DNA from: Alphaproteobacteria bacterium AO1-B
GTDB lineage: Bacteria > Pseudomonadota > Alphaproteobacteria > Rhizobiales > Stappiaceae
Assembly: GCA_001890945.1 (NCBI GenBank)
Contig: MLAX01000003.1
Span: forward strand, 186,001-250,000
DNA length: 64,000 nt
Direction: 5' to 3'
This document shows, piece after piece, positions 1 through 64,000 of the stretch. Below the pieces are notes generated by a model that saw only the letters and a list, made by a program, of their open reading frames with translations, did no database searches and had not been told where the DNA came from. The position numbers were made by a program, and so were the translations under genes. Each line of letters starts with the position of its first letter. Position 1 is the first letter of the stretch.

Positions 1-2015
1 GCTGCGTGGCTTTGGTCGGACCCTTTGGCAGCGGTAAAACCAGCTTGCTTGAGGCGATCCTGGCGCGCACGAACAAGGTGGACCGGCAGGGCAAGGTGTC
101 AGACGGAAATACCATTGGTGATGGTTCGGCAGAAGCCAGGGCTCATGGAATGAGCGTGGAGCTGAATTTCGCGGATGTGGAATACCTGGGTGACCGGTTC
201 AATTTCATCGATTGTCCGGGTTCGGTCGAGTTTTTGGGGGAAATGGATAGCGCCTTGTCCGGTGCGGATCTGGCTGTGGTTGTCGCTGAAGACGATGAGC
301 GCAAGGTTCCAGCCTTGCAGCTCATTCTGAAAGCCCTTGAAGCCCGCGCCATCCCGCGGGTTTTGTTTTTGAACAAGATCGACAAGAGCACTCGGCGGGT
401 CCGCGACGTTTTGAACCTGCTGCAACCGGCGTCAAGCGTCCCACTTGTTTTGCGCCAGATACCGATCTGGGAGGACGGTCAGGCCACCGGCTTCATCGAT
501 CTAGCCCTGGAACGGGCGCATGTTTATCACGAGAAGGAGCCGAGCACCGAGATTGACATGTCGGATGAGGACCGTGCGCGCGAACATGAGGCCCGGTTCA
601 CGATGCTGGAGCATCTTGCCGATCACGATGATGATCTGATGGAAGCGCTGCTTGAAGACATTGCGCCGAACCGGGAGACGGTGTTCGCTGATCTCGTTGC
701 GGAAATGCAGGACGGCCTGATTTGTCCGGTTTTCTTCGGCTCTGGCGAACATGGCAACGGTGTCACGCGACTCTTGAAAGCCCTGCGCCATGAGGTGCCG
801 TCGGTTGACCGCCTCAAGGCGCGTCTTCTGGATGCCGCGCCGGAAAGTGCGATCCAGGTGATCAAGACGCTTCACACACAACATGGCGGTAAAGTCTCCG
901 TGGCGCGCGTGTTGAGTGGCGCTCTGGCGGACAATGACAGTCTCTATGTGAATGGAACCACGGAAGCGAAGGTCTCGGGGCTGTTCTCCCTGTTTGGACA
1001 GCAATTGAACAAGATCTCCAAGGCGTCTGAGGGGGACCTCGTCGGCCTGGGGCGTTTGGATGATGTTCAAACCGGTGATGTTCTGAGCCTTCAGGGCAGC
1101 AAACTCCCAGCTCTGGACACTGCGGATACCCGGCAGCCGGTCTTGGCGACAGCGATTGAAGCCGGGCAGCGCAAGGATGAGGTTCGCTTGTCAGCTGCCC
1201 TTTCCAAGCTTGCCGAAGAAGACGGCTCCCTGACAGTCGCACAGAACCAGATAACGGCCGAAACCTTGTTATGCGGGCAGGGAGAGATGCATTTGCGCGT
1301 CGCTCAGGAGCGTTTGTCTGGAAAATACGGGCTGGATGTCGCCGTGCATGCGCCGCATGTGCCTTATTCCGAAACGATCCGTGGCAGCACAACAGCGCGC
1401 GGACGTCACAAGAAGCAGTCCGGTGGTCACGGGCAGTTTGGTGACGTGGTTCTTGAGATTTCGCCACTGCCGAGAGGAGAAGGCATCCAGTTCACCGATC
1501 GTATTACCGGGGGCGTGGTGCCCAAGCAATACATCGCATCGGTGAAGGAAGGTGTTCTGGAAGCACTGGGCCATGGGCCGCTCGGGTTTCCTGTTGTCGA
1601 CCTGTCAGTCTGTCTCGTCGACGGGTCGTATCACTCGGTCGACAGTTCCGATCAGGCGTTCAAGATGGCAGGTATTCTGGCGATCCGGGAAGGCCTGTCC
1701 GACTGCAAGCCCGTTCTGCTGGAGCCTATCCACAAGGTGGTCGTCGCGTGTCCAAGTGATGCGACCGCTAGGATCAATGCCATTGTTTCCGCCAGGCGCG
1801 GGCAGCTGCTTGGATTTGACGCCCGTCCCGGCTGGAGCGGTTGGGATGAGGTTCAGGCGCTGATGCCAGAAGCTGAAATCGGGGATCTGATTGTTGAACT
1901 CCGGTCCGCGACGGCGGGAGTTGCCAGCTATACGGCAGAGTTCGATCATATGGCGGAGCTGTCCGGCAAAGCAGCAGACCAGGCGCTCCAGCGTTCGGGA
2001 AAACAAGCGGCGTAG
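1..2015 (+). CDS. Elongation factor G-like GTPase (EF-G paralogue), 5' truncated by window edge
   Basis: A translational GTPase of EF-G architecture. The P-loop (GPFGSGKTS) lies right at the left edge, followed by the G3 motif DCPG, the G4 motif NKID, and an EF-G domain IV with GRHKKQSGGHGQFGD and GGVVPKQYI in the second half. The frame is open to the left edge. The first possible start, GTG at 6, sits only three codons before the P-loop, so the true start is probably outside the window. The histidine that activates water in EF-G (DTPGH) is a serine here (DCPGSVEF), and the switch I region is diverged. This fits the EF-G2-like paralogues rather than the main fusA. Its role is unknown; it is probably ribosome-associated. 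The family call is firm, the function is not. Confidence 0.85.
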   Translation, partial: CVALVGPFGSGKTSLLEAILARTNKVDRQGKVSDGNTIGDGSAEARAHGMSVELNFADVEYLGDRFNFIDCPGSVEFLGEMDSALSGADLAVVVAEDDERKVPALQLILKALEARAIPRVLFLNKIDKSTRRVRDVLNLLQPASSVPLVLRQIPIWEDGQATGFIDLALERAHVYHEKEPSTEIDMSDEDRAREHEARFTMLEHLADHDDDLMEALLEDIAPNRETVFADLVAEMQDGLICPVFFGSGEHGNGVTRLLKALRHEVPSVDRLKARLLDAAPESAIQVIKTLHTQHGGKVSVARVLSGALADNDSLYVNGTTEAKVSGLFSLFGQQLNKISKASEGDLVGLGRLDDVQTGDVLSLQGSKLPALDTADTRQPVLATAIEAGQRKDEVRLSAALSKLAEEDGSLTVAQNQITAETLLCGQGEMHLRVAQERLSGKYGLDVAVHAPHVPYSETIRGSTTARGRHKKQSGGHGQFGDVVLEISPLPRGEGIQFTDRITGGVVPKQYIASVKEGVLEALGHGPLGFPVVDLSVCLVDGSYHSVDSSDQAFKMAGILAIREGLSDCKPVLLEPIHKVVVACPSDATARINAIVSARRGQLLGFDARPGWSGWDEVQALMPEAEIGDLIVELRSATAGVASYTAEFDHMAELSGKAADQALQRSGKQAA

Positions 2016-2114
2016 TGAGCCGCGCGAGTGCAAAGTGTCGATCTGTCTCATTTGATTGTGTGTCCATTCCCCTACGCTCTAAACGGGATGGTGGACGCAG
2101 AAAGGAGATTGTCG

Positions 2115-2483
2115 ATGCTTGCGATTGAAAAACAGGAAGGGGACCGCGTCTTTGTTCATCTGCGCGGTCCTCTCAATGCTGACTTGATGCAGGCCGGGTT
2201 GGAGGATCTCATTGAAGCCGCAGAGGATCTGACCAACGGCACGATGCTCTATGTCATTGATGATTTCGAATGGCCAACCGCAGGCGCGTTGGCTGTCGAA
2301 TTCAAGATGATGCCAGACCTTCTGAAGCTTCTGGGGAAATTCCGAAAGTGCGCGGTCTTGTGCGATGCAGGCTGGATTCGTAAGGTTGCTGAGATCGAAG
2401 GGATGCTGATCCCGGGGCTTGAGATCAAAAGCTTTGTTTCAAAAGACCGGGAAGCCGCTGAAAATTGGCTGGAACAAGCCTGA
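2115..2483 (+). CDS. STAS/SEC14-like (SpoIIAA-like) domain protein
   Basis: A 122-residue single-domain protein resembling the SpoIIAA-like/STAS fold family (DUF3478 type), with an alternating beta-alpha pattern and the segment DFEWPTAGALAVEFKMM. The frame is open from 2028, but ATG 2115 is preceded by AGGAG at 2103-2107 and starts directly at the domain, so I chose it. Members of this family are small cytosolic proteins without a firmly defined role. It stands about 100 bp after the EF-G-like gene and about 80 bp before msrP, on the same strand, so co-transcription is possible. The protein has no membrane segments or signal peptide. Confidence 0.7.
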   Translation: MLAIEKQEGDRVFVHLRGPLNADLMQAGLEDLIEAAEDLTNGTMLYVIDDFEWPTAGALAVEFKMMPDLLKLLGKFRKCAVLCDAGWIRKVAEIEGMLIPGLEIKSFVSKDREAAENWLEQA

Positions 2484-2564
2484 CACTTGGCATCGGTCAC
2501 TCGGGCGTTATTTGCGTTTGAACACACAATCCGGTCTTTCTTCGTCCAGATTGGGAGTTTGACG

Positions 2565-3527
2565 ATGAATATCTTGACCAAACGCAGCTGGGAATTGCCC
2601 GAGCGCGAAGCGACCCCAGAGCATGTTTTCTTGAATAGACGCCAGATCCTTGCGGGGCTCGCCGGAGGAGGTGCGTTGCTCGGAAGCGGACTTGGGATGA
2701 GGCCGGCCTTTGCCGAGGCAGACCCGAGCGCTGGGCTCTACCCGGTTCCACGCAACGCTGCCTTCACATTGGACCGGCCAGTGACCGATGAAGACGTTGC
2801 GTCGAAGTACAACAATTTCTATGAGTTTGGCTCTCACAAGCAGATTTGGCCGGCGGCCCAGAACCTTGAGATCCGTCCATGGACAGTGATGCTGGACGGC
2901 CTCATCGACAATCCTCAGACGATCGATATTGACGCACTTCTCGCCAAGATGCCTTTGGAGGAACGCCTTTATCGCCATCGGTGTGTTGAGGCTTGGTCCA
3001 TGGCGGTGCCTTGGTCGGGCTTCCCGCTCGCCGAGCTGGTCAAATTGGCGGGGCCGCAAACGGGTGCCAAATACCTTCGGTTTGAAACATTCCTCAATCC
3101 GGAAGTTGCCAGCGGTCAGAAACAATCCTGGTATCCGTGGCCTTATGTTGAAGGCTTGACCCTTGCAGAGGCGACCAATGAACTGGCGTTCATGGCGACC
3201 GGGATTTACGGAAAACCGCTTGCCAAGCAGTTTGGTGCGCCGATCAGGTTGGTAACGCCTTGGAAATACGGATTTAAATGTATCAAATCCGTGGTGCGGA
3301 TCTCATTCACTGACAAGCGTCCAGTGAGCTTCTGGGAAGAAATCCAGCCGAAGGAATACGGGTTTTGGGCGAATGTGAACCCGTCGGTCCCACATCGGCG
3401 CTGGCCCCAGGCAACCGAGAAACTGTTGGGAACCGATCAACGCCGGAACACACTGCTCTACAATGGATACGAGGAGCAAGTCGCGGGTCTTTATAAAGAC
3501 ATGACCGGCGAGCTTCTATTTATGTAA
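2565..3527 (+). CDS. msrP: Protein-methionine-sulfoxide reductase catalytic subunit MsrP (YedY-type molybdoenzyme)
   Basis: A periplasmic molybdopterin enzyme that reduces oxidised methionines in envelope proteins. The 320-residue product carries a twin-arginine signal (NRRQILAG around residue 25, then a hydrophobic stretch ending AFA at about residue 50). It has the conserved Mo-ligand cysteine in YRHRCVEAWSM (Cys140) and the sulfite-oxidase-fold motifs WKYGFKCIKSV and PKEYGFWANVNP. ATG 2565 has a GGGAG box about 8 bp upstream; the longer TTG start at 2487 would bury the Tat signal. The heme membrane partner MsrQ normally lies next to msrP, but no such gene flanks it here, so electron delivery must come from elsewhere. 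Confidence 0.92.
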   Translation: MNILTKRSWELPEREATPEHVFLNRRQILAGLAGGGALLGSGLGMRPAFAEADPSAGLYPVPRNAAFTLDRPVTDEDVASKYNNFYEFGSHKQIWPAAQNLEIRPWTVMLDGLIDNPQTIDIDALLAKMPLEERLYRHRCVEAWSMAVPWSGFPLAELVKLAGPQTGAKYLRFETFLNPEVASGQKQSWYPWPYVEGLTLAEATNELAFMATGIYGKPLAKQFGAPIRLVTPWKYGFKCIKSVVRISFTDKRPVSFWEEIQPKEYGFWANVNPSVPHRRWPQATEKLLGTDQRRNTLLYNGYEEQVAGLYKDMTGELLFM

Positions 3528-3549
3528 AATGGCGTTGCATCTGTTGTTT

Positions 3550-3584
3550 TCGCATCGAGACTATTAACAATAGTCTCGATGCGA
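3550..3584. terminator. Perfect 16-bp inverted repeat after msrP (terminator or operator)
   Basis: The arms 3550-3565 (TCGCATCGAGACTATT) and 3569-3584 are exact reverse complements around a 3-nt AAC loop. No T-run follows on either strand, so it is not a standard intrinsic terminator. It could be a Rho-assisted transcript end, an mRNA-stabilising hairpin for msrP or a dyad operator for the downstream GGDEF-EAL gene. The structure is seen directly; the role is inferred. Confidence 0.5.
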
Positions 3585-3684
3585 GTATGTATTACTGTAT
3601 ATTGAAGTTGTTAGCATTTTTGAAATAGGCTGAGCATCGTTGCTTTTTCTCTAAGTGTGCTTTTGTGCACTCAGAAAGGCTTAG

Positions 3685-6372
3685 ATGGTCGTCGATTGGA
3701 TCGCAAATATTGGCGCTCTTTCGTTGGGCGCGTTGGCGTTCTACTTCTTTGCGCGCCGGGATACCTTGCACGCGCGCCGGTCAGTAAGCGCGGCATTCCT
3801 TGGCGCTTTGTTTGGCCTCCTGTCTGCTTTGGTCGTAATGATGCCCGTTCATTTTGGCGATGGTGCAACGTTCGACACGCGGGCTGCTCCGGCGATCCTT
3901 AGCGGATATTTCCTTGGGCCTTTGGGGGGGATCATCACGGCCAGCATCGCAGGGGCTGCCCGTTATTGGGTCGGTGGCCCATTTGTGATTGGCGGCAGCC
4001 TTAGCCCGTTTTTTTACGCGGCATTCGGTGCCATAGTCGGGGCCTGCTGTCGTCATCGTGATCTCGGCCCAGGTCCCTTGCGGCTTTTGTCCATTGCGGT
4101 TGTTGGTACGCTTTTCGTCCTTCCGTGTTTCTTCATTGATAAAGGCGTTGAGGCGGGGCTCCAGATCCTCGAAAACGCTTGGTACTTGCTGCTAGTTGGA
4201 AACGTGGTCGGTGTGGTCATTCTTGGCCTGATGATCAGCGAGGCCAAGAAATTCTCCGTTGAGCACAAGGCGCTCAAATCCACGCTCTTTCTGACTGATC
4301 TCGCCCGGTCATCTGCTGGAATTGCTGTGTGGCGGTTCGATATGGCTGCCAATCGTCTCACCTGGGACGATGCAATGTTTCGGTTGTTTGATGTCGATCC
4401 CGGGTCTTTCAAAGGCGAGTTTAATGACTGGGAGCGGACCGTTCACCCCGATGACATCGATGCAGCCCGCCGGCAATTCCTGGAGGCCTATGAGAAGAAA
4501 TCCGGGTTCGCCACCGATTTTCGTATCGTCCGCCGGGATGGCAGCGTCCGCTGGTTGGCCGCCCATTGTAATTTTCTTGAAGACGATGCCGGCAACGTTA
4601 CTGAAGCCGTCGGGGTGAATTGGGACATCACAGACAGCAAGGAAATGGCGGACAGTCTCTTTGAAAGAGAAAAGGAAGCACGCCTTCGCTCAGAAGAGCT
4701 GGAAGTCACCTTGGCATCGGTTGTACAGGGTGTCAGTGCGTTTGATAAGGATGGCAGACTGCGCTTTTGCAATGATCGTGCCGGGGATTTTACGGGGCTT
4801 CCGCCAGAAATGCTTGTGCCGGGCACGTCCTACCACGCCTACAACCAGTATCGGCTAGGCGCTTTCGTGACCGGATTTCCAGGAGAGACCACAAAAGCTG
4901 TTCCTGAGAGTGCCCAGCCTACCTCACACATTCGCTCGTTAATCCACCTGTCCAATGGCCGGATTCTGTCTTTTTCCGCAGCTCCAATGCCGGACGGCGG
5001 ATGGGTGGAGACCTATGAAGATGTCACCGAGAAAGTCGTTGCGGATGAGCGCGTCAAAAAAGCCGCTGAAACAGATAACCTGACCGAACTGGCCAATCGA
5101 TTGTCCTTCCGGGAGACTTTGGATCACGTCGTAGAAAATGCCGGGAATGTCGATGGGGTGTCGCCATCGCTGCTGCTCATTGACCTAAACGACTTCAAGG
5201 CAGTGAACGACAGTCATGGCCATGTCGTCGGCGATCGTTTGCTGCAACATGTTGCCAATACCCTGAAAGCGGTCATCGAAGGTGGTGATCTTGCGGCCCG
5301 TTTGGGCGGCGATGAGTTTGCGCTTGTGCTCAAGCCGCGCGCGGAGGAAGACATCCGCGAGATTGCTTCCGGTTTGTGCGCCGCTTTCGACATGCCCGTT
5401 AATCTCGACGGTCTCATGGTTCAGAGCGGACTGAGCGTTGGAGTGGCTATCATTACCGCGGATGGTGCCGGTTCTGAAGAAACACTCTCACGCGCTGATC
5501 TGGCGCTTTATAAGGCCAAGCAGGAGAAAAGATCTGCGTACCGTGTCTTTGACGCTGATATTGCGCGGGAAGATGCGGAGCGGAAGCGAACGAAGAACGC
5601 TCTGATCCGCGTGGTGGAAAATCAGGGTCTTGATGTTTTTTGCCAGCCGATCTTGAACCTGGAAACACATAGGGTTGATCACTTCGAGGCTTTGGTTCGT
5701 TGGCATCAGGGCGAGGCAAGTTATGTCCCCCCGTCAAATTTCATCCCCCTGGCCGAAGAGATTGGCCTGATCGTGAAGGTTGGCGATTTTGTTCTGTCTG
5801 AAGTGTTGCGTTCCCTGGCAACCTGGCCGGACGATTACCGCGCCTGTGTGAATGTCTCGGTTTTGCAGCTTGGCGATGGACGATTTGTCGAACGAGTTCT
5901 TGGCGGTCTAAAAGCAGCTGGAATTTCTCCGCATCGCCTGGAACTGGAGTTGACCGAGAGTGTCTTGATGTCCGCAGGTTCAGCCGCTCATGAGGATCTC
6001 AGAAAATTGCGAGATGCTGGTCTGAACCTGGCCTTGGACGATTTCGGCATCGGCTTCTCGTCATTTGGCTATCTGCAGGAACTGCCATTCAACAAGCTCA
6101 AGATCGACCGCAGGTTCGTTTCGGAAGTCGAAAAAGACGAGGGCAGTGCAGCGATTTTGAGAACGATCGCGGCGCTTGCTGACAATCTGGATATGAAGTC
6201 GACGGCCGAAGGCGTCGAAACGGCTCAGCAGTTGGGCGTGGTGAGAGCTTGCGGATGCCACTACGGTCAAGGCTACTTCATCGGTCAGCCAATCCCGCTT
6301 GAGGATGTGCAACAGGCGTACTTTGAGGTTCCCAAAGTTGCCAAGGCTGCGCTTAGAGTGGGTCGCGTTTAA
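3685..6372 (+). CDS. Membrane GGDEF-EAL protein (5TM sensor-PAS-PAS-GGDEF-EAL)
   Basis: An 895-residue cyclic-di-GMP turnover protein. Residues about 1-190 form several membrane helices of the LytS/YhcK 5TM-receptor type (GYFLGPLGGI, then RYWVGGPF). Two PAS domains follow at about 205-330 and 340-450. The cyclase domain has an intact GGDEF (residues 541-545). The phosphodiesterase domain has EAL (668-670), ELTE, DDFGIGFSS, KIDR and EGVE, so both activities look possible. No RxxD inhibitory site precedes GGDEF (EGGD instead), so product inhibition is not expected. ATG 3685 has AGAAAGG just upstream. The last codons (LRVGRV-stop) fall inside the left terminal repeat of a MITE-like element, so the native C-terminus may have been replaced. 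Confidence 0.9.
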   Translation: MVVDWIANIGALSLGALAFYFFARRDTLHARRSVSAAFLGALFGLLSALVVMMPVHFGDGATFDTRAAPAILSGYFLGPLGGIITASIAGAARYWVGGPFVIGGSLSPFFYAAFGAIVGACCRHRDLGPGPLRLLSIAVVGTLFVLPCFFIDKGVEAGLQILENAWYLLLVGNVVGVVILGLMISEAKKFSVEHKALKSTLFLTDLARSSAGIAVWRFDMAANRLTWDDAMFRLFDVDPGSFKGEFNDWERTVHPDDIDAARRQFLEAYEKKSGFATDFRIVRRDGSVRWLAAHCNFLEDDAGNVTEAVGVNWDITDSKEMADSLFEREKEARLRSEELEVTLASVVQGVSAFDKDGRLRFCNDRAGDFTGLPPEMLVPGTSYHAYNQYRLGAFVTGFPGETTKAVPESAQPTSHIRSLIHLSNGRILSFSAAPMPDGGWVETYEDVTEKVVADERVKKAAETDNLTELANRLSFRETLDHVVENAGNVDGVSPSLLLIDLNDFKAVNDSHGHVVGDRLLQHVANTLKAVIEGGDLAARLGGDEFALVLKPRAEEDIREIASGLCAAFDMPVNLDGLMVQSGLSVGVAIITADGAGSEETLSRADLALYKAKQEKRSAYRVFDADIAREDAERKRTKNALIRVVENQGLDVFCQPILNLETHRVDHFEALVRWHQGEASYVPPSNFIPLAEEIGLIVKVGDFVLSEVLRSLATWPDDYRACVNVSVLQLGDGRFVERVLGGLKAAGISPHRLELELTESVLMSAGSAAHEDLRKLRDAGLNLALDDFGIGFSSFGYLQELPFNKLKIDRRFVSEVEKDEGSAAILRTIAALADNLDMKSTAEGVETAQQLGVVRACGCHYGQGYFIGQPIPLEDVQQAYFEVPKVAKAALRVGRV

Positions 6373-6621
6373 TCGGTTTCATTTGACCGAGACGAATTTT
6401 GTTTCTGGCGAGACGTGGTCCGCGCGGTGGTGCGGGGTACCATAAGCGGACCACAACAAAGCCAGAGGCAAAAATTGTCCGGCCCGAAGGATGAGCTTAC
6501 TGAGCCCATCGGCCGCGTTGCGACGTTTGCCCGGCCAACCAGGCCGCGCTTCACGACGCGCCTTGCCGAATGAACTCAGTAAGCTCATCAAATGAACCCG
6601 ATTAAACGCGACCCGCTCTAA
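6353..6621. mobile_element. MITE-like palindromic element with 34-bp terminal inverted repeats
   Basis: 6353-6386 and 6588-6621 are inverted copies that match at 32 of 34 positions (both contain GGGTCGCGTTTAATCGG). Two further nested dyads lie inside: GTGGTCCGC at 6415-6423 against 6446-6454, and GATGAGCTTACTGAG at 6490-6504 against 6575-6589. No transposase frame is present, so this is a non-autonomous element of about 269 bp. The left repeat supplies the stop codon of the GGDEF-EAL gene. I do not see a clear target-site duplication, so the exact ends are uncertain. No other copy is visible in this window. Confidence 0.65.
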
Positions 6622-6644
6622 CGCTTGAGTACGTTCATGTAGGC

Positions 6645-6674
6645 AAAAAAAAGCCGGGTCTTAAAAGACCCGGC
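6645..6674 (-). terminator. Intrinsic terminator, minus strand
   Basis: The stem GCCGGGTC (6653-6660) pairs with GACCCGGC (6667-6674), and the A8 run at 6645-6652 becomes a U-tract on the minus strand. It lies about 450 bp beyond the lsrB-like stop codon, directly after the candidate small RNA, and most likely ends that RNA. Confidence 0.85.
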
Positions 6675-6775
6675 AGTTTGAATTGATTCACTGTAACCAG
6701 TGGAATCACCTTCCAGAGGGGAACAGCTGGTCGAGGCATCACTGGGAGGAGGACGTGATGCCTGTGTGACCAACA
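6645..6775 (-). ncRNA. Candidate trans-acting small RNA with CCTCCTCCC (anti-SD) loop
   Basis: On the minus strand three features follow one another. First is an 8-bp hairpin (plus-strand arms 6735-6742 and 6755-6762) that displays CCUCCUCCC in its loop (6744-6752), inside a longer imperfect stem (TTGGTC with GACCAG). Next is a second hairpin at 6684-6708 with one bulge. Last is an intrinsic terminator at 6653-6674. A TATAAG box at 6782-6787 would place transcription start near 6775, giving about 130 nt. The shape (exposed anti-Shine-Dalgarno loops, Rho-independent end) resembles the alphaproteobacterial alpha-r14/NfeR1-like and CcsR/cuckoo small RNAs. No convincing coding frame spans it. Exact ends and family are inferred. 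Confidence 0.65.
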
Positions 6776-6781
6776 GTGATG

Positions 6782-6787
6782 CTTATA
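6782..6787 (-). promoter_or_regulatory. Putative -10 element of the candidate small RNA
   Basis: TATAAG on the minus strand, about 7 nt before the first structured base of the RNA. A weak TTGTTT-like -35 lies about 19 nt upstream, so the spacing is not ideal. It is supported mainly by its position. Confidence 0.35.
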
Positions 6788-7126
6788 TGCAGTGCACAAG
6801 CTGCTTAAACAAGAGGCAGTGACGCAGATCTGCTATGCAAATCGCGCAGGGCTTTGACCGTCCATAGATTTGTTAGTTTTCTGAGTGAGTTACAGGCTGA
6901 GGATCACACCAGACACCCGCGCTCGAGCGTCTGTAGGGTGGATGTCTTGTTGCGCATTCAGACCCGGCTGCTCTCAATAAAACTTGGTTCGTAGCCGCAA
7001 TGCTCATCACAACAGCACGGTGCCGAGAGTTGCCCGAACAAACCATACTTACCGAAAGACAGATGCAGGGCCGCCGTTCCGTCTGGTTGCGAGTGTAACC
7101 GATGCTGGTCGCTCGAGGGCTTTCTT
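6788..7126. other. Intergenic stretch without recognised features
   Basis: The 339 bp between the small-RNA promoter and the stop of the lsrB-like gene hold no convincing frame, tRNA or strong hairpin. It may serve as the 3' untranslated region of the LysR gene and upstream control of the small RNA. Confidence 0.4.
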
Positions 7127-8023
7127 TTAGTACACCCAGTTTTGGGCGTTCTTCAGAAGGAATTCCCGGAAAGCCGTGACCCGTGCGGTGTTCTTCAACT
7201 CCGACGGATACACGAAGTAGGTATCGAAGGACGGCACCTTGTCTTCCTGATCTTCAAGCACGGGAACCAAGTTCCGGCCATTGTCGATGATGTAGTCTGG
7301 CAACATCGCAATACCGGCGCCTGTCTGAACAGCGCGCTTGATCGCGATGATGTTGTTGACCTGGAGCACCGATTGCCGCGGTTTGCCATCCACTCGGCCG
7401 GCTGTCACAAGCCAGTTCATGGATCGCAGATAGGCAGGGGCCTGTTCGCCAAAGGTGATGATGCGATGATCATCAATGTCTTCGATCGAAGAAGGCGCGC
7501 CAAAGCGCTGGATATATTCAGGTGACGCAAATACGTGAAAGTGCACGGTGAAGAGTTTGCGTTGTATGAGATCCGGCTGAGTCGGTTGGCGCAACCGGAT
7601 CGCCACATCGGCTTCGCGCATGCTGAGATCGAGCTCGTCGTCGTCGAAAATCAGCTGCAATTCGACATCCGGATAAAGATCCGTGAAGCTTCGGATCCTG
7701 GATGCCAGCCAGGTTGACCCCAATCCAACCGTGGTCGTGACTTTCAAAACGCCAGACGGCTTGTCCTTGCTGTCCTTGAGCCTGGATTGCACGGCCTCCA
7801 GCTTCATCAGGACATCACCGGCAGTGCGATAGAGAAGTTCGCCTTGTTCCGTTAGCAGCAGGCCGCGGGCATGCCGGTGGAACAGGGGAACCCCCAGATC
7901 ATGCTCAAGCGCACTGACCTGACGGCTCACCGCGGATTGGCTCATATGAAGCGTATCGCCCGCATGGGTGAAGCTGCCGGCTTGCGCGGCAGCATGGAAG
8001 ATACGCAATTTGTCCCAATCCAT
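7127..8023 (-). CDS. lsrB: LysR-family regulator, LsrB/VtlR type
   Basis: A 298-residue LysR regulator with an N-terminal winged HTH (MDWDKLRIFHAAAQAGSFTH, then LSQ-like MSQSAVSRQVSALE) and a substrate-binding-like effector domain. The N-terminus and the position next to trxB match LsrB of Sinorhizobium and VtlR of Brucella, regulators of envelope and oxidative stress and of small RNAs. I chose ATG 8023 because the conserved MDWDK start is there and GGGGAA precedes it; the frame extends to 8089. The product has no cysteine at all, so redox sensing through cysteines, as I recall being proposed for rhizobial LsrB, cannot apply. It lies 34 bp downstream of trxB, probably in one operon. Confidence 0.85.
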   Translation of the reverse strand: MDWDKLRIFHAAAQAGSFTHAGDTLHMSQSAVSRQVSALEHDLGVPLFHRHARGLLLTEQGELLYRTAGDVLMKLEAVQSRLKDSKDKPSGVLKVTTTVGLGSTWLASRIRSFTDLYPDVELQLIFDDDELDLSMREADVAIRLRQPTQPDLIQRKLFTVHFHVFASPEYIQRFGAPSSIEDIDDHRIITFGEQAPAYLRSMNWLVTAGRVDGKPRQSVLQVNNIIAIKRAVQTGAGIAMLPDYIIDNGRNLVPVLEDQEDKVPSFDTYFVYPSELKNTARVTAFREFLLKNAQNWVY

Positions 8024-8057
8024 GGCATTCCCCAATCCGTCCAGCCGGGAAACTGCG

Positions 8058-9074
<1,017 letters not shown>

Positions 9075-10076
9075 TCAGTCACCTTGCGATATTTGACCGG
9101 TTTGGTGAAGCGCCCTGTAGTCTGCCAGAATACGTTCTGCGATCACAGGTGTTGCGTCAATCGGGTCGTAGGTAGTGGTTTTCAGTGGCCCTGGGAAGGG
9201 GTGAACACATCCCATACCTTCTAAAGTCCCCAAAAACCGGGTGATCTTTGCGTGACCACCGCTTGGATGAAAGACGTGGACCGGTTTGCCCGTGGCTGTG
9301 GCCTCGCCAATCATGTTGGTCGAATCTGCGGTTGCAATGATGGCGTCGGACTTTGCCAGGAAATGACCGTACGGATTGTTTCCGGTTCCGTCCCAGAAGA
9401 AGTGATGGCCATCGCGGGCAAGGGTCATGATCCCGTTGACCAGCAACTCGGGGGTCCGCCGCGAAGCTGTGATCAGAAAATGCGCCCTGTTCTGTCCCGC
9501 TGTCTCACGCAGTCCGTCCAGAAATCGGGTTTGATCATTGTCTGTGAAGGTGTGGTGCCGGCTGTTGCCGCCCACAAGTACAGCCACTCTCGGCTGAGGG
9601 AGATTGTCGATCTGCGGCACCGGTTCTCCCTTCAGTTCAGCAAGACGCACTGCAGAAAACTTGTGGGGAGAGGTCGGTGTGACCAGGACATTGTCGCCGC
9701 GGAGCGGATCGTGCTCGGGAACCCAAATGAGATCAGCAGTCTTTGCACCGGACCTTGGGTCTTTCAGGAACACCGTGAAGGTTTTGCCGTTGGATGCTTT
9801 CTTGAGGCGGCGCAGGTAAGCCGCAGCCCGGCGGCCGGAGGCCACTGCAATATCAGGGTACGGCGGCGCGAGCGGGCTCCCAGGCTGGTCTTCCCGCTCG
9901 GCGGGCGGAAACGGGCCGAACGGCATCCACCAGGAATAGGGTGGTTTGGGAGAAACGGTCCGCATTTCGTAGGGAAGTTTGAGGGTATCTGCGACGCCGA
10001 CGCATTGCGCGACGTCGCCCGCTTTACCATCCGTCAAAATCCAAAGGGAACGGGGCGATGCCGTTGCATTCAACAT
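9075..10076 (-). CDS. ELM1-like (DUF1022) protein
   Basis: A 333-residue protein of the family called mitochondrial fission ELM1 after its plant member. The bacterial role is unsettled; the fold recalls a nucleotide-sugar glycosyltransferase. Recognisable parts are WILTDGKAGDVAQC at the N-terminus, VLVGGNSRHH in the middle, and the C-terminal ADSTNMIGEA and PVHVFHPSGGHAK. ATG 10076 starts just before the conserved domain; the frame extends to a TTG at 10142. A TATAAC box lies about 50 bp upstream, between the two starts, which favours the shorter form. It is divergent from the Lrp/AsnC gene. Confidence 0.8.
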   Translation of the reverse strand: MLNATASPRSLWILTDGKAGDVAQCVGVADTLKLPYEMRTVSPKPPYSWWMPFGPFPPAEREDQPGSPLAPPYPDIAVASGRRAAAYLRRLKKASNGKTFTVFLKDPRSGAKTADLIWVPEHDPLRGDNVLVTPTSPHKFSAVRLAELKGEPVPQIDNLPQPRVAVLVGGNSRHHTFTDNDQTRFLDGLRETAGQNRAHFLITASRRTPELLVNGIMTLARDGHHFFWDGTGNNPYGHFLAKSDAIIATADSTNMIGEATATGKPVHVFHPSGGHAKITRFLGTLEGMGCVHPFPGPLKTTTYDPIDATPVIAERILADYRALHQTGQISQGD

Positions 10077-10274
10077 AAACTGCGGGATTTCCCTGTCGGA
10101 ATCTTTCAAGATTGTGCGCAAATTTGTTATAGTCTTGCACAAACGCGCAAAAAGTCATAACTCGGCACCGTAGAAACACGTTTGTGCATGAAACTCAAGT
10201 TTTTGCGGAACCTCACGTCAGCCCCAGTTTCGGGCCGTGTGACGGCACCGTCCCAGAATTCATAGGAGAGCGGT

Positions 10275-10745
10275 GTGAAAGCGCGCCTTGATGCCATTGA
10301 CTGGCAAATCCTGAAGGAATTGCAAGATGATGGCCGGATGACCAATGTTGAGTTGGCTCGCCGGGTCGGAATTTCCGCGCCGCCATGTTTGAGACGTGTG
10401 CGTGCGCTTGAGGAAGCTGGCCTGATACAAGGCTACCGGACGCTCCTGGATGAAAAGCAGCTCGGGTACGATGTCACCGCTTTTGCCATGGTAGGCCTTC
10501 ATAGCCAAACCGAAGCAGACCTGATTGCCTTTGAGCAGACAGTGGAAAAATGGCCGCTGGTTCGCGAGAGTTATATGCTCTCAGGGGAGGTGGATTTCCT
10601 TCTGAAATGCGTCTCGCCGGATTTGCAGACATTCCAGAATTTCGTGATCCGTGAACTCACGGCTGCGCCAAACGTGGACAGTGTCCGCACAGCACTCACC
10701 ATCCGCCGGACCAAGGATGAGCCGGTCGTGCCGATCGACGGCTGA
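10275..10745 (+). CDS. Lrp/AsnC-family transcriptional regulator
   Basis: A 156-residue feast/famine regulator. The N-terminal HTH (LDAIDWQILKELQDDGRMTN, then GISAPPCLRRVRALEEAGLI) is followed by a RAM ligand-binding domain that would sense an amino acid. The start is GTG 10275, with AGGAGAG at 10264-10270. It is divergent from the ELM1-like gene across about 200 bp, a likely autoregulatory region. No dedicated amino-acid transporter or catabolic gene adjoins it, so the effector cannot be predicted. Confidence 0.9.
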   Translation: MKARLDAIDWQILKELQDDGRMTNVELARRVGISAPPCLRRVRALEEAGLIQGYRTLLDEKQLGYDVTAFAMVGLHSQTEADLIAFEQTVEKWPLVRESYMLSGEVDFLLKCVSPDLQTFQNFVIRELTAAPNVDSVRTALTIRRTKDEPVVPIDG

Positions 10746-10818
10746 CCTTAATTCCTCAAGTTATTTCAAATGTGTGATGGGCTGCCTGATTAAAACAGGT
10801 AGCTTTGACCTTCGCGTT

Positions 10819-11304
10819 TCAGGCTTTTGGTGCCGTTCTCAGAGCCTGAGGGACTTTCTTTAGGCGTTTGCGCAGCCGATTGAGGAGCGAGATGTCGCGG
10901 AGCGCCGTTGCTACGAGCGTGAAGCTGATGCTGAGCAATGCACAGGTCGTCAGGATCGCGATTGGCAGCCACTGATCATAGTGGAAGGTGTCGAGCGCCT
11001 GGTCCACAGGGTCAACGCCTGAATAGATACGGCTGCGAATGACTTCGCGGTAACTGCCGATTTGTGTGGAGCCATGCTTGATGTAGCCGAGACCGGCAAC
11101 CATCGCCAAAACAGCTGCGCTCAAGGCTACCAAAAAACCGAATAGCTTCAACGCGAAAAAGTAAGCCCGCTCGTCAGCGTGATCCAGCAGCCGCCGGAAG
11201 ATTTTCTTCTCCCGGTAGGCAAGCTTGGATGTCAGAAAGAAACGATATCCCCACAAGGGGATGGAAAGCATCAGCAGCCAGAAACCAATTACGTGAAAAA
11301 CCAT
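10819..11304 (-). CDS. Membrane protein of unknown function
   Basis: A 161-residue protein with three hydrophobic segments: about residues 1-22, 50-72 and 113-135. The N-terminal segment is followed by a basic, Lys/Arg-rich cytoplasmic-looking stretch, and the C-terminus is strongly basic (RLRKRLKKVPQ). ATG 11304 has GGAGA upstream. I do not recognise a family. It lies downstream of greA on the same strand with a 134-bp gap, and converges on the Lrp-type gene. Confidence 0.65.
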   Translation of the reverse strand: MVFHVIGFWLLMLSIPLWGYRFFLTSKLAYREKKIFRRLLDHADERAYFFALKLFGFLVALSAAVLAMVAGLGYIKHGSTQIGSYREVIRSRIYSGVDPVDQALDTFHYDQWLPIAILTTCALLSISFTLVATALRDISLLNRLRKRLKKVPQALRTAPKA

Positions 11305-11438
11305 TTTGGATCTCCGAATCCCACCGCCTTAGACCTTAAATCCTTTCACGATCAGAATAAAAGGTGCTCGGCGGTGAAAATCGAAAACTTGGCAAAATTC
11401 TGTATTGGGCTTCTATCGGATTGGACAGGCTGGCAGCG

Positions 11439-11912
11439 TCAGATGAACTGCACTTCCACGATCTCGTAGGAGCGGGCACCGCCTGGCGCGGCGACCTCCA
11501 CGCTGTCGCCTACCGACTTTCCGATGAGCGCACGAGCGATCGGAGAAGAAATAGAAACCTTGCTTTGTTTCACATCGGACTCAACGTCGCCGACGATCAT
11601 GTATTTCTTTTCTTCTTCCGTGTCTTCGTCAACCAAGCTCACGGTCGCGCCGAACTTGACAACATCGCCAGACAGCTTGCTCACGTCGATGATTTCGGCG
11701 CGGGACAGTTTGTCTTCCAATTCTGCGATCCGGCCCTCGTTCAGGCTCTGAGCTTCCTTGGCCGCGTGGTATTCAGCGTTTTCCGACAGGTCGCCATGCG
11801 CGCGGGCCTCTGAAATGGCATCAACAATGCGCGGGCGCTCGACACCGGTCCGTTCCTTCAGCTCGTTTTGGAGCATGGTGTAACCGGCGGAGGTCATCGG
11901 AACTTTTTCCAT
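11439..11912 (-). CDS. greA: Transcription elongation factor GreA
   Basis: A 157-residue secondary-channel factor that stimulates cleavage of backtracked RNA by RNA polymerase. The N-terminal coiled coil carries the acidic tip ([18 protein letters not shown]) with the Asp/Glu pair that coordinates catalytic magnesium. The C-terminal FKBP-like domain contains [16 protein letters not shown]. The length is standard. It lies about 110 bp downstream of carB but is separated from it by an intrinsic terminator, so it probably has its own promoter. Confidence 0.97.
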
Positions 11913-11964
11913 GGGTCTAAGACCTTCAGCTTATTGGGTCCTCTCGAAGAAGACCACGCTTCAC

Positions 11965-12001
11965 AAAAACAAACCCAGCCGGGAAAGGGCACTTTCCCGG
12001 C
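11965..12001 (-). terminator. Intrinsic terminator of carB
   Basis: GCCGGGAAAG (11978-11987) pairs with CTTTCCCGGC (11992-12001) around GGCA. On the minus strand the stem is followed by TGGGTTTGTTTTTG, a U-rich tail. It begins 22 bp past the carB stop codon. Confidence 0.8.
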
Positions 12002-12022
12002 CGGTTTCAACTCATATTAGCC

Positions 12023-15000
12023 TTAGGCGAAGTAGGATTGCAAAGGCCTAACTTCAAGACTCCCCGCTTTATGCGCGCAGATGCCCTTTGCAGCAGCAAT
12101 CGACCCTGCAAGCGTGGTGTAGTAGGGCACCTTATTCAAAAGGGCCGCGCGGCGCATGGATCGGCTGTCGGCAATTGCCTGAACACCTTCGGTCGTGTTG
12201 AAGACAAGCTGCACTTCGCCATTCTTGACCGCATCGACAATATGCGGACGGCCTTCCATGACCTTGTTGATCTTCTCCGCCTTGATGCCTTGCTCTTTCA
12301 GGAACGTCTGGGTCCCCGCTGTCGCGATAATTTTGAACCCGGCATCTTCCAGGCTGCGGACGGCGTCAACGACGGACGCCTTGTCCTGATCCCGCATGGA
12401 GACAAACACTGTGCCTTCCGACGGAACGCCCGTACCAGCCCCGATCTGGGACTTTGCGAAGGCAGTTCCAAAGTGGTTGTCGAGGCCCATGACCTCACCG
12501 GTGGAGCGCATCTCCGGCCCAAGAATTGTGTCGACGCCCGGGAACCTTGCAAATGGGAATACGGCTTCCTTGACGGCGATGTGGTCGAATTTCTTCTCTG
12601 CAAGGCCGAAGGACGCCAGGCTTTCCCCGGCCATGACACGGCTGGCGATCTTTGCAATCGGCTCGCCGACGGTTTTGGCAACAAACGGCACAGTCCGCGA
12701 TGCCCGCGGGTTCACTTCAAGAACATAGATTTCACCTTCCTTGATTGCGTATTGCACGTTCATCAGGCCGCCAACTTCGAGGGCGAGTGCCATTTCTGTT
12801 GTCTGGCGCTTCAGTTCCTCGATCAGGTCGTCAGACAGAGAGAACGGTGGCAGGGAACAGGCACTGTCACCGGAGTGAATGCCAGCTTCTTCGATGTGTT
12901 CCATGATACCGCAGACGAAGACGTCCTTGCCATCGCACAGGGCGTCGACATCAACCTCAATAGCGCCTTCCAGATACCGGTCGAACAGGAGCGGGTTCGT
13001 GCCCAAAACCGTGTTGATCTGACCGGTCTTGTCGTTCGGGTATTTCGCCCGCACCTCGGCAGGAACCAGTTCCGGCAGAGTGCCAAGCAGATAGGAGTTG
13101 AGGCTTTCCTCATCCCGAATGATCTGCATTGCGCGGCCGCCCAGAACATAAGACGGGCGGACCACCAGCGGCAGACCGAGCTGGCTGGCAATCAAGCGGC
13201 CCTGCTCAACGGAATAGGCGATGCCGTTTTCCGGCTGCTTCAGGCCAAGCTTGATCAGCAGTTTTTGGAACCGGTCACGATCTTCCGCCAAATCGATCAT
13301 GTCAGGCGACGTGCCAAGGATCGGCACGTTGGCCTTGACCAGCGACTGGGCCAGTTTCAAAGGCGTCTGGCCGCCGAACTGAACGATAACCCCATGAAGC
13401 GTACCGTTTTCCTGTTCCTTGCGGATGATTTCCAGAACGTCTTCCGGTGTCAGCGGTTCGAAGTAGAGACGGTCTGACGTATCGTAGTCCGTGGAAACAG
13501 TCTCCGGGTTGCAGTTGACCATGATGGTCTCATAGCCGGCATCTTCCAGAGCGAAGGCGGCGTGACAGCAGCAATAATCAAACTCGATGCCCTGGCCGAT
13601 CCGGTTCGGACCGCCGCCGAGAATGACAACTTTCTTGGCGTCGGACGGATTGGCTTCACAGGCCGGAGCGCCCATGAAGGGAGCTTCGTAGGTGGAGTAC
13701 ATGTATGCGGTCGGCGACGCGAATTCGGCCGCGCAGGTGTCGATGCGCTTGAAAACAGGGTGGACGTTCAGCTCATTCCGCAGCTTGACAATATCGTCCG
13801 TGTCCACGCCGGCAAGGCTTGCAAGCCGTGCATCGGAGAAGCCCATGCCTTTGAGTTTGCGCAAATTGGCAGCATCCTTGGGCAGGCCGATATTCCGGAT
13901 CTTGGCTTCCATGGCCAGAATGTCGGCCATTTGTTCCAGGAACCAGGTGTTGATGCCACTGGCCTGATTGACTTCTTCCACCGTCATGCCGAGGCGCATG
14001 GCCTGAGCAACCGACAGCAAACGGGTTGGAGTTGCTGTTGAAACGGCAGCCCGCAACGCGTTTTTGTCGTCGCCCTGGTCAAGGCCCGGAATGTCGATCT
14101 CATCCAGACCGTTCAAGCCGGTTTCCAGACCGCGCAACGCCTTTTGAAGGCTCTCGTTGAAGGTCCGGCCAATGGCCATGACTTCGCCAACCGATTTCAT
14201 CGCCGTTGTCAGATAAGGCTCGGAGCCCGGGAATTTTTCGAAGGCAAAGCGTGGGATCTTGGTGACCACATAGTCGATGCTCGGCTCGAAAGAGGCTGGT
14301 GTTGCACCGCCCGTGATATCGTTTTCCAACTCGTCCAGTGTGTAGCCAACCGCAAGTTTCGCGGCGATCTTCGCGATCGGAAAGCCGGTTGCCTTGGAGG
14401 CGAGGGCGGATGAGCGGGAAACGCGCGGGTTCATCTCAATGACCACCAGGCGTCCGTTCTCCGGATTGACGGCGAACTGGACGTTCGAGCCGCCGGTTTC
14501 GACGCCGATTTCGCGCAGGACCGCGATCGAAGCGTCCCGCATGATTTGATATTCTTTGTCGGTCAGCGTGAGGGCTGGTGCGACGGTGATGGAGTCGCCG
14601 GTGTGGACGCCCATCGGGTCAACGTTTTCGATGGAACAGATGATGATGCAGTTGTCCGCTTTGTCGCGGACGACCTCCATTTCATACTCTTTCCAGCCGA
14701 GCAGGCTCTCATCGATCAGGACCTGGCCAACCGGAGATGCGTCGATGCCCGAGCGCACGATCGTCTCATATTCTTCCCGGTTATAGGCAACACCGCCGCC
14801 TGTGCCGCCGAGCGTGAAAGCGGGGCGAATAATGGCTGGCAGGCCAATTTCATCCAGAGCGCGCATGGCCTCCAAATAACCGGTGTTCCGGTCGTAGCCG
14901 GTGATCTTACCATCTTCACCGCGAATGGCCGGGGAGGAGGCAATGGCCGCCCGGGGATTCTCAAGACCGATCACGTCCATGGCCGCGCGGAACTTTTCGC

Positions 15001-15385
15001 GGTCTTCCGCCTTGTCAATGACGTCGGCACGCGCGCCGATCATCTCAACGCCGTATTTTTCCAGAACGCCCATCTGTTCCAGGTCCAGCGCACAGTTCAG
15101 CGCGGTTTGCCCACCCATCGTCGGCAAAAGCGCGTCCGGGCGTTCCTTTTCAATGATCTTGGCGACCAGCTCTGGCGTGATTGGTTCTATGTATGTCGCA
15201 TCGGCCAGGTCCGGATCCGTCATGATCGTCGCTGGGTTCGAGTTGACCAGGATAATTCGATAGCCTTCTTCGCGCAGGGCCTTGCACGCCTGTGTTCCCG
15301 AGTAGTCAAACTCGCACGCCTGGCCGATAACAATCGGGCCGGCACCAATGATCAGGATGGAGGAAATATCTGTGCGTTTAGGCAT
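12023..15385 (-). CDS. carB: Carbamoyl-phosphate synthase large subunit
   Basis: The synthetase subunit that makes carbamoyl phosphate from bicarbonate, ATP and ammonia for arginine and pyrimidine synthesis. The 1120-residue product shows the duplicated ATP-grasp halves: [20 protein letters not shown] near the N-terminus and the parallel [19 protein letters not shown] in the second half. A C-terminal MGS-like allosteric domain ends the protein. The N-terminus [17 protein letters not shown] is canonical. carA lies about 1.9 kb upstream on the same strand, with an HTH gene and an oppositely oriented MerR gene between, so the two subunits are not translated from one compact operon. Confidence 0.98.
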
Positions 15386-15554
15386 CTCGGCTCGCAGCTC
15401 GAAGCGAGCGGTCCGGGAAAGCGCGTGTTTGCTTCCGGTCTGCTCGGTCGTTAAGTGAATGACGATGTTGGCTGAGCGCGTCTTATAGGGAAAACCGTGC
15501 CGCGTGGGAACCCCGGATCGCGCTAAACATGATGTTTATATCAAGGAAAATCGA

Positions 15555-15836
15555 TCAGGCGTCGGGTTTGTCCTTGGGGGGCGGTGCATCTGTCGTTGTT
15601 ACACCGTCAAAGTCAGCGATCCCTTGCGATAGGGCGTAACAGGCCAATCGGATTGATTTCGGGATTTCAACCGGCCGCCCGTCCCGATTTCCCTTCTCGT
15701 AGTATTGGATCATCCGCTTTTTCAGCCCGAGCTGCTCGGCAGCGTCTTTTTGCTTCAATCCGAGTGTTCGTCGCCAGCTCCGAAATTGTTCCGGTGTCAT
15801 GATGGGGGTCGGGTTCTTTGATTTTGAGTCTGGCAT
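15555..15836 (-). CDS. Small XRE-type helix-turn-helix protein
   Basis: A 93-residue protein consisting mainly of one XRE/Cro-type HTH (MTPEQFRSWRRTLGLKQKDA, then GLKKRMIQYYEKG) with a short charged, Pro/Asp-rich tail. ATG 15836 lies just before the domain; the frame runs up to 15941 and an internal ATG at 15800 is also possible. No strong ribosome-binding site favours any start. Small HTH proteins of this kind occur both as chromosomal regulators and in toxin-antitoxin or phage settings; no partner gene is adjacent. It borders a long AT-rich stretch. Confidence 0.7.
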   Translation of the reverse strand: MPDSKSKNPTPIMTPEQFRSWRRTLGLKQKDAAEQLGLKKRMIQYYEKGNRDGRPVEIPKSIRLACYALSQGIADFDGVTTTDAPPPKDKPDA

Positions 15837-15941
15837 CTTCAAATAAAGCGTGTGTTGAAACCAACGCCTTGATCGGCAGTCAGTAATTGTTTCCTGACAC
15901 AAATATCTTGCGACCGAAAATGTCAATCCGGAAGTGCACAT

Positions 15942-16745
15942 AGTGCGACTGTGGTCGGAATAAATGTGTCTGCTTTTAGTACCAGATACCTAAGGCTATG
16001 AGGCCATTCGTAAGACCTTGGAGTGACTTCCCTTTAGTACGAATCGTGGAATTCACGGATTGATCTGCGCTGTTGATCCTTTTGAACGCTCTTTTCCTCG
16101 GAAATTTTTCGTCCTTAGTGCCGTTGCGGAATAAAGTTAATTCTGCTCCGGAGCTTGGGGTAAGGACCGTTCCGCGAAATTCTGATTTCCTGAATAAAAT
16201 CCCCAGCTTTTGAGCATAATGAGCTGAAGTTGCGTTTTAACAGCGCCAATTATCGATAATATCAGTGCGTAGTGTAATATTTATCATGTCGATTAGGAAG
16301 TTTACCTTATTATTAGACTTGCGAACTTGTCGTCGCGTGAGTGTATAATTTTCAACGTTCTTTGTAATGTTTCTGATATATTAGATTATCGATAATTCAT
16401 ATTTCTTGAGATTATAAAATCTGCGAGAAAATTTTATCTAAAAAATACATGTATACATCGGAAAATGCCGTATGTTTACGGTAATTATATGACGCGTACT
16501 CTGCGAAAAAATGCGTGCTTCCGTGATTTAGTCTAGATTTTTTCTATGGAATAGGTGTAAGGCTTGGCGTGCTTAATCTCGGACGTCCGCAGGTAAGCTT
16601 TCGTTGTTCAACACACTGGGTTGTGCATTGGAGCTCGTCTGAAACGCGTTTTTAGCCAGCGCCCGGTTGGTGGGATCCGGTGCTACTGGTGCGATTCAGA
16701 GCCTGTTATGCGACTGAGAAAAATAAAAAGATCGGGCAAGAGACT
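15942..16745. other. AT-rich non-coding stretch with paired ATTATCGATAAT palindromes
   Basis: About 800 bp without a convincing gene, most AT-rich between roughly 16200 and 16560. The 12-bp perfect palindrome ATTATCGATAAT occurs twice, at 16249-16260 and 16385-16396, 136 bp apart start to start. The stretch separates the XRE-type gene (minus) from the MerR gene (plus), so it holds their divergent promoters. It could bind a regulator or a MucR/H-NS-like silencer. The composition suggests past insertion, but I see no integrase or attachment repeats. Confidence 0.5.
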
Positions 16746-17183
16746 ATGAATAAGATAGCTACGAATATGGTGGTTGTTCCGGATATCGCGGGTCCGGATA
16801 CTGAAATTCCGCAAGACGACCGTCCGCTGGCCATTTCCGAAATGTCGGAAAAGTTTGGCGTCACGCTCCGCACACTCCGCTTTTACGAAGAAAAAGGGTT
16901 GTTGCATCCGGTTCGCAAAGGTGCGCGCCGGTTCTATGGGGCGCGTGATGTTTCCCGCATGCGTGTTATCCTGCAAGCCAAGAAAATTGGCCTTACCCTT
17001 GTTGAAATTCGTCGCGTGATTGCTCTGGTTGAAGGCGGCACGCCGCGTCAGGAGCAGTTTGCCGAACTTCAAAGCATTTGCCTTTCCCAACAAGAGATTC
17101 TGCTGGAACAGAAGCAGATGCTGGACGAGCAGATCGCAGAAGTCGACCAGATCTTGGGAGCGTTTGCTCAGCTGCGTGGCTAA
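16746..17183 (+). CDS. MerR-family transcriptional regulator
   Basis: A 145-residue regulator with an N-terminal winged HTH of MerR type (LAISEMSEKFGVTLRTLRFY, then EEKGLLHP and the wing RRFYGARDVSRM). A C-terminal coiled-coil dimerisation helix (about residues 95-143) follows. There are no clustered cysteines, so it is not a typical metal sensor. Homologous MerR proteins in alphaproteobacteria control fatty-acid or small-molecule metabolism, but nothing here identifies the effector. ATG 16746 was preferred over the longer frame from 16680. It ends at a strong bidirectional terminator shared with carA. Confidence 0.88.
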   Translation: MNKIATNMVVVPDIAGPDTEIPQDDRPLAISEMSEKFGVTLRTLRFYEEKGLLHPVRKGARRFYGARDVSRMRVILQAKKIGLTLVEIRRVIALVEGGTPRQEQFAELQSICLSQQEILLEQKQMLDEQIAEVDQILGAFAQLRG

Positions 17184-17205
17184 ACGCAAATCAGATGCAT
17201 CTCTG

Positions 17206-17246
17206 ACGAAAAACGGCAGCCGTTTCGGCTGCCGTTTTTGTTTTTT
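17206..17246. terminator. Bidirectional intrinsic terminator between merR-type gene and carA
   Basis: AAACGGCAGCCG (17211-17222) and CGGCTGCCGTTT (17226-17237) form a 12-bp perfect stem with a TTT loop. T-rich sequence to 17246 serves the plus strand, and A5 before the stem serves the minus strand (carA). Confidence 0.9.
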
Positions 17247-17274
17247 CGAGACATTATGTTCACGCCGATCAGGC

Positions 17275-18456
17275 TTAAGCGGCCTTGGCGGTGTCCATAA
17301 GGTCGGTAAAGCGCTTGAAAAGGTAGCGGCTATCCCGCGGGCCGGGAGAGGCTTCCGGGTGATACTGAACAGAAAAGACCGGCTTGTCTTTCATCGCCAA
17401 ACCGCAGTTGGAGCCGTCGAACAGCGACACATGGGTCTGCTGCACGTTGTCCGGCAGGCTTTCTGCATCAACCGCAAAGCCATGGTTCATGGACGTGATT
17501 TCCACTTTACCGGATGTTTGATCCAGTACCGGATGGTTCGCGCCATGGTGACCCTGGTGCATCTTGATGGTCTTGCCGCCAAGTGCCAGTGCGAGCATCT
17601 GATGGCCAAGGCAAATCCCGAATACCGGCAACCCGGCATCGATCACGGATTTGATCGTACCTACGGCATACTCACCTGTTGCGGCTGGATCGCCAGGGCC
17701 GTTGGAAAGGAAAACACCGTCAGGCTTATGAGCCAGTATATCTTCTGAGGTCGCGTTGGCCGGCAGAACAGTTACGTCACATCCAGCGTCAGTCAGGAGA
17801 CGGAGAATGTTGCGCTTGATACCGAAATCAAGAGCAACCACCTTGAACTTGCCGCCGTCCGCATCCAGATACCCTTCGTCCCAAGCCCATGTCTTTTGTG
17901 ACCATTGGTGTGTTTGGGTGGTGGATACGTCTTTGGCGAGGTCCATGCCGACAAGGCCGGGCCAATTGGCGGCAGCCAATTTCAAGTTATCCAGATCAAA
18001 GTTGCCGTCCGGATCATGGGCAATGACGCCGTTCGGGACGCCTTTTTCGCGGATCAACGCTGTGAGCGCGCGGGTGTCGACACCGCTGATGCCGATGATG
18101 TTGCGGCTTTTGAGCCAGGCATCGAGATGCTGCGCAGCGCGGTAATTGGCTGGATCTGTGATCGAGGCGGCAAGGACAGTGCCGCGGATGCCGCTGTCTG
18201 CGGCCATATTGACGGTTTCAATGTCTTCGCCGTTGGTGCCGACATTGCCGATATGAGGAAACGTGAAGGTGATGATCTGGCCAGAATAGGACGGGTCCGT
18301 GAGGATCTCCTGATAACCGGTCATCGCGGTGTTAAAGCAAATTTCTCCAACCGCTTGGCCGGTTGCGCCGAGGCCGTATCCTTCGATCACGCTGCCGTCG
18401 GAGAGCACAAGCAGGGCGGTCGCCGGGGTGTCAGACCATGCGTCTGCAGTCGTCAT
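17275..18456 (-). CDS. carA: Carbamoyl-phosphate synthase small subunit (glutaminase)
   Basis: The class I glutamine amidotransferase subunit that supplies ammonia to CarB. The N-terminal domain begins ALLVLSDGSVIEGYGLGATG. The amidotransferase domain contains the catalytic cysteine in VFGICLGHQML and the catalytic His/Glu in QYHPEASPGP. I chose ATG 18456 (393 residues); a GTG at 18492 would add 12 residues, and neither has a strong ribosome-binding site. It is divergent from the yqeY-type gene, with about 230 bp between. Confidence 0.96.
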   Translation of the reverse strand: MTTADAWSDTPATALLVLSDGSVIEGYGLGATGQAVGEICFNTAMTGYQEILTDPSYSGQIITFTFPHIGNVGTNGEDIETVNMAADSGIRGTVLAASITDPANYRAAQHLDAWLKSRNIIGISGVDTRALTALIREKGVPNGVIAHDPDGNFDLDNLKLAAANWPGLVGMDLAKDVSTTQTHQWSQKTWAWDEGYLDADGGKFKVVALDFGIKRNILRLLTDAGCDVTVLPANATSEDILAHKPDGVFLSNGPGDPAATGEYAVGTIKSVIDAGLPVFGICLGHQMLALALGGKTIKMHQGHHGANHPVLDQTSGKVEITSMNHGFAVDAESLPDNVQQTHVSLFDGSNCGLAMKDKPVFSVQYHPEASPGPRDSRYLFKRFTDLMDTAKAA

Positions 18457-18689
18457 GTCTTGTATCCAGAGTTTGATGGTGACATCATGCACTGCAGGAA
18501 AGGCGATCGGAGCGAAGGAAATCCTTGCATCTGGCCGTCTGCATTAAGCGCGGGACTCTATGGGAAGCGGGCAGGATCGTCAACATTGATCCTATGAAAA
18601 AAGATCTTTGAAATTCAATTGCTTGGCTTAAATGAACTGGTGGGTGTAAAGCACACTGACCCGTTTATACGGCAGGGGTGGGGCAAACC

Positions 18690-19214
18690 ATGCGCGATGT
18701 GATGCGAGACAGAATCAACTCGGCCTTAAGGGCTGCACAAGATGCCGGTGACAAACGACGCTGCGCCACGCTTCGGCTCGTTCAGACGGCTGTCAAAGAC
18801 CGGGAAAGTGCTGCCCGGGAAAACGGCAAAGACGGGATCAATGAGGATGAAGTGATTGATATCCTTCAGAAAATGGTCCGCCAGCGTGATGAATCTGCCG
18901 CCGATTTCGAAAACAGCGGCAAGCTGGACCTTGCGGAGCAAGAACGTACCGAGCAGGCCATCATTCGTGAATTCTTGCCGGAGCAATTAAGCGAAGATGA
19001 AGTGCGGTCGGCATGCGAAGAAACCGTGCGGGAAATTGAAGCTCACGGGTTGCGGGACATCGGCAGATGCATGAGCGAGCTTAAATCCCGCTATCCCGGT
19101 CAGATGGACTTCGTGCAGGCCTCTTGTGTCATGCGGGACATGCTGCGCAACGGCAACAACGATAACGCTGGCAGTGAACCAGCAGGCGAAGTAGACGGAA
19201 AAAGCGCAAACTGA
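18690..19214 (+). CDS. GatB/YqeY domain protein
   Basis: A 174-residue protein of the YqeY family, whose fold matches the tRNA-binding tail of the GatB amidotransferase subunit; its own role is not established. Typical parts are the N-terminal helical segment (MRDVMRDRINSALRAA), LRLVQTAVKDRE and EFLPEQLSEDEV. The C-terminal about 20 residues are low-complexity and unlike the family. ATG 18690 follows a GGGGTGGGG stretch; a GTG 12 bp earlier is possible. yqeY, dnaG and rpoD in this order is the common macromolecular-synthesis arrangement. Confidence 0.88.
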   Translation: MRDVMRDRINSALRAAQDAGDKRRCATLRLVQTAVKDRESAARENGKDGINEDEVIDILQKMVRQRDESAADFENSGKLDLAEQERTEQAIIREFLPEQLSEDEVRSACEETVREIEAHGLRDIGRCMSELKSRYPGQMDFVQASCVMRDMLRNGNNDNAGSEPAGEVDGKSAN

Positions 19215-19402
19215 GCGGGAGGCTCTCCGCCAGACCTTGCTGAGACAGCTGGCGTAGTTTCGCACAAGTCATCCCCAGATCGCCTTGGCCCTGTCAATCC
19301 GGTAGCGAAGCCGGCCAATAAGCCCTATTTTGAGTTAGGCAGCCAGGTGGTTTGACATCGCCTTGCTTGCTGCAATTTATTCACACGGATACTGTTCCCT
19401 TC

Positions 19403-21352
19403 ATGCGATTTGAGCCGCGCCTTCTTGATGAAATTAGAGCCCGATTGCCGCTTTCGGAAATCGTGGCGCGGCGGGTGACCTGGGATCGCCGGAAGACCCA
19501 GCCGGGTAAGGGCGACTATTGGGCATGTTGTCCGTTTCATCAGGAAAAGAGCCCGAGTTTTCACGTTGATGACCGCCGTAACCGTTACAAGTGCTTTGGG
19601 TGCGGGGCTTCTGGGGATCATTTCAAGTTTATCACCGAAACTGAGGGGCTGAGTTTTCCAGAAGCCGTTGAGCGTTTGGCCGATCAGGCGGGCGTTGCCT
19701 TGCCTGCCCCTGATCCGCAAGCTGCTCGCCGTGAACAGAAGCGGGCAAGTCTTGCTGATATCTGTGAAATGGCCGCTCAGTTTTTTGAGGCTCAGTTCAA
19801 GGGACCGCGCGGCGAGGGCGCGCGGGCCTATGTGCAAAAACGAGGGCTAACGCCGGAAACCCTGCGCGAGTTCCGCTTCGGCTTTGCACCCGACAGCCGG
19901 GACGCCTTGAAGTCGCACCTGAAGGGCCGCGGCGTTGAAGAGCCAGCGATGATCGAGGCGGGTTTGTTGATCAAGCCCGATGATGCGCGCCCATCCTATG
20001 ATCGGTTTCGTGGCCGGCTTATGATCCCGATCCAGGATGACCGTGGCCGGGTGGTGGCATTTGGCGGCAGAACCATGTTGCCGGATGGGCAGCCCAAATA
20101 CCTCAATTCGCCGGAAACGCCGCTTTTTCATAAGGGGACAATGCTGTTCAACGCCCACAGGGCACGGGAACCTGCGTTCAAATCCGGCCAAGCGCTTGTT
20201 GTTGAGGGCTACATGGATGCGATTGCCCTTTATCAAGCAGGCATTCGTCATGTTGTTGCCTCGCTCGGAACCGCTTTTACAGAAGATCAGATCCTGCGTC
20301 TGTGGCGTTTTGCGCCCGAACCCATGGTCTGTTTTGACGGGGATGCCGCCGGGATATCAGCAGCGCACCGCGCGATTGATCGGATCTTTCCGGTGCTTAA
20401 AAGCGGTTACTCGTTCCAGTTCAACTTCCTGCCGGACGGTATGGACCCGGATGACTTGGTCAAACAGCGCGGAGTTGAGGGCTTTTGGGCCGAGGCTGAA
20501 AAGTCCCGAAACCTGTTTGATGTTGTTTGGGATCGGGAGATTTCCGTTGCACGGTTGGATACGCCGGAGCGCAAGGCGGCTTTGGAAAAACGGTTTGATG
20601 ACCTGATTGGCACCATCCGGGACGATCGGGTCAAACGGCGATACCAGCTCGATCTGAAGTTCAAGCTCTCTAATCTCTTTTTCGAGCTCTCCCGCAAGGA
20701 CCAGAAGGGCGGAAAGAAGCCGGGTGCAGACCCGTCCGCCAACGTTATTGGTCTTGCCCGCGAGCGGGTTGCTGTTAGTGATGACTTCGGAACCGAGCGG
20801 CTTGTTTTGGGCCTTTGTATGCGGTTCCCGGATTTGCTTGATCGCAACTTCGAGCGTGTCTCTGGCCTGCCTCTGGTCAATGAACTGCACATTGGTGTCC
20901 GCGATGCCCTTTGCCGTATCGTAGATGATCTCGAAACCGCAGCCATTTCCGATTTGATCGCGTCGTTTGATGATCCACTGCGCGACGTGATGCACGAGAT
21001 GGTGCTTGAGACCATTGGCCTTCAAGAACAAAAACAAGCCGAGTTTTATGCACTCAATCACCGTTTCCCGTTGCTAAAAGCCAACCCGCCCGAAGACTTT
21101 GTCGAGGCGGCGTTCTTGCACTTCCTTGACGTCTTGGAATTGAACGCACTGGAAGAAGAGTTGCAGTCTGAGCTCAATGCTGCGGATGATCAGATCGACG
21201 AGCTTGCGTGGCAGCGGATACAGGCTTTGACGCAGGACCTCACCCGACGTCGGGAAGAGTGCGCTCGTGAGGAAGGGGAGCTGGCCGAAAGAGCCAAGAA
21301 AATCCGGTCTAACGGAGATGCTGGGGGCGCAAGCCAAGTCGCGGCGGGATAA
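19403..21352 (+). CDS. dnaG: DNA primase
   Basis: Synthesises RNA primers at the replication fork. The 649-residue product has the N-terminal zinc finger (Cys43, His46, Cys64, Cys67 in CPFH and CFGC), the catalytic core with its TOPRIM motifs (VVEGYMDAIALYQAG and FDGDAAG), and a C-terminal helicase-binding region rich in acidic helices. The conserved start MRFEPRLLDEIRARLPLSE fixes ATG 19403; the frame is open from a TTG at 19352. It is followed by rpoD on the same strand after 450 bp. Confidence 0.97.
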   Translation: MRFEPRLLDEIRARLPLSEIVARRVTWDRRKTQPGKGDYWACCPFHQEKSPSFHVDDRRNRYKCFGCGASGDHFKFITETEGLSFPEAVERLADQAGVALPAPDPQAARREQKRASLADICEMAAQFFEAQFKGPRGEGARAYVQKRGLTPETLREFRFGFAPDSRDALKSHLKGRGVEEPAMIEAGLLIKPDDARPSYDRFRGRLMIPIQDDRGRVVAFGGRTMLPDGQPKYLNSPETPLFHKGTMLFNAHRAREPAFKSGQALVVEGYMDAIALYQAGIRHVVASLGTAFTEDQILRLWRFAPEPMVCFDGDAAGISAAHRAIDRIFPVLKSGYSFQFNFLPDGMDPDDLVKQRGVEGFWAEAEKSRNLFDVVWDREISVARLDTPERKAALEKRFDDLIGTIRDDRVKRRYQLDLKFKLSNLFFELSRKDQKGGKKPGADPSANVIGLARERVAVSDDFGTERLVLGLCMRFPDLLDRNFERVSGLPLVNELHIGVRDALCRIVDDLETAAISDLIASFDDPLRDVMHEMVLETIGLQEQKQAEFYALNHRFPLLKANPPEDFVEAAFLHFLDVLELNALEEELQSELNAADDQIDELAWQRIQALTQDLTRRREECAREEGELAERAKKIRSNGDAGGASQVAAG

Positions 21353-21802
21353 CGTTTTTTCTGACGTTTGCCATCGGCTCCGGGTTTTGGTCCGGAAAAG
21401 CACACAAAATAGAGCGGAAAATACCGAAAACTTATTGACCACTGCCGAATCACACTTGCGAATCGTGCGCGTCGAGCTAAATAGAGGTTTTGCAGCCTTC
21501 GCGAGCCTCAGCCTTCAAGCTGCTGACGGCCAATAGTCAGAACAAAGCTGCAAGCCGCTGAAACAGAAAAACGCGAACGCACGTGCGGTCGCGAAACCGG
21601 GTACTGCGTGCATTGTCGATGCAATTAATGACATTGTCGATAAGTGAGCAGTTAATTGGGACTTAAGGGACACGGCTTACAACCTGCAGAACAAGTTGAT
21701 TCGTCTGGCAGCCGCCGCAGCAGTGCTGGCGCGCCGGGAATGCGGGTTTGAGCCAAACAGAGCGCGGCGCGGCCGATCCAAGGCCGTGAATTGGAGCACG
21801 AT
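21353..21802. other. rpoD upstream region
   Basis: The 450 bp between dnaG and rpoD hold no convincing gene. A direct repeat CATTGTCGAT at 21611-21620 and 21632-21641 could be a regulator site or overlapping promoter elements. The length suggests that rpoD has its own promoters here in addition to read-through from dnaG. Confidence 0.4.
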
Positions 21803-23806
21803 ATGGTAGCCAAAGCGACACAAGCTGACGACAATCAAGAACAGGGCGCGGACAATGCCGATGGCCCGTTGCTGGATTTGTCGGATGCTGCTGTCAAAAA
21901 GATGATCAAGGCCGCGAAAAAACGCGGCTATGTGACATACGATGAACTCAACGAAGTTCTTCCGTCCGATCAAAACTCTTCGGAAAAGATCGAAGACATT
22001 ATGTCGATGTTCTCGGACATGGGCATCAATGTAATCGAGGCCGAAGAAGCCGAAGACGGACCGGAAGAGGTTGACGGCGGCGAGCTGGTTGCAGCCAAAT
22101 CCTCTGCAGTTGCCAAAACCACGACAGGCAAGGAACCTGCGGACCGGACAGATGACCCGGTTCGCATGTACCTGCGCGAAATGGGCTCCGTTGAGCTTTT
22201 GTCGCGCGAAGGCGAGATCGCGATTGCCAAGCGGATCGAAGCTGGCCGCGAAGCGATGATCGCTGGTCTTTGCGAGAGCCCGCTCACCTTCCAGGCAATT
22301 ATTATCTGGCGTGACGAACTCAATGAAGCGCAGGTTCTCCTGCGTGACATCATCGATCTGGAAGCCACATACGCTGGCCCGGATGCGAAAGCCGGGCCGA
22401 CTGGCGACAATGATGATGATCCGGATGCGGAAGATAGCGAAGGTGGTTCTGAGAACCAGGCTGGCGGGCCGTCCGAAAACACAGAAAACGAAGATGGCGA
22501 AGGCGACGGTGAGGACGACGACGACGAATTCGAGTCCAACGTTTCGCTCTCTGCGATGGAAGCTGAGCTGAAGCCACAGGTTCTCGAAACTTTCGACCGC
22601 ATCGCTGATGACTACAAAAAGCTGCGCCGTCTGCAGGACCAACTTGTCGAGAACAAGCTGGCCAACAAGACCCTGTCTCCGAGCCAGGAGCGCCGCTACA
22701 AGAAGCTGAAAGAAGACATCGTTGTCGACGTGAAGAGCCTGTCGCTCAACCAGAACCGCATCGATGCTCTGGTCGCTCAACTCTACGACATCAACAAGCG
22801 CTTGATGGGCTATGAAGGCCGTCTTCTGCGTCTGGCGGACAGCTACAATGTCGACCGTCAGGACTTCCTGAAGCAATACCAGGGCGCGGAGCTTGATCCG
22901 AACTGGCTGCGCAAGGTTGCGAACCTGTCGACCCGCGGCTGGAAGAACTTCATCGCCAAGGAAAAGGAAAACGTCCGCGAGCTGCGCCACGAAATCCAGA
23001 CGTTGGCAACCGAGACGGGCCTTGAGATCACCGAATTCCGCCGTATTGTTGCGATGGTGCAAAAGGGTGAGCGCGAAGCGCGGATCGCCAAGAAGGAAAT
23101 GGTCGAAGCGAACCTGCGGCTCGTTATTTCCATTGCGAAAAAGTACACCAACCGCGGTCTGCAGTTCCTTGATCTCATTCAGGAAGGCAACATTGGCCTG
23201 ATGAAGGCTGTCGACAAGTTCGAATACCGCCGCGGTTACAAGTTCTCGACCTATGCGACCTGGTGGATCCGGCAGGCAATCACGCGTTCGATTGCCGACC
23301 AGGCCCGGACGATCCGTATTCCGGTGCACATGATCGAGACGATCAACAAGATCGTTCGGACCTCGCGCCAGATGCTCCACGAGATCGGCCGTGAGCCGAC
23401 CCCGGAAGAGCTGGCTGAAAAGCTTCAGATGCCGTTGGAAAAAGTCCGGAAGGTTCTAAAAATTGCCAAGGAGCCGATCTCGCTCGAAACACCGATTGGT
23501 GACGAGGAAGATTCGCATCTCGGCGACTTCATCGAGGACAAGAACGCTGTTCTACCAATTGATGCAGCGATCCAATCGAACCTGCGTGAAACCACGACCC
23601 GCGTTCTGGCGTCGCTCACGCCGCGTGAAGAACGCGTCCTTCGGATGCGGTTTGGCATCGGCATGAACACCGACCACACACTGGAAGAGGTTGGGCAGCA
23701 GTTCTCGGTGACCCGTGAACGTATCCGTCAGATCGAGGCTAAGGCGCTCCGGAAGCTGAAGCACCCGAGCCGGTCTCGGAAGCTGCGGTCATTCCTCGAC
23801 AGCTGA
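21803..23806 (+). CDS. rpoD: RNA polymerase primary sigma factor RpoD (sigma-70)
   Basis: The housekeeping sigma factor. The 667-residue product shows region 1.1, then region 1.2 ([11 protein letters not shown]). A non-conserved insertion with a very acidic, Asp/Glu-rich block follows at about residues 190-250, as in other alphaproteobacteria. Region 2 contains [20 protein letters not shown] and the -10-binding helix [14 protein letters not shown]; regions 3 and 4 include the -35-binding [24 protein letters not shown] 21803 has GGAG about 7 bp upstream. A strong terminator closes the gene. Confidence 0.98.
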
Positions 23807-23830
23807 TCGGCCTTCGCGATAACTTGATGA

Positions 23831-23859
23831 AAACCCGGCACATTTCTGCCGGGTTTTTT
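23831..23859 (+). terminator. Intrinsic terminator of rpoD
   Basis: AAACCCGGCA (23831-23840) pairs with TGCCGGGTTT (23847-23856), and the T-run extends to 23859. It starts 24 bp after the rpoD stop codon. Confidence 0.9.
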
Positions 23860-23915
23860 GATAAGAAGCGAAAGATTGAGCGCGCCCGTTTGCCGGGCAG
23901 GGCAAGGCGAACCGT

Positions 23916-25313
<1,398 letters not shown>

Positions 25314-25339
25314 TTATCGGACGAAACGAGTATAAGGTG

Positions 25340-26074
25340 TCAGTTGATTAGATAGTATTCTTCAAGGATGGCATCAAAAACGCCGGTCTCTTTGACTTTT
25401 GCCAGCCCGCGCTGAAATTCTTCGACAAGCTTTGGATCTGTGTCTTTCTGAAAAGCCATATAGGCGTAACCGCTCAGCTCTTGAATTGGCAGCGCACGGC
25501 GGATTTTTCTTGGATCTACATTCTCAAGTTCGATGAGTTCCTTGATGACAGCGTCATCAATGATCATCAGGTCTATGCGTTTTAGCATCAATTTGCGGAG
25601 GTTCAGCCTGTCGTTTTCAACAGAAGACAGATTGGTAAAACCGTTGGCTTGAAGAAACTCGCCTTTCGCGTCGCCAAAATAGACACCGATCCTCAGAGGC
25701 CGTGCATCTTCCAGGGATGTAAGCTCTGGGGCGTTGTCATGGGCCAGTTGATAGAGCGACACTCCATAAGGTGCGATCTGGCCAACCCAGGCAAATTTGT
25801 CCTCACGATCCGGAGTTCTGAGGATCGAGTAGATCAGAGTGCCAGGCGTCTGCAATGCCATCTGATAACTGCGCGCCCAAGGCAAGAACTGGATCGGAGC
25901 CGCGCGGCCTGTTTCTTTCAAGACAGCCTCGACCACTTCTGTCCCAATGCCCTTCGGAACGCCATCATCCAGATAGTTGAACGGCGGCAGATGCTCTGTG
26001 ACGATTTCCAGCGTTTCCGCTTTGGCGGTAAACGCGAATGAGATGTACAGCGCAGCTAGGAATGCCAGTTTCAA
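25340..26074 (-). CDS. Orphan periplasmic solute-binding protein (SBP_bac_3 family), copy 1
   Basis: A 244-residue amino-acid-type solute-binding protein. A signal peptide (cleavage after about residue 19, TAKA-ET) is followed by the opening motif LEIVTEHLPPFNYLDDG, then a two-lobe fold including LPWARSYQMAL and IDLMIIDDAVI. The start is TTG 26074 with CGGAG six bases upstream. No permease or ATPase adjoins. The protein is clearly paralogous to the next gene, with the same order of motifs and the same YYLIN/YLLIN ending, so the pair arose by tandem duplication. It probably feeds a remote transporter or a sensor; the ligand is unknown. Confidence 0.85.
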   Translation of the reverse strand: MKLAFLAALYISFAFTAKAETLEIVTEHLPPFNYLDDGVPKGIGTEVVEAVLKETGRAAPIQFLPWARSYQMALQTPGTLIYSILRTPDREDKFAWVGQIAPYGVSLYQLAHDNAPELTSLEDARPLRIGVYFGDAKGEFLQANGFTNLSSVENDRLNLRKLMLKRIDLMIIDDAVIKELIELENVDPRKIRRALPIQELSGYAYMAFQKDTDPKLVEEFQRGLAKVKETGVFDAILEEYYLIN

Positions 26075-26251
26075 GATACGCTCCGAGTGGTTTTACAGCT
26101 TTGAAGAATACACGAGGAAATCCAACACGCCACAATAAGTGCAGGCAAGAGAGATTGCACAGCCGGTTGAAAGTGACAAAGGCAATGCCGCCAGCATGGT
26201 GGACGAACCGAGTATTGCCGGTCGCCAGAGTTTTGGTCGAATCGAGCCAGC

Positions 26252-27001
26252 TCAATTGATCAGAAGGTATTGGTTCAGGATCTGTTCGTACTGTCCGTTT
26301 TCCTTGATGAGTTCAAGGCCGCGCTGCACAGACATCACAAGATCAGGATCCGTTTCCTTGTGAAAGGCCATATAGAGGTGCCCGCTGACTTCGTCGATTC
26401 CCAGCGTCCTGCGGACTTTGTTTGAGGCAATGCCTTCTTCCGCGAGGAGGGGGCCAATCACACTGTCATCTATCGCGATGAGGTCGATGCGCCCCAGCAT
26501 CAGCTTGCGCAGGTTTAGATGATCATCTTCGGTTGTTTGCAGATTTTGAAAGCCGTTTTTTCGCAAAACGGCCTCCTTGGCATCGCCCCGGTAGACACCA
26601 ACCTGTAATAACCTGGCATCACTTAGCTGGGTTAATTTGATCACCGGTTGGTCCGCGCGTTGATACAAAGACGCACCGAAGGGCGCGATTTCTCCGACCC
26701 AGGCAAACAACGCCTCGCGTTCCGCCGTTCTTGCGATGGAATAGACCAGTGTGTTGGGTTTCGTCAAAGCGATCTGGTAGGCCCGGGCCCAGGGCATGAA
26801 TCTGATTTCTGACGTATGTCCGGCGGCATCCAAGGCAGCTTGCACGACCTCTGTCGACATGCCGCGCGCTTCGCCATCTTCCAAATAATTATACGGGGGC
26901 AGGTGTTCGGTGACGATCGTGATGTGCTCTGCCTTTGCCGGCAGTGCGATTAACGCCAACAGGATCAATAAAGCAAAAACTCTCAACGCTTTAATTGTCA
27001 T
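26252..27001 (-). CDS. Orphan periplasmic solute-binding protein (SBP_bac_3 family), copy 2
   Basis: A 249-residue paralogue of the preceding protein with a signal peptide ending PAKA-EH at about residue 24. It shares EHLPPYNYLEDGEARGM, FMPWARAYQIALTKPNTLVY and NLRKLMLGRIDLIAIDDSV with its neighbour. ATG 27001 is the start. The 177-bp gap between the copies holds no gene. As with copy 1 there is no transporter partner nearby. The tandem copies differ at many positions, so the duplication is old and the ligands may differ. Confidence 0.85.
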   Translation of the reverse strand: MTIKALRVFALLILLALIALPAKAEHITIVTEHLPPYNYLEDGEARGMSTEVVQAALDAAGHTSEIRFMPWARAYQIALTKPNTLVYSIARTAEREALFAWVGEIAPFGASLYQRADQPVIKLTQLSDARLLQVGVYRGDAKEAVLRKNGFQNLQTTEDDHLNLRKLMLGRIDLIAIDDSVIGPLLAEEGIASNKVRRTLGIDEVSGHLYMAFHKETDPDLVMSVQRGLELIKENGQYEQILNQYLLIN

Positions 27002-27310
27002 GGTGTTTATCTTTTTGTCTCACCTCTTCTTTCCTAGGGTAAATTGGATTTGTAATCAAATGCTAAAAAGTAATTCAAAATATATTGCTTGTATTTTGTT
27101 TGTGCGCAACTTTTGAATTGTAGTGTTTTGTGCAGCAGGCTGGCCCTTCTGATCCAAGGGCTGCCGCTTTGAAAGATCGATCGCACCTTTAGACTGATTG
27201 TCATGTTTTTGGTTAGGTTCCGTACACCAGGGCCGCTGTGCGGTCTTGTCCCCGGCAGCGTTGGACGGCACACTCCTTTCAACCAAACAACACCAACCTG
27301 TTGAGTTCCA
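27002..27310. other. Intergenic region, AT-rich on the left
   Basis: 309 bp between divergent genes: the orphan solute-binding protein (minus) and the NTF2-like gene (plus). It is AT-rich at about 27040-27120, consistent with the promoter of the binding-protein gene. I see no strong hairpin or small gene. Confidence 0.35.
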
Positions 27311-27739
27311 ATGCCAAACAAGCAATCGCGTTTTCTGATCGACACGTATTTCGCTGCATTCAATGCCGGTGACACCAAGAAGATGGAAAGCTTGGTCGCC
27401 GAGGATCTGATCCATGATGTCAATCAGGGTGAGCGACGGCTGGGCAAGGACGCCTTTTGGTCGTTCAACGTGCATATGACCCGCTGCTATAAAGAACGCC
27501 TGACGGATATCGTTCTGTTTGTGAACGAGGAGGGCACGCGAGCGGCTGCCGAATTCATCGTTCACGGCACGTATATCGCGACCGATGAAGGGCTGCCGGA
27601 GGCCGACGGCCAGACTTATGCGCTTCCGGCGGGCAGTTTCTTTGAAATTCGCGACGGCCAGATCGCTCGCATCACCACCTACTACAATCTCCAGGATTGG
27701 ATTGCCCAAGTGGGAGGTGAGGCCAAGGAAGCCTCGTAA
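27311..27739 (+). CDS. NTF2/SnoaL-like ketosteroid-isomerase-fold protein
   Basis: A 142-residue single-domain cytosolic protein of the NTF2-like superfamily. It shows FLIDTYFAAFNAGDTKKMES at the N-terminus, HDVNQGERRLGKDAFWSFN, and a final FFEIRDGQIARITTYYNL strand pair. Members are small enzymes (isomerases, hydrolases) or ligand-binding proteins; sequence alone does not tell which. It stands alone, about 170 bp before the arsR-type gene. Confidence 0.8.
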   Translation: MPNKQSRFLIDTYFAAFNAGDTKKMESLVAEDLIHDVNQGERRLGKDAFWSFNVHMTRCYKERLTDIVLFVNEEGTRAAAEFIVHGTYIATDEGLPEADGQTYALPAGSFFEIRDGQIARITTYYNLQDWIAQVGGEAKEAS

Positions 27740-27853
27740 CATCAATCTCTGATATCGTTCACGTCGCTTGGTGTTTACTGAATTGCAAGCCGTGGGCTCG
27801 TGAGATCGAGCTGTGTGCCGTTTGCCTCAGGACACTCTTGACGCGCTTCAAAA

Positions 27854-27880
27854 AACTATATAACTAGAATTATAGTTATA
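27854..27880. promoter_or_regulatory. Nested inverted repeats before the arsR-type gene (probable operator)
   Basis: AACTATA (27854-27860) and TATAGTT (27871-27877) form one dyad, and TATAACT (27859-27865) and AGTTATA (27874-27880) a second, overlapping one. They lie 31-57 bp upstream of ATG 27911, in AT-rich sequence where the promoter is expected. This suits an autorepressing ArsR-type dimer. Confidence 0.55.
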
Positions 27881-27910
27881 TTGATTGCGCTGACAGGGGA
27901 GAGGTGTGTC

Positions 27911-28243
27911 ATGGTTCTGGAAGAAGCCGCGCAAGGCTTTGCGGCGCTGGGCTCTGAAGCCCGGCTGCAAGTGTTGTTGACCTTGGTCCGTGCTGGCCGT
28001 GACGGGTTGAGTGTCGGTGACATTCAAACCCGCACCGGCATGGCCGCGTCCACGCTGGCGCATCATCTGAAGTTTCTCGCATCTGCAGACCTCGTGGTTC
28101 AGGAGAAAGACGGCCGGTCGGTGATCAACCGTGCCGCTTTCGAGCGGCTGGAACTGCTGGCTGGATACATCTTGAAAGAATGCTGCGCGGAAGAGGGCAA
28201 GTCCTTCGTTCTTGGCGTTGAAAGGAAAGCGGCAAATGACTGA
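27911..28243 (+). CDS. ArsR-family repressor with C-terminal Cys-Cys pair
   Basis: A 110-residue winged-helix regulator (FAALGSEARLQVLLTLVRAG, recognition region MAASTLAHHLKFLASADLVV). It lacks the classic ELCVCDL metal site of ArsR/SmtB but has adjacent cysteines in the last helix (ILKECCAEEGKSF), which could bind a thiophilic metal or metalloid. ATG 27911 has GGGGAGAGG upstream; the frame extends to a TTG at 27881. It overlaps the permease start by 8 bp, so the two are translationally coupled and the permease is the likely regulatory target. Confidence 0.88.
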   Translation: MVLEEAAQGFAALGSEARLQVLLTLVRAGRDGLSVGDIQTRTGMAASTLAHHLKFLASADLVVQEKDGRSVINRAAFERLELLAGYILKECCAEEGKSFVLGVERKAAND

Positions 28244-29333
28244 GACCGTAGACGTGGCGCAAAACACGAGCTGCTGCGCATCCGGCACTGATGGCCAAGG
28301 CGCGGCAAAACAAACGTGGTCCTTTAAGCGGTTTCCAGGGCGGGACTATATCCTATCGCCCTGGGCAATCGTTGTGACCGTTCCAGTTCTGGTCTTGGTC
28401 CTCGACCAAGTTCAATTCGTGCCGTTCGTGAGCTTTGCCATTCAGGCGTTCCTCGGCACTTTGCCCTACATCGCGTTCGCGGTTCTGTTGATTGCGTGGC
28501 TGAAAGCGGCCGGAGCAGAATCCTATGTGGGCAAAGCCTTTGAAGGGCGGGAAACGCAGGCAATCGTTCTGGCGGCTTTGTTTGGCGGGCTGGCTCCGTT
28601 CTGTTCCTGTGAAGTGATCCCGTTCATTGCCGGTCTGCTGGCGGTTGGTGCTCCGCTGTCTGCAATCATGGCATTCTGGCTGTCGTCGCCGCTTATTGAT
28701 CCACCAACTCTGTTGATTACAGCGGGTGCACTTGGCTGGGAGTTTGCCATTGGTAAGGCGGTCTTCGCGGTGGCCCTTGGTTTGTTTGGCGGCGCGTTGG
28801 TGGCATTTGCCATCCGCTCAGGCCTGTTTTCGGATCCCGTGCGTGTCGGATCGTCCGTCTCTGGCTGTGGCTGCGGCACATCGCCAAAGACAGGCCGGCC
28901 AGTCTGGCAATTCTGGAAAGAGAGTGAGCGCACAAGTACGTTCGGGACCGAGCTCAAGGCAAATGCTTTGTTCCTCGTGAAGTGGCTGGCCCTGGCTTAT
29001 GTGCTTGAGGCATTGCTGGTCACCTATGTGCCAGCGGACATGATTGCGCGTGTTGTTGGCGGTGAAGGTGTTGGCACCATTGTCATTTCCGCTTTGGTCG
29101 GTATGCCGGCCTACCTCAACAGCTATGTGGCTCCGCCGCTGCTTGCAGGTCTGATGGACCAGGGCATGGGCGCAGGCGCTGCGATGGCCTTCATGATCGC
29201 AGGTGCTGTCAGCTCCATTCCGGCAATGGCTGCCGTGTGGTCGCTGGTCAAGCCGCCGGTGTTCGCAACCTACCTTGGACTTGGTTTCACTGGCGCGGTT
29301 CTGTCCGGGCTTTTGTTCCAGATGATCGTCTAA
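28236..29333 (+). CDS. Cys-rich permease of the ArsP/UPF0718 (DUF318, SO_0444-like) family
   Basis: A 365-residue inner-membrane permease with about eight to nine hydrophobic segments. It carries the family motif FCSCEVIPFIAGLL and the paired GMPAYLNSYVAPPLL segment. Further cysteines occur in a hydrophilic N-terminus (TSCCASG) and in a cytoplasmic loop (SGCGCGTSP). Relatives export organoarsenicals (ArsP) or are linked to metal resistance. ATG 28236 overlaps the end of the arsR-type gene and has AAAGGAAAG upstream. The Cys motifs and the ArsR neighbour support a thiophilic substrate; which one is not determined. Confidence 0.85.
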   Translation: MTETVDVAQNTSCCASGTDGQGAAKQTWSFKRFPGRDYILSPWAIVVTVPVLVLVLDQVQFVPFVSFAIQAFLGTLPYIAFAVLLIAWLKAAGAESYVGKAFEGRETQAIVLAALFGGLAPFCSCEVIPFIAGLLAVGAPLSAIMAFWLSSPLIDPPTLLITAGALGWEFAIGKAVFAVALGLFGGALVAFAIRSGLFSDPVRVGSSVSGCGCGTSPKTGRPVWQFWKESERTSTFGTELKANALFLVKWLALAYVLEALLVTYVPADMIARVVGGEGVGTIVISALVGMPAYLNSYVAPPLLAGLMDQGMGAGAAMAFMIAGAVSSIPAMAAVWSLVKPPVFATYLGLGFTGAVLSGLLFQMIV

Positions 29334-29359
29334 TCAGATTTCGGACTTGAGGGGGCATC

Positions 29360-30208
29360 ATGTCCATCTTTGTGAATGTAACTGTTCAACCTGACCAGGA
29401 ACACGGAAGGAAACTGTTGGTTCCGACCGGAATTCCAACCCCGCACCAAACACCCATTTCTTTCAAGGTGGAAGGTGGCACTGTTGAACTGAGCGGAGAA
29501 GTCTCAACGGGGCAGATGGCGGCTCTGATTTCACCGGAAGAGGGAAAGCCGGTAACCGTTTCTTATGCCTACACAGATGGCGGCTCTAGCTATCCGGAGG
29601 CGATGTTTCAGCCCCGGTTGAACCGGTTCACACGCGCGGCCAACGAGCTTGTTGACGATGTGCGCGGGCTCGTTGACAGCTCAAAAGACGGTCACGCGGC
29701 CATTGAGGCGATCGTTAATGCGGTTGCGGAGAAGTTTCACTACGGTCATCCGGAGGTACGTTTCAATGATGGCCTCGATGAAGTGCCGTACATCTCCTGT
29801 GGTCTGACAGAAGGGTCCTGCGTCGACATCAACACGTACCTGATTGCATGCCTCCGGGCTGCAGGGCTCGAGGCCGGATATGTCTACGGCTACTTCTTTC
29901 CGGAAGAAAAGAACGGGACCTGCGTTGATGGTCACTGCTGGGTGGTGACACGGCACGAGGGCGTGGTTCTGGAGTGGGACATTGCACACCATTTGAAACT
30001 TGGGACACGGGAGATCTGCTGCGGTCTCAATCCCAAGCCGGGTCACCGGGTGGCGACCGCGCATTCTATGGGTCTAAGTTTCCCAACGCTCGGCATCCAT
30101 GAGACCAAGCTTCTCGGCGAACCAGCCTGGATTTCCTCAGACGGCAAGCTGGCAAGCGCAGATCTCGACATTCGATGTTCAATTGCCGATGAAGCTGTTG
30201 CGGCTTAA
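29360..30208 (+). CDS. Transglutaminase-like cysteine peptidase/amidase-fold protein
   Basis: A 282-residue protein with a beta-rich N-terminal part and a transglutaminase-like core. The predicted catalytic triad is the cysteine in EGSCVDINTYLIACLRAAG, the histidine in VDGHCWVV and the aspartate in LEWDIAHH. It has no signal peptide and is rich in cysteine (ISCGLTEGSC, GTCVDGHC, EICCGLN). It starts 26 bp after the permease stop codon, so it is probably part of the arsR-permease operon. A link between this fold and ArsP-type permeases is not one I know. Confidence 0.8.
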   Translation: MSIFVNVTVQPDQEHGRKLLVPTGIPTPHQTPISFKVEGGTVELSGEVSTGQMAALISPEEGKPVTVSYAYTDGGSSYPEAMFQPRLNRFTRAANELVDDVRGLVDSSKDGHAAIEAIVNAVAEKFHYGHPEVRFNDGLDEVPYISCGLTEGSCVDINTYLIACLRAAGLEAGYVYGYFFPEEKNGTCVDGHCWVVTRHEGVVLEWDIAHHLKLGTREICCGLNPKPGHRVATAHSMGLSFPTLGIHETKLLGEPAWISSDGKLASADLDIRCSIADEAVAA

Positions 30209-30258
30209 CCGGTAAACCCGGCCAAAGTCCCGGATCAAGTCCGGAACGATAAAGTGGG

Positions 30259-30290
30259 CGGCGTTGCGCTATTATTGAGGGGCAACGCCG
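30259..30290. terminator. Hairpin between convergent genes (possible bidirectional terminator)
   Basis: CGGCGTTGC (30259-30267) pairs perfectly with GCAACGCCG (30282-30290) around a 14-nt loop. It sits midway between the ends of the transglutaminase-like gene and dddL. There is no clear T-run, so termination strength is uncertain. Confidence 0.5.
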
Positions 30291-30300
30291 ATCTTGCTTC

Positions 30301-30990
30301 TTAACTGCGTTTCCGGCTGAAAACCATCTTCTGACCTGCCAGCTTGTCCTGCGGGCCGGTCCATGCGTAGGCTAATAGAGCGGGTTCTGTTTTGGACACT
30401 GTTATGCGGTGGGCGTGTTCCGGCGGGTTGAAGATCATGGATCCAGGCGCATAAACGCCCTGATGGTTTTCAGAAACGGCGCCTGAAAGGCAAATATAAC
30501 TTTCCGAAATCCCGTCATGTGAATGCGCCGGATAGGTGCAATTCGGGGCAAAGAGAACCAACCCCAGGATCACCTCAGTCGTCAGGATTGGGCCGTTGGG
30601 GCCACAAAGTTCGGCATAAGCGTATTTCTTGTCGAGCCCGCGCGGAACTTTCTCATAGCCATATTGCCACGTCAGCTGGTCCTGCACGGATTCAATGGAG
30701 CGGATCAAAGTGGCTGTGCGTTCAAGGCGTCCTTCATCCAGCGCCCGCTTCAGATGGGCTGTCACCGGTTTGTGGGCCGGGGCATCGAAACGAAGTTCGG
30801 CATTTGATTTTATGACGCGGGAAATCGCCTCGCGGACAGCACGTTGGTGAGCCCTGATGCGGTCACTGCCGCCGGAGGACAAAAAGCGATAGACCTCATA
30901 ATATTCCCGGAGGAGGTAGCCCCAGTCGGGATAATCCGACAGCCGCCGGTGTGCCAAGGTCTCCGGTTCGCTCTTTTCAATTTCCAGCAA
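30301..30990 (-). CDS. dddL: Dimethylsulfoniopropionate (DMSP) lyase, DddL-type cupin
   Basis: Cleaves DMSP to dimethyl sulfide and acrylate. The C-terminal cupin holds the metal-binding residues in YPAHSHDGISESYICLSG and EHAHRI, within the DddL pattern (YAYAELCGPNGPI, GLVLFAPN, GVYAPGSMIFNPPEHA, PALLAYAWTGP). The N-terminal half is helical, as in DddL. No ATG fits. TTG 30990 has a perfectly placed GGAG eight bases upstream, giving 229 residues, close to the usual DddL length; a TTG at 31011 is less likely. It is divergent from an FAD oxidoreductase. DddL is known from roseobacters and Labrenzia, which fits the host. Confidence 0.85.
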   Translation of the reverse strand: MLEIEKSEPETLAHRRLSDYPDWGYLLREYYEVYRFLSSGGSDRIRAHQRAVREAISRVIKSNAELRFDAPAHKPVTAHLKRALDEGRLERTATLIRSIESVQDQLTWQYGYEKVPRGLDKKYAYAELCGPNGPILTTEVILGLVLFAPNCTYPAHSHDGISESYICLSGAVSENHQGVYAPGSMIFNPPEHAHRITVSKTEPALLAYAWTGPQDKLAGQKMVFSRKRS

Positions 30991-31169
30991 GGTGCGATCT
31001 CCTCTCGCCAAAATGAAGGCGCTGCAGTGTGTCCGCGTGGCAAAGTAGAGGCTTTTGTCACGGCGGCAATCACAAACACATATGCGGCATGCACGAATTC
31101 CGGAAAATCACATATTGCGCTTGGCGTATGGCCAGCTAACCTGCGCGCCGCATATCTTGGGAAGTCTTC

Positions 31170-32267
31170 ATGTCTGTCATTATTGTCGGGGCCGGAATAT
31201 CCGGTCTGTCTACCGCCTGGGCTCTTACCAAACGCGGCGTGTCTGTCACGCTGATCGAACAGGGGGCGATCCCCAACCCCTTGTCGGCTTCCGGTGATCA
31301 GCACCGGATTATCCGGCGCGCTTACGGCGGTCACGGCGGTTATCAGCGCCGTATCGGTGACGCTTATGCCGCCTGGGACGAAATGTGGGCGGACATTGGT
31401 CAAAAGCACCTGGTAGAAACCGGCTTTCTGCTGCTTTCTCAGATCGAAGGAGACGGCGGCGATGAGTACCGCACCGGTCTGATCGACGGTGGTTACCGGT
31501 TCGATGACATGAGTGCCTCGGAGACTGCCGCGCGCTTTCCGTTCATTGATGCAGATACGATCCGCTGGGGCGCTTATAGCGACGAGGGCGGTGTTCTGCT
31601 GTGCCAGAAAATTGCCAGTGATCTGCGAGATTGGCTCCAGGAAAAAGGAGCTGACATCCGCGAGAACACGCGGGTTATATCGGTCGATCCAGACGCTGGA
31701 TCCGTGACGGTCGCCGATGGATCTGTCCTTCTTGCAGATCATGTGATTGTCACGGCCGGAGCCTGGACGCTCGGCCTGTTTCCAAAGTTCAAAACAAGCC
31801 TCACCACCTACAGGACGGCAGTTGTGTATCTCACGCCGCCAGAAGACTTAAAGGCGGCGTGGGCTGCCGGTCCCGCGATCCTCGATCCCGGTGGAACCAT
31901 CGACGGCTATGTTCTCCCGCCAGTCCCAGGAACGGGGCTCAAGTTCGGTGCTGGCATTCACAAATACACGGCAGAACCCGATCAGGACCGGGTTGCCAAG
32001 GCCGGCGAAGGCGAAACTTTGCGTGACTACTTTTCGCCGCCGTTCGGCCGGATCAAGGAATACAAGGTCGATGATGTTGTGACCTGCGCTTACACCTTCA
32101 CATCAGACGAGCATTTCTTCTGCACGACAGAGGGCAAAGTGACGGTCGTCTCCGCATGCTCCGGGCACGGTTACAAGTTCGGGGCCGTTGTCGGGCAAAA
32201 ACTTGCAGATGGGTTTCAAACAAGAGACATGGACACGGCCCGTATCTGGCTGGAAGCCAGGGACTGA
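31170..32267 (+). CDS. FAD-dependent oxidoreductase (DAO/sarcosine-oxidase-like)
   Basis: A 365-residue flavoprotein of the D-amino-acid oxidase family. It has the N-terminal dinucleotide-binding motif VGAGISGLSTAWALTKRG followed by the acidic ribose-binding residue in LIEQG, a substrate domain in the middle, and the C-terminal ACSGHGYKFGAVVGQKLADG typical of monomeric sarcosine oxidase-like enzymes. Likely substrates are N-methylated or secondary amines or amino acids. It is divergent from dddL across about 180 bp and could be regulated with it, but a role in DMSP metabolism is only a guess. Confidence 0.85.
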   Translation: MSVIIVGAGISGLSTAWALTKRGVSVTLIEQGAIPNPLSASGDQHRIIRRAYGGHGGYQRRIGDAYAAWDEMWADIGQKHLVETGFLLLSQIEGDGGDEYRTGLIDGGYRFDDMSASETAARFPFIDADTIRWGAYSDEGGVLLCQKIASDLRDWLQEKGADIRENTRVISVDPDAGSVTVADGSVLLADHVIVTAGAWTLGLFPKFKTSLTTYRTAVVYLTPPEDLKAAWAAGPAILDPGGTIDGYVLPPVPGTGLKFGAGIHKYTAEPDQDRVAKAGEGETLRDYFSPPFGRIKEYKVDDVVTCAYTFTSDEHFFCTTEGKVTVVSACSGHGYKFGAVVGQKLADGFQTRDMDTARIWLEARD

Positions 32268-32347
32268 CCGTCTGCGTGAAGGTGTGAGCACTCAATGAAA
32301 GAAACCGGGAGAGCATCAAGTGCTCTGCCCGGTATGTGTTTCAGCCC

Positions 32348-32515
32348 TTAAAGCAGATGTCCGGAGTGCAGCAGATACCGTTCTGCAGTTGCCTTTTCTG
32401 GCCGGTTTCTGCCCTTTTGAGGGTCTGAAAACAGCGACTTGAACCAAGTCTGCTGGTTGTTCATTGCCTGGATTATCAGATCCTGGGCGTTGGGTTGGAT
32501 GTGTTTCTTGCTCAT
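32348..32515 (-). CDS. Small hypothetical protein (55 residues)
   Basis: A short frame with start ATG 32515 and a good ribosome-binding site (GGGAG, 9 bp upstream). The product begins MSKKHIQPNAQDLIIQAMNN, contains QQTWFKSLFSDPQKGRNR and ends HSGHLL. It has no membrane segment and is moderately basic. It fills an otherwise empty gap between the oxidoreductase and the speE terminator on the minus strand. I do not recognise a family; the ribosome-binding site and amphipathic N-terminal helix make it a plausible real gene. Confidence 0.5.
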   Translation of the reverse strand: MSKKHIQPNAQDLIIQAMNNQQTWFKSLFSDPQKGRNRPEKATAERYLLHSGHLL

Positions 32516-32640
32516 CTCTATCACTCCCTTTCAAGGTCACGGCGAATGTGCCGTTTCTTGTTAGGTGTTGACCAAAGATGAGAAGCGCATGTCCAATCCG
32601 TGAACGTCTTGTTATGTGGAGAGATTTCCGGCTGCAAAGC

Positions 32641-32670
32641 AAAAAAAGCGGGCTTGAAGCCCGCTTTTTT
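32641..32670. terminator. Intrinsic terminator of speDE (bidirectional)
   Basis: GCGGGC (32648-32653) pairs with GCCCGC (32659-32664), preceded by A7 and followed by T6, so it can act on both strands. It begins 28 bp past the speE stop codon. Confidence 0.9.
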
Positions 32671-32698
32671 GAAGATCAGCGCAACAAATAGGGCTGAC

Positions 32699-33571
32699 TT
32701 AAGCTTTTGCCCGGCCTTCTTCGACTGCGTCGAGGATAAACTTCGGTAGTGCGAAAGAAGCGGCATGGACATCGGGCGTGTAATACTGGGTGTCGAAACC
32801 CGCAGCCTTGAAACGCTCCTCAAGGATCGAAGCTGCTTGTTTGCGTAGGTCCACGTTGTCGCTTGCCCATCCAAGGGTCATGTGACCGCCGAAATAGGTC
32901 GGAATGGCCGCAATGTAGGCCGCTGCGTCTTTGAAGATGCGGGAGAACCGCTCAACACTCGTGACCAACTCGTCTCGTTGCAAAAACGGTACGCCGTTTT
33001 GCGTCACCAGGACCCCGCCCGGGGTCAGGATACGGTGAATGTCGCGGTAAAAGTCTTCTGAGAAAAGGACTGCGCCCGGGCCGTGCGGATCCGTGCTGTC
33101 GACAATCACAACATCAAAGCGCCGGTCTGTTTCAGCGGCAAATTTCAAGCCGTCTTCAATCACCAGCTCAAAACGCGGATTTTCCAGAACACCCATGTTA
33201 AAGTCGGCAAAATGCTCTTCGGAGAAGTCAACGACCGACTTGTCGATCTCGACCTGAACGAGGCTTTCCACGCTTGCGTGCTTCAGAACTTCTTCAGCCA
33301 AGCCGCAATCACCGCCGCCAACGATCAGAACAGACTTTGCCGCGCCGTGGGCGATGATCGGCACATGGGACATCATCTCATGGTAGATGAATTCGTCCCG
33401 CGTGGTGACCTGCGTCACCCCGTCGAGCATCAAGATCTTTCCAAACACAGGATTGGAAAAGAGCACCAGATCCTGGTGCTCTGTCTTTTCCTGATAGAGG
33501 ATCTCGCCGCAGGTGTAGCTGACCTGAACGCCTGGATGGAGCGTTTCGTTGAAGACCAGACCGTTGCTCAT
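32699..33571 (-). CDS. speE: Spermidine synthase (polyamine aminopropyltransferase)
   Basis: Transfers the aminopropyl group of decarboxylated SAM to putrescine. The 290-residue product begins with the family beta-strand domain (LFNETLHPGVQVSYTCGEIL), followed by a Rossmann fold with VGGGDCGLAEEVLKH (nucleotide binding) and the catalytic aspartate in VDSTDPHGPGAVLFSEDFY. ATG 33571 overlaps the speD stop codon (ATGA), so translation is coupled to speD. A terminator follows. Confidence 0.95.
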   Translation of the reverse strand: MSNGLVFNETLHPGVQVSYTCGEILYQEKTEHQDLVLFSNPVFGKILMLDGVTQVTTRDEFIYHEMMSHVPIIAHGAAKSVLIVGGGDCGLAEEVLKHASVESLVQVEIDKSVVDFSEEHFADFNMGVLENPRFELVIEDGLKFAAETDRRFDVVIVDSTDPHGPGAVLFSEDFYRDIHRILTPGGVLVTQNGVPFLQRDELVTSVERFSRIFKDAAAYIAAIPTYFGGHMTLGWASDNVDLRKQAASILEERFKAAGFDTQYYTPDVHAASFALPKFILDAVEEGRAKA

Positions 33572-34122
33572 TCTGCCGCATCCAGAGCATGCGGTTTTGA
33601 CAGCTGGTTCGCCACTTCACGCCCGCGCAGCAGCTCGGAAACAGCAGTCTTGCCCGGCTTGAAAGCCTTGCGCAGCACTTCAACGCACTTTTCTGGTTGC
33701 GCGTCTCCGCACATGAAGACGTCAAAGGCGGCATAGCCAGCTTCCGGCCATGTGTGGACAGAGATGTGACTTTCCGCCAGCACCGCAACGCCTGACACAC
33801 CGGTCGGCTCGAAGGGGTGCAGGTGAATGTGCAACAAGGTTGCTCCGGCCTCTTCGACACACGCGCGCATGGTCTCTTCCATATAGGCGAGATCATCAAT
33901 GCGTTCAGCATCGTAAAGGTCGATAATCAAATGCGCACCAGCGCAGTGGACCCCTTCTTTTTCAATGAAGTGATCCAGGCGGTCGTCTGAATACACAGAG
34001 GCCGCGGTCGAAACGTTTTCTTCCTTCTGGGTGGTGCTTCTTGGCTCGGCAACGCTGATTGCGTCTTCTGCTACGCGAGCCTCCAAGTCCATCCCCAGTT
34101 CGAAGAGGGCGTTGCTTTTCAT
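33568..34122 (-). CDS. speD: S-adenosylmethionine decarboxylase proenzyme, N-terminally extended
   Basis: A pyruvoyl enzyme making the aminopropyl donor for SpeE. The self-cleavage site is Glu117-Ser118 in LAESHISVHTWPE, and the conserved GVHCAGAHLIIDLYD lies at about residue 57. The enzyme core corresponds to residues of about 50 onward. The 50-residue N-terminal extension (with SVAEPRSTTQKEENV) is longer than in the usual short bacterial SpeD and looks disordered. ATG 34122 has GGGAG seven bases upstream and no later start exists before the core. It forms an operon with speE. Confidence 0.93.
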   Translation of the reverse strand: MKSNALFELGMDLEARVAEDAISVAEPRSTTQKEENVSTAASVYSDDRLDHFIEKEGVHCAGAHLIIDLYDAERIDDLAYMEETMRACVEEAGATLLHIHLHPFEPTGVSGVAVLAESHISVHTWPEAGYAAFDVFMCGDAQPEKCVEVLRKAFKPGKTAVSELLRGREVANQLSKPHALDAAE

Positions 34123-34156
34123 AATCGCTCTCCCAAACCAGCAGATGTCCCCGGTG

Positions 34157-34191
34157 GAGGGCCTTGGCCCTTATTTCCGGAGCGCCCTCCT
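34157..34191 (-). promoter_or_regulatory. speD leader with two mutually exclusive hairpins
   Basis: Within the 5' leader, 34157-34163 (GGAGGGC) can pair with 34185-34191 (GCCCTCC), while 34159-34164 (AGGGCC) can pair with 34167-34172 (GGCCCT). The two stems share bases and cannot form together. Placement 35-70 nt before the speD start suggests post-transcriptional control, possibly by polyamines or SAM. It does not match a SAM riboswitch I recognise. Confidence 0.35.
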
Positions 34192-34322
34192 TACAGATAT
34201 TGCCTTTGAATCTCAATGGGGTGATCGCAAAAAATTGCTGCGGATTGTGCAGCTCTGCTAAGTGATGCACTACGATAGAACGGATCGGTGAAAAAACATT
34301 CCGCGATTTGAGGGCGTTAGCA

Positions 34323-34910
34323 ATGGCAATTGAGATCCGGCGATTAACTGGCGAAGAACTGAAAAAAACTTTGGGTGCGTTGGCTCAGCTGCGCATATCG
34401 GTTTTTCGGGCGTGGCCGTATCTTTATGAGGGCTCGCTAGACTACGAAGAAAGGTATTTGGGTCGGTATGCGGAGACGAAAGGCGCAGTGATTGTTGGCG
34501 CCTATGATGGCGACCGCTTGGTCGGGGCCGCGACAGGAAAGCCGCTTGGCGGAGAATACGAGGCTTTCCAGGCCCCGTTGCGCACAAAGGGCTTTGATCC
34601 GGACAAGTTGTTTTACATGGCTGAATCGGTCCTGGACCCAGCGTATCGCGGGCGAGGAATTGGTCATCTCTTCTTTGACGAACGAGAAGACCACGCAAAG
34701 GAGCTGGGTTTTGATGAGGCTGTCTTTTGTGCAGTCGTGCGTCCGGATGATCATCCGATGAAACCGGCGGACTACCGGGCGCTGGATTCGTTCTGGACAA
34801 AGCGCGGTTATGCAAAGCTGGAAGGCGTGATGGTAGCCTTCCCATGGCAAGACGTCGGTGAAAGTGAAGAAACCGACAAACCCATGCAGGTTTGGCATCG
34901 GCGGTTCTGA
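34323..34910 (+). CDS. GNAT-family N-acetyltransferase
   Basis: A 195-residue acetyltransferase. The acetyl-CoA-binding motif A is ESVLDPAYRGRGIGHLFFDE (about residues 102-121), and the flanking strands are typical. The substrate is unknown; relatives act on small molecules or on protein N-termini. ATG 34323 precedes the conserved AIEIRRLTGEEL; the frame begins at 34308. It is divergent from speD, with a 200-bp control region between. Acetylation of a polyamine is conceivable from the context but is not shown by the sequence. Confidence 0.85.
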   Translation: MAIEIRRLTGEELKKTLGALAQLRISVFRAWPYLYEGSLDYEERYLGRYAETKGAVIVGAYDGDRLVGAATGKPLGGEYEAFQAPLRTKGFDPDKLFYMAESVLDPAYRGRGIGHLFFDEREDHAKELGFDEAVFCAVVRPDDHPMKPADYRALDSFWTKRGYAKLEGVMVAFPWQDVGESEETDKPMQVWHRRF

Positions 34911-35039
34911 CGATTGGCCGCTCCAGCAACTGCCAAGAGCAACCATCGGCATATGTCAGTGATTGACCGCGGGAGATCCTGGCTATGATGCAGTCTTACT
35001 TGTAAGCCGAGAAGGCTCAAAGATTGGGGAGGTCCTTTT

Positions 35040-36254
35040 GTGGGCGATACGGCGGACGAAGCTGGTAAATTGACATGGGACCCGCGTGAGATCCGGGACT
35101 GGCTGCTGGAGCAGGGGCGTTTCGAAAAGGACTTGCACAGCTTGCTTCAAAGTTTGGGTGGCCAACTCCTGGAAGCGGGAGCGCCGGTCTGGCGGCTGCG
35201 GCTGGTGATGCGCACCCTGCATCCACTCACGACCGCTGTCGGTTCGGCTTGGGAACGTGAACCCGGCGGATCACGGCGGGTCGAGTCCGCCCACGGCCTT
35301 GAGCAACGACCCGCCTACATCGGCAGTCCCATGCAAATAGTTTCACAGACACGAACACCTTACCGGCGGCGTTTGAGCAATGAACTCGGAGATCAGGACC
35401 ATAACGTCTTGCATGAGCTGAAAGCCCGCGGTGCGACGGATTACCTTGCACTGCCGCTGCGCTTTTCTGACGATAGGGGCGCGATTTTTGTCGTGACCAC
35501 CGATTGCAGCGGCGGTCTGTCGGACGCCGATGTTGTGGCCTTTACTAGGATTGGGGCGGCTTTGGCCCCGATCGTCGAGGTCTATCGGTTCCGCGATACC
35601 TCGACAGCCATCGCGGAAGCGTATCTCGGGCGGCGAACCGGTCAAATGGTGCTCGATGGCCGGATAAGGCGGGGCGATATCGAGCGCATTCATGCCGCCA
35701 TTATGGTCAGCGACATCCGGGATTGGACCGGTTTGAACATGCGTCTGTCCGCGGAAGAGGCGTTGGGCCGCGCCAACCGGTACTTTGAAATCATTGCCGA
35801 GGCAGTGGAAGGCAAGGGCGGTGAAATCCTGAAGTTCATCGGAGACGGTGTGCTTGCGATCTTTCCGACTCAGGATGGTCAAGCCGACGATCGCGCCGTA
35901 TGCGCGAACGCTCTGGAAGCAGCCCAAACCGCGCTGCAGTGCGCCCAGGACGCAGAGCCGCCACTTGATCTCACCTTCGGGATCGGTCTGCATTTTGGGG
36001 AAGTTCTTTACGGCAATATCGGATCATCACGGCGGATAGACTTTACGGTACTCGGTTCCGCCGTAAATCTGGCATCTCGTCTGGAAGGATTGTGCCGGCA
36101 ATGGGATCGGCAGGTTTCATTTTCGGAAGATGTGGCAGGCCGGCTCAATGTGGAAGTGGAAAGATTGGGTTCCGCAGAATTGAAAGGAGTGAACGAGAAG
36201 GTTGGTGTTTTTGGTGTTTTGAATACGTGCGATAATTCAAATTTCAAATACTAA
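35040..36254 (+). CDS. Class III adenylate/guanylate cyclase, soluble, GAF-like N-terminus
   Basis: A 404-residue cyclase with no membrane segments. An N-terminal sensory region (about 20-190, GAF-like with LHPLTTAVGSAWERE) precedes the catalytic domain. The metal aspartates are in AIMVSDIRDWTG and KFIGDGVLAIF, and the transition-state Asn/Arg pair is in VNLASRLEG. The position that usually holds the base-selecting aspartate (LGD-x-VN) is serine (VLGSAVN), so purine specificity cannot be read off. The start is GTG 35040 with GGGGAGG upstream. A second class III cyclase and a cNMP-binding protein occur elsewhere in the window. Confidence 0.88.
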   Translation: MGDTADEAGKLTWDPREIRDWLLEQGRFEKDLHSLLQSLGGQLLEAGAPVWRLRLVMRTLHPLTTAVGSAWEREPGGSRRVESAHGLEQRPAYIGSPMQIVSQTRTPYRRRLSNELGDQDHNVLHELKARGATDYLALPLRFSDDRGAIFVVTTDCSGGLSDADVVAFTRIGAALAPIVEVYRFRDTSTAIAEAYLGRRTGQMVLDGRIRRGDIERIHAAIMVSDIRDWTGLNMRLSAEEALGRANRYFEIIAEAVEGKGGEILKFIGDGVLAIFPTQDGQADDRAVCANALEAAQTALQCAQDAEPPLDLTFGIGLHFGEVLYGNIGSSRRIDFTVLGSAVNLASRLEGLCRQWDRQVSFSEDVAGRLNVEVERLGSAELKGVNEKVGVFGVLNTCDNSNFKY

Positions 36255-36409
36255 TGACAATTCGATTGTAATATATTCTAATGTAATAATTACATTTCTT
36301 GTGTTTATTCTATTTAATACTGTGATCATTGTTTGTCTTTATCGTTTCCCAATCCATGCTGAGGCTGTTCCAATGCGGAATTTCCGCCTCCATGTAGTGT
36401 TGGAGGACT

Positions 36410-37180
36410 ATGAAGATGATCAATTGGAAAATGGTTGCCGGGGCCGGTGTCGCCGTATGTATGCTGGCAGGGCAGGCGTTCGCGACAGAATGCCCCCGTG
36501 GCGGGACTTTGATCGCAGGCGCCAGTGATTACCGGCCGTATCAGAAGGTCGAGGGCAACGAAGTCAGCGGAATGGACTTTGAAGTCATCGCCGTTGTGCT
36601 CGACAAGCTCGGATGCGGATTGGAAACCCAGGCCCTCCCTTGGGCCCGCCATCTGAAAGGGCTGGAAGACGGCAATGTCGATATTGCCTCCCCGGTTTCC
36701 AAGACGGAAGAGCGCGAGGCCTTCGCGCATTTCAGCAGTCCCTATGTTGATGCACAGGAAGTCCTTTTCGTGCCCGCTGGCAAAGAAGGGGCGTACAGCT
36801 CTCTGGCTGACTTCTTCGAAAAGGGCGGCAAGCTCGGGACCATCCGCGAATATGCCTATGGCGGTGACTTCAATGACCTGAAGGACAAATATGCCAGTCA
36901 GATCGATGATACCGACAGCCAGGAATCCAATCTGAAGAAGCTTGCCGCTGGACGTATCGATGCGACATTGGGTGAAGTGTTTGTGGTGTCGGAGGATATC
37001 AAGCGGTTGGGGTTTGGTAACAAAGTCGTCGCGTCAAATGTCATCATCTCTTCCGATGCATCCTACATCATGTTCAGCAAGAAGAGCGTGCCGGAAGAGT
37101 TCGTAACGGCTTTCAGCGAGCAAATGCAGGCGCTAAAAGACTCCGGCGAATTCGACACGATCACGGCGAAATACAAATAG
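36410..37180 (+). CDS. Orphan periplasmic solute-binding protein (SBP_bac_3 family), copy 3
   Basis: A 256-residue solute-binding protein with a signal peptide (AGAGVAVCMLAGQAFA, cleavage near residue 26) and a two-lobe amino-acid-binding fold (GMDFEVIAVVLDKLGC, LPWARHLKGLEDGNVDIASP). GGAGG lies 4 bp before ATG 36410 and 10 bp before a second in-frame ATG at 36416; either may be used. No permease or ATPase is near. A strong terminator follows, so it is monocistronic. It is only distantly similar to the pair at 25.3-27.0 kb. Confidence 0.85.
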   Translation: MKMINWKMVAGAGVAVCMLAGQAFATECPRGGTLIAGASDYRPYQKVEGNEVSGMDFEVIAVVLDKLGCGLETQALPWARHLKGLEDGNVDIASPVSKTEEREAFAHFSSPYVDAQEVLFVPAGKEGAYSSLADFFEKGGKLGTIREYAYGGDFNDLKDKYASQIDDTDSQESNLKKLAAGRIDATLGEVFVVSEDIKRLGFGNKVVASNVIISSDASYIMFSKKSVPEEFVTAFSEQMQALKDSGEFDTITAKYK

Positions 37181-37201
37181 CCCAACAGGGCTTCGATTAA
37201 T

Positions 37202-37240
37202 CGCACCCCAATGCGAACAGCATTGGGGTGCGTTGTTTTT
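37202..37240 (+). terminator. Intrinsic terminator after orphan binding protein 3
   Basis: CGCACCCCAATGC (37202-37214) pairs perfectly over 13 bp with 37220-37232 around GAACA, followed by TTGTTTTT. Confidence 0.93.
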
Positions 37241-37507
37241 CTGGCCAAGTGTTCAAAAGTCAGCAGAGCATATCGTCAAAAAAGTCCATGTTTTTCGCCT
37301 AGTGTTTGTCCGATAGCAGGGGCGGCTTTGGTATGTGCAGCGGAACAAAGCCCATCAACGGATCTGGACGTTCATCCAGCCGCCATTGATCACCAACACA
37401 TGTGCCGAATTTAAACCCTTTATTGAGCGATTGGCCCGACACTTGTCGGAGACTTGCGCCGTGTTTGTTTGCGGTGAACGGCTGAGGGCGGGCGAAACGA
37501 GAAAAAA
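37241..37507. other. Intergenic region before orphan binding protein 4
   Basis: With the terminator this makes a gap of about 330 bp between two genes on the same strand. Short open frames here lack good starts or ribosome-binding sites. It presumably holds the promoter of the next gene; nothing else is apparent. Confidence 0.35.
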
Positions 37508-38356
37508 ATGGCGAGAATTGCCAGGAAGTCTTTGAGTGCCAGAACATTTATCCTCGCGCTGCTTGGCCTGTGGATCGGCGTTATATTATTGGGGTCACCA
37601 GCAATCTCTCAGGAACTGAGGCTTGTGACGTCGCCGTGGCCGCCATCCAACTACTTGGATGAGGAAGGACAGCCAACGGGTCTTACCGTCGCAATCATCG
37701 AAGCCATAAAAGCGAAACTCGGTTTGTCGACGCCGATCGAAGTGATCCCTTGGGCGCGGGGTTACAAAATCGCGCAGTCCGAGCCGAACATTTTGTTGTT
37801 TACCGCGGCCAAGACACCGGAACGGGAAGAGATGGGGTTCACGTTCATCGCGCCGGCCGTCATGTGGACACATGGGCTTCTTGCCAAGAAAGACTCCGGT
37901 ATCGAGATCAAGCGTCTGGAAGACGCCCGTTTGCAAGGTCTGACCGCAGTGGGGGTTCGAGGATCCTGGCAGGTCAAATTGCTTCAGGAAGCAGGCATCG
38001 ACACAGTCGAAGCGGATGATCAGGAAACATGTGCCCGGATGCTTCTGGCGGGCCGCGTTGATGTGTGGATCACATCACAATTGCAGGCGTCGGTGGTTCT
38101 TGAAAACATCGATGCGGAGCAATCCTCCGTGGAACCGGTTTTCATCCATAGACGTTCACCGTCTTATCTCATGGTGTCGAACGGCACTGACCCGCAACTT
38201 CTGCAAAAGTGGCAAGACGCTTTTGATGAGCTGAAGAACGGCGACGCACTTCACAAGGTGGCAGAAGAGTGGAGTCAAAAGCTGGGCATTCCGCTCATAT
38301 ACGATCCGGAAGAAGGCTTTTCCGCCAAAAACGATGCTCTCGATACCACTGGCTGA
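37508..38356 (+). CDS. Orphan periplasmic solute-binding protein (SBP_bac_3 family), copy 4
   Basis: A 282-residue solute-binding protein. A long basic N-terminus precedes the signal sequence (FILALLGLWIGVILLGSPAISQ, ending near residue 35). The mature part opens LRLVTSPWPPSNYLDEEGQP and has VIPWARGYKIAQSEPNILLF, parallel to copies 1 and 2, so it belongs to the same subgroup. The C-terminus has an acidic extension (PEEGFSAKNDALDTTG). No transporter genes adjoin it. Confidence 0.85.
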   Translation: MARIARKSLSARTFILALLGLWIGVILLGSPAISQELRLVTSPWPPSNYLDEEGQPTGLTVAIIEAIKAKLGLSTPIEVIPWARGYKIAQSEPNILLFTAAKTPEREEMGFTFIAPAVMWTHGLLAKKDSGIEIKRLEDARLQGLTAVGVRGSWQVKLLQEAGIDTVEADDQETCARMLLAGRVDVWITSQLQASVVLENIDAEQSSVEPVFIHRRSPSYLMVSNGTDPQLLQKWQDAFDELKNGDALHKVAEEWSQKLGIPLIYDPEEGFSAKNDALDTTG

Positions 38357-38375
38357 ACCTCAGTGACACCCGAGC

Positions 38376-38410
38376 CAAAAAATGGCGCAAGGGCAATGAA
38401 TGCCCCTGCG
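38376..38410 (-). terminator. Intrinsic terminator of the SIMPL gene
   Basis: CGCAAGGGCA (38386-38395) pairs with TGCCCCTGCG (38401-38410) with one mismatch. The A6 run at 38377-38382 gives a U-tract on the minus strand. It begins 14 bp past the SIMPL stop codon. Confidence 0.75.
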
Positions 38411-38424
38411 ATTGATGGTGTTGA

Positions 38425-39189
38425 CTAGTTCGCAATCTGCCATTGAATGGTGACCGAGGCAGAAATGGTTTCTTCCCCCGCCTCGATCGGAACAGCATCG
38501 GCCTTGGCCATCATCATGCCTTCTGCGCGCATCATGACCGGCCGGGGCATCTGAATGCCGGTTTCTGAAATTGAGACAATGCCGCCGAGTTCAACACCGG
38601 CCGCTTCTGCAAAAATGCTCGCTTTGTGTTTTGCTTCCTGGACCGCCCGCTTGCGAGCCTCGTCGAGTTTCTCGTCCGGGTCGCTCACCTGGAAGCGGAT
38701 GCCATCCACCGAGTTCGCGCCGCTGTCGACGACACCTGTCAGGAGGTCGCCAAGTTTGGTCAGGTCGCGGACATTGATTTCCACCCCGTTACGCACCTCA
38801 TAACCGGTGATGTCTGGCTGGCGGTTTGAGTTGTCCGTGATGCGCTCATATCGCGGATAGATCGCAAAGCCGCTTGTCTGGATGTCCTTGGCCTCAATGC
38901 CGGAGGCTTTGATCTTCTCGATCACCTTGGCGAGATCGGCAGTGTTTCCGGACAGAGCATCAGCTGCCGTCTTTGAGATCGTGACCACCCGCGCCGTGAT
39001 CACCGCCATGTCCGGTGCGACCATCACCATTCCCCGGCCGTCCATCGTGATCGTGCCGGTCAGTGCTACGGTCTCATCGGCATAAGAAGGGGCGGCGGCG
39101 AGTGATGCTACTGTGAATGCGGCGGCGATGAAGGCATTTCTTGAAACTTTTGGCAGCTTGCCAATGCTCGACTGAATGAACTGCTGCAT
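38425..39189 (-). CDS. SIMPL (DUF541) periplasmic protein
   Basis: A 254-residue secreted protein with a signal peptide (cleavage in APSYA-DE at about residue 38) and a SIMPL/DUF541 domain: ITMDGRGMVMVAPDMAVITA, then EAKDIQTSGFAIYPRYE and DLTKLGDLLTGVVDSGANSV. Members such as Brucella BP26/Omp28 form periplasmic channel-like oligomers; their physiological role is unclear. The lengthy N-region before the hydrophobic stretch is normal for this family. It is monocistronic, with a terminator after it and the AI-2E transporter upstream on the same strand. Confidence 0.9.
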   Translation of the reverse strand: MQQFIQSSIGKLPKVSRNAFIAAAFTVASLAAAPSYADETVALTGTITMDGRGMVMVAPDMAVITARVVTISKTAADALSGNTADLAKVIEKIKASGIEAKDIQTSGFAIYPRYERITDNSNRQPDITGYEVRNGVEINVRDLTKLGDLLTGVVDSGANSVDGIRFQVSDPDEKLDEARKRAVQEAKHKASIFAEAAGVELGGIVSISETGIQMPRPVMMRAEGMMMAKADAVPIEAGEETISASVTIQWQIAN

Positions 39190-39309
39190 GGATCTTATTC
39201 CTTTGAACGATATTCAAAAACTGTTGCAGAGGTGAACCGCCAATGGGGCAGGGGTAAGGCCACGTGGTTCAGCTTGCATTCATCTAGACCGTGCCCTTCG
39301 AATAAGGGA

Positions 39310-40374
39310 TCAGCTGCCCGGCTGAGTGGCGGGCAGATCGCCGATCTCGCCGTTTTCGGAAAGCAGGACTGCTACAGGCCTTGCTGCCTCGATTTTGGAA
39401 CACACGATCACGATCATCACCGTCAACGGCACACACAGCACCATCCCGACCACACCCCAGATCGCGCCCCAAAGCGCCAGAGATAACATGATCACCAATC
39501 CGGACAGGTTCAGGTTTGCCCCCATCAGCCGGGGTTCGATCAGATTGCCAATGGAAAACTGGATAAGTCCAAGGCCCGTCGCGATAATTAAAAAGGGACC
39601 AAGGGTGTCGTAATAAACGATCGCCAGAAGGCTCGGGAAAATCACGCCTATCAAAGACCCGATCGTCGGGATGTAGTTCAGGACAAAGGCAATGAAGCCG
39701 AAAAGGGCCGCGTAAGGCAATCCGATTGCGATAAGAACAAGGCTTGTGAGGACGCCTGTTGCGACAGACACAGCGGTCTTGATGGTGAAATAATGCATCA
39801 GCGAGGAATTGATTTCCGCGCGGATCGCAAAAGCGGCTTTCGCCCGCTCCGGTGTCGCGAACAGCTTTTCGAACTTCCGATCGAAGGTGGACTGCTCGAG
39901 CAGCAGGAACAGTACATAGATGAAGACAAGGCTCGCAGACCCCGCAATTGCGGTCACTACACTTGCTCCCGCCGTCACCATCCTTGGCACCACGGAATCC
40001 GGGAAAAGGTCGCGCAGTTCCACCGGATCGTTGAGGTGAAACAGATCCGCGGCCTGCGTGAACAGCTCTTCCAGCCGTCGTTGATAGGTCGGCGCATCCT
40101 GGGCGAGCTGTGTGAGGTTGACGGCGACAATGTCCAGAACAAATGTGCTGACGCTAAAGATTGTCAGAAGGGCGAGGGGAAACGCCACAAGCCCGGGCAG
40201 ATGAAAATTCCCGTAGCCGATCCGCCGGTAAACGTTCGACAGCGCGTTGATCATGTACCAGACGATGATCGCGATGATGAACGGCAGAAGCAGGGACCGC
40301 CCGACCACCAAAAGCCAGCCAACCATGGAAATCAGGAAGACGGTGAGGGTCAGGGTCAACAGGGGTGAGCGCAT
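39310..40374 (-). CDS. AI-2E family transporter (PerM/YdiK-like)
   Basis: A 354-residue inner-membrane protein with about seven to eight helices in the family arrangement. Paired N-terminal helices are followed by a soluble stretch (about residues 65-145), then a C-terminal helical bundle with GLPYAALFGFIAFVLNYIP and the conserved GSLIGVIFPSLLAI. Members export small signals or sodium; the substrate cannot be told. ATG 40374 was chosen because the conserved helix begins there; the frame runs to 40725 but the extra part is hydrophilic and overlaps the divergent hydroxylase gene. Confidence 0.88.
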   Translation of the reverse strand: MRSPLLTLTLTVFLISMVGWLLVVGRSLLLPFIIAIIVWYMINALSNVYRRIGYGNFHLPGLVAFPLALLTIFSVSTFVLDIVAVNLTQLAQDAPTYQRRLEELFTQAADLFHLNDPVELRDLFPDSVVPRMVTAGASVVTAIAGSASLVFIYVLFLLLEQSTFDRKFEKLFATPERAKAAFAIRAEINSSLMHYFTIKTAVSVATGVLTSLVLIAIGLPYAALFGFIAFVLNYIPTIGSLIGVIFPSLLAIVYYDTLGPFLIIATGLGLIQFSIGNLIEPRLMGANLNLSGLVIMLSLALWGAIWGVVGMVLCVPLTVMIVIVCSKIEAARPVAVLLSENGEIGDLPATQPGS

Positions 40375-40602
40375 GCGAAGGTCCCGCCAAACTGATTGGC
40401 ATTGCAGATTCTTTCGCCCGACCGTACCTCGCGCGGAGGGCCATTGAAAGTCCGGTTCGTATCGGCGAAAATGTATGTCTTCGGGAGAGGACCAAACCGC
40501 GGGAATGAGCAGTTTCCCGTCCTTGCGCGCGCAGTCCGGACGTGACATTGTGCGGCGCTTTTTGCTTCCCTTTTCCGGAGGCGCAATATCAAGAGGTCGT
40601 CG

Positions 40603-41433
40603 ATGAATTCCAAAGCTGTTCGCCGCTTGTTGCGTGTGATCATTCCACTGGCCATTTTGTTTTGGCTCGTGCCGTGGATTGCAGGGATCTTCATTGTGTG
40701 CGGCTTGATCGACTTTGCCCGCCACAAGCGGTTCGACAGTGCACTGATCGCCAAGTATTTCTCCGGCAACGGTCTTCTGACCTGGGTGCTGTCACCGGTG
40801 AACCTGCTGTTTGATCTGATCTCCAAGCGTCATCATTACCGCATGCAGCTGAGCGAGTTTCCCGATGAGGAGCGCGCTGAAATCGAAGAGATGCTTCAGG
40901 TCTTCAAGGATCGCCAGGATGAAATCCTCACCGACCTGAAGGCCCGCATGGGCGACAAGCGCCGCGGCATGGTTTTTTATCGCTGGTATGACGAACAGGG
41001 CGATCAGTCGATCCCGGAGTTCAACCGCGACTTCAAATACATCAAGACGATCGGTGTATCCCTGTTCAACGGTCAGGAGAAAACGTCTCTCCATTTCGGT
41101 CCGCTCCGCCTGACCATCCGTCTCCTCTACAACATGACCACCCGCCAGAGCGATGAGGTGTTCATCGAGGTGAACGGCGAAAAGCATTTCTGGCACGACG
41201 ATCCGCTGTTCATCTTCGACGACACGATCCAGCACCGCTCGGTCAATGGCGAAGACGGCCTGCGTGCCTGCGTGTTCGTCGATGTCCTGCGCCCGAGCGC
41301 GTTCACCGGTCTTCAAAATGTCTGCGTGAAGATCTTCAACGTGCTTCTTTCAGGCATCAACCGGGTTTTCTACAAGAACTGGGACATGCTGAATAAGAAA
41401 CAGGACGGCGCCGCACCCGCTGCTGGCGAGTAA
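40603..41433 (+). CDS. Aspartyl/asparaginyl beta-hydroxylase-like protein, membrane-anchored
   Basis: A 276-residue protein with an N-terminal hydrophobic hairpin (LLRVIIPLAILFWLVPWIAG, then IFIVCGLI) and a soluble domain of the Fe(II)/2-oxoglutarate Asp/Asn beta-hydroxylase type. The iron-binding histidines are expected in SLHFGPLRLTIRLL and FDDTIQHRSVN. Bacterial relatives modify lipids (LpxO-like) or peptides. The membrane anchor plus this domain resembles LpxO, which 2-hydroxylates lipid A acyl chains; that is an inference. It is divergent from the AI-2E transporter. Confidence 0.78.
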   Translation: MNSKAVRRLLRVIIPLAILFWLVPWIAGIFIVCGLIDFARHKRFDSALIAKYFSGNGLLTWVLSPVNLLFDLISKRHHYRMQLSEFPDEERAEIEEMLQVFKDRQDEILTDLKARMGDKRRGMVFYRWYDEQGDQSIPEFNRDFKYIKTIGVSLFNGQEKTSLHFGPLRLTIRLLYNMTTRQSDEVFIEVNGEKHFWHDDPLFIFDDTIQHRSVNGEDGLRACVFVDVLRPSAFTGLQNVCVKIFNVLLSGINRVFYKNWDMLNKKQDGAAPAAGE

Positions 41434-41456
41434 ATTCCTGAGGTCAAATTAGTAAA

Positions 41457-41488
41457 GGCTGCGCCGGTTTTCAGCTGGTGCGGCCTTT
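41457..41488 (+). terminator. Probable terminator after the hydroxylase-like gene
   Basis: GGCTGCGCC (41457-41465) pairs with GGTGCGGCC (41477-41485), with two G-U pairs, followed by TTT. It begins 24 bp after the stop codon. The T-run is short. Confidence 0.5.
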
Positions 41489-41701
41489 CGTGTTTGAAGA
41501 GCGGCTGTTGAACGGCTGCCCTGCGCACTCGGTATGAAGTTTTTCGCCCGTTGAATGCGTGGGTGCAGGTCGAAGAAACCAGCGCTATGGGCCAAGCAAA
41601 CACTGCGCTGTTGAGGAGGCTGGAAACCGCTTGAGAGGCCGGGGCCTTTCGTGTAGTTAGCAAATCAGTGCGTGTGCCAAATCATCTTTGGCTGCCGCCG
41701 T

Positions 41702-41778
41702 GGGCCTGTAGCTCAACTGGTTAGAGCCGTCCGCTCATAACGGATTGGTTGGGGGTTCGAGTCCCTCCGGGCCCACCA
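41702..41778 (+). tRNA. tRNA with anticodon CAT, probably tRNA-Ile2 (lysidine type)
   Basis: A complete 77-nt cloverleaf with encoded CCA. The acceptor is GGGCCTG with CGGGCCC (one G-U pair), D-stem GCTC/GAGC, anticodon stem GTCCG/CGGAT around CTCATAA, and T-arm GGGGG-TTCGAGT-CCCTC. CAT fits initiator Met, elongator Met or Ile2. The first pair G1-C72 excludes the usual initiator. C4-G69, U12-A23, C29-G41 and A73 are isoleucine identity features, so I favour the Ile2 species whose wobble C is converted to lysidine by TilS. The gene stands alone. Confidence 0.93.
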
Positions 41779-41832
41779 TTTTTCTCCAGCACATCTCTCT
41801 CGGTGAGCCCTTCGAGAAAGACATTAAGACTG

Positions 41833-42741
41833 TCAGGCCTGATCGCAAAGCGCTGGAACCGTCTTGAATTTCGCTTCCAGGAAATCGGTAAATGCCCGAA
41901 CCCGCGCAGAGGGCAGGCGGGAAGGTGGGCGCACGGCAAACACTTTCCAGTACGGAGAGACAGTGTGCTGTTCCAAAACCGGTATCAATGACCCGTCGGT
42001 GAGTTGGCCAGCGATTTCCCAAGCGCATTTTCTAGCTATTCCGAGACCTGAACAAGCAGCCTCGGTGATGGCTTCGGCGCTGGTACTCGAAAAGTTGCCG
42101 TTGATCTTCACATCATGGACCGCGCCGTCGGTGCTTGCGAGCGACCAAGTTCTCATGTCTTCCCGCGCCAGGCAGTTGTGGTGCTTCAGATCTGCAAGGG
42201 TCGTCGGAACGCCGTGACGTTGAAGATACTTTGGCGAAGCAACAAGGAGCCTGGGGCTCTCGGCCAACTTGCGTGCCTTCAGTGTTGATGGAGCCAGTTC
42301 GCCGATACGTATTGCCATATCGAACCCTTGTTCGACGATATCTACCACCGAGTCACTCATCGCAAGTTGGAGAGTAACGCCGGGATGGTGTTCAAGAAAC
42401 TCGGTCACATGAGGCGCAATGTGCAAGCGTCCGAAGGATGCAGAACACGCAACTCGAAGGTCTCCCTTGATGTCCTGCGCATCCGGCTGGATGTCGGCGA
42501 GGGCTTCCTCAACGTTGCCGAGAATACGCTTTGCGTGTGCGAGAAATATCTCACCGTCCGTAGAAAGAGAAACCGCGCGGGTGGTTCGGTGAAGAAGCTG
42601 CGTTCCAACTGTTGTCTCAAGAGCCTGCAAACGCTGTGTAGCAGCCGTCGCTGACAAACCGAATTCTGCACCCGCCTTCCCGATTGCACCCAGCGCGGCG
42701 ACCCGAACGAACAATTCGAGCGACTTGAGGTCGATGGACAT
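41833..42741 (-). CDS. LysR-family transcriptional regulator
   Basis: A 302-residue LysR regulator of the large subgroup with an N-terminal HTH (LKSLELFVRVAALGAIGKAG, then LSATAATQRLQALE) and a PBP2-type effector domain. ATG 42741 is clear. It is divergent from the DUF4437 cupin gene across 122 bp, the usual arrangement of a LysR regulator and its target, so the cupin gene is the likely regulated partner. The effector is unknown. Confidence 0.92.
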   Translation of the reverse strand: MSIDLKSLELFVRVAALGAIGKAGAEFGLSATAATQRLQALETTVGTQLLHRTTRAVSLSTDGEIFLAHAKRILGNVEEALADIQPDAQDIKGDLRVACSASFGRLHIAPHVTEFLEHHPGVTLQLAMSDSVVDIVEQGFDMAIRIGELAPSTLKARKLAESPRLLVASPKYLQRHGVPTTLADLKHHNCLAREDMRTWSLASTDGAVHDVKINGNFSSTSAEAITEAACSGLGIARKCAWEIAGQLTDGSLIPVLEQHTVSPYWKVFAVRPPSRLPSARVRAFTDFLEAKFKTVPALCDQA

Positions 42742-42863
42742 TATTCTGTTTATCCAAATAGTAATTTTGATTTCCAGCTGATTATTAATTGAAAGTGGAG
42801 CTTAACTAAAGAGGCAGACGAAGAAATGCGGCCCGCGCCGCTTCAAATCTCAGGGTTCAAAAG

Positions 42864-43736
42864 ATGCGTTACTCCTCCCAGGCAATTGCCACTGTCTTCG
42901 CTGCTACACTAACCGCCACTTCAGTTTCTGCTCAGGATCAGACGTCTGCTGGAGGGGTGCAGGTGGTTCCAAGTTCGACTGTTGAGTTCCAGCCCCTCAA
43001 CCCGGCGCGTGGAGACGCCAGTCCGCAAGCAGGTGTCTTGTGGGGTGACATTCGCGAAGACGTACCGACCGGCACCATCATCCGGTTCAAACCCGGCTTC
43101 AGTTCGCCGCCGCACATCCACAACATCACATACCGGGCTGTTGTGATCAGCGGAGCAGTACACAATGACGATCCGTCCGCAGAACTCATGTGGATGGGGC
43201 CAGGCTCGTTCTGGACGCAACCCGCTGGCGCGTCTCATATCACGGCAGCGCGCGAAGATGCGGGGTTGTCCAGCGCTTTCCTGGAAATCCAGGAAGGTCC
43301 GTATCTGGTTCAACCCAAGGACAGAGCGTTTGCCAATGGAGAGTTCCCGGTGAACGTGGAGGCCGACAATATCGTTTGGATCGATGCCGGGGACGTGTCG
43401 TGGGTCGATGCGCCTGGGGCGTCGGCAGGAGAAAACGGACCGCAAATGGCCTTTCTCTGGGGGAACCCAAGTGAGGGTCAGAAAAATGGGACGTTTCTCA
43501 GACTGCCATCAGGTTTTAAGGGAGCGATTGCCGGCGGAGACAGCCGGTTGAGGGCTGTTGTCATTCAGGGCACTGTTACCCATCAAACAACTGCGGCAGA
43601 AGATGCCACGCCTCTCGATCCAGGGAGCTATTTCGGTTCGCAGTCGGCGACCGCACATATGGTGACATGTGCTGGATCGGAGGCGTGCATTTTTTACATG
43701 AGCGTTGATGGCAAATACGAGGTCTCCAGCTCTTGA
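42864..43736 (+). CDS. Secreted DUF4437-type bicupin
   Basis: A 290-residue protein with a signal peptide (IATVFAATLTATSVSA, cleavage before QDQ near residue 23) and two tandem cupin barrels. The first has FKPGFSSPPHIHNITYRAVV and GSFWTQPAGASHITA; the second has LPSGFKGAIAGGDSRLRAVV and GSYFGSQSATAHMV. Only the first keeps the paired histidines (PHIHN) for a metal site, so the second barrel is probably structural. It is regulated presumably by the divergent LysR. The catalytic role is unknown. Confidence 0.82.
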   Translation: MRYSSQAIATVFAATLTATSVSAQDQTSAGGVQVVPSSTVEFQPLNPARGDASPQAGVLWGDIREDVPTGTIIRFKPGFSSPPHIHNITYRAVVISGAVHNDDPSAELMWMGPGSFWTQPAGASHITAAREDAGLSSAFLEIQEGPYLVQPKDRAFANGEFPVNVEADNIVWIDAGDVSWVDAPGASAGENGPQMAFLWGNPSEGQKNGTFLRLPSGFKGAIAGGDSRLRAVVIQGTVTHQTTAAEDATPLDPGSYFGSQSATAHMVTCAGSEACIFYMSVDGKYEVSSS

Positions 43737-43767
43737 TCTGAAGAGCCGTTTCAACAATCAACTCATT

Positions 43768-43797
43768 CAAGACACAGCAGCAAACGGCTGTGTCTTG
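43768..43797. terminator. Hairpin after the bicupin gene
   Basis: CAAGACACAG (43768-43777) pairs perfectly with CTGTGTCTTG (43788-43797). No T-run follows, so it may act as a weak or Rho-assisted terminator before the next cyclase gene. Confidence 0.45.
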
Positions 43798-43845
43798 CCC
43801 ACTTTCCTTTACTAGAGCAGCGGGGGCGGCCGAAGGGATGGATTG

Positions 43846-45210
43846 ATGCGTTTTTTCCAACCGGCTGCCAAGCCGCAGGTTTCGAAATCCGTTGCTGACG
43901 CCATCGCACGGGAAGAGGCGTCCGGCCTGTCTTATGTCTTCTGGGGACGGAACCTGGTTCTGGTTCTTTTGGCCATTTGGGTGTCGCTCACGCTCCCTTT
44001 CGAGCGATCATCACTTTATCTCAGCGCTATCCTTGCCTTCGCTGCCCTAGGGATCGTTCCATATGCCCTGCGGCATCGCACCGGTGCCAATACCGGACCC
44101 GTTTTAGCTTTCATTGTTCTTGATGCGGCAGCACTGAGTTTTGTTTTGATTGTGCCAACGCCATTCGATTTTGAAGGCTGGACGCAGCAAATGAACTTGA
44201 GAACACCTGCCTTTCTCTATCTTGGCGTGTTCGTTGTCAGCATGGCTTTGAGCTACAAGCCAACGCTCGTCATCTGGACAGGACTTGCTGCTGCCGCGTT
44301 TTGGTCTCTCGGATATCTGTGGGTCGCAACACAGCCAAACGCCATACCGTTTACGTCTGGTGATGTTCTTGACGAGGGTATGGGACCTGAAATGGCGCTG
44401 GCCAAGATCCTTGATCCCAATGCGGTTGGCCTTGCGCGCTTATCCAATCAGGTTGTGTTTCTTGTGCTGATTTCCGTGATCCTGACGATCGTGGTCGTCC
44501 GCTCGCGTGCGCTTGTTCGCAGACAGGTCGCAGCTGAAGCTCAGCGCGCGATGTTGTCACGCTACTTTTCTCCCAACATCGTTCGTGAATTCTCCGAGGG
44601 CCGCTGGGAACCGGATGAGCCGGGCAACCGACCGGTTGCCGTGCTTTTTGCAGATATGGTCGACTTTACGTCGATCTCAGAAAAGCTGCCGCCACACGAA
44701 TTGATCGCTTTGTTGCGCGCCTTTCATGGGCGTCTGGCGAAGGTTGCCTTCGAACAAGACGGAACAATCGACAAATTCATCGGCGATGCGGTGATGGTTC
44801 ACTTTGGAACTCCACGTACCCGCCCGAACGATGCTGAAAGGGCGCTCAGATGTGCTGCGCGAATGGCTGAAGTGATCGGCGAGTGGAACGCTGAAAGGGA
44901 ACGGGAGGGCGCGCCACAAATAGGTGTTGGGATTGGTGTCCACTACGGCACAGCAGTTGTCGGCAACATTGGTGATGAACACAAGCTGGAGTACACCGTT
45001 CTCGGAGACACGGTGAATGTCGCCAGCCGCTTGGAAAAGCTGACCCGGGAAATCGGAGCCCAGGTTGCCGTCAGCAACGAGTTGATAGAAGCAGTGAAGC
45101 GAGGAGGCGCCGACCCCAGTGTTGTTGCGCCTGGCCTTTTGCAAGCCGGAGTACATGACGTTCGGGGCCGGCAAGAGCCAATCGAAATCTGGTCACTCAG
45201 CTGTGTCTAG
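43846..45210 (+). CDS. Membrane-bound class III adenylate cyclase
   Basis: A 454-residue cyclase with an N-terminal membrane domain of about six helices (residues about 35-225, the last being VVFLVLISVILTIVVV), a short linker of HAMP or coiled-coil character (RQVAAEAQRAMLSRYFSPNI), and a C-terminal catalytic domain. The metal aspartates are in LFADMVDFTS and FIGDAVMVHFG. Lys in DKFIGD and Asp in TVLGDTVNVASRLEK are the adenine-selecting residues, so cAMP is the predicted product. ATG 43846 is preceded by AAGGGA. Its last 18 bp overlap the convergent amidohydrolase gene tail to tail. Confidence 0.92.
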   Translation: MRFFQPAAKPQVSKSVADAIAREEASGLSYVFWGRNLVLVLLAIWVSLTLPFERSSLYLSAILAFAALGIVPYALRHRTGANTGPVLAFIVLDAAALSFVLIVPTPFDFEGWTQQMNLRTPAFLYLGVFVVSMALSYKPTLVIWTGLAAAAFWSLGYLWVATQPNAIPFTSGDVLDEGMGPEMALAKILDPNAVGLARLSNQVVFLVLISVILTIVVVRSRALVRRQVAAEAQRAMLSRYFSPNIVREFSEGRWEPDEPGNRPVAVLFADMVDFTSISEKLPPHELIALLRAFHGRLAKVAFEQDGTIDKFIGDAVMVHFGTPRTRPNDAERALRCAARMAEVIGEWNAEREREGAPQIGVGIGVHYGTAVVGNIGDEHKLEYTVLGDTVNVASRLEKLTREIGAQVAVSNELIEAVKRGGADPSVVAPGLLQAGVHDVRGRQEPIEIWSLSCV

Positions 45211-46368
45211 TCCCGAAAGAAAATCCTCTGCCAGGTCCACCCAGAACGCTGCGCCGAGGAGGAGGGCGTCGTCGTTGAAGTCGTACTTCGGGTGATGGAG
45301 CGGCGGGTCGTTGTCCGTTTTGGCCGTCCCCAACAAGAAGAAACATCCGGGCTTCTCTTCAAGGAAGTAGGCGAAATCCTCGCTGCCCATGATAGGGTCC
45401 GGCATGGTTTTCACCTTGTCGCTGCCGGCAAAGCGCCGGGCAATCGACCGCACATAGTCTGTCTCTTTCCTTGGGTTCACCATGGGAGGATAACCGCGCT
45501 CGTAGTCAACGGCCACTTTGAGGCCGTAGCTTGCCGCCTGGCCTTCCGCAACCTGTCGAATGCGGGTCTCCAGCTCATCCCGGACATCCGGATCAAAAGC
45601 GCGGACGGTCAGGCTCATTTCGGCCCGCTCCGGGATCACGTTGCTGGCAATGCCGCTGTTGAAGGCTCCAACCGTGATCACGGCTTGCCGCATGGGGTGG
45701 ATGTTACGCGCCACAATGCTTTGCAGGGCCATGATGATCGACGCGCCGCAGACAATCGGATCCGGGGTTGATTGCGGTTCCGCGCCATGGCCGCCTTTGC
45801 CGATCACCGTGATCTTGCATTCATCGGCTGCCGCCATCATCGGGCCGTCGATGAAATGGAACTCCCCAAACGGCAGATCGGGGTCATTGTGGAGGCCAAA
45901 TACGGCATCGCAGGGAAACCGCTCAAACAGGCCATCCTCGATCATCAGTTTTGCGCCGCCAAAATTCTCCTCGGCCGGCTGGAAAATGAGATGCACCGTG
46001 CCGTCGAACTGTTTGCGCTCTGCCAGCCGTTTGGCCGCGCCAAGCAGCATTGCGGTGTGGCCATCGTGGCCGCAGGCGTGCATCACACCCGGGTGGGTGC
46101 TGGCATAGTCTGCGCCGGTCTCTTCCTTGATCGGTAGGGCGTCAAAGTCGGCCCGGATGCCGATGCTGCGGCTGGAGGTGCCGTTTCGAAGGGTTGCGAC
46201 GACACCGGTTTTGCCCAGACCCCGTGTCACCTCATAGCCCATCGCGGTGAGTTCGCTGGCGACATAGTCCGAGGTCTTGAATTCCGACAGACCAATTTCG
46301 GGGATTGAATGCAGATGATGCCGTGTTGCGACCAGGTCCGCATCGAAATTGGTGGTCTGTTTGGTCAT
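45193..46368 (-). CDS. M20-family amidohydrolase
   Basis: A 391-residue metal-dependent amidohydrolase of the N-acyl-amino-acid deacylase/carboxypeptidase type. Metal ligands are in MHACGHDGH (residues 96-104), FQPAEENFGG and GLHNDPDLP. The dimerisation domain is in the middle and the last ligand is in PIMGSEDFAYFLEEKPGCF. It follows the ABC permease genes on the same strand with a 33-bp gap, so it is probably in the transport operon and deacylates an imported N-acyl or conjugated amino acid, perhaps an arginine derivative. There is no signal peptide, so it acts in the cytosol. Confidence 0.9.
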   Translation of the reverse strand: MTKQTTNFDADLVATRHHLHSIPEIGLSEFKTSDYVASELTAMGYEVTRGLGKTGVVATLRNGTSSRSIGIRADFDALPIKEETGADYASTHPGVMHACGHDGHTAMLLGAAKRLAERKQFDGTVHLIFQPAEENFGGAKLMIEDGLFERFPCDAVFGLHNDPDLPFGEFHFIDGPMMAAADECKITVIGKGGHGAEPQSTPDPIVCGASIIMALQSIVARNIHPMRQAVITVGAFNSGIASNVIPERAEMSLTVRAFDPDVRDELETRIRQVAEGQAASYGLKVAVDYERGYPPMVNPRKETDYVRSIARRFAGSDKVKTMPDPIMGSEDFAYFLEEKPGCFFLLGTAKTDNDPPLHHPKYDFNDDALLLGAAFWVDLAEDFLSGLDTAE

Positions 46369-46401
46369 TTACAAAAGTGCTTTCAAATATTGGCCGGATG
46401 C

Positions 46402-47217
46402 TTAGGCGCCCCGGCTTGGAATGCGGCTTTCAAGATAGCGGAATAGCAATACCAGAATTCCGGTCAGGCACATATAGATGAGGGCCAGCAGCAGCAAAGG
46501 CTCGTAGACCAGGAATGTGTCCTGGCGGACTCGTGTGATCACCGCATAGGCGTCAACGACGGTGATCGTTGCGACCAGTGGCGTTGATTTCAGCTGCAGC
46601 ACGGTTTCGCCGCTCAATGTCGGCAAGGCGCGATAGAAGGCGCGCGGCAGCCAGATCCGGCGGAACATTGTAAAGCGGCTCATGCCGAAGGCGCGGGCGG
46701 CTTCCAGCTCGCCGCGCGGCACGCCGGCAAAGGCCCCGCGCATGACTTCGCCTTCATAGGCCGCGAACGACAGCATCAAGGCTGTGAAGCCATAGGGCCA
46801 GGCGTCCCGCAAATACGGCCAGAACATGGACTGGCGGATTTCCGGATATTGCGCAAAGACGGACCCAAGGCCGTAGTAAAGCAACCAGAGTTGCAGGAGC
46901 AGTGGCGTGCCGCGGATCAATGTGCAGAACCCGCGTGCAAGCGCTGCAAGTGGCCATGGGCCCGTAACCTGAACAAGGCCGATTGGAAGAGCCAGCAGAA
47001 AGCCGACTGCAGCGGTTGAGAACAGGAGGAACAGTGTCTCGCCAATGCCGTAGAGCAGCCGTGTCTGATATTTTGGCAGCCAGTCCCAGCGCATGAAGTA
47101 AATGGCGCAAAAGACGATCACTCCAAAGACGGCGATCAGGAAGATCCGGTGCGGCTCCAACAAACGGCGTGGGGGCGGCGGCACATAAGCGGGCATGGTG
47201 ACTTTGGTATCGCTCAT
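46402..47217 (-). CDS. Polar amino-acid ABC transporter permease (HisM/ArtM-type)
   Basis: A 271-residue inner-membrane permease with a 30-residue cytoplasmic N-terminus and about five helices. It has the coupling-helix region EVMRGAFAGVPRGELEAARAFG characteristic of the amino-acid subfamily, shown here by GELEAARAFGMSRFTMFRRI. It pairs with the next permease (1 bp apart) to form the heterodimeric channel for a histidine/arginine/ornithine-type transporter. Confidence 0.92.
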   Translation of the reverse strand: MSDTKVTMPAYVPPPPRRLLEPHRIFLIAVFGVIVFCAIYFMRWDWLPKYQTRLLYGIGETLFLLFSTAAVGFLLALPIGLVQVTGPWPLAALARGFCTLIRGTPLLLQLWLLYYGLGSVFAQYPEIRQSMFWPYLRDAWPYGFTALMLSFAAYEGEVMRGAFAGVPRGELEAARAFGMSRFTMFRRIWLPRAFYRALPTLSGETVLQLKSTPLVATITVVDAYAVITRVRQDTFLVYEPLLLLALIYMCLTGILVLLFRYLESRIPSRGA

Positions 47218-47218
47218 C

Positions 47219-47947
47219 TCACACCGGCCCCGCTATGCCGCGGCGGGCACGTTTTTCGATGATGGCGATGACGCGGTTCGAAACCAGCGTCAGTGTCAGG
47301 TACATGAGACCGGCTGCGCAGAAAAACAGCATATAGGCCTTGGTGCTGCCCGCAGCCTGGCGGGTGACCAGCGTCAGTTCGCTGAAGCCGACGACGGCCA
47401 GCAAGGCGGTGTCCTTGGTGGCGATCAGCCAGAGATTGGAGAGCCCCGGAATGGCGTAGGGCAGCATGGCGGGCAGGGTGATGCGGCGCAGCGTTTTCAA
47501 CGGTGACATGCCATAGGCGCGCGCGGCTTCGATTTGCCCCGGCGGCACAGCCTTGATGGCACCACGCAAGACTTCCGTTTGGTAGGCGCCTTGAACAACA
47601 CCAATCACGAAAATCCCGGCGGCAAGACCGCTGATGTCGACACGTGGCAGGCCGACAAGGCCGAGGAGTGCGTTCACTGCATCTGTGCCGGCGTAGTAGA
47701 GCAGCAGGATGAGAACCAGTTCCGGCACCGCCCGGATCACTGTGGTGTAGACTTCAAGAAGATCCCGGAGGATCGGGCCGCCATAGAGTTTGCCAAAGGC
47801 GCCTGCAATCCCGATCATGAGACCGAGCGTGAACCCGCCGACAGCGAGTTGCAAAGAGGCGGCAAAGCCTTCCAGAAGCACGCCGCCCCAGCCGGGCGGA
47901 GAAAGAGCGAGAAGGTTCAGATTGAGAAATCCGGCATCAACGGCCAT
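47219..47947 (-). CDS. Polar amino-acid ABC transporter permease (HisQ/ArtQ-type)
   Basis: A 242-residue permease with five helices and the conserved EVLRGAIKAVPPGQIEAARA loop that contacts the ATPase. It is separated by one base from its partner permease and lies 77 bp after the binding-protein gene, with a GC-rich hairpin in the gap that may lower expression of the permeases relative to the binding protein. Confidence 0.92.
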   Translation of the reverse strand: MAVDAGFLNLNLLALSPPGWGGVLLEGFAASLQLAVGGFTLGLMIGIAGAFGKLYGGPILRDLLEVYTTVIRAVPELVLILLLYYAGTDAVNALLGLVGLPRVDISGLAAGIFVIGVVQGAYQTEVLRGAIKAVPPGQIEAARAYGMSPLKTLRRITLPAMLPYAIPGLSNLWLIATKDTALLAVVGFSELTLVTRQAAGSTKAYMLFFCAAGLMYLTLTLVSNRVIAIIEKRARRGIAGPV

Positions 47948-47979
47948 AGGCGGCAGGCAACCTTTTCAAAAGGAGAGGG

Positions 47980-48005
47980 CCGCCGGCGCAAGTGCGCGCC
48001 GGCGG
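47980..48005 (-). other. Intercistronic GC hairpin after the binding-protein gene
   Basis: CCGCCGGCGC (47980-47989) pairs perfectly with GCGCCGGCGG (47996-48005). It lies 19 bp past the stop of the binding-protein gene, without a T-run. Such hairpins commonly protect the 3' end of binding-protein mRNA and reduce read-through, explaining excess binding protein over permease. Confidence 0.6.
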
Positions 48006-48024
48006 AAGAGCGGAAGGCTGGCCA

Positions 48025-48804
48025 TTAACCGCCGTAGATGTCGAAGTCGAAGTACTCCTTGGAGAACTCTTCGTATGTGCCGTTGACGCGGATCGCGGCA
48101 ATTGCTGCGTTGATCTTTTCTTTCAGCTCATCTTCGCCCTTGCGCAGGCCAACGCCCACACCGGCGCCGAGAATGGCCGGATCATCAGCCACATTGCCCT
48201 TGTATTCGCAGCATGCGCCTGCGTCAGACTTCAAGAATGCGTCAAGAGCGATGGCGTCTGCCTGAACCGCATCGACCCGGCCGGCTGCCAGATCCTGATT
48301 GGCTTCGTCCTGTGTCTGGTACTGCTTGATGTCGTCAGCGGTCGGAGCGAAATACTTGTCCGCGTAGGCCGCATGGATTGTGGAGACCTGAACGCCAAGG
48401 ATCTTGCCGGACAGACCTTCCGGCGTTGCTTCGAAATCGTCACCCTTGGCGCCGATGATGCTGGTCGGCGTGTTGTAATACTTGTCGGAGAAGTCGATGG
48501 TTTTCAGACGTTCTTCGGTGATCGACATGGAGCCGACGATCATGTCGATCTTGCCGGAAGTGAGCGCTGGGATGATGCCGTCCCAGGCAACCGGGGTGAT
48601 GACACAATTGAGCTTTGCTTCCGCGCAGATTGCTTCCATGAATTCGACTTCCCAACCGACCCAATTGCCGCTGGCATCCGGGGAGGTGAACGGCGGGTAC
48701 GGTTCTGCAGCAACGCCGACTTTGACATCTTGCGCCTGGGCGCCGGAAATTGCTGCAACGCTCACCGCGGTTGCCACAAAAGCTGCTTTGATCATGTGTT
48801 TCAT
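48025..48804 (-). CDS. Polar (basic) amino-acid ABC transporter substrate-binding protein
   Basis: A 259-residue periplasmic binding protein with signal peptide AAFVATAVSVAAISGAQA (cleavage near residue 24) and the fold typical of the lysine/arginine/ornithine/octopine group (VGVAAEPYPPFTSPDASGNW, then WDGIIPALTSGKIDMIVGSM). The ligand is probably a cationic amino acid, judged by the family and the aru-type genes across the divergent promoter; the binding pocket was not modelled. A 165-bp gap separates it from the ATPase gene. Confidence 0.9.
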   Translation of the reverse strand: MKHMIKAAFVATAVSVAAISGAQAQDVKVGVAAEPYPPFTSPDASGNWVGWEVEFMEAICAEAKLNCVITPVAWDGIIPALTSGKIDMIVGSMSITEERLKTIDFSDKYYNTPTSIIGAKGDDFEATPEGLSGKILGVQVSTIHAAYADKYFAPTADDIKQYQTQDEANQDLAAGRVDAVQADAIALDAFLKSDAGACCEYKGNVADDPAILGAGVGVGLRKGEDELKEKINAAIAAIRVNGTYEEFSKEYFDFDIYGG

Positions 48805-48969
48805 GCTGTTCCCCTGTTTTCACTGTGTTTGCCCGATTGGTCGGGATGGTCCGCCCGCGACGAGGTGCGGGACGACCGGTCTTTGAACTTGCCGAAGACT
48901 GCCTTTTTCCTCCCGGCAAGGCTTCGACACTCTGGTTGCCGGCTCACGGTGTGGCCGTGAGTATCCGGC

Positions 48970-49743
48970 CTAGTGGACCGAACTGATGAATTGTCTCAGT
49001 CTCTCCGATTTCGGGTCGCCAAAGACCTGGTCTGGCGGTCCCTGTTCCTCGATGATGCCGTTGTGCAAAAAGATCACGTGGCTTGCGACGTCGCGTGCGA
49101 ACTTCATCTCGTGTGTCACGAGGACCATGGTTCTGTTTTCTTTCGCCAAGTCTCCGATCACACTGAGCACTTCCCCGACCAGTTCGGGATCGAGCGCGGA
49201 CGTGGGTTCGTCAAAGAGAAGCGCCAGCGGCTGGACAGCCAGGGCGCGGGCAATTGCTGCGCGTTGCTGCTGGCCGCCCGACAAGAAGGCCGGATAGACA
49301 TCCTGCTTCTCGTGCAACCCGACCCGGCGCAACAACGTTTCGGCGATTTCGACCGCCTCATCCCGTTTCATGCCGAGCACGTGGACCGGCACTTCAATGA
49401 CGTTTTGCAGCACCGTCATGTGTTGCCACAGATTGAAGCTTTGAAAGACCATGGCCAGCTGACTGCGGATGCGCTCGATTTGTTTCCGGTCCGCCGGGCG
49501 CAAGCCATGATGACCGTCGTCTTTCAGGGCGATGGCTTCGCCATGTATTGTCACGGATCCGGCACTTGGAAGTTCGAGCATGTTGATGCATCGAAGGAAG
49601 GTGGATTTGCCGGAGCCTGACCCGCCAATGATGGCGATGACGTCTCCTTTGTTGGCCGTCATCGAGACCCCCTTAAGAACCTCGAGAGGTCCAAAACGCT
49701 TAAAGAGGTCTCGCACCTCTATGGCTGGCGCCACATCTTCCAT
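48970..49743 (-). CDS. Polar amino-acid ABC transporter ATPase (HisP/ArtP/OccP-type)
   Basis: A 257-residue ATPase with Walker A GGSGSGKST, Q-loop VFQSFNLW, signature LSGGQQQRAA, Walker B LLFDEPTSALD and switch histidine VLVTHEM, so both sites of the homodimer should work. It is the first gene of the minus-strand transport operon and is divergent from the TetR gene. The inserted segment DDGHHGLRPADRKQIERIR is the usual feature of amino-acid ATPases. Confidence 0.94.
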   Translation of the reverse strand: MEDVAPAIEVRDLFKRFGPLEVLKGVSMTANKGDVIAIIGGSGSGKSTFLRCINMLELPSAGSVTIHGEAIALKDDGHHGLRPADRKQIERIRSQLAMVFQSFNLWQHMTVLQNVIEVPVHVLGMKRDEAVEIAETLLRRVGLHEKQDVYPAFLSGGQQQRAAIARALAVQPLALLFDEPTSALDPELVGEVLSVIGDLAKENRTMVLVTHEMKFARDVASHVIFLHNGIIEEQGPPDQVFGDPKSERLRQFISSVH

Positions 49744-50083
49744 TCTTCCGCCATTGCCCAGCTAAACTGCCAGAGCTGTTGGTGTTTTTGTCCCCGCTGG
49801 CTTGTTGTTGTTTCCGGGATAGCGCCAGCTGACTGCCCGGTCATTCCAAGAAGCTTTGCATCGGCTCAGAAATTATTCAAGTGTATAATTTGGGCTTGTG
49901 TGCTTATTATTCAGTCGTATAGTAAGCCGGAATCTGAGCGCATGAATGGCGCGCTTACGCTCCCATGAATGGGCGGCGGCATAAGAAACGGGAGGCGTGA
50001 GGTGCAATGAGTGCGACGTTTACAGCCGCTTGTCTCCTGCAAGATGAAGACCCGGTTTTGACCATTATCGAACGGGTGGCGAG
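49744..50083. promoter_or_regulatory. Divergent control region of the transporter and TetR operons
   Basis: 340 bp with an AT-rich core at 49868-49925. It contains dyad-like sequences such as ATTAT...ATAAT (around 49870-49888) and CTTATTA...TAGTAAG (around 49900-49925), suitable for promoters and a TetR operator. The repeats are imperfect, so the site is approximate. No gene or strong hairpin is seen. Confidence 0.4.
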
Positions 50084-50728
50084 ATGACCCGTCGGTCGTT
50101 CCATAGAGCGCCGGAAGCCGAGCGCCGCCAAGATCTGATCACCGCAACACTGGACTGTATTTCCGAGCTTGGATTGCAAGGCGCAACCGTGCGCGAAGTG
50201 GCAACTCGGGCTGGTGTGACGCCTGGTCTCATCCGCCACTACTTCTCCAGCAAAGATCAGATGCTGCAGGCCGCCTATCGCGAAGTCATGACCGGCATGA
50301 CGTCAAAGGTCGCCGACGCTGCCGACAAGGGGCAATCGAGCGCCCGGGCCCGGTTGCATGACTTCATTGTTGCGAACCTGACGCCGCCGGTCGCCGACGG
50401 CCGTGCTCTGTCACTCTGGGCGGCCTTCATCAGTCATGTGCGGGTCGACCCGGACTTTGCCGAGATTCACCGGGAGAGCTATCTGGCGTTCCGGTCTGTG
50501 CTTGAAGCGCTCGTGGCCGATGTTCTCACGGAAGCCGGGCAAGCGGCGGATACCAAGCGATGTCAAGAGCTTGCCATCGCGATCAACGGCGTGATCGACG
50601 GCTTGTGGCTGGAAGGCACGCTGGTAGGCGATCTCTTCTCCGAAACACCTTTGCCGGGCATTGCTGTCCGGTCTGTGGAAGTCCTTTTGGGCGGCATTTC
50701 TCTTGCTGCTGACACTCAACAAACCTGA
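50084..50728 (+). CDS. TetR-family (BetI-like) transcriptional regulator
   Basis: A 214-residue repressor. The N-terminal HTH is RRQDLITATLDCISELGLQG with VREVATRAGVTPGLIRHYFS, and a helical ligand domain of BetI-like type follows. ATG 50084 is the start. It precedes the aminotransferase gene by 10 bp and faces the ABC operon, so it probably controls both halves of the arginine-type locus in response to the substrate or an intermediate. Confidence 0.9.
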   Translation: MTRRSFHRAPEAERRQDLITATLDCISELGLQGATVREVATRAGVTPGLIRHYFSSKDQMLQAAYREVMTGMTSKVADAADKGQSSARARLHDFIVANLTPPVADGRALSLWAAFISHVRVDPDFAEIHRESYLAFRSVLEALVADVLTEAGQAADTKRCQELAIAINGVIDGLWLEGTLVGDLFSETPLPGIAVRSVEVLLGGISLAADTQQT

Positions 50729-50738
50729 GAGACCGACT

Positions 50739-51935
50739 ATGCGTTATGCGTCGATCACCGACCGGTTGACCCATTTGGGATCCGGGAAATGGACAGTTCA
50801 TCTGAAGGCCCGCGAGATGATGGATGCGGGTACACCGGTGATCGAGCTGACGATTGGCGAGCCGGACATCATGCCTGACAAAGCGCTCCTGGATGAAGCT
50901 GAACGGTCGATGCGGGCTGGCCGGATCCGGTATTCGAACGGGCGCGGTGAACCGAAGATCGTGGCTGCTTTGGTAGAAAAATACCGGCAGCGTCGGCCAA
51001 GCGTTACGGAGCGCAACATCCTGTGTTTTCCGGGAACGCAGACAGCGCTTTTTGCGGTGATGCTCGGTCTTGTTGAGGGCGGGGATGCGGTGCTCGTGCC
51101 GGATCCCTACTATGCGACCTATGAAGGCGTCATTGCTGCGACGGGCGCGGCTATGGTGCCGGTCCCTTTGCGTCCGGAAAACGGGTTTCACCTTAAGCCG
51201 GAAGACCTTGAAGCGGCCGTAACCCCCAATGCCCGAGTGCTGCTTCTCAATACGCCCCACAATCCGACCGGTGCGGCACTGACCGCAGATGAAATTGCTG
51301 CAATTGGCGAGGTTTGCCAGCGTCATGATCTCTGGATCGTCTGTGACGAGGTCTATGAAAAGCTGATCTTTGAGCGCACCTTTGCTTCGCCCTTCGACAT
51401 TGAGGCTCTGCAGGAACGAACGATTGCTGTTTCGTCGATTTCCAAGTCCCACGCAGCGCCCGGCTTCCGGTCTGGATGGGCGGTTGGCCCGGAAGAATTC
51501 TGCGACCGGTTGCTTGCAGTCTCCGAAACCATGCTCTTTGGCGGGCAACCGTTCATTGCGGATATGACGGCGATGGCCGTTTCCGGTGAGTTTGATACCG
51601 CTGAACGCATGCGGGAGAGCTACCAGCGGCGTGCCGAGATTTTGATGGAACATCTTGGCGGCCATGGTGCCTTGCGTCCCATGATGCCGGAAGCGGGCAT
51701 GTTTCTGCTGGTTGATGTCAGTGGCACCGAGCTGGATGGTGAAACGTTTGCAACGCGCCTTCTGGAAGAAAAACACGTTGCCGTCATGCCAGGCGCCTCG
51801 TTTGGCGAACAGGCGGCCGGGTTCATTCGCCTGTCATTGACGGTCGCAGATGACACCTTGCGGGAAGCGGCCACGAAGATCGCGGCGTTCGCGGACGAGC
51901 TGGCGGAGAATGCGGGATCGAAGAAATGGGCGTAG
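50739..51935 (+). CDS. aruH: PLP aminotransferase, AruH-like (arginine:pyruvate transaminase)
   Basis: A 398-residue fold-type I aminotransferase. The PLP-binding lysine is in SSISKSHAAPGFRSGWAVG, and NTPHNPTGA and WIVCDEVYEKL supply the cofactor contacts. The opening (MRYASITDRL) and overall motif order resemble AruH, which converts L-arginine and pyruvate to 2-ketoarginine and alanine. Specificity is inferred from the next gene, which resembles the enzyme for the following step. ATG 50739 has GAGAG upstream, and the stop overlaps the next start by 10 bp. Confidence 0.8.
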   Translation: MRYASITDRLTHLGSGKWTVHLKAREMMDAGTPVIELTIGEPDIMPDKALLDEAERSMRAGRIRYSNGRGEPKIVAALVEKYRQRRPSVTERNILCFPGTQTALFAVMLGLVEGGDAVLVPDPYYATYEGVIAATGAAMVPVPLRPENGFHLKPEDLEAAVTPNARVLLLNTPHNPTGAALTADEIAAIGEVCQRHDLWIVCDEVYEKLIFERTFASPFDIEALQERTIAVSSISKSHAAPGFRSGWAVGPEEFCDRLLAVSETMLFGGQPFIADMTAMAVSGEFDTAERMRESYQRRAEILMEHLGGHGALRPMMPEAGMFLLVDVSGTELDGETFATRLLEEKHVAVMPGASFGEQAAGFIRLSLTVADDTLREAATKIAAFADELAENAGSKKWA

Positions 51936-53539
51936 TTGAGAAAACTGTTGGTGAAGCCCTGATTGACCTTCTCGAGATCAACGGCGTTCAAACCGTCTTT
52001 GGCATTCCAGGTGTTCATACGGTTGAGCTTTATCGCGGATTGGCTTCGTCTCCCATCCGTCACATCACCCCTCGGCATGAGCAAGGGGCTGGCTTCATGG
52101 CCGACGGGTATGCGCGTGTGACCGGCAAGCCCGGCGTTGCTCTGGTGATCACAGGACCGGGACTGACGAACACGATCACCGCGATGGCGCAGGCCTATCA
52201 GGATTCGATCCCCATGCTGGTGATCTCCGGTGTGAACGCGCGGGACAGTCTCGGCCATGGCCGCGGCATGTTGCATGAATTGCCCGATCAGCGGGCCATG
52301 ATGGCAACACTGGCCGTCATGTCGCACACGCTGCTTGACCCAAACGATCTTCCATCTGTGATGGAGCGGGCCTTTTCTGTTCTGAAATCCCGTCGGCCAG
52401 GTCCGGTTCACATCGAGATCCCGACCGATGTGATGCCGCAGAAGATCGCAATGGAAGCCTGGAAACCGGTCATCGCCAGCGGCCCACGAGGAGCTGCAGC
52501 AGAAGTCACTGACCTCGCGGCCAAGTGCCGGTCGGCGAAACGGCCCGTGATCCTGTGTGGTGGTGGATCGATCTCGGCAGCGCAAGAGATTCAACAACTT
52601 GCCGAGACCTTGTATGCGCCATTGGTGACGACGGTGAACGCAAGAGGCATGTTTGCGGGCCATCCGCTGTCGGTTCCGGCAAGCCCGAGCTTGAAGGCCG
52701 TCCGCGCGCTTGTGTCGGACGCCGATCTGGTGATCGCGCTTGGCACGCAGATGGGTCAGACCGATTACGACATGTATGCCGATAACGGCTTCCCGGAACT
52801 TGAAAACCTGGTACGGGTCGACATCGATCCCGATCAGCTGGCCCGAGGACCATCAGCTGCGCTTTCGATCCTCTCCACTGTTGATCAGCTGGTGGCAGAT
52901 CTGCTGGCCGCTCTTCACGATCACACCGGACGTGGTGATGGCGCGGCGCGGGCAAAATCCTGCCGCGAAGAGACCTTTGCCGCCCTCACTCCCAAGATGA
53001 AGGCAGAGATCGCGGTTCTTGAGACCATTCGCGATACGCTGCCGGGCTGCATCATCGTCGGTGATTCCACACAAGCCATCTATTCCGGCAATCTTTACTT
53101 CGAAGCTGGACAGCCGAAGGGCTGGTTCAATGCCGCCACCGGCTTTGGCGCCCTTGGCTATGGTCCACCTGCCGCGGTGGGGGCGAGCCTTGGGGCTCCT
53201 GAAGTTCCGGTCGTTTGTATTGTTGGCGACGGTGGATTTCAGTTTTCGCTTGCCGAGATCGGGTCGGCAAAAGACTGTGGGGCGAATGTCATTTTCCTCG
53301 TCTGGAACAATGACGGATACGGTGAGATCCGCACCTTTATGGAGGACAGCGGGATTGAACCGGAGGGGGTGACGCCATCCGCCCCGGATTTTCTGAAAAT
53401 CGCGGAAGGCTATGGCTTGCCGTCAATCCGATTGGCGGATGTTTCGCAGCTCAATGATGCGCTGACCGATATGGCCAGGACATCCGGTCCGGCACTTATT
53501 GAAATTCATGAAATTGAGACCCGGGGCGCCACCGCATAG
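51926..53539 (+). CDS. aruI: Thiamine-diphosphate decarboxylase, AruI-like (5-guanidino-2-oxopentanoate decarboxylase)
   Basis: A 537-residue ThDP enzyme. The catalytic glutamate is in [20 protein letters not shown] and the ThDP/Mg motif runs from [13 protein letters not shown] to [10 protein letters not shown]. The N-terminus ([19 protein letters not shown]) and the C-terminal half match AruI-type 2-ketoarginine decarboxylases rather than acetolactate synthase; no regulatory subunit gene follows. It would make 4-guanidinobutanal. The dehydrogenase and guanidinobutyrase for later steps are not in the window. It is coupled by a 10-bp overlap to the transaminase gene. Confidence 0.78.
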
Positions 53540-53551
53540 GCGCCCCTTTTT
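53523..53551 (+). terminator. Intrinsic terminator overlapping the aruI-like stop codon
   Basis: GGGGCGCC (53523-53530) pairs with GGCGCCCC (53539-53546), then T5. The stop codon TAG (53537-53539) lies in the loop and the first base of the right arm, an unusually tight arrangement. Confidence 0.8.
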
Positions 53552-54058
53552 GCTCAACTGAGACAGGTCACACTTTACTTGCTCAAGCTGTTCTCCTGAA
53601 GCGTTCCGCATGCGTCAAGTTCTTATTTCTAAAGTGTAATTCGTTAGTCTAATAGACTTACGAAGCCCCTACTGAAGTATGGGCCTACGTAAGTAGTCTT
53701 GAGTATATTTTGCGTATCGATAGAAAACTAAACTCGCATTCCAGTGAAGTTCGGTGACGATCGTCACGATAGGTCAATAAGCAGTATGAACCCCGTTTTG
53801 AACGGGGTCACAGATTGAGGTCTAGGGAAGGGGGTTCCTCGGCCAAGTGCTGAGTGCGTGCCAAATGGAGAAAATCGGTTGTAAATAGTCATGGTACAGC
53901 TTTCCCGGACATCTCCGGAAATCGCTGTGTTCAAGGCCCAGCCGCTCCACCGCCAGCATCCAGCATCCAGGCTCAAGGTTCCAATTCAAAACACGCGATT
54001 GAGGCGCCGCGTTCGCCGGGGCGTTTGAACCTTAACAGGATCAAGTGGAGGAGACTGT
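53552..54058. promoter_or_regulatory. Palindrome-rich upstream region of the DUF4212/symporter operon
   Basis: About 500 bp without a gene. It holds a 25-bp dyad at 53640-53664 (12-bp arms, one mismatch, TTCGTTAGTCTA...). Overlapping it is a nested dyad at 53657-53695, with ACTTACG/CGTAAGT enclosing a near-palindromic GCCCCTACTGAAGTATGGGC. There is also a hairpin ACCCCGTT/AACGGGGT at 53790-53808 without a T-run. These suggest one or more regulator sites or a structured leader for the transport operon that starts at 54059. Confidence 0.45.
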
Positions 54059-54319
54059 ATGTCCGAAAACTCATCCAACAACGAATATTGGTCCGCCAAT
54101 ATGCGCATCATCAAGATCAGCCTCGTCATCTGGGCGCTGGTCTCTTTCGGGTTTGGCATTTTGCTGCGCCCGCTGCTGAGCGGCATTCCCGTCGGCGGCA
54201 CCGATCTGGGCTTCTGGTTTGCCCAGCAGGGTTCCATCCTCGTGTTCCTCGGGCTGATCTTCTTTTACGCCTGGCGCATGAACCAGCTCGATCGCGAGCA
54301 TGGTGTGGACGAAGAATAA
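54059..54319 (+). CDS. DUF4212 small subunit of sodium:solute symporter
   Basis: An 86-residue membrane protein with two helices (about residues 17-40 and 51-72). The intervening loop GIPVGGTDLGFWFAQQGSI is characteristic of the DUF4212 family that accompanies VC_2705-type symporters, analogous to YjcH with ActP. ATG 54059 has GGAGGAGA upstream. It ends 14 bp before the symporter start, so the two are co-expressed. Confidence 0.9.
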   Translation: MSENSSNNEYWSANMRIIKISLVIWALVSFGFGILLRPLLSGIPVGGTDLGFWFAQQGSILVFLGLIFFYAWRMNQLDREHGVDEE

Positions 54320-54333
54320 GGGCGGCCTGAGAT

Positions 54334-56118
54334 ATGGATCAGTTTACGATAAATCTGCTGTTTGTGGGTGGCTCTTTCGCCCTCTACATCGGCATCGCGA
54401 TCTGGGCCCGCGCAGGGTCTACATCTGAATTCTACGCCGCTGGCCGCGGTGTTCACCCGGTCACCAACGGAATGGCGACCGCAGCGGACTGGATGTCAGC
54501 TGCCTCGTTCATTTCCATGGCAGGCCTCATCGCCTTTACCGGCTACGACAACTCTTCGTTCCTGATGGGCTGGACCGGCGGCTACGTGCTGTTGGCGTTG
54601 CTGCTTGCGCCTTACCTTCGTAAGTTCGGCAAGTTCACGGTGTCCGAATTCATCGGGGACCGGTTCTACAGCCAGACGGCCCGTATCGTTGCCGTTGTCT
54701 GCCTGATCGTTGCCTCGACAACCTACGTTATCGGTCAGATGACCGGCGTTGGGGTTGCCTTTGGCCGCTTCCTGGAAGTTGACAACACAACCGGTCTTCT
54801 GATCGGCGCGTGTGTGGTTTTCGCTTACGCGGTTTTCGGGGGCATGAAGGGCGTGACCTACACGCAGGTGGCTCAGTACTGCGTTTTGATCACGGCTTAC
54901 ACCATCCCGGCGATCTTCATTTCGCTGCAGTTGACCGGCAACCCGATCCCGGGTCTGGGTCTCTTCGGCAATGATGTTGCCAGCGGTGTGCCGCTGCTTG
55001 CCAAGCTGGACCAGGTGGTTACGGAACTTGGCTTTGCGTCCTACACGGCTCACCATGCCAACACGCTGAACATGGTTCTCTTCACCCTGTCCCTGATGAT
55101 CGGTACCGCGGGCCTGCCGCACGTGATCATGCGCTTCTTCACGGTTCCGAAGGTTTCCGATGCGCGCTGGTCTGCCGGTTGGACGCTTGTCTTCATTGCG
55201 CTTCTTTATCTGACAGCTCCGGCTGTGGGTGCGATGGCGCGTCTCAACATCACCGAAATGATGTGGCCGAATGGCGGTATCAATGGCGGCGCTGTTGCTG
55301 TGGAGCAGATCGAAAACGACTCGAAGTACGACTGGATGTCGACGTGGCAGAAAACCGGTCTTCTGGACTGGGAAGACAAGAACGGCGACGGCAAGATCCA
55401 GTACTACAACGACAAGAATGCTGATCTGCAAGCAGTTGCTGCGGAAAAGGGCTGGGAAGGCAACGAGCTGACCAAGTTCAACCGCGACATCCTTGTTCTT
55501 GCAAATCCGGAGATCGCCAACCTTCCGAGTTGGGTGATTGGTCTGGTGGCCGCGGGTGGTCTGGCAGCAGCGCTCTCGACGGCGGCCGGATTGTTGCTCG
55601 CGATCTCGTCAGCGGTCTCGCATGACTTGATCAAGGGGGCCTACAATCCAAATATCTCGGAGAAGGGCGAACTGTTGTCGGCACGAATAGCCATGGCGGT
55701 CGCGATTGTTGTGGCAACATATTTGGGCTTGAATCCACCCGGATTCGCGGCGCAGACGGTGGCCTTGGCCTTCGGGCTAGCGGCGGCCTCGATCTTCCCC
55801 GCCCTGATGATGGGCATCTTCACCAAGGTGAACAGCCGCGGTGCGGTTGCAGGGATGATCGCAGGTATCTCCGTCACGCTGATCTACATCTTCCTGCACA
55901 AGGGCTGGCTGTTCATTCCGGGCACCAACTCCTTCACAGATGCTGATCCGCTGCTCGGCCCGATCAAGTCCACGTCTTTCGGTGCAATTGGTGCCATGGT
56001 GAACTTCACCGTCGCCTACTTTGTCTCCAAGGCCTCGGATCCGATCCCGACGGAAATCGAAGAGCTCGTTCAGAGCGTTCGGATCCCCCGCGGAGCCGCG
56101 GCAGCTCAGGATCACTAA
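54334..56118 (+). CDS. Sodium:solute symporter, VC_2705/ActP-like subfamily
   Basis: A 594-residue inner-membrane transporter with about 13 helices. It has the SSS-family motifs GRGVHPVTNGMATAADWMSA and AFGGMKG-like AVFGGMKGVTYTQVAQY, and the sodium-site helix near GLPHVIMRFFTVP. It is longer than ActP because of a hydrophilic insert (about residues 310-390) holding DKNGDGKIQYYND at 348, which resembles an EF-hand calcium loop. Substrates in this group are short carboxylates such as acetate; this one is not determined. It is followed by a terminator and then signalling genes. Confidence 0.88.
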   Translation: MDQFTINLLFVGGSFALYIGIAIWARAGSTSEFYAAGRGVHPVTNGMATAADWMSAASFISMAGLIAFTGYDNSSFLMGWTGGYVLLALLLAPYLRKFGKFTVSEFIGDRFYSQTARIVAVVCLIVASTTYVIGQMTGVGVAFGRFLEVDNTTGLLIGACVVFAYAVFGGMKGVTYTQVAQYCVLITAYTIPAIFISLQLTGNPIPGLGLFGNDVASGVPLLAKLDQVVTELGFASYTAHHANTLNMVLFTLSLMIGTAGLPHVIMRFFTVPKVSDARWSAGWTLVFIALLYLTAPAVGAMARLNITEMMWPNGGINGGAVAVEQIENDSKYDWMSTWQKTGLLDWEDKNGDGKIQYYNDKNADLQAVAAEKGWEGNELTKFNRDILVLANPEIANLPSWVIGLVAAGGLAAALSTAAGLLLAISSAVSHDLIKGAYNPNISEKGELLSARIAMAVAIVVATYLGLNPPGFAAQTVALAFGLAAASIFPALMMGIFTKVNSRGAVAGMIAGISVTLIYIFLHKGWLFIPGTNSFTDADPLLGPIKSTSFGAIGAMVNFTVAYFVSKASDPIPTEIEELVQSVRIPRGAAAAQDH

Positions 56119-56165
56119 CACCTGTCCGGGCCGCTGCTTGCGGCGGCCCGTTCAGTTCCGATCTT

Positions 56166-56201
56166 GTCCTGCCCGGTTCTTACTGGGCAGGACTTTTTAT
56201 T
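56166..56201 (+). terminator. Intrinsic terminator of the symporter operon
   Basis: GTCCTGCCC (56166-56174) pairs with GGGCAGGAC (56185-56193), followed by TTTTTATT. It separates the symporter from the DUF294 gene 22 bp later, so the latter needs its own promoter or read-through. Confidence 0.88.
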
Positions 56202-56222
56202 ACCGGTTCAAAAGGCTGTGCC

Positions 56223-58052
56223 ATGTCGCTGACATCCGATCAGATCCTGCAGTTCCTGAAATCGGTGCATCCTTATGATGCCCTGCCTGCCGATGTGCAA
56301 AGTGCCATCGTGGGGCAAATCGATGTCCGGGATCTGGAGCCGGGCACTTCCGTCTACGAATTCGGAAGCAGCATCCCAGGCCTCTTTATAATCTACGACG
56401 GTGCGATCGAAGTGCGGGACGAGCAGGGCGCTGTTCTCAGTTACCTTGGATCCAGAAACTCTTTCGGTGAGCGCGGGCTGTTGAAAAACGGACTTGCGGT
56501 GACAACCGCGACCGCAGACACCGCCGCGACCCTGTTGGTCGTTCCTTCCGGGCTGTTCAAAGATCTCATCCGCGACCACCAACCCTTCGCCCGCTTTTTC
56601 GACCGGAGCCGGAAGCCGCAAGCGCGGGAAAGAGACCTGGCAACCACGCAGGTTTCGACCTTTATGGCGGGACAGCCAATCACATGCGCGGCGGATGACA
56701 CCGTTCAATTGGCCGCAACACGAATGCGGGAGAACCATGTCTCCTCGCTTTGTGTGGTGAATTCAGATGACGCCTTGATCGGGATCGTCACCATTCGGGA
56801 CCTTTCCGGGAAGATCCTGGCAGAGGGTCGGCCAATTGAGACACCCGTTGACTCGGTGATGACCGCGAACCCGGTGACGCTGGCTCCGTCGTCGATTGGT
56901 TCCGATGTCTTGCACCTGATGATGGAACGCCGGATCGGCCATGTCCCGATTGTTGAAGGTGGGAAACTGGCCGGGATCGTGACGCAAACGGATCTGACCC
57001 GGTTTCAAGCCGTCAGTTCGGCTGAACTGGTTGGCGAGATCACCAATGCAGCAACGGCCGAAGAAATTGCAAAGGTGACAGCCAGGATCCCGAACCTCCT
57101 GGTCCAGCTGGTCGGCAGCGGTAACCGTCATGAAGTGGTGACCCGTTTGATCACCGATGTCGCAGACACAACAACCCGGCGGCTGCTTGCACTTGCCGAG
57201 GAGAAACTTGGACCGGCTCCGGTTCCGTACCTATGGCTTGCGTGTGGATCGCAGGGGCGGCAGGAGCAGACAGGCGTCAGCGATCAGGACAATTGCCTGT
57301 TCCTGGATGACAGCGTCACGGACGCAGATCAGACCGGGTACTTTGCTGAACTTGCGAAGTTCGTCTGCGATGGTCTGAACACCTGCGGATATGTCTATTG
57401 TCCGGGTGACATGATGGCGACCAATCCGCGTTGGTGTCAGCCGGCAAAGGTCTGGAAAAGCTACTTTGAAGGCTGGATCGATAAGCCGGACCCGATGGCG
57501 CAAATGCTGAGTTCGGTGATGTTCGACCTGCGGCCGATCGGTGGGCATGTGCCGCTGTTCGCAAACCTCCAGGAGGAAACCCTGGAAGTCGCTGCCCGAA
57601 ATTCGATTTTCGTGGCGCATATGATCAGCAATTCGCTAAAGCATACGCCGCCTCTCAATCTCCTGCGCGGCCTTGCAACGATCCGGTCCGGTGAAAACAA
57701 GAACACCCTGGATATGAAGCACAATGGCGTTGTGCCGGTGGTGGATCTCGGCCGGATCTATGCTCTGCGGGGTGAAATCAAGGCCGTCAACACACGGGCC
57801 CGGCTTGTCGAGGCCAAGGAGAAGGGGCAGTTGAGCCAATCCGGCGGCGGCGATCTGATCGATGCTTATGACCTGATCGCCGAAACGCGGCTCTTGCACC
57901 AGGTGGATTTGATCAAGCAGGGCTTGCCGCCGAACAACTTCATGCAACCCTCGATCTTGTCAGACTTTGAGCGCAGCCATTTGCGTGATGCCTTTGTTGT
58001 GGTCAAAACTATGCAGTCGTCAGCGGGGCAGGGCCGTGGCATGCTGAATTAA
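56223..58052 (+). CDS. cNMP-binding/CBS-pair/DUF294 nucleotidyltransferase-like protein
   Basis: A 609-residue cytosolic signalling protein. In order: a cyclic-nucleotide-binding domain (about 15-130, GLFIIYDGAIEVRDE then GSRNSFGERGLL), two CBS motifs (about 145-270, VCVVNSDDALIGIVTIRDL and VPIVEGGKLAGIVTQTDL), a DUF294 nucleotidyltransferase-like domain (about 300-440) with GSQGRQEQTGVSDQDN, and a helical DUF294_C region. The GS and DxD of the transferase motif are present, so activity is possible. The fold resembles the GlnD uridylyltransferase. It probably links cAMP and adenylate levels to control of the neighbouring symporter. Confidence 0.9.
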   Translation: MSLTSDQILQFLKSVHPYDALPADVQSAIVGQIDVRDLEPGTSVYEFGSSIPGLFIIYDGAIEVRDEQGAVLSYLGSRNSFGERGLLKNGLAVTTATADTAATLLVVPSGLFKDLIRDHQPFARFFDRSRKPQARERDLATTQVSTFMAGQPITCAADDTVQLAATRMRENHVSSLCVVNSDDALIGIVTIRDLSGKILAEGRPIETPVDSVMTANPVTLAPSSIGSDVLHLMMERRIGHVPIVEGGKLAGIVTQTDLTRFQAVSSAELVGEITNAATAEEIAKVTARIPNLLVQLVGSGNRHEVVTRLITDVADTTTRRLLALAEEKLGPAPVPYLWLACGSQGRQEQTGVSDQDNCLFLDDSVTDADQTGYFAELAKFVCDGLNTCGYVYCPGDMMATNPRWCQPAKVWKSYFEGWIDKPDPMAQMLSSVMFDLRPIGGHVPLFANLQEETLEVAARNSIFVAHMISNSLKHTPPLNLLRGLATIRSGENKNTLDMKHNGVVPVVDLGRIYALRGEIKAVNTRARLVEAKEKGQLSQSGGGDLIDAYDLIAETRLLHQVDLIKQGLPPNNFMQPSILSDFERSHLRDAFVVVKTMQSSAGQGRGMLN

Positions 58053-58104
58053 AAACACCGGACGAGGGGCTTGGCGTCTCCTCGTTATCCGGATGGGGGA
58101 GTGA

Positions 58105-58626
58105 ATGTTTGTTGAACTGATTGCAACGATTGTTGCCGGTATTGCTGCCGCAGGGCTTGTGATGCTGATCAACCGGGCGCTGGGCGGCCGGATGCCGAAG
58201 TGGCTTGCCCCTGTTATGGCGGGTGTTGCGATGCTCGCGACCACCATCTCTAGCGAATACGGCTGGTACGAACGAACCCGGGAAACGCTGCCAGAGGGTC
58301 TCGTCGTTGCGCAGACCGTTGAAAACCGGTCCTTCTACCGGCCCTGGACCTTCGCCCTGCCTTATGTCGAGCGGTTTGTTGCGATCGACACCTTGTCGAT
58401 CAAGACCCATGACGCTCAGCCGGGGATGAAACTCGCCGACGCTTACTACTTCGGCCGCTGGTCAACGGTGAACAAGTTGCCGGTCCTCACCGATTGTACT
58501 GAAACGCGCCGGGCCGCACTCATTGACGCCGTCACCTTTGAAGACAGTGGAACGATTGAAGGGATTCAATGGGTTCGTGTCCCAGAGACCGATCCCATGG
58601 TGACAACGATCTGTGGAGTGGGATGA
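58105..58626 (+). CDS. Small membrane-anchored protein of unknown function
   Basis: A 173-residue protein with two hydrophobic segments near the N-terminus (about 4-24 and 32-48) and a soluble C-terminal domain of about 120 residues (RFVAIDTLSIKTHDAQPGMK, three cysteines). ATG 58105 has GGGGGA upstream. I do not recognise a family. It overlaps the exonuclease gene by ATGA, so the two are coupled and may work together at the membrane. Confidence 0.75.
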   Translation: MFVELIATIVAGIAAAGLVMLINRALGGRMPKWLAPVMAGVAMLATTISSEYGWYERTRETLPEGLVVAQTVENRSFYRPWTFALPYVERFVAIDTLSIKTHDAQPGMKLADAYYFGRWSTVNKLPVLTDCTETRRAALIDAVTFEDSGTIEGIQWVRVPETDPMVTTICGVG

Positions 58627-60038
58627 TGCTGACGTCACTCAGTTTGCGATTGCGGGTGTTTCTCATGTTCCTGGGAATGACCGCGGCTGTCTGGGTGGCG
58701 ATTGGTTTTACTCTTTACATGGGATTGGGGCACGCTGCAGAGACTGGTGTGGCCGGTGCTTTCACCTTCTCCGGTATCCTTCTGTTCTTTCTCTCACTCG
58801 CGATCTTCACCGGATGCTGGTTTTTGTTCGACACCAATGTCGCCAAACCGGTGGAACGCATTGCCGCGGCCATGCGGACAAGGGCGCATGCTGGTGTAGA
58901 GGTCTCTGTCGATCAAAATGAAGCACGCTATCTCGGGGATTTGGGGCCGGCCGTTGCAGCTGTAACCGGCGAATTGTCGAAAGCCTCAGAGGATGCTGAG
59001 GGGATTGTCGCCGAAGAAACCGCGCGGCTCGCAGCGGAGCGGGCACATCTTGCTTTGCTGCTGACGGAAATCCCGGTTGCAATTGTTTTGGTCAGTCCGA
59101 CCCATCAGATCATGCTCTATGACGGACAGGCTGCTGATGTTTTGAAGCAGGTGCATGTTCCGCGCCTCAGCTCGTCCATCTACGACTATTTCACCGAAAG
59201 CGAACTGCGGCCGGGGTTTGAACAGCTGACCGAGGCCCGGCGGGAAGTGGATGTTGAGGTGCATGGAACGAAAGGTAATCTCTCGTTTCAGCTGCGCTTG
59301 AAGAAGCTGAGCGAAGCCTCGGGCTTTATGATCTTGATCGACAGCACAAATGCACGCATGGCACCTGAAGCTGCGCGCCCATTAATCTATGATTTTGATC
59401 TAACCGAGCGCGATACTGAAAAGGCCATTGAAAACTGTTCTCTCAGCGAGCTTTCCTTCACGGTCTTCGATACCGAGACAACCGGTTTGATGCCGAACAA
59501 GGACGATATTGTGCAGATCGGAGCCGTTCGGGTCGTCAATGGACGCCTGGTTCCCGGCGAACGAATTGATCAATTGGTCAATCCCGGCCGGCCTATCCCT
59601 GCTGCTTCCAGCAAGGTTCACGGGATCTCGGACATCATGATCGCCGATGCGCCCAAGCCGCTGGAGGCGGTGGCGGACTTCCACGAGTTCGCACATCAGT
59701 CGGTCATCGTTGCCCACAATGCGCCGTTCGATCTGGCGTTCCTGCACAAATACGGAAAAGTTGCCGGTCTTGAGTGGCCACATCCGATTCTGGACACGGT
59801 GCTTTTGTCGGCGGTGGTATTTGGTTCGAACGAGGTACACACGCTCGACGCATTGTGCGACAGGCTTTGCATAGAAATCCGGCCTGAAGTCCGCCACACC
59901 GCGCTTGGCGATGCGGAAGCCACCGCAGAGGCTCTTTGCAAGTTGCTGCCCATCCTCACGTCGAAGGGTTTTGAGACCTTCGGCGATGTCATCCAGGAAA
60001 CCCGGAAGCACGGGCGGCTCCTGAAGGACATGAACTGA
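58623..60038 (+). CDS. Membrane-anchored DEDDh exonuclease with PAS-like sensor region
   Basis: A 471-residue fusion. Two membrane helices (about 8-35 and 45-68) are followed by a HAMP-like linker, a PAS-like region (about 140-260), then a DnaQ-type 3'-5' exonuclease from about residue 275. All five catalytic residues are present: Asp283/Glu285 in VFDTETTG, Asp in HNAPFDLAF, and His/Asp in RHTALGDAEAT. The front half looks like a histidine-kinase sensor with the kinase replaced by an exonuclease. ATG 58623 overlaps the previous stop (ATGA). The substrate may be a nucleic acid or a small oligonucleotide signal; unknown. Confidence 0.87.
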   Translation: MMLTSLSLRLRVFLMFLGMTAAVWVAIGFTLYMGLGHAAETGVAGAFTFSGILLFFLSLAIFTGCWFLFDTNVAKPVERIAAAMRTRAHAGVEVSVDQNEARYLGDLGPAVAAVTGELSKASEDAEGIVAEETARLAAERAHLALLLTEIPVAIVLVSPTHQIMLYDGQAADVLKQVHVPRLSSSIYDYFTESELRPGFEQLTEARREVDVEVHGTKGNLSFQLRLKKLSEASGFMILIDSTNARMAPEAARPLIYDFDLTERDTEKAIENCSLSELSFTVFDTETTGLMPNKDDIVQIGAVRVVNGRLVPGERIDQLVNPGRPIPAASSKVHGISDIMIADAPKPLEAVADFHEFAHQSVIVAHNAPFDLAFLHKYGKVAGLEWPHPILDTVLLSAVVFGSNEVHTLDALCDRLCIEIRPEVRHTALGDAEATAEALCKLLPILTSKGFETFGDVIQETRKHGRLLKDMN

Positions 60039-60429
60039 TCCAGAAAATGAGCTGAAGAGGCTTTCAAAGATCTGCCAGACAACTGTCAGATTATGCTGCG
60101 GTGCGTCATTTTAGTTTCGTTTGCAGTGCGAATAGCGTCGATTAAATTTCAAATTTGTTTTCAACTTGGACAATTCGAAAGCAAATTTCGCTGGTTTTTT
60201 GTCAGATATGTGTCACAATTGCGCTGTTTCGGGTTTCGTTTCGTCTTAAAAGTCGGAAAAGTCTAGCGAGCCGAAATTGATAAATGTAATATTTTTCAAT
60301 ATCTTATATCCCAATAATCCCACTCAAACTATCTACTAAATTTTTAGTTTGACAATGCGGCTTCCCTGAGTCCAATTTATCACAGCCGGATAAATGTCGG
60401 CATAGATACTCTCATGGGAGGAAATAAAG
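60039..60429. promoter_or_regulatory. AT-rich promoter region of the glycerol-type ABC operon
   Basis: 391 bp without a gene, most AT-rich at 60140-60360, leading to a strongly expressed-looking binding-protein gene with AGGAAATAAAG directly before its ATG. No clear intrinsic terminator for the exonuclease gene is visible at the left side. Specific operators could not be identified. Confidence 0.4.
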
Positions 60430-62166
60430 ATGCGCAAGTATCTTCTCTGCGCAGTTGCGGCCAGCGCCGTGATTGCAGGAGCAGGATCTGCTTTTGCCGA
60501 TGAGGCGGCAGCACAAAAGTGGATCGACCAGGAATTCCAGCCATCCGTTCTGACCAAGGATGAGCAGCTTGCAGAAATGCAGTGGTTCATTCAGGCCGCA
60601 GAACCGTTCAACGGCATGGAAATCAACGTTCTGTCCGAAGGCATTCCGACTCACTCTTACGAGTCCGAAGTTCTGACCAAAGCCTTTGAGGAAATTACCG
60701 GTATCAAGGTGAACCACCAGATCCTCGGCGAAGGTGAAGTGGTCCAGGCCGTTCAGACACAGATGCAGACCGGTCGGAACCTCTATGACGCTTATGTCAA
60801 CGACTCCGACCTGATCGGCACGCACTCCCGTCTGCAGCTCGCCTACAACCTGACCGACTGGATGGCAGGCGACGCAAAAGACGTGACCAACCCGGGTCTC
60901 GATCTCGACGACTTCATGGGTATCCAGTTCACCACCGGTCCGGATGGCGATCTGTACCAGCTTCCCGACCAGCAGTTCGCAAACCTCTACTGGTTCCGTA
61001 AAGACTGGTTTGACCGTGAAGACCTGAAAAAGGCCTTCAAGGACAAGTACGGCTACGATCTCGGCGTTCCGGTCAACTGGTCCGCATACGAGGACATCGC
61101 TGAGTTCTTCTCAAAAGATGTCAAAGAAATCGACGGCGTCGCGATTTACGGTCACATGGACTATGGTAAGCGCGCTCCCGATCTCGGCTGGCGCATGACC
61201 GATGCATGGCTCTCCATGGCTGGTGCAGGCGACAAAGGCGAGCCGAACGGCGTTCCGGTTGACGAGTGGGGCATCCGCATGGAAGCCGGCACATGTAACC
61301 CGGTTGGTGCATCCGTGTCCCGTGGTGGTGCTGCAAACGGCCCGGCGGCTGTTTACGCGATCCGCAAGTGGGATGAGTGGCTGCGCAACTATGCGCCTCC
61401 AGGCGCTGCAAGCTTCGACTTCTACCAGTCTCTGCCGGCTCTGAGCCAGGGCAACGTTGCTCAGCAGATCTTCTGGTACACCGCATTTACTGCGGACATG
61501 GTGAAGCCGAAGTCTGAAGGCAACAACACTGTGGACGACGAGGGTACCCCGCTGTGGCGTATGGCTCCGAGCCCCCATGGTCCTTACTGGGAAAAAGGCC
61601 AGAAGGTCGGTTACCAGGACGTGGGTTCCTGGACGATCCTGAAGTCCACTCCGGTTGACCGCGCAAAAGCTGCATGGCTCTACGCTCAGTTCGTTGTTTC
61701 CAAAACAGTCGACACCAAGAAGAGCCACGTGGGTCTGACGTTCATCCGCGACAGCACCGTCAACCACGAGTCCTTCACCGAGCGTGCGCCGAAACTCGGC
61801 GGCTTGGTTGAGTTCTACCGCTCCCCGGATCGTGTTGCCTGGTCCCCGACCGGCGTCAACGTTCCGGATTATCCGAAGCTGGCCCAGATCTGGTGGCAGC
61901 AGATCGGTGACGTGAACTCCGGTGCCTTCACCCCGCAAGAGGCTATGGACCGCCTCGCGCAGGAAATGGACATCGTCATGTCCCGTATGCAGCAGGCTGA
62001 TGAGCGTGCCAACGTCTACGGTGGTTGCGGACCGCGTTTGAATGAAGAGCGTGACGCAGAATACTGGCTGTCTCAGCCGGGTGCTCCGAAGGCCAAGCTC
62101 GCAAACGAGAAGCCGCAGGGCGAAACCGTCAACTACGACGAACTGGTTGCTCGCTGGCAGCAGTGA
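60430..62166 (+). CDS. glpV: ABC transporter solute-binding protein, GlpV-like (glycerol type)
   Basis: A 578-residue periplasmic binding protein, larger than common sugar-binding proteins and matching the GlpV size class. The signal peptide is LLCAVAASAVIAGAGSAFA (cleavage near residue 24), then DEAAAQKWIDQEFQPSVLTK. Conserved stretches include FQFTTGPDGDLYQLPDQQ-type IQFTTGPDGDLYQLPDQQ and YWFRKDWFDREDLKK. ATPase genes of the GlpS/GlpT type follow, supporting glycerol or a related polyol as substrate. Codon use suggests high expression. A GC hairpin follows the stop codon. Confidence 0.85.
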   Translation: MRKYLLCAVAASAVIAGAGSAFADEAAAQKWIDQEFQPSVLTKDEQLAEMQWFIQAAEPFNGMEINVLSEGIPTHSYESEVLTKAFEEITGIKVNHQILGEGEVVQAVQTQMQTGRNLYDAYVNDSDLIGTHSRLQLAYNLTDWMAGDAKDVTNPGLDLDDFMGIQFTTGPDGDLYQLPDQQFANLYWFRKDWFDREDLKKAFKDKYGYDLGVPVNWSAYEDIAEFFSKDVKEIDGVAIYGHMDYGKRAPDLGWRMTDAWLSMAGAGDKGEPNGVPVDEWGIRMEAGTCNPVGASVSRGGAANGPAAVYAIRKWDEWLRNYAPPGAASFDFYQSLPALSQGNVAQQIFWYTAFTADMVKPKSEGNNTVDDEGTPLWRMAPSPHGPYWEKGQKVGYQDVGSWTILKSTPVDRAKAAWLYAQFVVSKTVDTKKSHVGLTFIRDSTVNHESFTERAPKLGGLVEFYRSPDRVAWSPTGVNVPDYPKLAQIWWQQIGDVNSGAFTPQEAMDRLAQEMDIVMSRMQQADERANVYGGCGPRLNEERDAEYWLSQPGAPKAKLANEKPQGETVNYDELVARWQQ

Positions 62167-62194
62167 TCACCTGATCTGACTTGACCAAAACATC

Positions 62195-62217
62195 GGACCG
62201 GGGCGTGTCCCCGGTCC
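62195..62217 (+). other. Intercistronic GC hairpin after the binding-protein gene
   Basis: GGACCGGGG (62195-62203) pairs perfectly with CCCCGGTCC (62209-62217), 29 bp past the stop codon and without a T-run. As at 47980-48005, it probably stabilises the binding-protein message and reduces read-through into the ATPase genes. Confidence 0.6.
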
Positions 62218-62292
62218 TTCACCGATCCGAATGTGACAGGCGGCTGCGACATTGAATTCGCGCTTGGGCCTGGACGGACGCGGGCAGCAAAA

Positions 62293-63357
62293 ATGTCTTT
62301 ACAACTTAAAAACGTCAGTAAGCGCGTGGGCTCCATCACCCATGTGAAGGAAACCACCTTGTCTCTCGAACCAGGGCATTTCAATGTTCTGCTCGGAGAA
62401 ACCGGATCCGGCAAGACCTCGCTCATCAAGCTGATGGCGGGCCTCGACAGCCTCGCGACCGGTGAAATCATTATCAATGGCAAGGACGTGTCCGGCTTGA
62501 GTGCGCAAAAGCGCAATATCAGCCTGGTTCACCAGTTCTTCGTCAACTATCCGCACATGACGGTGTTCGACAACATCGCCTCACCGCTCAAGATTGCCGG
62601 TGTCGCCAAGTCGGAGATCGCGGATCGCGTTGCAGAAGCTGCAAAGTTGATGAAGCTGGATCCTTACCTGCAACGCAATCCGCACGAGTTGTCCGGTGGG
62701 CAGCAACAGCGGTGTGCTCTTGCACGTGCGATCGTCAAGGAAAGCGACGCTGTGTTCCTTGATGAACCGCTTGCCAACCTCGATTACAAACTTCGCGAAG
62801 AATTGCGTGACCAGCTTCCCGAGCTGTTTGCCGGACGCGGGGCTGTCGTTGTCTACGCGACGTCGGAACCTGAAGAGGCACTTCTTCTGGGCGGGCGCAC
62901 GGCGCTGATGACCGATGGCAATGTCGTTCAGTTCGGCCCAACGGCGGAGATCTACCGGCAGCCAAAAGATCTGGATGCCGCCAAGGTGTTCTCCAACCCG
63001 CCGATCAACACGGCCGAGGTCTCCAAGCAGGGGGACGAGGTCATCTTGAACGACCAGACACGCTGGACACTGTCGGGTGCTGCTGCCGGTCTTTCCGACG
63101 GTATTTACACGCTGGCCATCCGCCCGCACCACGTCATGCCGGTCGAGACCGAACACAACACGGTGCGCCTTGAGGGCCATGTGCAGGTTACCGAGCTCAG
63201 CGGTTCTGAAAGCAGCGCGCACTTCGATATGGACGGGCAGTCCTGGGTGTCTTTGTCTCCAGGCGTGCATCCCTACTTCGTTGGTGAGGTCCACACGTTC
63301 TATCTGGATCCGAACCACTGTTTCTTCTTTGCCCCGAGTGGCGAGCTGGTGGCGTAA
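62293..63357 (+). CDS. glpS: ABC transporter ATPase, GlpS-like, lacking the switch histidine
   Basis: A 354-residue ATPase with Walker A GETGSGKTS, Q-loop LVHQFFVNYP, an intact signature LSGGQQQRCA and Walker B AVFLDEPLANLD. The switch region reads VVVYATSEPEEALLLGG, with serine where ABC ATPases have histidine. A C-terminal TOBE-like domain (about 240-354) completes it. ATG 62293 precedes the conserved start; the frame runs from 62233. It is followed after 12 bp by the second ATPase. In the rhizobial GlpSTPQUV system the two ATPases form a heterodimer. Confidence 0.88.
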   Translation: MSLQLKNVSKRVGSITHVKETTLSLEPGHFNVLLGETGSGKTSLIKLMAGLDSLATGEIIINGKDVSGLSAQKRNISLVHQFFVNYPHMTVFDNIASPLKIAGVAKSEIADRVAEAAKLMKLDPYLQRNPHELSGGQQQRCALARAIVKESDAVFLDEPLANLDYKLREELRDQLPELFAGRGAVVVYATSEPEEALLLGGRTALMTDGNVVQFGPTAEIYRQPKDLDAAKVFSNPPINTAEVSKQGDEVILNDQTRWTLSGAAAGLSDGIYTLAIRPHHVMPVETEHNTVRLEGHVQVTELSGSESSAHFDMDGQSWVSLSPGVHPYFVGEVHTFYLDPNHCFFFAPSGELVA

Positions 63358-63369
63358 GGAGAGGACTTC

Positions 63370-64000
63370 ATGGCACAAATCACGCTTTCAAATCTGCGTC
63401 ACAGCTATCACCCCAATCCAAAGAGTGATGCTGACTATGCGCTGAAGAAGATCGACCTGACGTGGGAAGACGGCGGAGCCTATGCGCTTCTCGGGCCGTC
63501 CGGCTGCGGCAAGTCCACGCTTCTCAACATCATCTCCGGCCTGCTCGTTCCCTCGGAAGGTAAGATCCTTTTCGGCGATCAGGACGTGACATCTCTGCCG
63601 CCGGCAAAACGCAACATCGCTCAGGTGTTCCAGTTTCCGGTCATCTACGACACGATGACCGTTTACGACAATCTGGCGTTCCCGCTGCGCAACCGTGGCC
63701 GCGACGAGGACATCGTCAAGCAGCGGGTCACCGCGATTGCCGAGATGCTTGAAGTCACGGACATGCTGAACACCCGCGCGGCGAACCTGTCGCCGGACAA
63801 CAAGCAAAAGATTTCCATGGGCCGCGGTCTCGTTCGCCAGGACGTCAACGTCGTGATGTTCGATGAGCCGCTGACCGTGATCGATCCGCACCTGAAGTGG
63901 AAGCTCCGTTCCAAACTGAAGGAACTTCACCAGCGGGTGAAGGCGACCATGATTTACGTGACGCACGATCAGACCGAAGCTCTGACGTTCGCCGACAAGG
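63370..64000 (+). CDS. glpT: ABC transporter ATPase, GlpT-like, with degenerate signature; 3' truncated by window edge
   Basis: The first 210 residues of the partner ATPase. Walker A is GPSGCGKST, Q-loop VFQFPVIYD, Walker B VVMFDEPLTVID and the switch histidine YVTHDQTEAL is present. The signature is LSPDNKQKISMGRG in place of LSGGQQQR, so the Gly-Gly that contacts ATP in the partner is missing. ATG 63370 has GGAGAGG upstream. The permease genes and the remaining C-terminal domain should lie beyond the right edge. Confidence 0.9.
   Translation, partial: MAQITLSNLRHSYHPNPKSDADYALKKIDLTWEDGGAYALLGPSGCGKSTLLNIISGLLVPSEGKILFGDQDVTSLPPAKRNIAQVFQFPVIYDTMTVYDNLAFPLRNRGRDEDIVKQRVTAIAEMLEVTDMLNTRAANLSPDNKQKISMGRGLVRQDVNVVMFDEPLTVIDPHLKWKLRSKLKELHQRVKATMIYVTHDQTEALTFADK

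Follow-up and report, generated by a model that had tools for sequence, protein, structure and literature searches.

The question raised by this locus is whether the DNA following the LsrB/VtlR-type gene of Alphaproteobacteria bacterium AO1-B encodes a small regulatory RNA and, if so, to which of the known families that RNA belongs. The window, as the term is used here, is the whole 64,000-nucleotide stretch of DNA that was analysed. A sequence-only reading had proposed, on its minus strand, an RNA with an exposed anti-Shine-Dalgarno (anti-SD) loop that would mask ribosome-binding sites, might answer to the neighbouring VtlR-type regulator and would be kin to the alpha-r14/NfeR1 and CcsR/cuckoo RNAs.

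A structured anti-SD RNA with its own terminator

The elements of the RNA, all on the minus strand, are the following.

6645..6776, minus: putative AbcR-type (alpha-r15) small RNA of about 132 nt, predicted 5' end good to +/- 3 nt; assigned from fold, ar15 score, covariation and model R1 (see below)
6726..6774, minus: stem-loop 1, outer stem, GUUGGUC (6768-6774) paired with GACCAGC (6726-6732)
6735..6762, minus: stem-loop 1, inner stem GGCATCAC/GTGATGCC, 8 bp (6755-6762 with 6735-6742), loop GTCCTCCTCCCA
6706..6726, minus: core CTGTTCCCCTCTGGAAGGTGA, containing anti-SD motif 2 (TTCCCCTC, 6716-6723)
6685..6707, minus: stem-loop 2, from fold and covariation
6645..6674, minus: Rho-independent terminator, 9-bp stem (6653-6674) followed by T8 (6645-6652)

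Read from 5' to 3', the RNA thus consists of stem-loop 1, the core CTGTTCCCCTCTGGAAGGTGA, stem-loop 2 and the terminator, and a promoter block extends the locus to about 6838, giving tighter bounds than those first proposed. The first hairpin of the minus-strand RNA exposes CCUCCUCCC; anti-SD motif 1 (CTCCTCCC) sits in its loop, and the 8-bp stem presents CCTCCTCCC at 6744-6752 as the sequence-only reading had described. The second hairpin that it placed at 6684-6708 was found at about 6685-6707, and its strong intrinsic terminator with U8 was recovered by a terminator scan, which returned two sites (one hairpin read on both strands) where shuffling led one to expect 0.9. The folding energy of the RNA (6648-6778) is -55.8 kcal/mol (z = -6.46), and none of 200 shuffled sequences was equally stable. 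A small hairpin covering anti-SD motif 2 can be drawn in the consensus structure as well as in the single fold. The RNA is overlapped by four short reading frames (28-54 codons, with TTG or GTG as start), which are unlikely to be coding because the indels in the family alignment are not multiples of three. The presence at this place of a structured anti-SD RNA with a terminator is therefore confirmed.

Conservation and covariation

Homologues were collected with a BLAST query of 221 bases (RNA plus promoter; E up to 0.001) in 101 genomes, the window's own included. Matches were obtained in 66 of them: 44 of 45 from the genus, 15 of 16 others from the family and 7 of 40 further genomes of the order. 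The sixteenth of the other family genomes (G053) was recovered by a covariance model, bringing that draw to 16/16. One genus genome (G020) has kept lsrB but gave no match to covariance model R1 better than E 0.33; the DNA that follows its lsrB stop is different. Among named species of Roseibium (Hyphomicrobiales, Stappiaceae), the LysR gene with the RNA downstream is carried by R. hamelinense, R. polysiphoniae, R. aggregatum, R. sediminis, R. limicola and R. aestuarii, and full-length matches of at least 117 bits were found in 8 of the 15 named or MAG loci searched. The window's LysR protein is identical over 320 residues to a protein of Labrenzia sp. R4_2; Labrenzia and Roseibium are described as merged genera. 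The family to which these genomes belong (f1) is taken to be the Stappiaceae.

Across 53 distinct homologues, pairing is kept in 96.4% of pair cells, as against 28-44% in slid-control alignments, and 21 of the 33 pairs have changed on both sides. None of 500 shuffles reached any of five measures of structure conservation. Double-sided changes affect all 8 modelled stem pairs of stem-loop 1, leaving TCCTCCC in its loop unchanged in 53/53 sequences while the one or two bases preceding it vary; all 5 modelled pairs of stem-loop 2 covary as well. The core CTGTTCCCCTCTGGAAGGTGA is nearly invariant in the 53 relatives, two of which (L096 and L101) are short of one C. The sequence-only reading had named the loss of the hairpins and CCTCCTCCC in close relatives as a refuting result. 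No such loss was seen: the hairpins and the TCCTCCC segment are kept, although some relatives do not have CCTCCTCCC in full.

An insertion resembling a MITE lies at positions 6356-6618 of the window (263 bp, terminal inverted repeats of about 34 bp, TA duplication at 6354-6355 / 6619-6620), between a GGDEF-EAL gene and the abcR terminator, and replaces the last residues of the GGDEF-EAL protein. The site is empty in the close relatives L031 and L033 and filled in L032. In G020, an inverted-repeat element (L197, about 2408-2525) whose ends are similar to those of the window's element directly follows the lsrB stop.

Assignment to the alpha-r15/AbcR family

The candidate was compared with Rfam by cmscan at a permissive threshold. 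It scored 31.4 bits against ar15 (cut-off 40) and 25.3 bits against ar14 (cut-off 58.8), both below the gathering cut-offs; that of ar15 is an annotation threshold rather than a biological feature. The candidate is the best ar15 match in its own genome, and the core at 6706..6726, around anti-SD motif 2, matches the ar15 consensus GUUCCCCUCUGGA exactly. No entry named CcsR or cuckoo occurs among the 11 Rfam matches listed for the candidate at E up to 10.

In the sources consulted, the AbcR RNAs of S. meliloti are 114-121 nt long with three hairpins, and AbcR carries an anti-SD sequence in the loop of the first hairpin plus a second motif (PMC8844928). The candidate has the same layout: three hairpins, the last of them a Rho-independent terminator, and motif 2 (UUCCCCUC) between stem-loops 1 and 2, next to an lsrB/vtlR gene. 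With AbcR1 of S. meliloti and A. tumefaciens (alpha-r15, RF02345) it thus shares the two anti-SD motifs in the same places, the three hairpins and the terminator, and, as far as the AbcR1 reports describe it (PMC8844928, PMC7486931, PMC3712013), the trxB-lsrB/vtlR-abcR order, together with a near match to the VtlR/LsrB-type box at about -61 to -49. It differs in that its stems and spacing have diverged, hence the score below the Rfam cut-off, and in being found as a single copy in the genome, whereas AbcR1 of the known system belongs to a tandem pair. Judged by its sequence, the RNA is a divergent AbcR1 (alpha-r15) orthologue of Roseibium: a known kind of RNA, and an expected find.

The kinship with alpha-r14/NfeR1 (RF02344) proposed by the sequence-only reading did not hold. 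Alpha-r14 RNAs share with the candidate the CCUCCUCCC sequence in a hairpin loop and the Rho-independent end. However, they are described as having the anti-SD sequence in all hairpin loops (PMC7143759), whereas the candidate has it in the loop of stem-loop 1 only. Moreover, ar14 proper is represented in this genome by a separate tandem pair, with matches at G000:C11:795916 (64.8 bits, above the cut-off) and 796645 (54.8 bits, below it). Membership of alpha-r14/NfeR1 was rejected on the presence of this pair, the sub-cut-off ar14 score and the higher ar15 score. The broader class named in the earlier reading, a trans-acting anti-SD RNA with a Rho-independent end beside a VtlR/LsrB gene, stands.

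The alpha-r14/NfeR1-type pair spans G000:C11:795916-796757 (L060), on another contig of the same genome. A weak second ar15-like match occurs at G000:C4:417070-417192 on the plus strand (L010; 22.9 bits, E 0.04); the first 600 bases of this locus hold a reading frame resembling an ammonium transporter.

Spread of the family in the order

Covariance model R1 was built solely from the alignment of the window family. It found matches in 182 of 397 genomes of the order (71 of 141 genera); the Rfam ar15 model matched 88 of the 397 at E up to 0.01, 25 of them above cut-off, and none of 14 control genomes. All 25 genomes with an above-cut-off ar15 match were also covered by R1 (lists compared by eye), and at the 20 loci tested the two models coincided every time, R1 scoring 19 to 66 bits. 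Because of this coincidence in 25/25 genomes and 20/20 loci, R1 and Rfam ar15 describe one family, so that the window RNA is homologous to Rfam-positive ar15 members. At the named Roseibium loci L015, L017 and L018, AbcR was recovered by R1 and nothing above cut-off by the Rfam model. The Rfam cut-off is tuned to close members, and the AbcR family, going by the R1 matches, is more widespread than the public RNA model shows.

At the weak end, the separation of ar15 from ar14 by R1 is not clean on these 20 test loci: the genome's own ar14 pair scored 22.1 and 17.2 bits, and the three weakest of the ar15 loci 19.1, 19.3 and 23.8. Since the pair scores alike and R1 was counted without control genomes, some of the weakest matches in the order may be due to chance or to other anti-SD RNAs. 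Forty-eight distant places outside the family, hand-picked to spread over families rather than drawn at random, were inspected further; the table of these places omits four weak extra matches, one of them nearby and the other three overlapping a listed locus on its opposite strand. A LysR gene on the same strand accompanies 32 of the 48. The relaxed and strict forms of the promoter box defined below were counted, by eye, at 30 and 21. Nine of the 48, in families f18, f20, f25, f29, f45 and f50, have no same-strand LysR gene beside any match. The tandem locus L170 of family f24 (probably the Rhizobiaceae) scored 127 and 119 bits with ar15; it has the same lsrB, and each of its two RNAs is preceded by a box.

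Weak R1 matches (19-25 bits) were also seen on the opposite strand over the RNA locus, at L162 98-237 (+), L189 3096-3212 (-) and L017 4257-4391 (-). They probably stem from symmetric hairpins.

AbcR RNAs are described in most Rhizobiaceae and Brucellaceae (PMC8844928, from the part consulted). No publication on AbcR in Roseibium, Labrenzia or Stappia was found among the literature matches listed. The wider spread may already be in print, since a review dedicated to AbcR in Rhizobiales appears in the reference list of PMC7143759.

The adjoining regulator and the promoter box

Upstream of the RNA, on the same strand, lie these features.

6782..6787, minus: -10 box TATAAG, largely conserved in the family alignment
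6808..6813, minus: weak -35-like CTTGTT, partly conserved, missed by a strict scan
6826..6838, minus: VtlR/LsrB-type box GCATAGCAGATCT, at -62 to -50 if +1 is 6776
7127..8089, minus: LsrB/VtlR LysR-type regulator, likely start ATG at 8023, cysteine-free
8058..9026, minus: trxB, thioredoxin reductase, TIGR01292 above cut-off

The genes follow one another on one strand in the order trxB-lsrB-abcR, and 354 nt separate the last lsrB codon from the RNA. The same order is reported for A. tumefaciens (PMC7486931). A same-strand LysR relative lies upstream of the RNA in 53 of 59 family loci; in the other six, no LysR gene occurs within the flank examined.

The TATAAG box of the sequence-only reading is in place, and a strict sigma-70 scan found no promoter at the RNA locus; a -10 box with only a weak -35 would suit an activated promoter. 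AbcR1 promoters are described as carrying a box, GCAT-N3-TG-N3-T, at -61 to -49; in S. meliloti, promoter activity fell more than 22-fold when this box was removed (PMC8844928). The window's GCATAGCAGATCT stands at the right place and differs from this consensus at one fixed position, which is T in the published AbcR1 consensus and A or T in the family loci. When relaxed accordingly (GCAT-N3-[AT]G-N3-T), the box is present in 59/59 family loci, which were found with a BLAST query that included the box region, at -62 to -64 from the first aligned base of the RNA; the strict form is present in 16 of the 59, and about 1% of shuffled upstream DNA contains the relaxed form. The DNA just upstream of the box is not conserved across these loci, whereas the box is kept. 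Control of the RNA by the VtlR-type regulator, as the sequence-only reading had suggested, is probable from the adjacency of the gene and the conserved box.

In the literature, LsrB control of AbcR1 is well supported and disputed in one species. AbcR1 was lost in a vtlR mutant of A. tumefaciens, and AbcR RNAs are reported as unchanged in an lsrB mutant of S. meliloti (PMC7486931), contrary to PMC8844928. AbcR2 is described as independent of LsrB in A. tumefaciens (PMC7486931) and in S. meliloti (PMC8844928).

The window LsrB aligns at 412 bits with the chain in PDB entry 9hh1, which is the LsrB of A. tumefaciens studied in PMC11975290. LsrB of the known AbcR1 system has C144 and C273; the window protein lacks both, the corresponding residues being valines 162 and 293. 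The window protein is entirely cysteine-free, as are 44 of 54 family proteins and 16 of 32 from outside the family. Among 94 aligned proteins, some of them from the same species, the full cysteine pair occurs in L170 and L191 alone, which belong to f24; a further three proteins of f24 show the C144 equivalent only, and L161 (f16) the C273 equivalent only. Agrobacterium LsrB is described as a thiol redox sensor; in A. tumefaciens, the H2O2 resistance that depends on LsrB requires its C273 (PMC11975290). Since the window LsrB is cysteine-free, it cannot use this thiol switch.

Predicted targets

Complementarity to the two motifs was scored in the 25 nt upstream of the start codons (assigned by script on the best SD) of the genome's 57 ABC-transporter binding-protein (SBP) genes; the controls were 47 other window genes (52 minus 5 SBP genes). 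For PF00497, 33 matches were obtained and the 30 with loci were used. Of the 57 SBP genes, which are paralogues and not independent, 14 have a stretch of 7 nt or more that is exactly complementary to motif 2; none of the 47 controls has one (p = 1e-4). At most 5 of the 57 were hit by any of 300 shuffled motif 2 probes, and when probes were slid along the RNA complements peaked over the two motifs only. A first-ATG rule gave the same direction (11/54 against 0/40, p = 0.0014). Motif 1 complements of the same minimal length were not significantly enriched (8/57 SBP genes, 3/47 controls, p = 0.17), and whole-duplex energies did not differ between all SBP genes and controls (p = 0.43 and 0.29). 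Uncorrected differences in duplex energy were seen in two subsets, LivK type for motif 1 (p = 0.014) and SBP5 type for motif 2 (p = 0.023). SDs also tend to be somewhat stronger in the SBP genes than in the control set (p = 0.013).

The best candidate site in the window precedes an SBP gene.

48025..48804, minus: predicted target, SBP_bac_3 ABC-transporter binding protein, PF00497, 127 bits
48805..48815, minus: predicted site AGGGGAACAGC, adjoining the ATG on its 5' side and exactly complementary to the anti-SD 2 region over 11 nt

An orthologue of this gene with at least 81% identity was available from 10 of the 45 genus genomes, the window's own included; all ten retain 9 to 11 nt of the site, while the leader upstream of it varies. 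At the other 20 of the 30 loci compared (relatives of 43-55% identity), where the scripted start is often wrong, the exact match spans 4 to 9 nt. Part of the conservation of AGGGGAACAGC could reflect selection for translation, since the site overlaps the SD.

Weighing the readings

That the RNA belongs instead to the alpha-r14/NfeR1 (or CcsR/cuckoo) group is highly improbable. The shared loop motif CCUCCUCCC, the sub-threshold ar14 score and the R1 scores of the true ar14 pair speak for it, but that pair is a distinct locus, the candidate has one anti-SD loop instead of all and scores higher with ar15, and its synteny with lsrB is that of AbcR. A second alternative is that the locus is only the terminator and long 3' region of an lsrB or trxB-lsrB mRNA, with no separate RNA, as the common strand and the distance of 354 nt past the last lsrB codon might suggest. 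Against it, a conserved -10 box and an activator-type box lie immediately upstream of the RNA itself, its hairpins covary around invariant loops, and independent AbcR transcripts are reported for S. meliloti (PMC3712013). We regard this too as very unlikely.

An AbcR relative that has been freed from LsrB, expressed either constitutively or by way of a different activator and leaving the gene order as a relic, is unlikely in its turn. One known input is gone with the cysteines of LsrB, six distant families have matches with no same-strand LsrB found beside them, and the LsrB independence of AbcR2 offers a precedent. Against these points, the box, unlike the sequence immediately before it, is kept at every family locus, and lsrB and the RNA have remained neighbours in 53 of the 59.

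The preferred reading is that the locus encodes the Roseibium orthologue of AbcR1, which would be activated by LsrB and would repress the mRNAs of ABC-transporter binding proteins at their ribosome-binding sites; we consider it very likely. The LsrB/VtlR protein made from the upstream gene, itself preceded by trxB, would bind the GCAT..G...T box at about -62 to -50 and thereby activate transcription from the weak abcR promoter. The RNA, probably with Hfq, would then use loop motif 1 (CUCCUCCC) or motif 2 (UUCCCCUC) to pair with mRNAs for binding proteins of three types (branched-chain amino acid, polar amino acid, peptide), and by covering their ribosome-binding sites would block their translation. 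GcvB of enterobacteria, a single RNA that silences many ABC-transporter binding proteins, is a functional analogue; no sequence relation is claimed.

Three things raise the find slightly above routine: its broad distribution within the order, the conservation of the promoter box and a regulator free of cysteine. It is possible, and we offer it tentatively, that LsrB-AbcR is an ancient module of the Hyphomicrobiales, serving chiefly to restrain the uptake of amino acids and peptides, in which thiol sensing arose late in Agrobacterium, Sinorhizobium and Brucella while another signal is used elsewhere. Confidence in this view is held down because only half of the LsrB relatives outside the family are wholly cysteine-free. 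If the view is correct, LsrB proteins lacking the C144-C273 pair, in Roseibium and other lineages, would drive AbcR in response to something else, such as a metabolite in their LysR substrate domain, and the cysteine-free protein raises the question of what is sensed when thiol redox sensing is impossible. In the sources consulted, AbcR has been studied so far for symbiosis and virulence. The occurrence of RNA, regulator and box in marine Stappiaceae, and of the RNA in nearly half of the sampled genomes of the order, suggests that the device is an old one serving nutrient economy, and that host association was built on it later.
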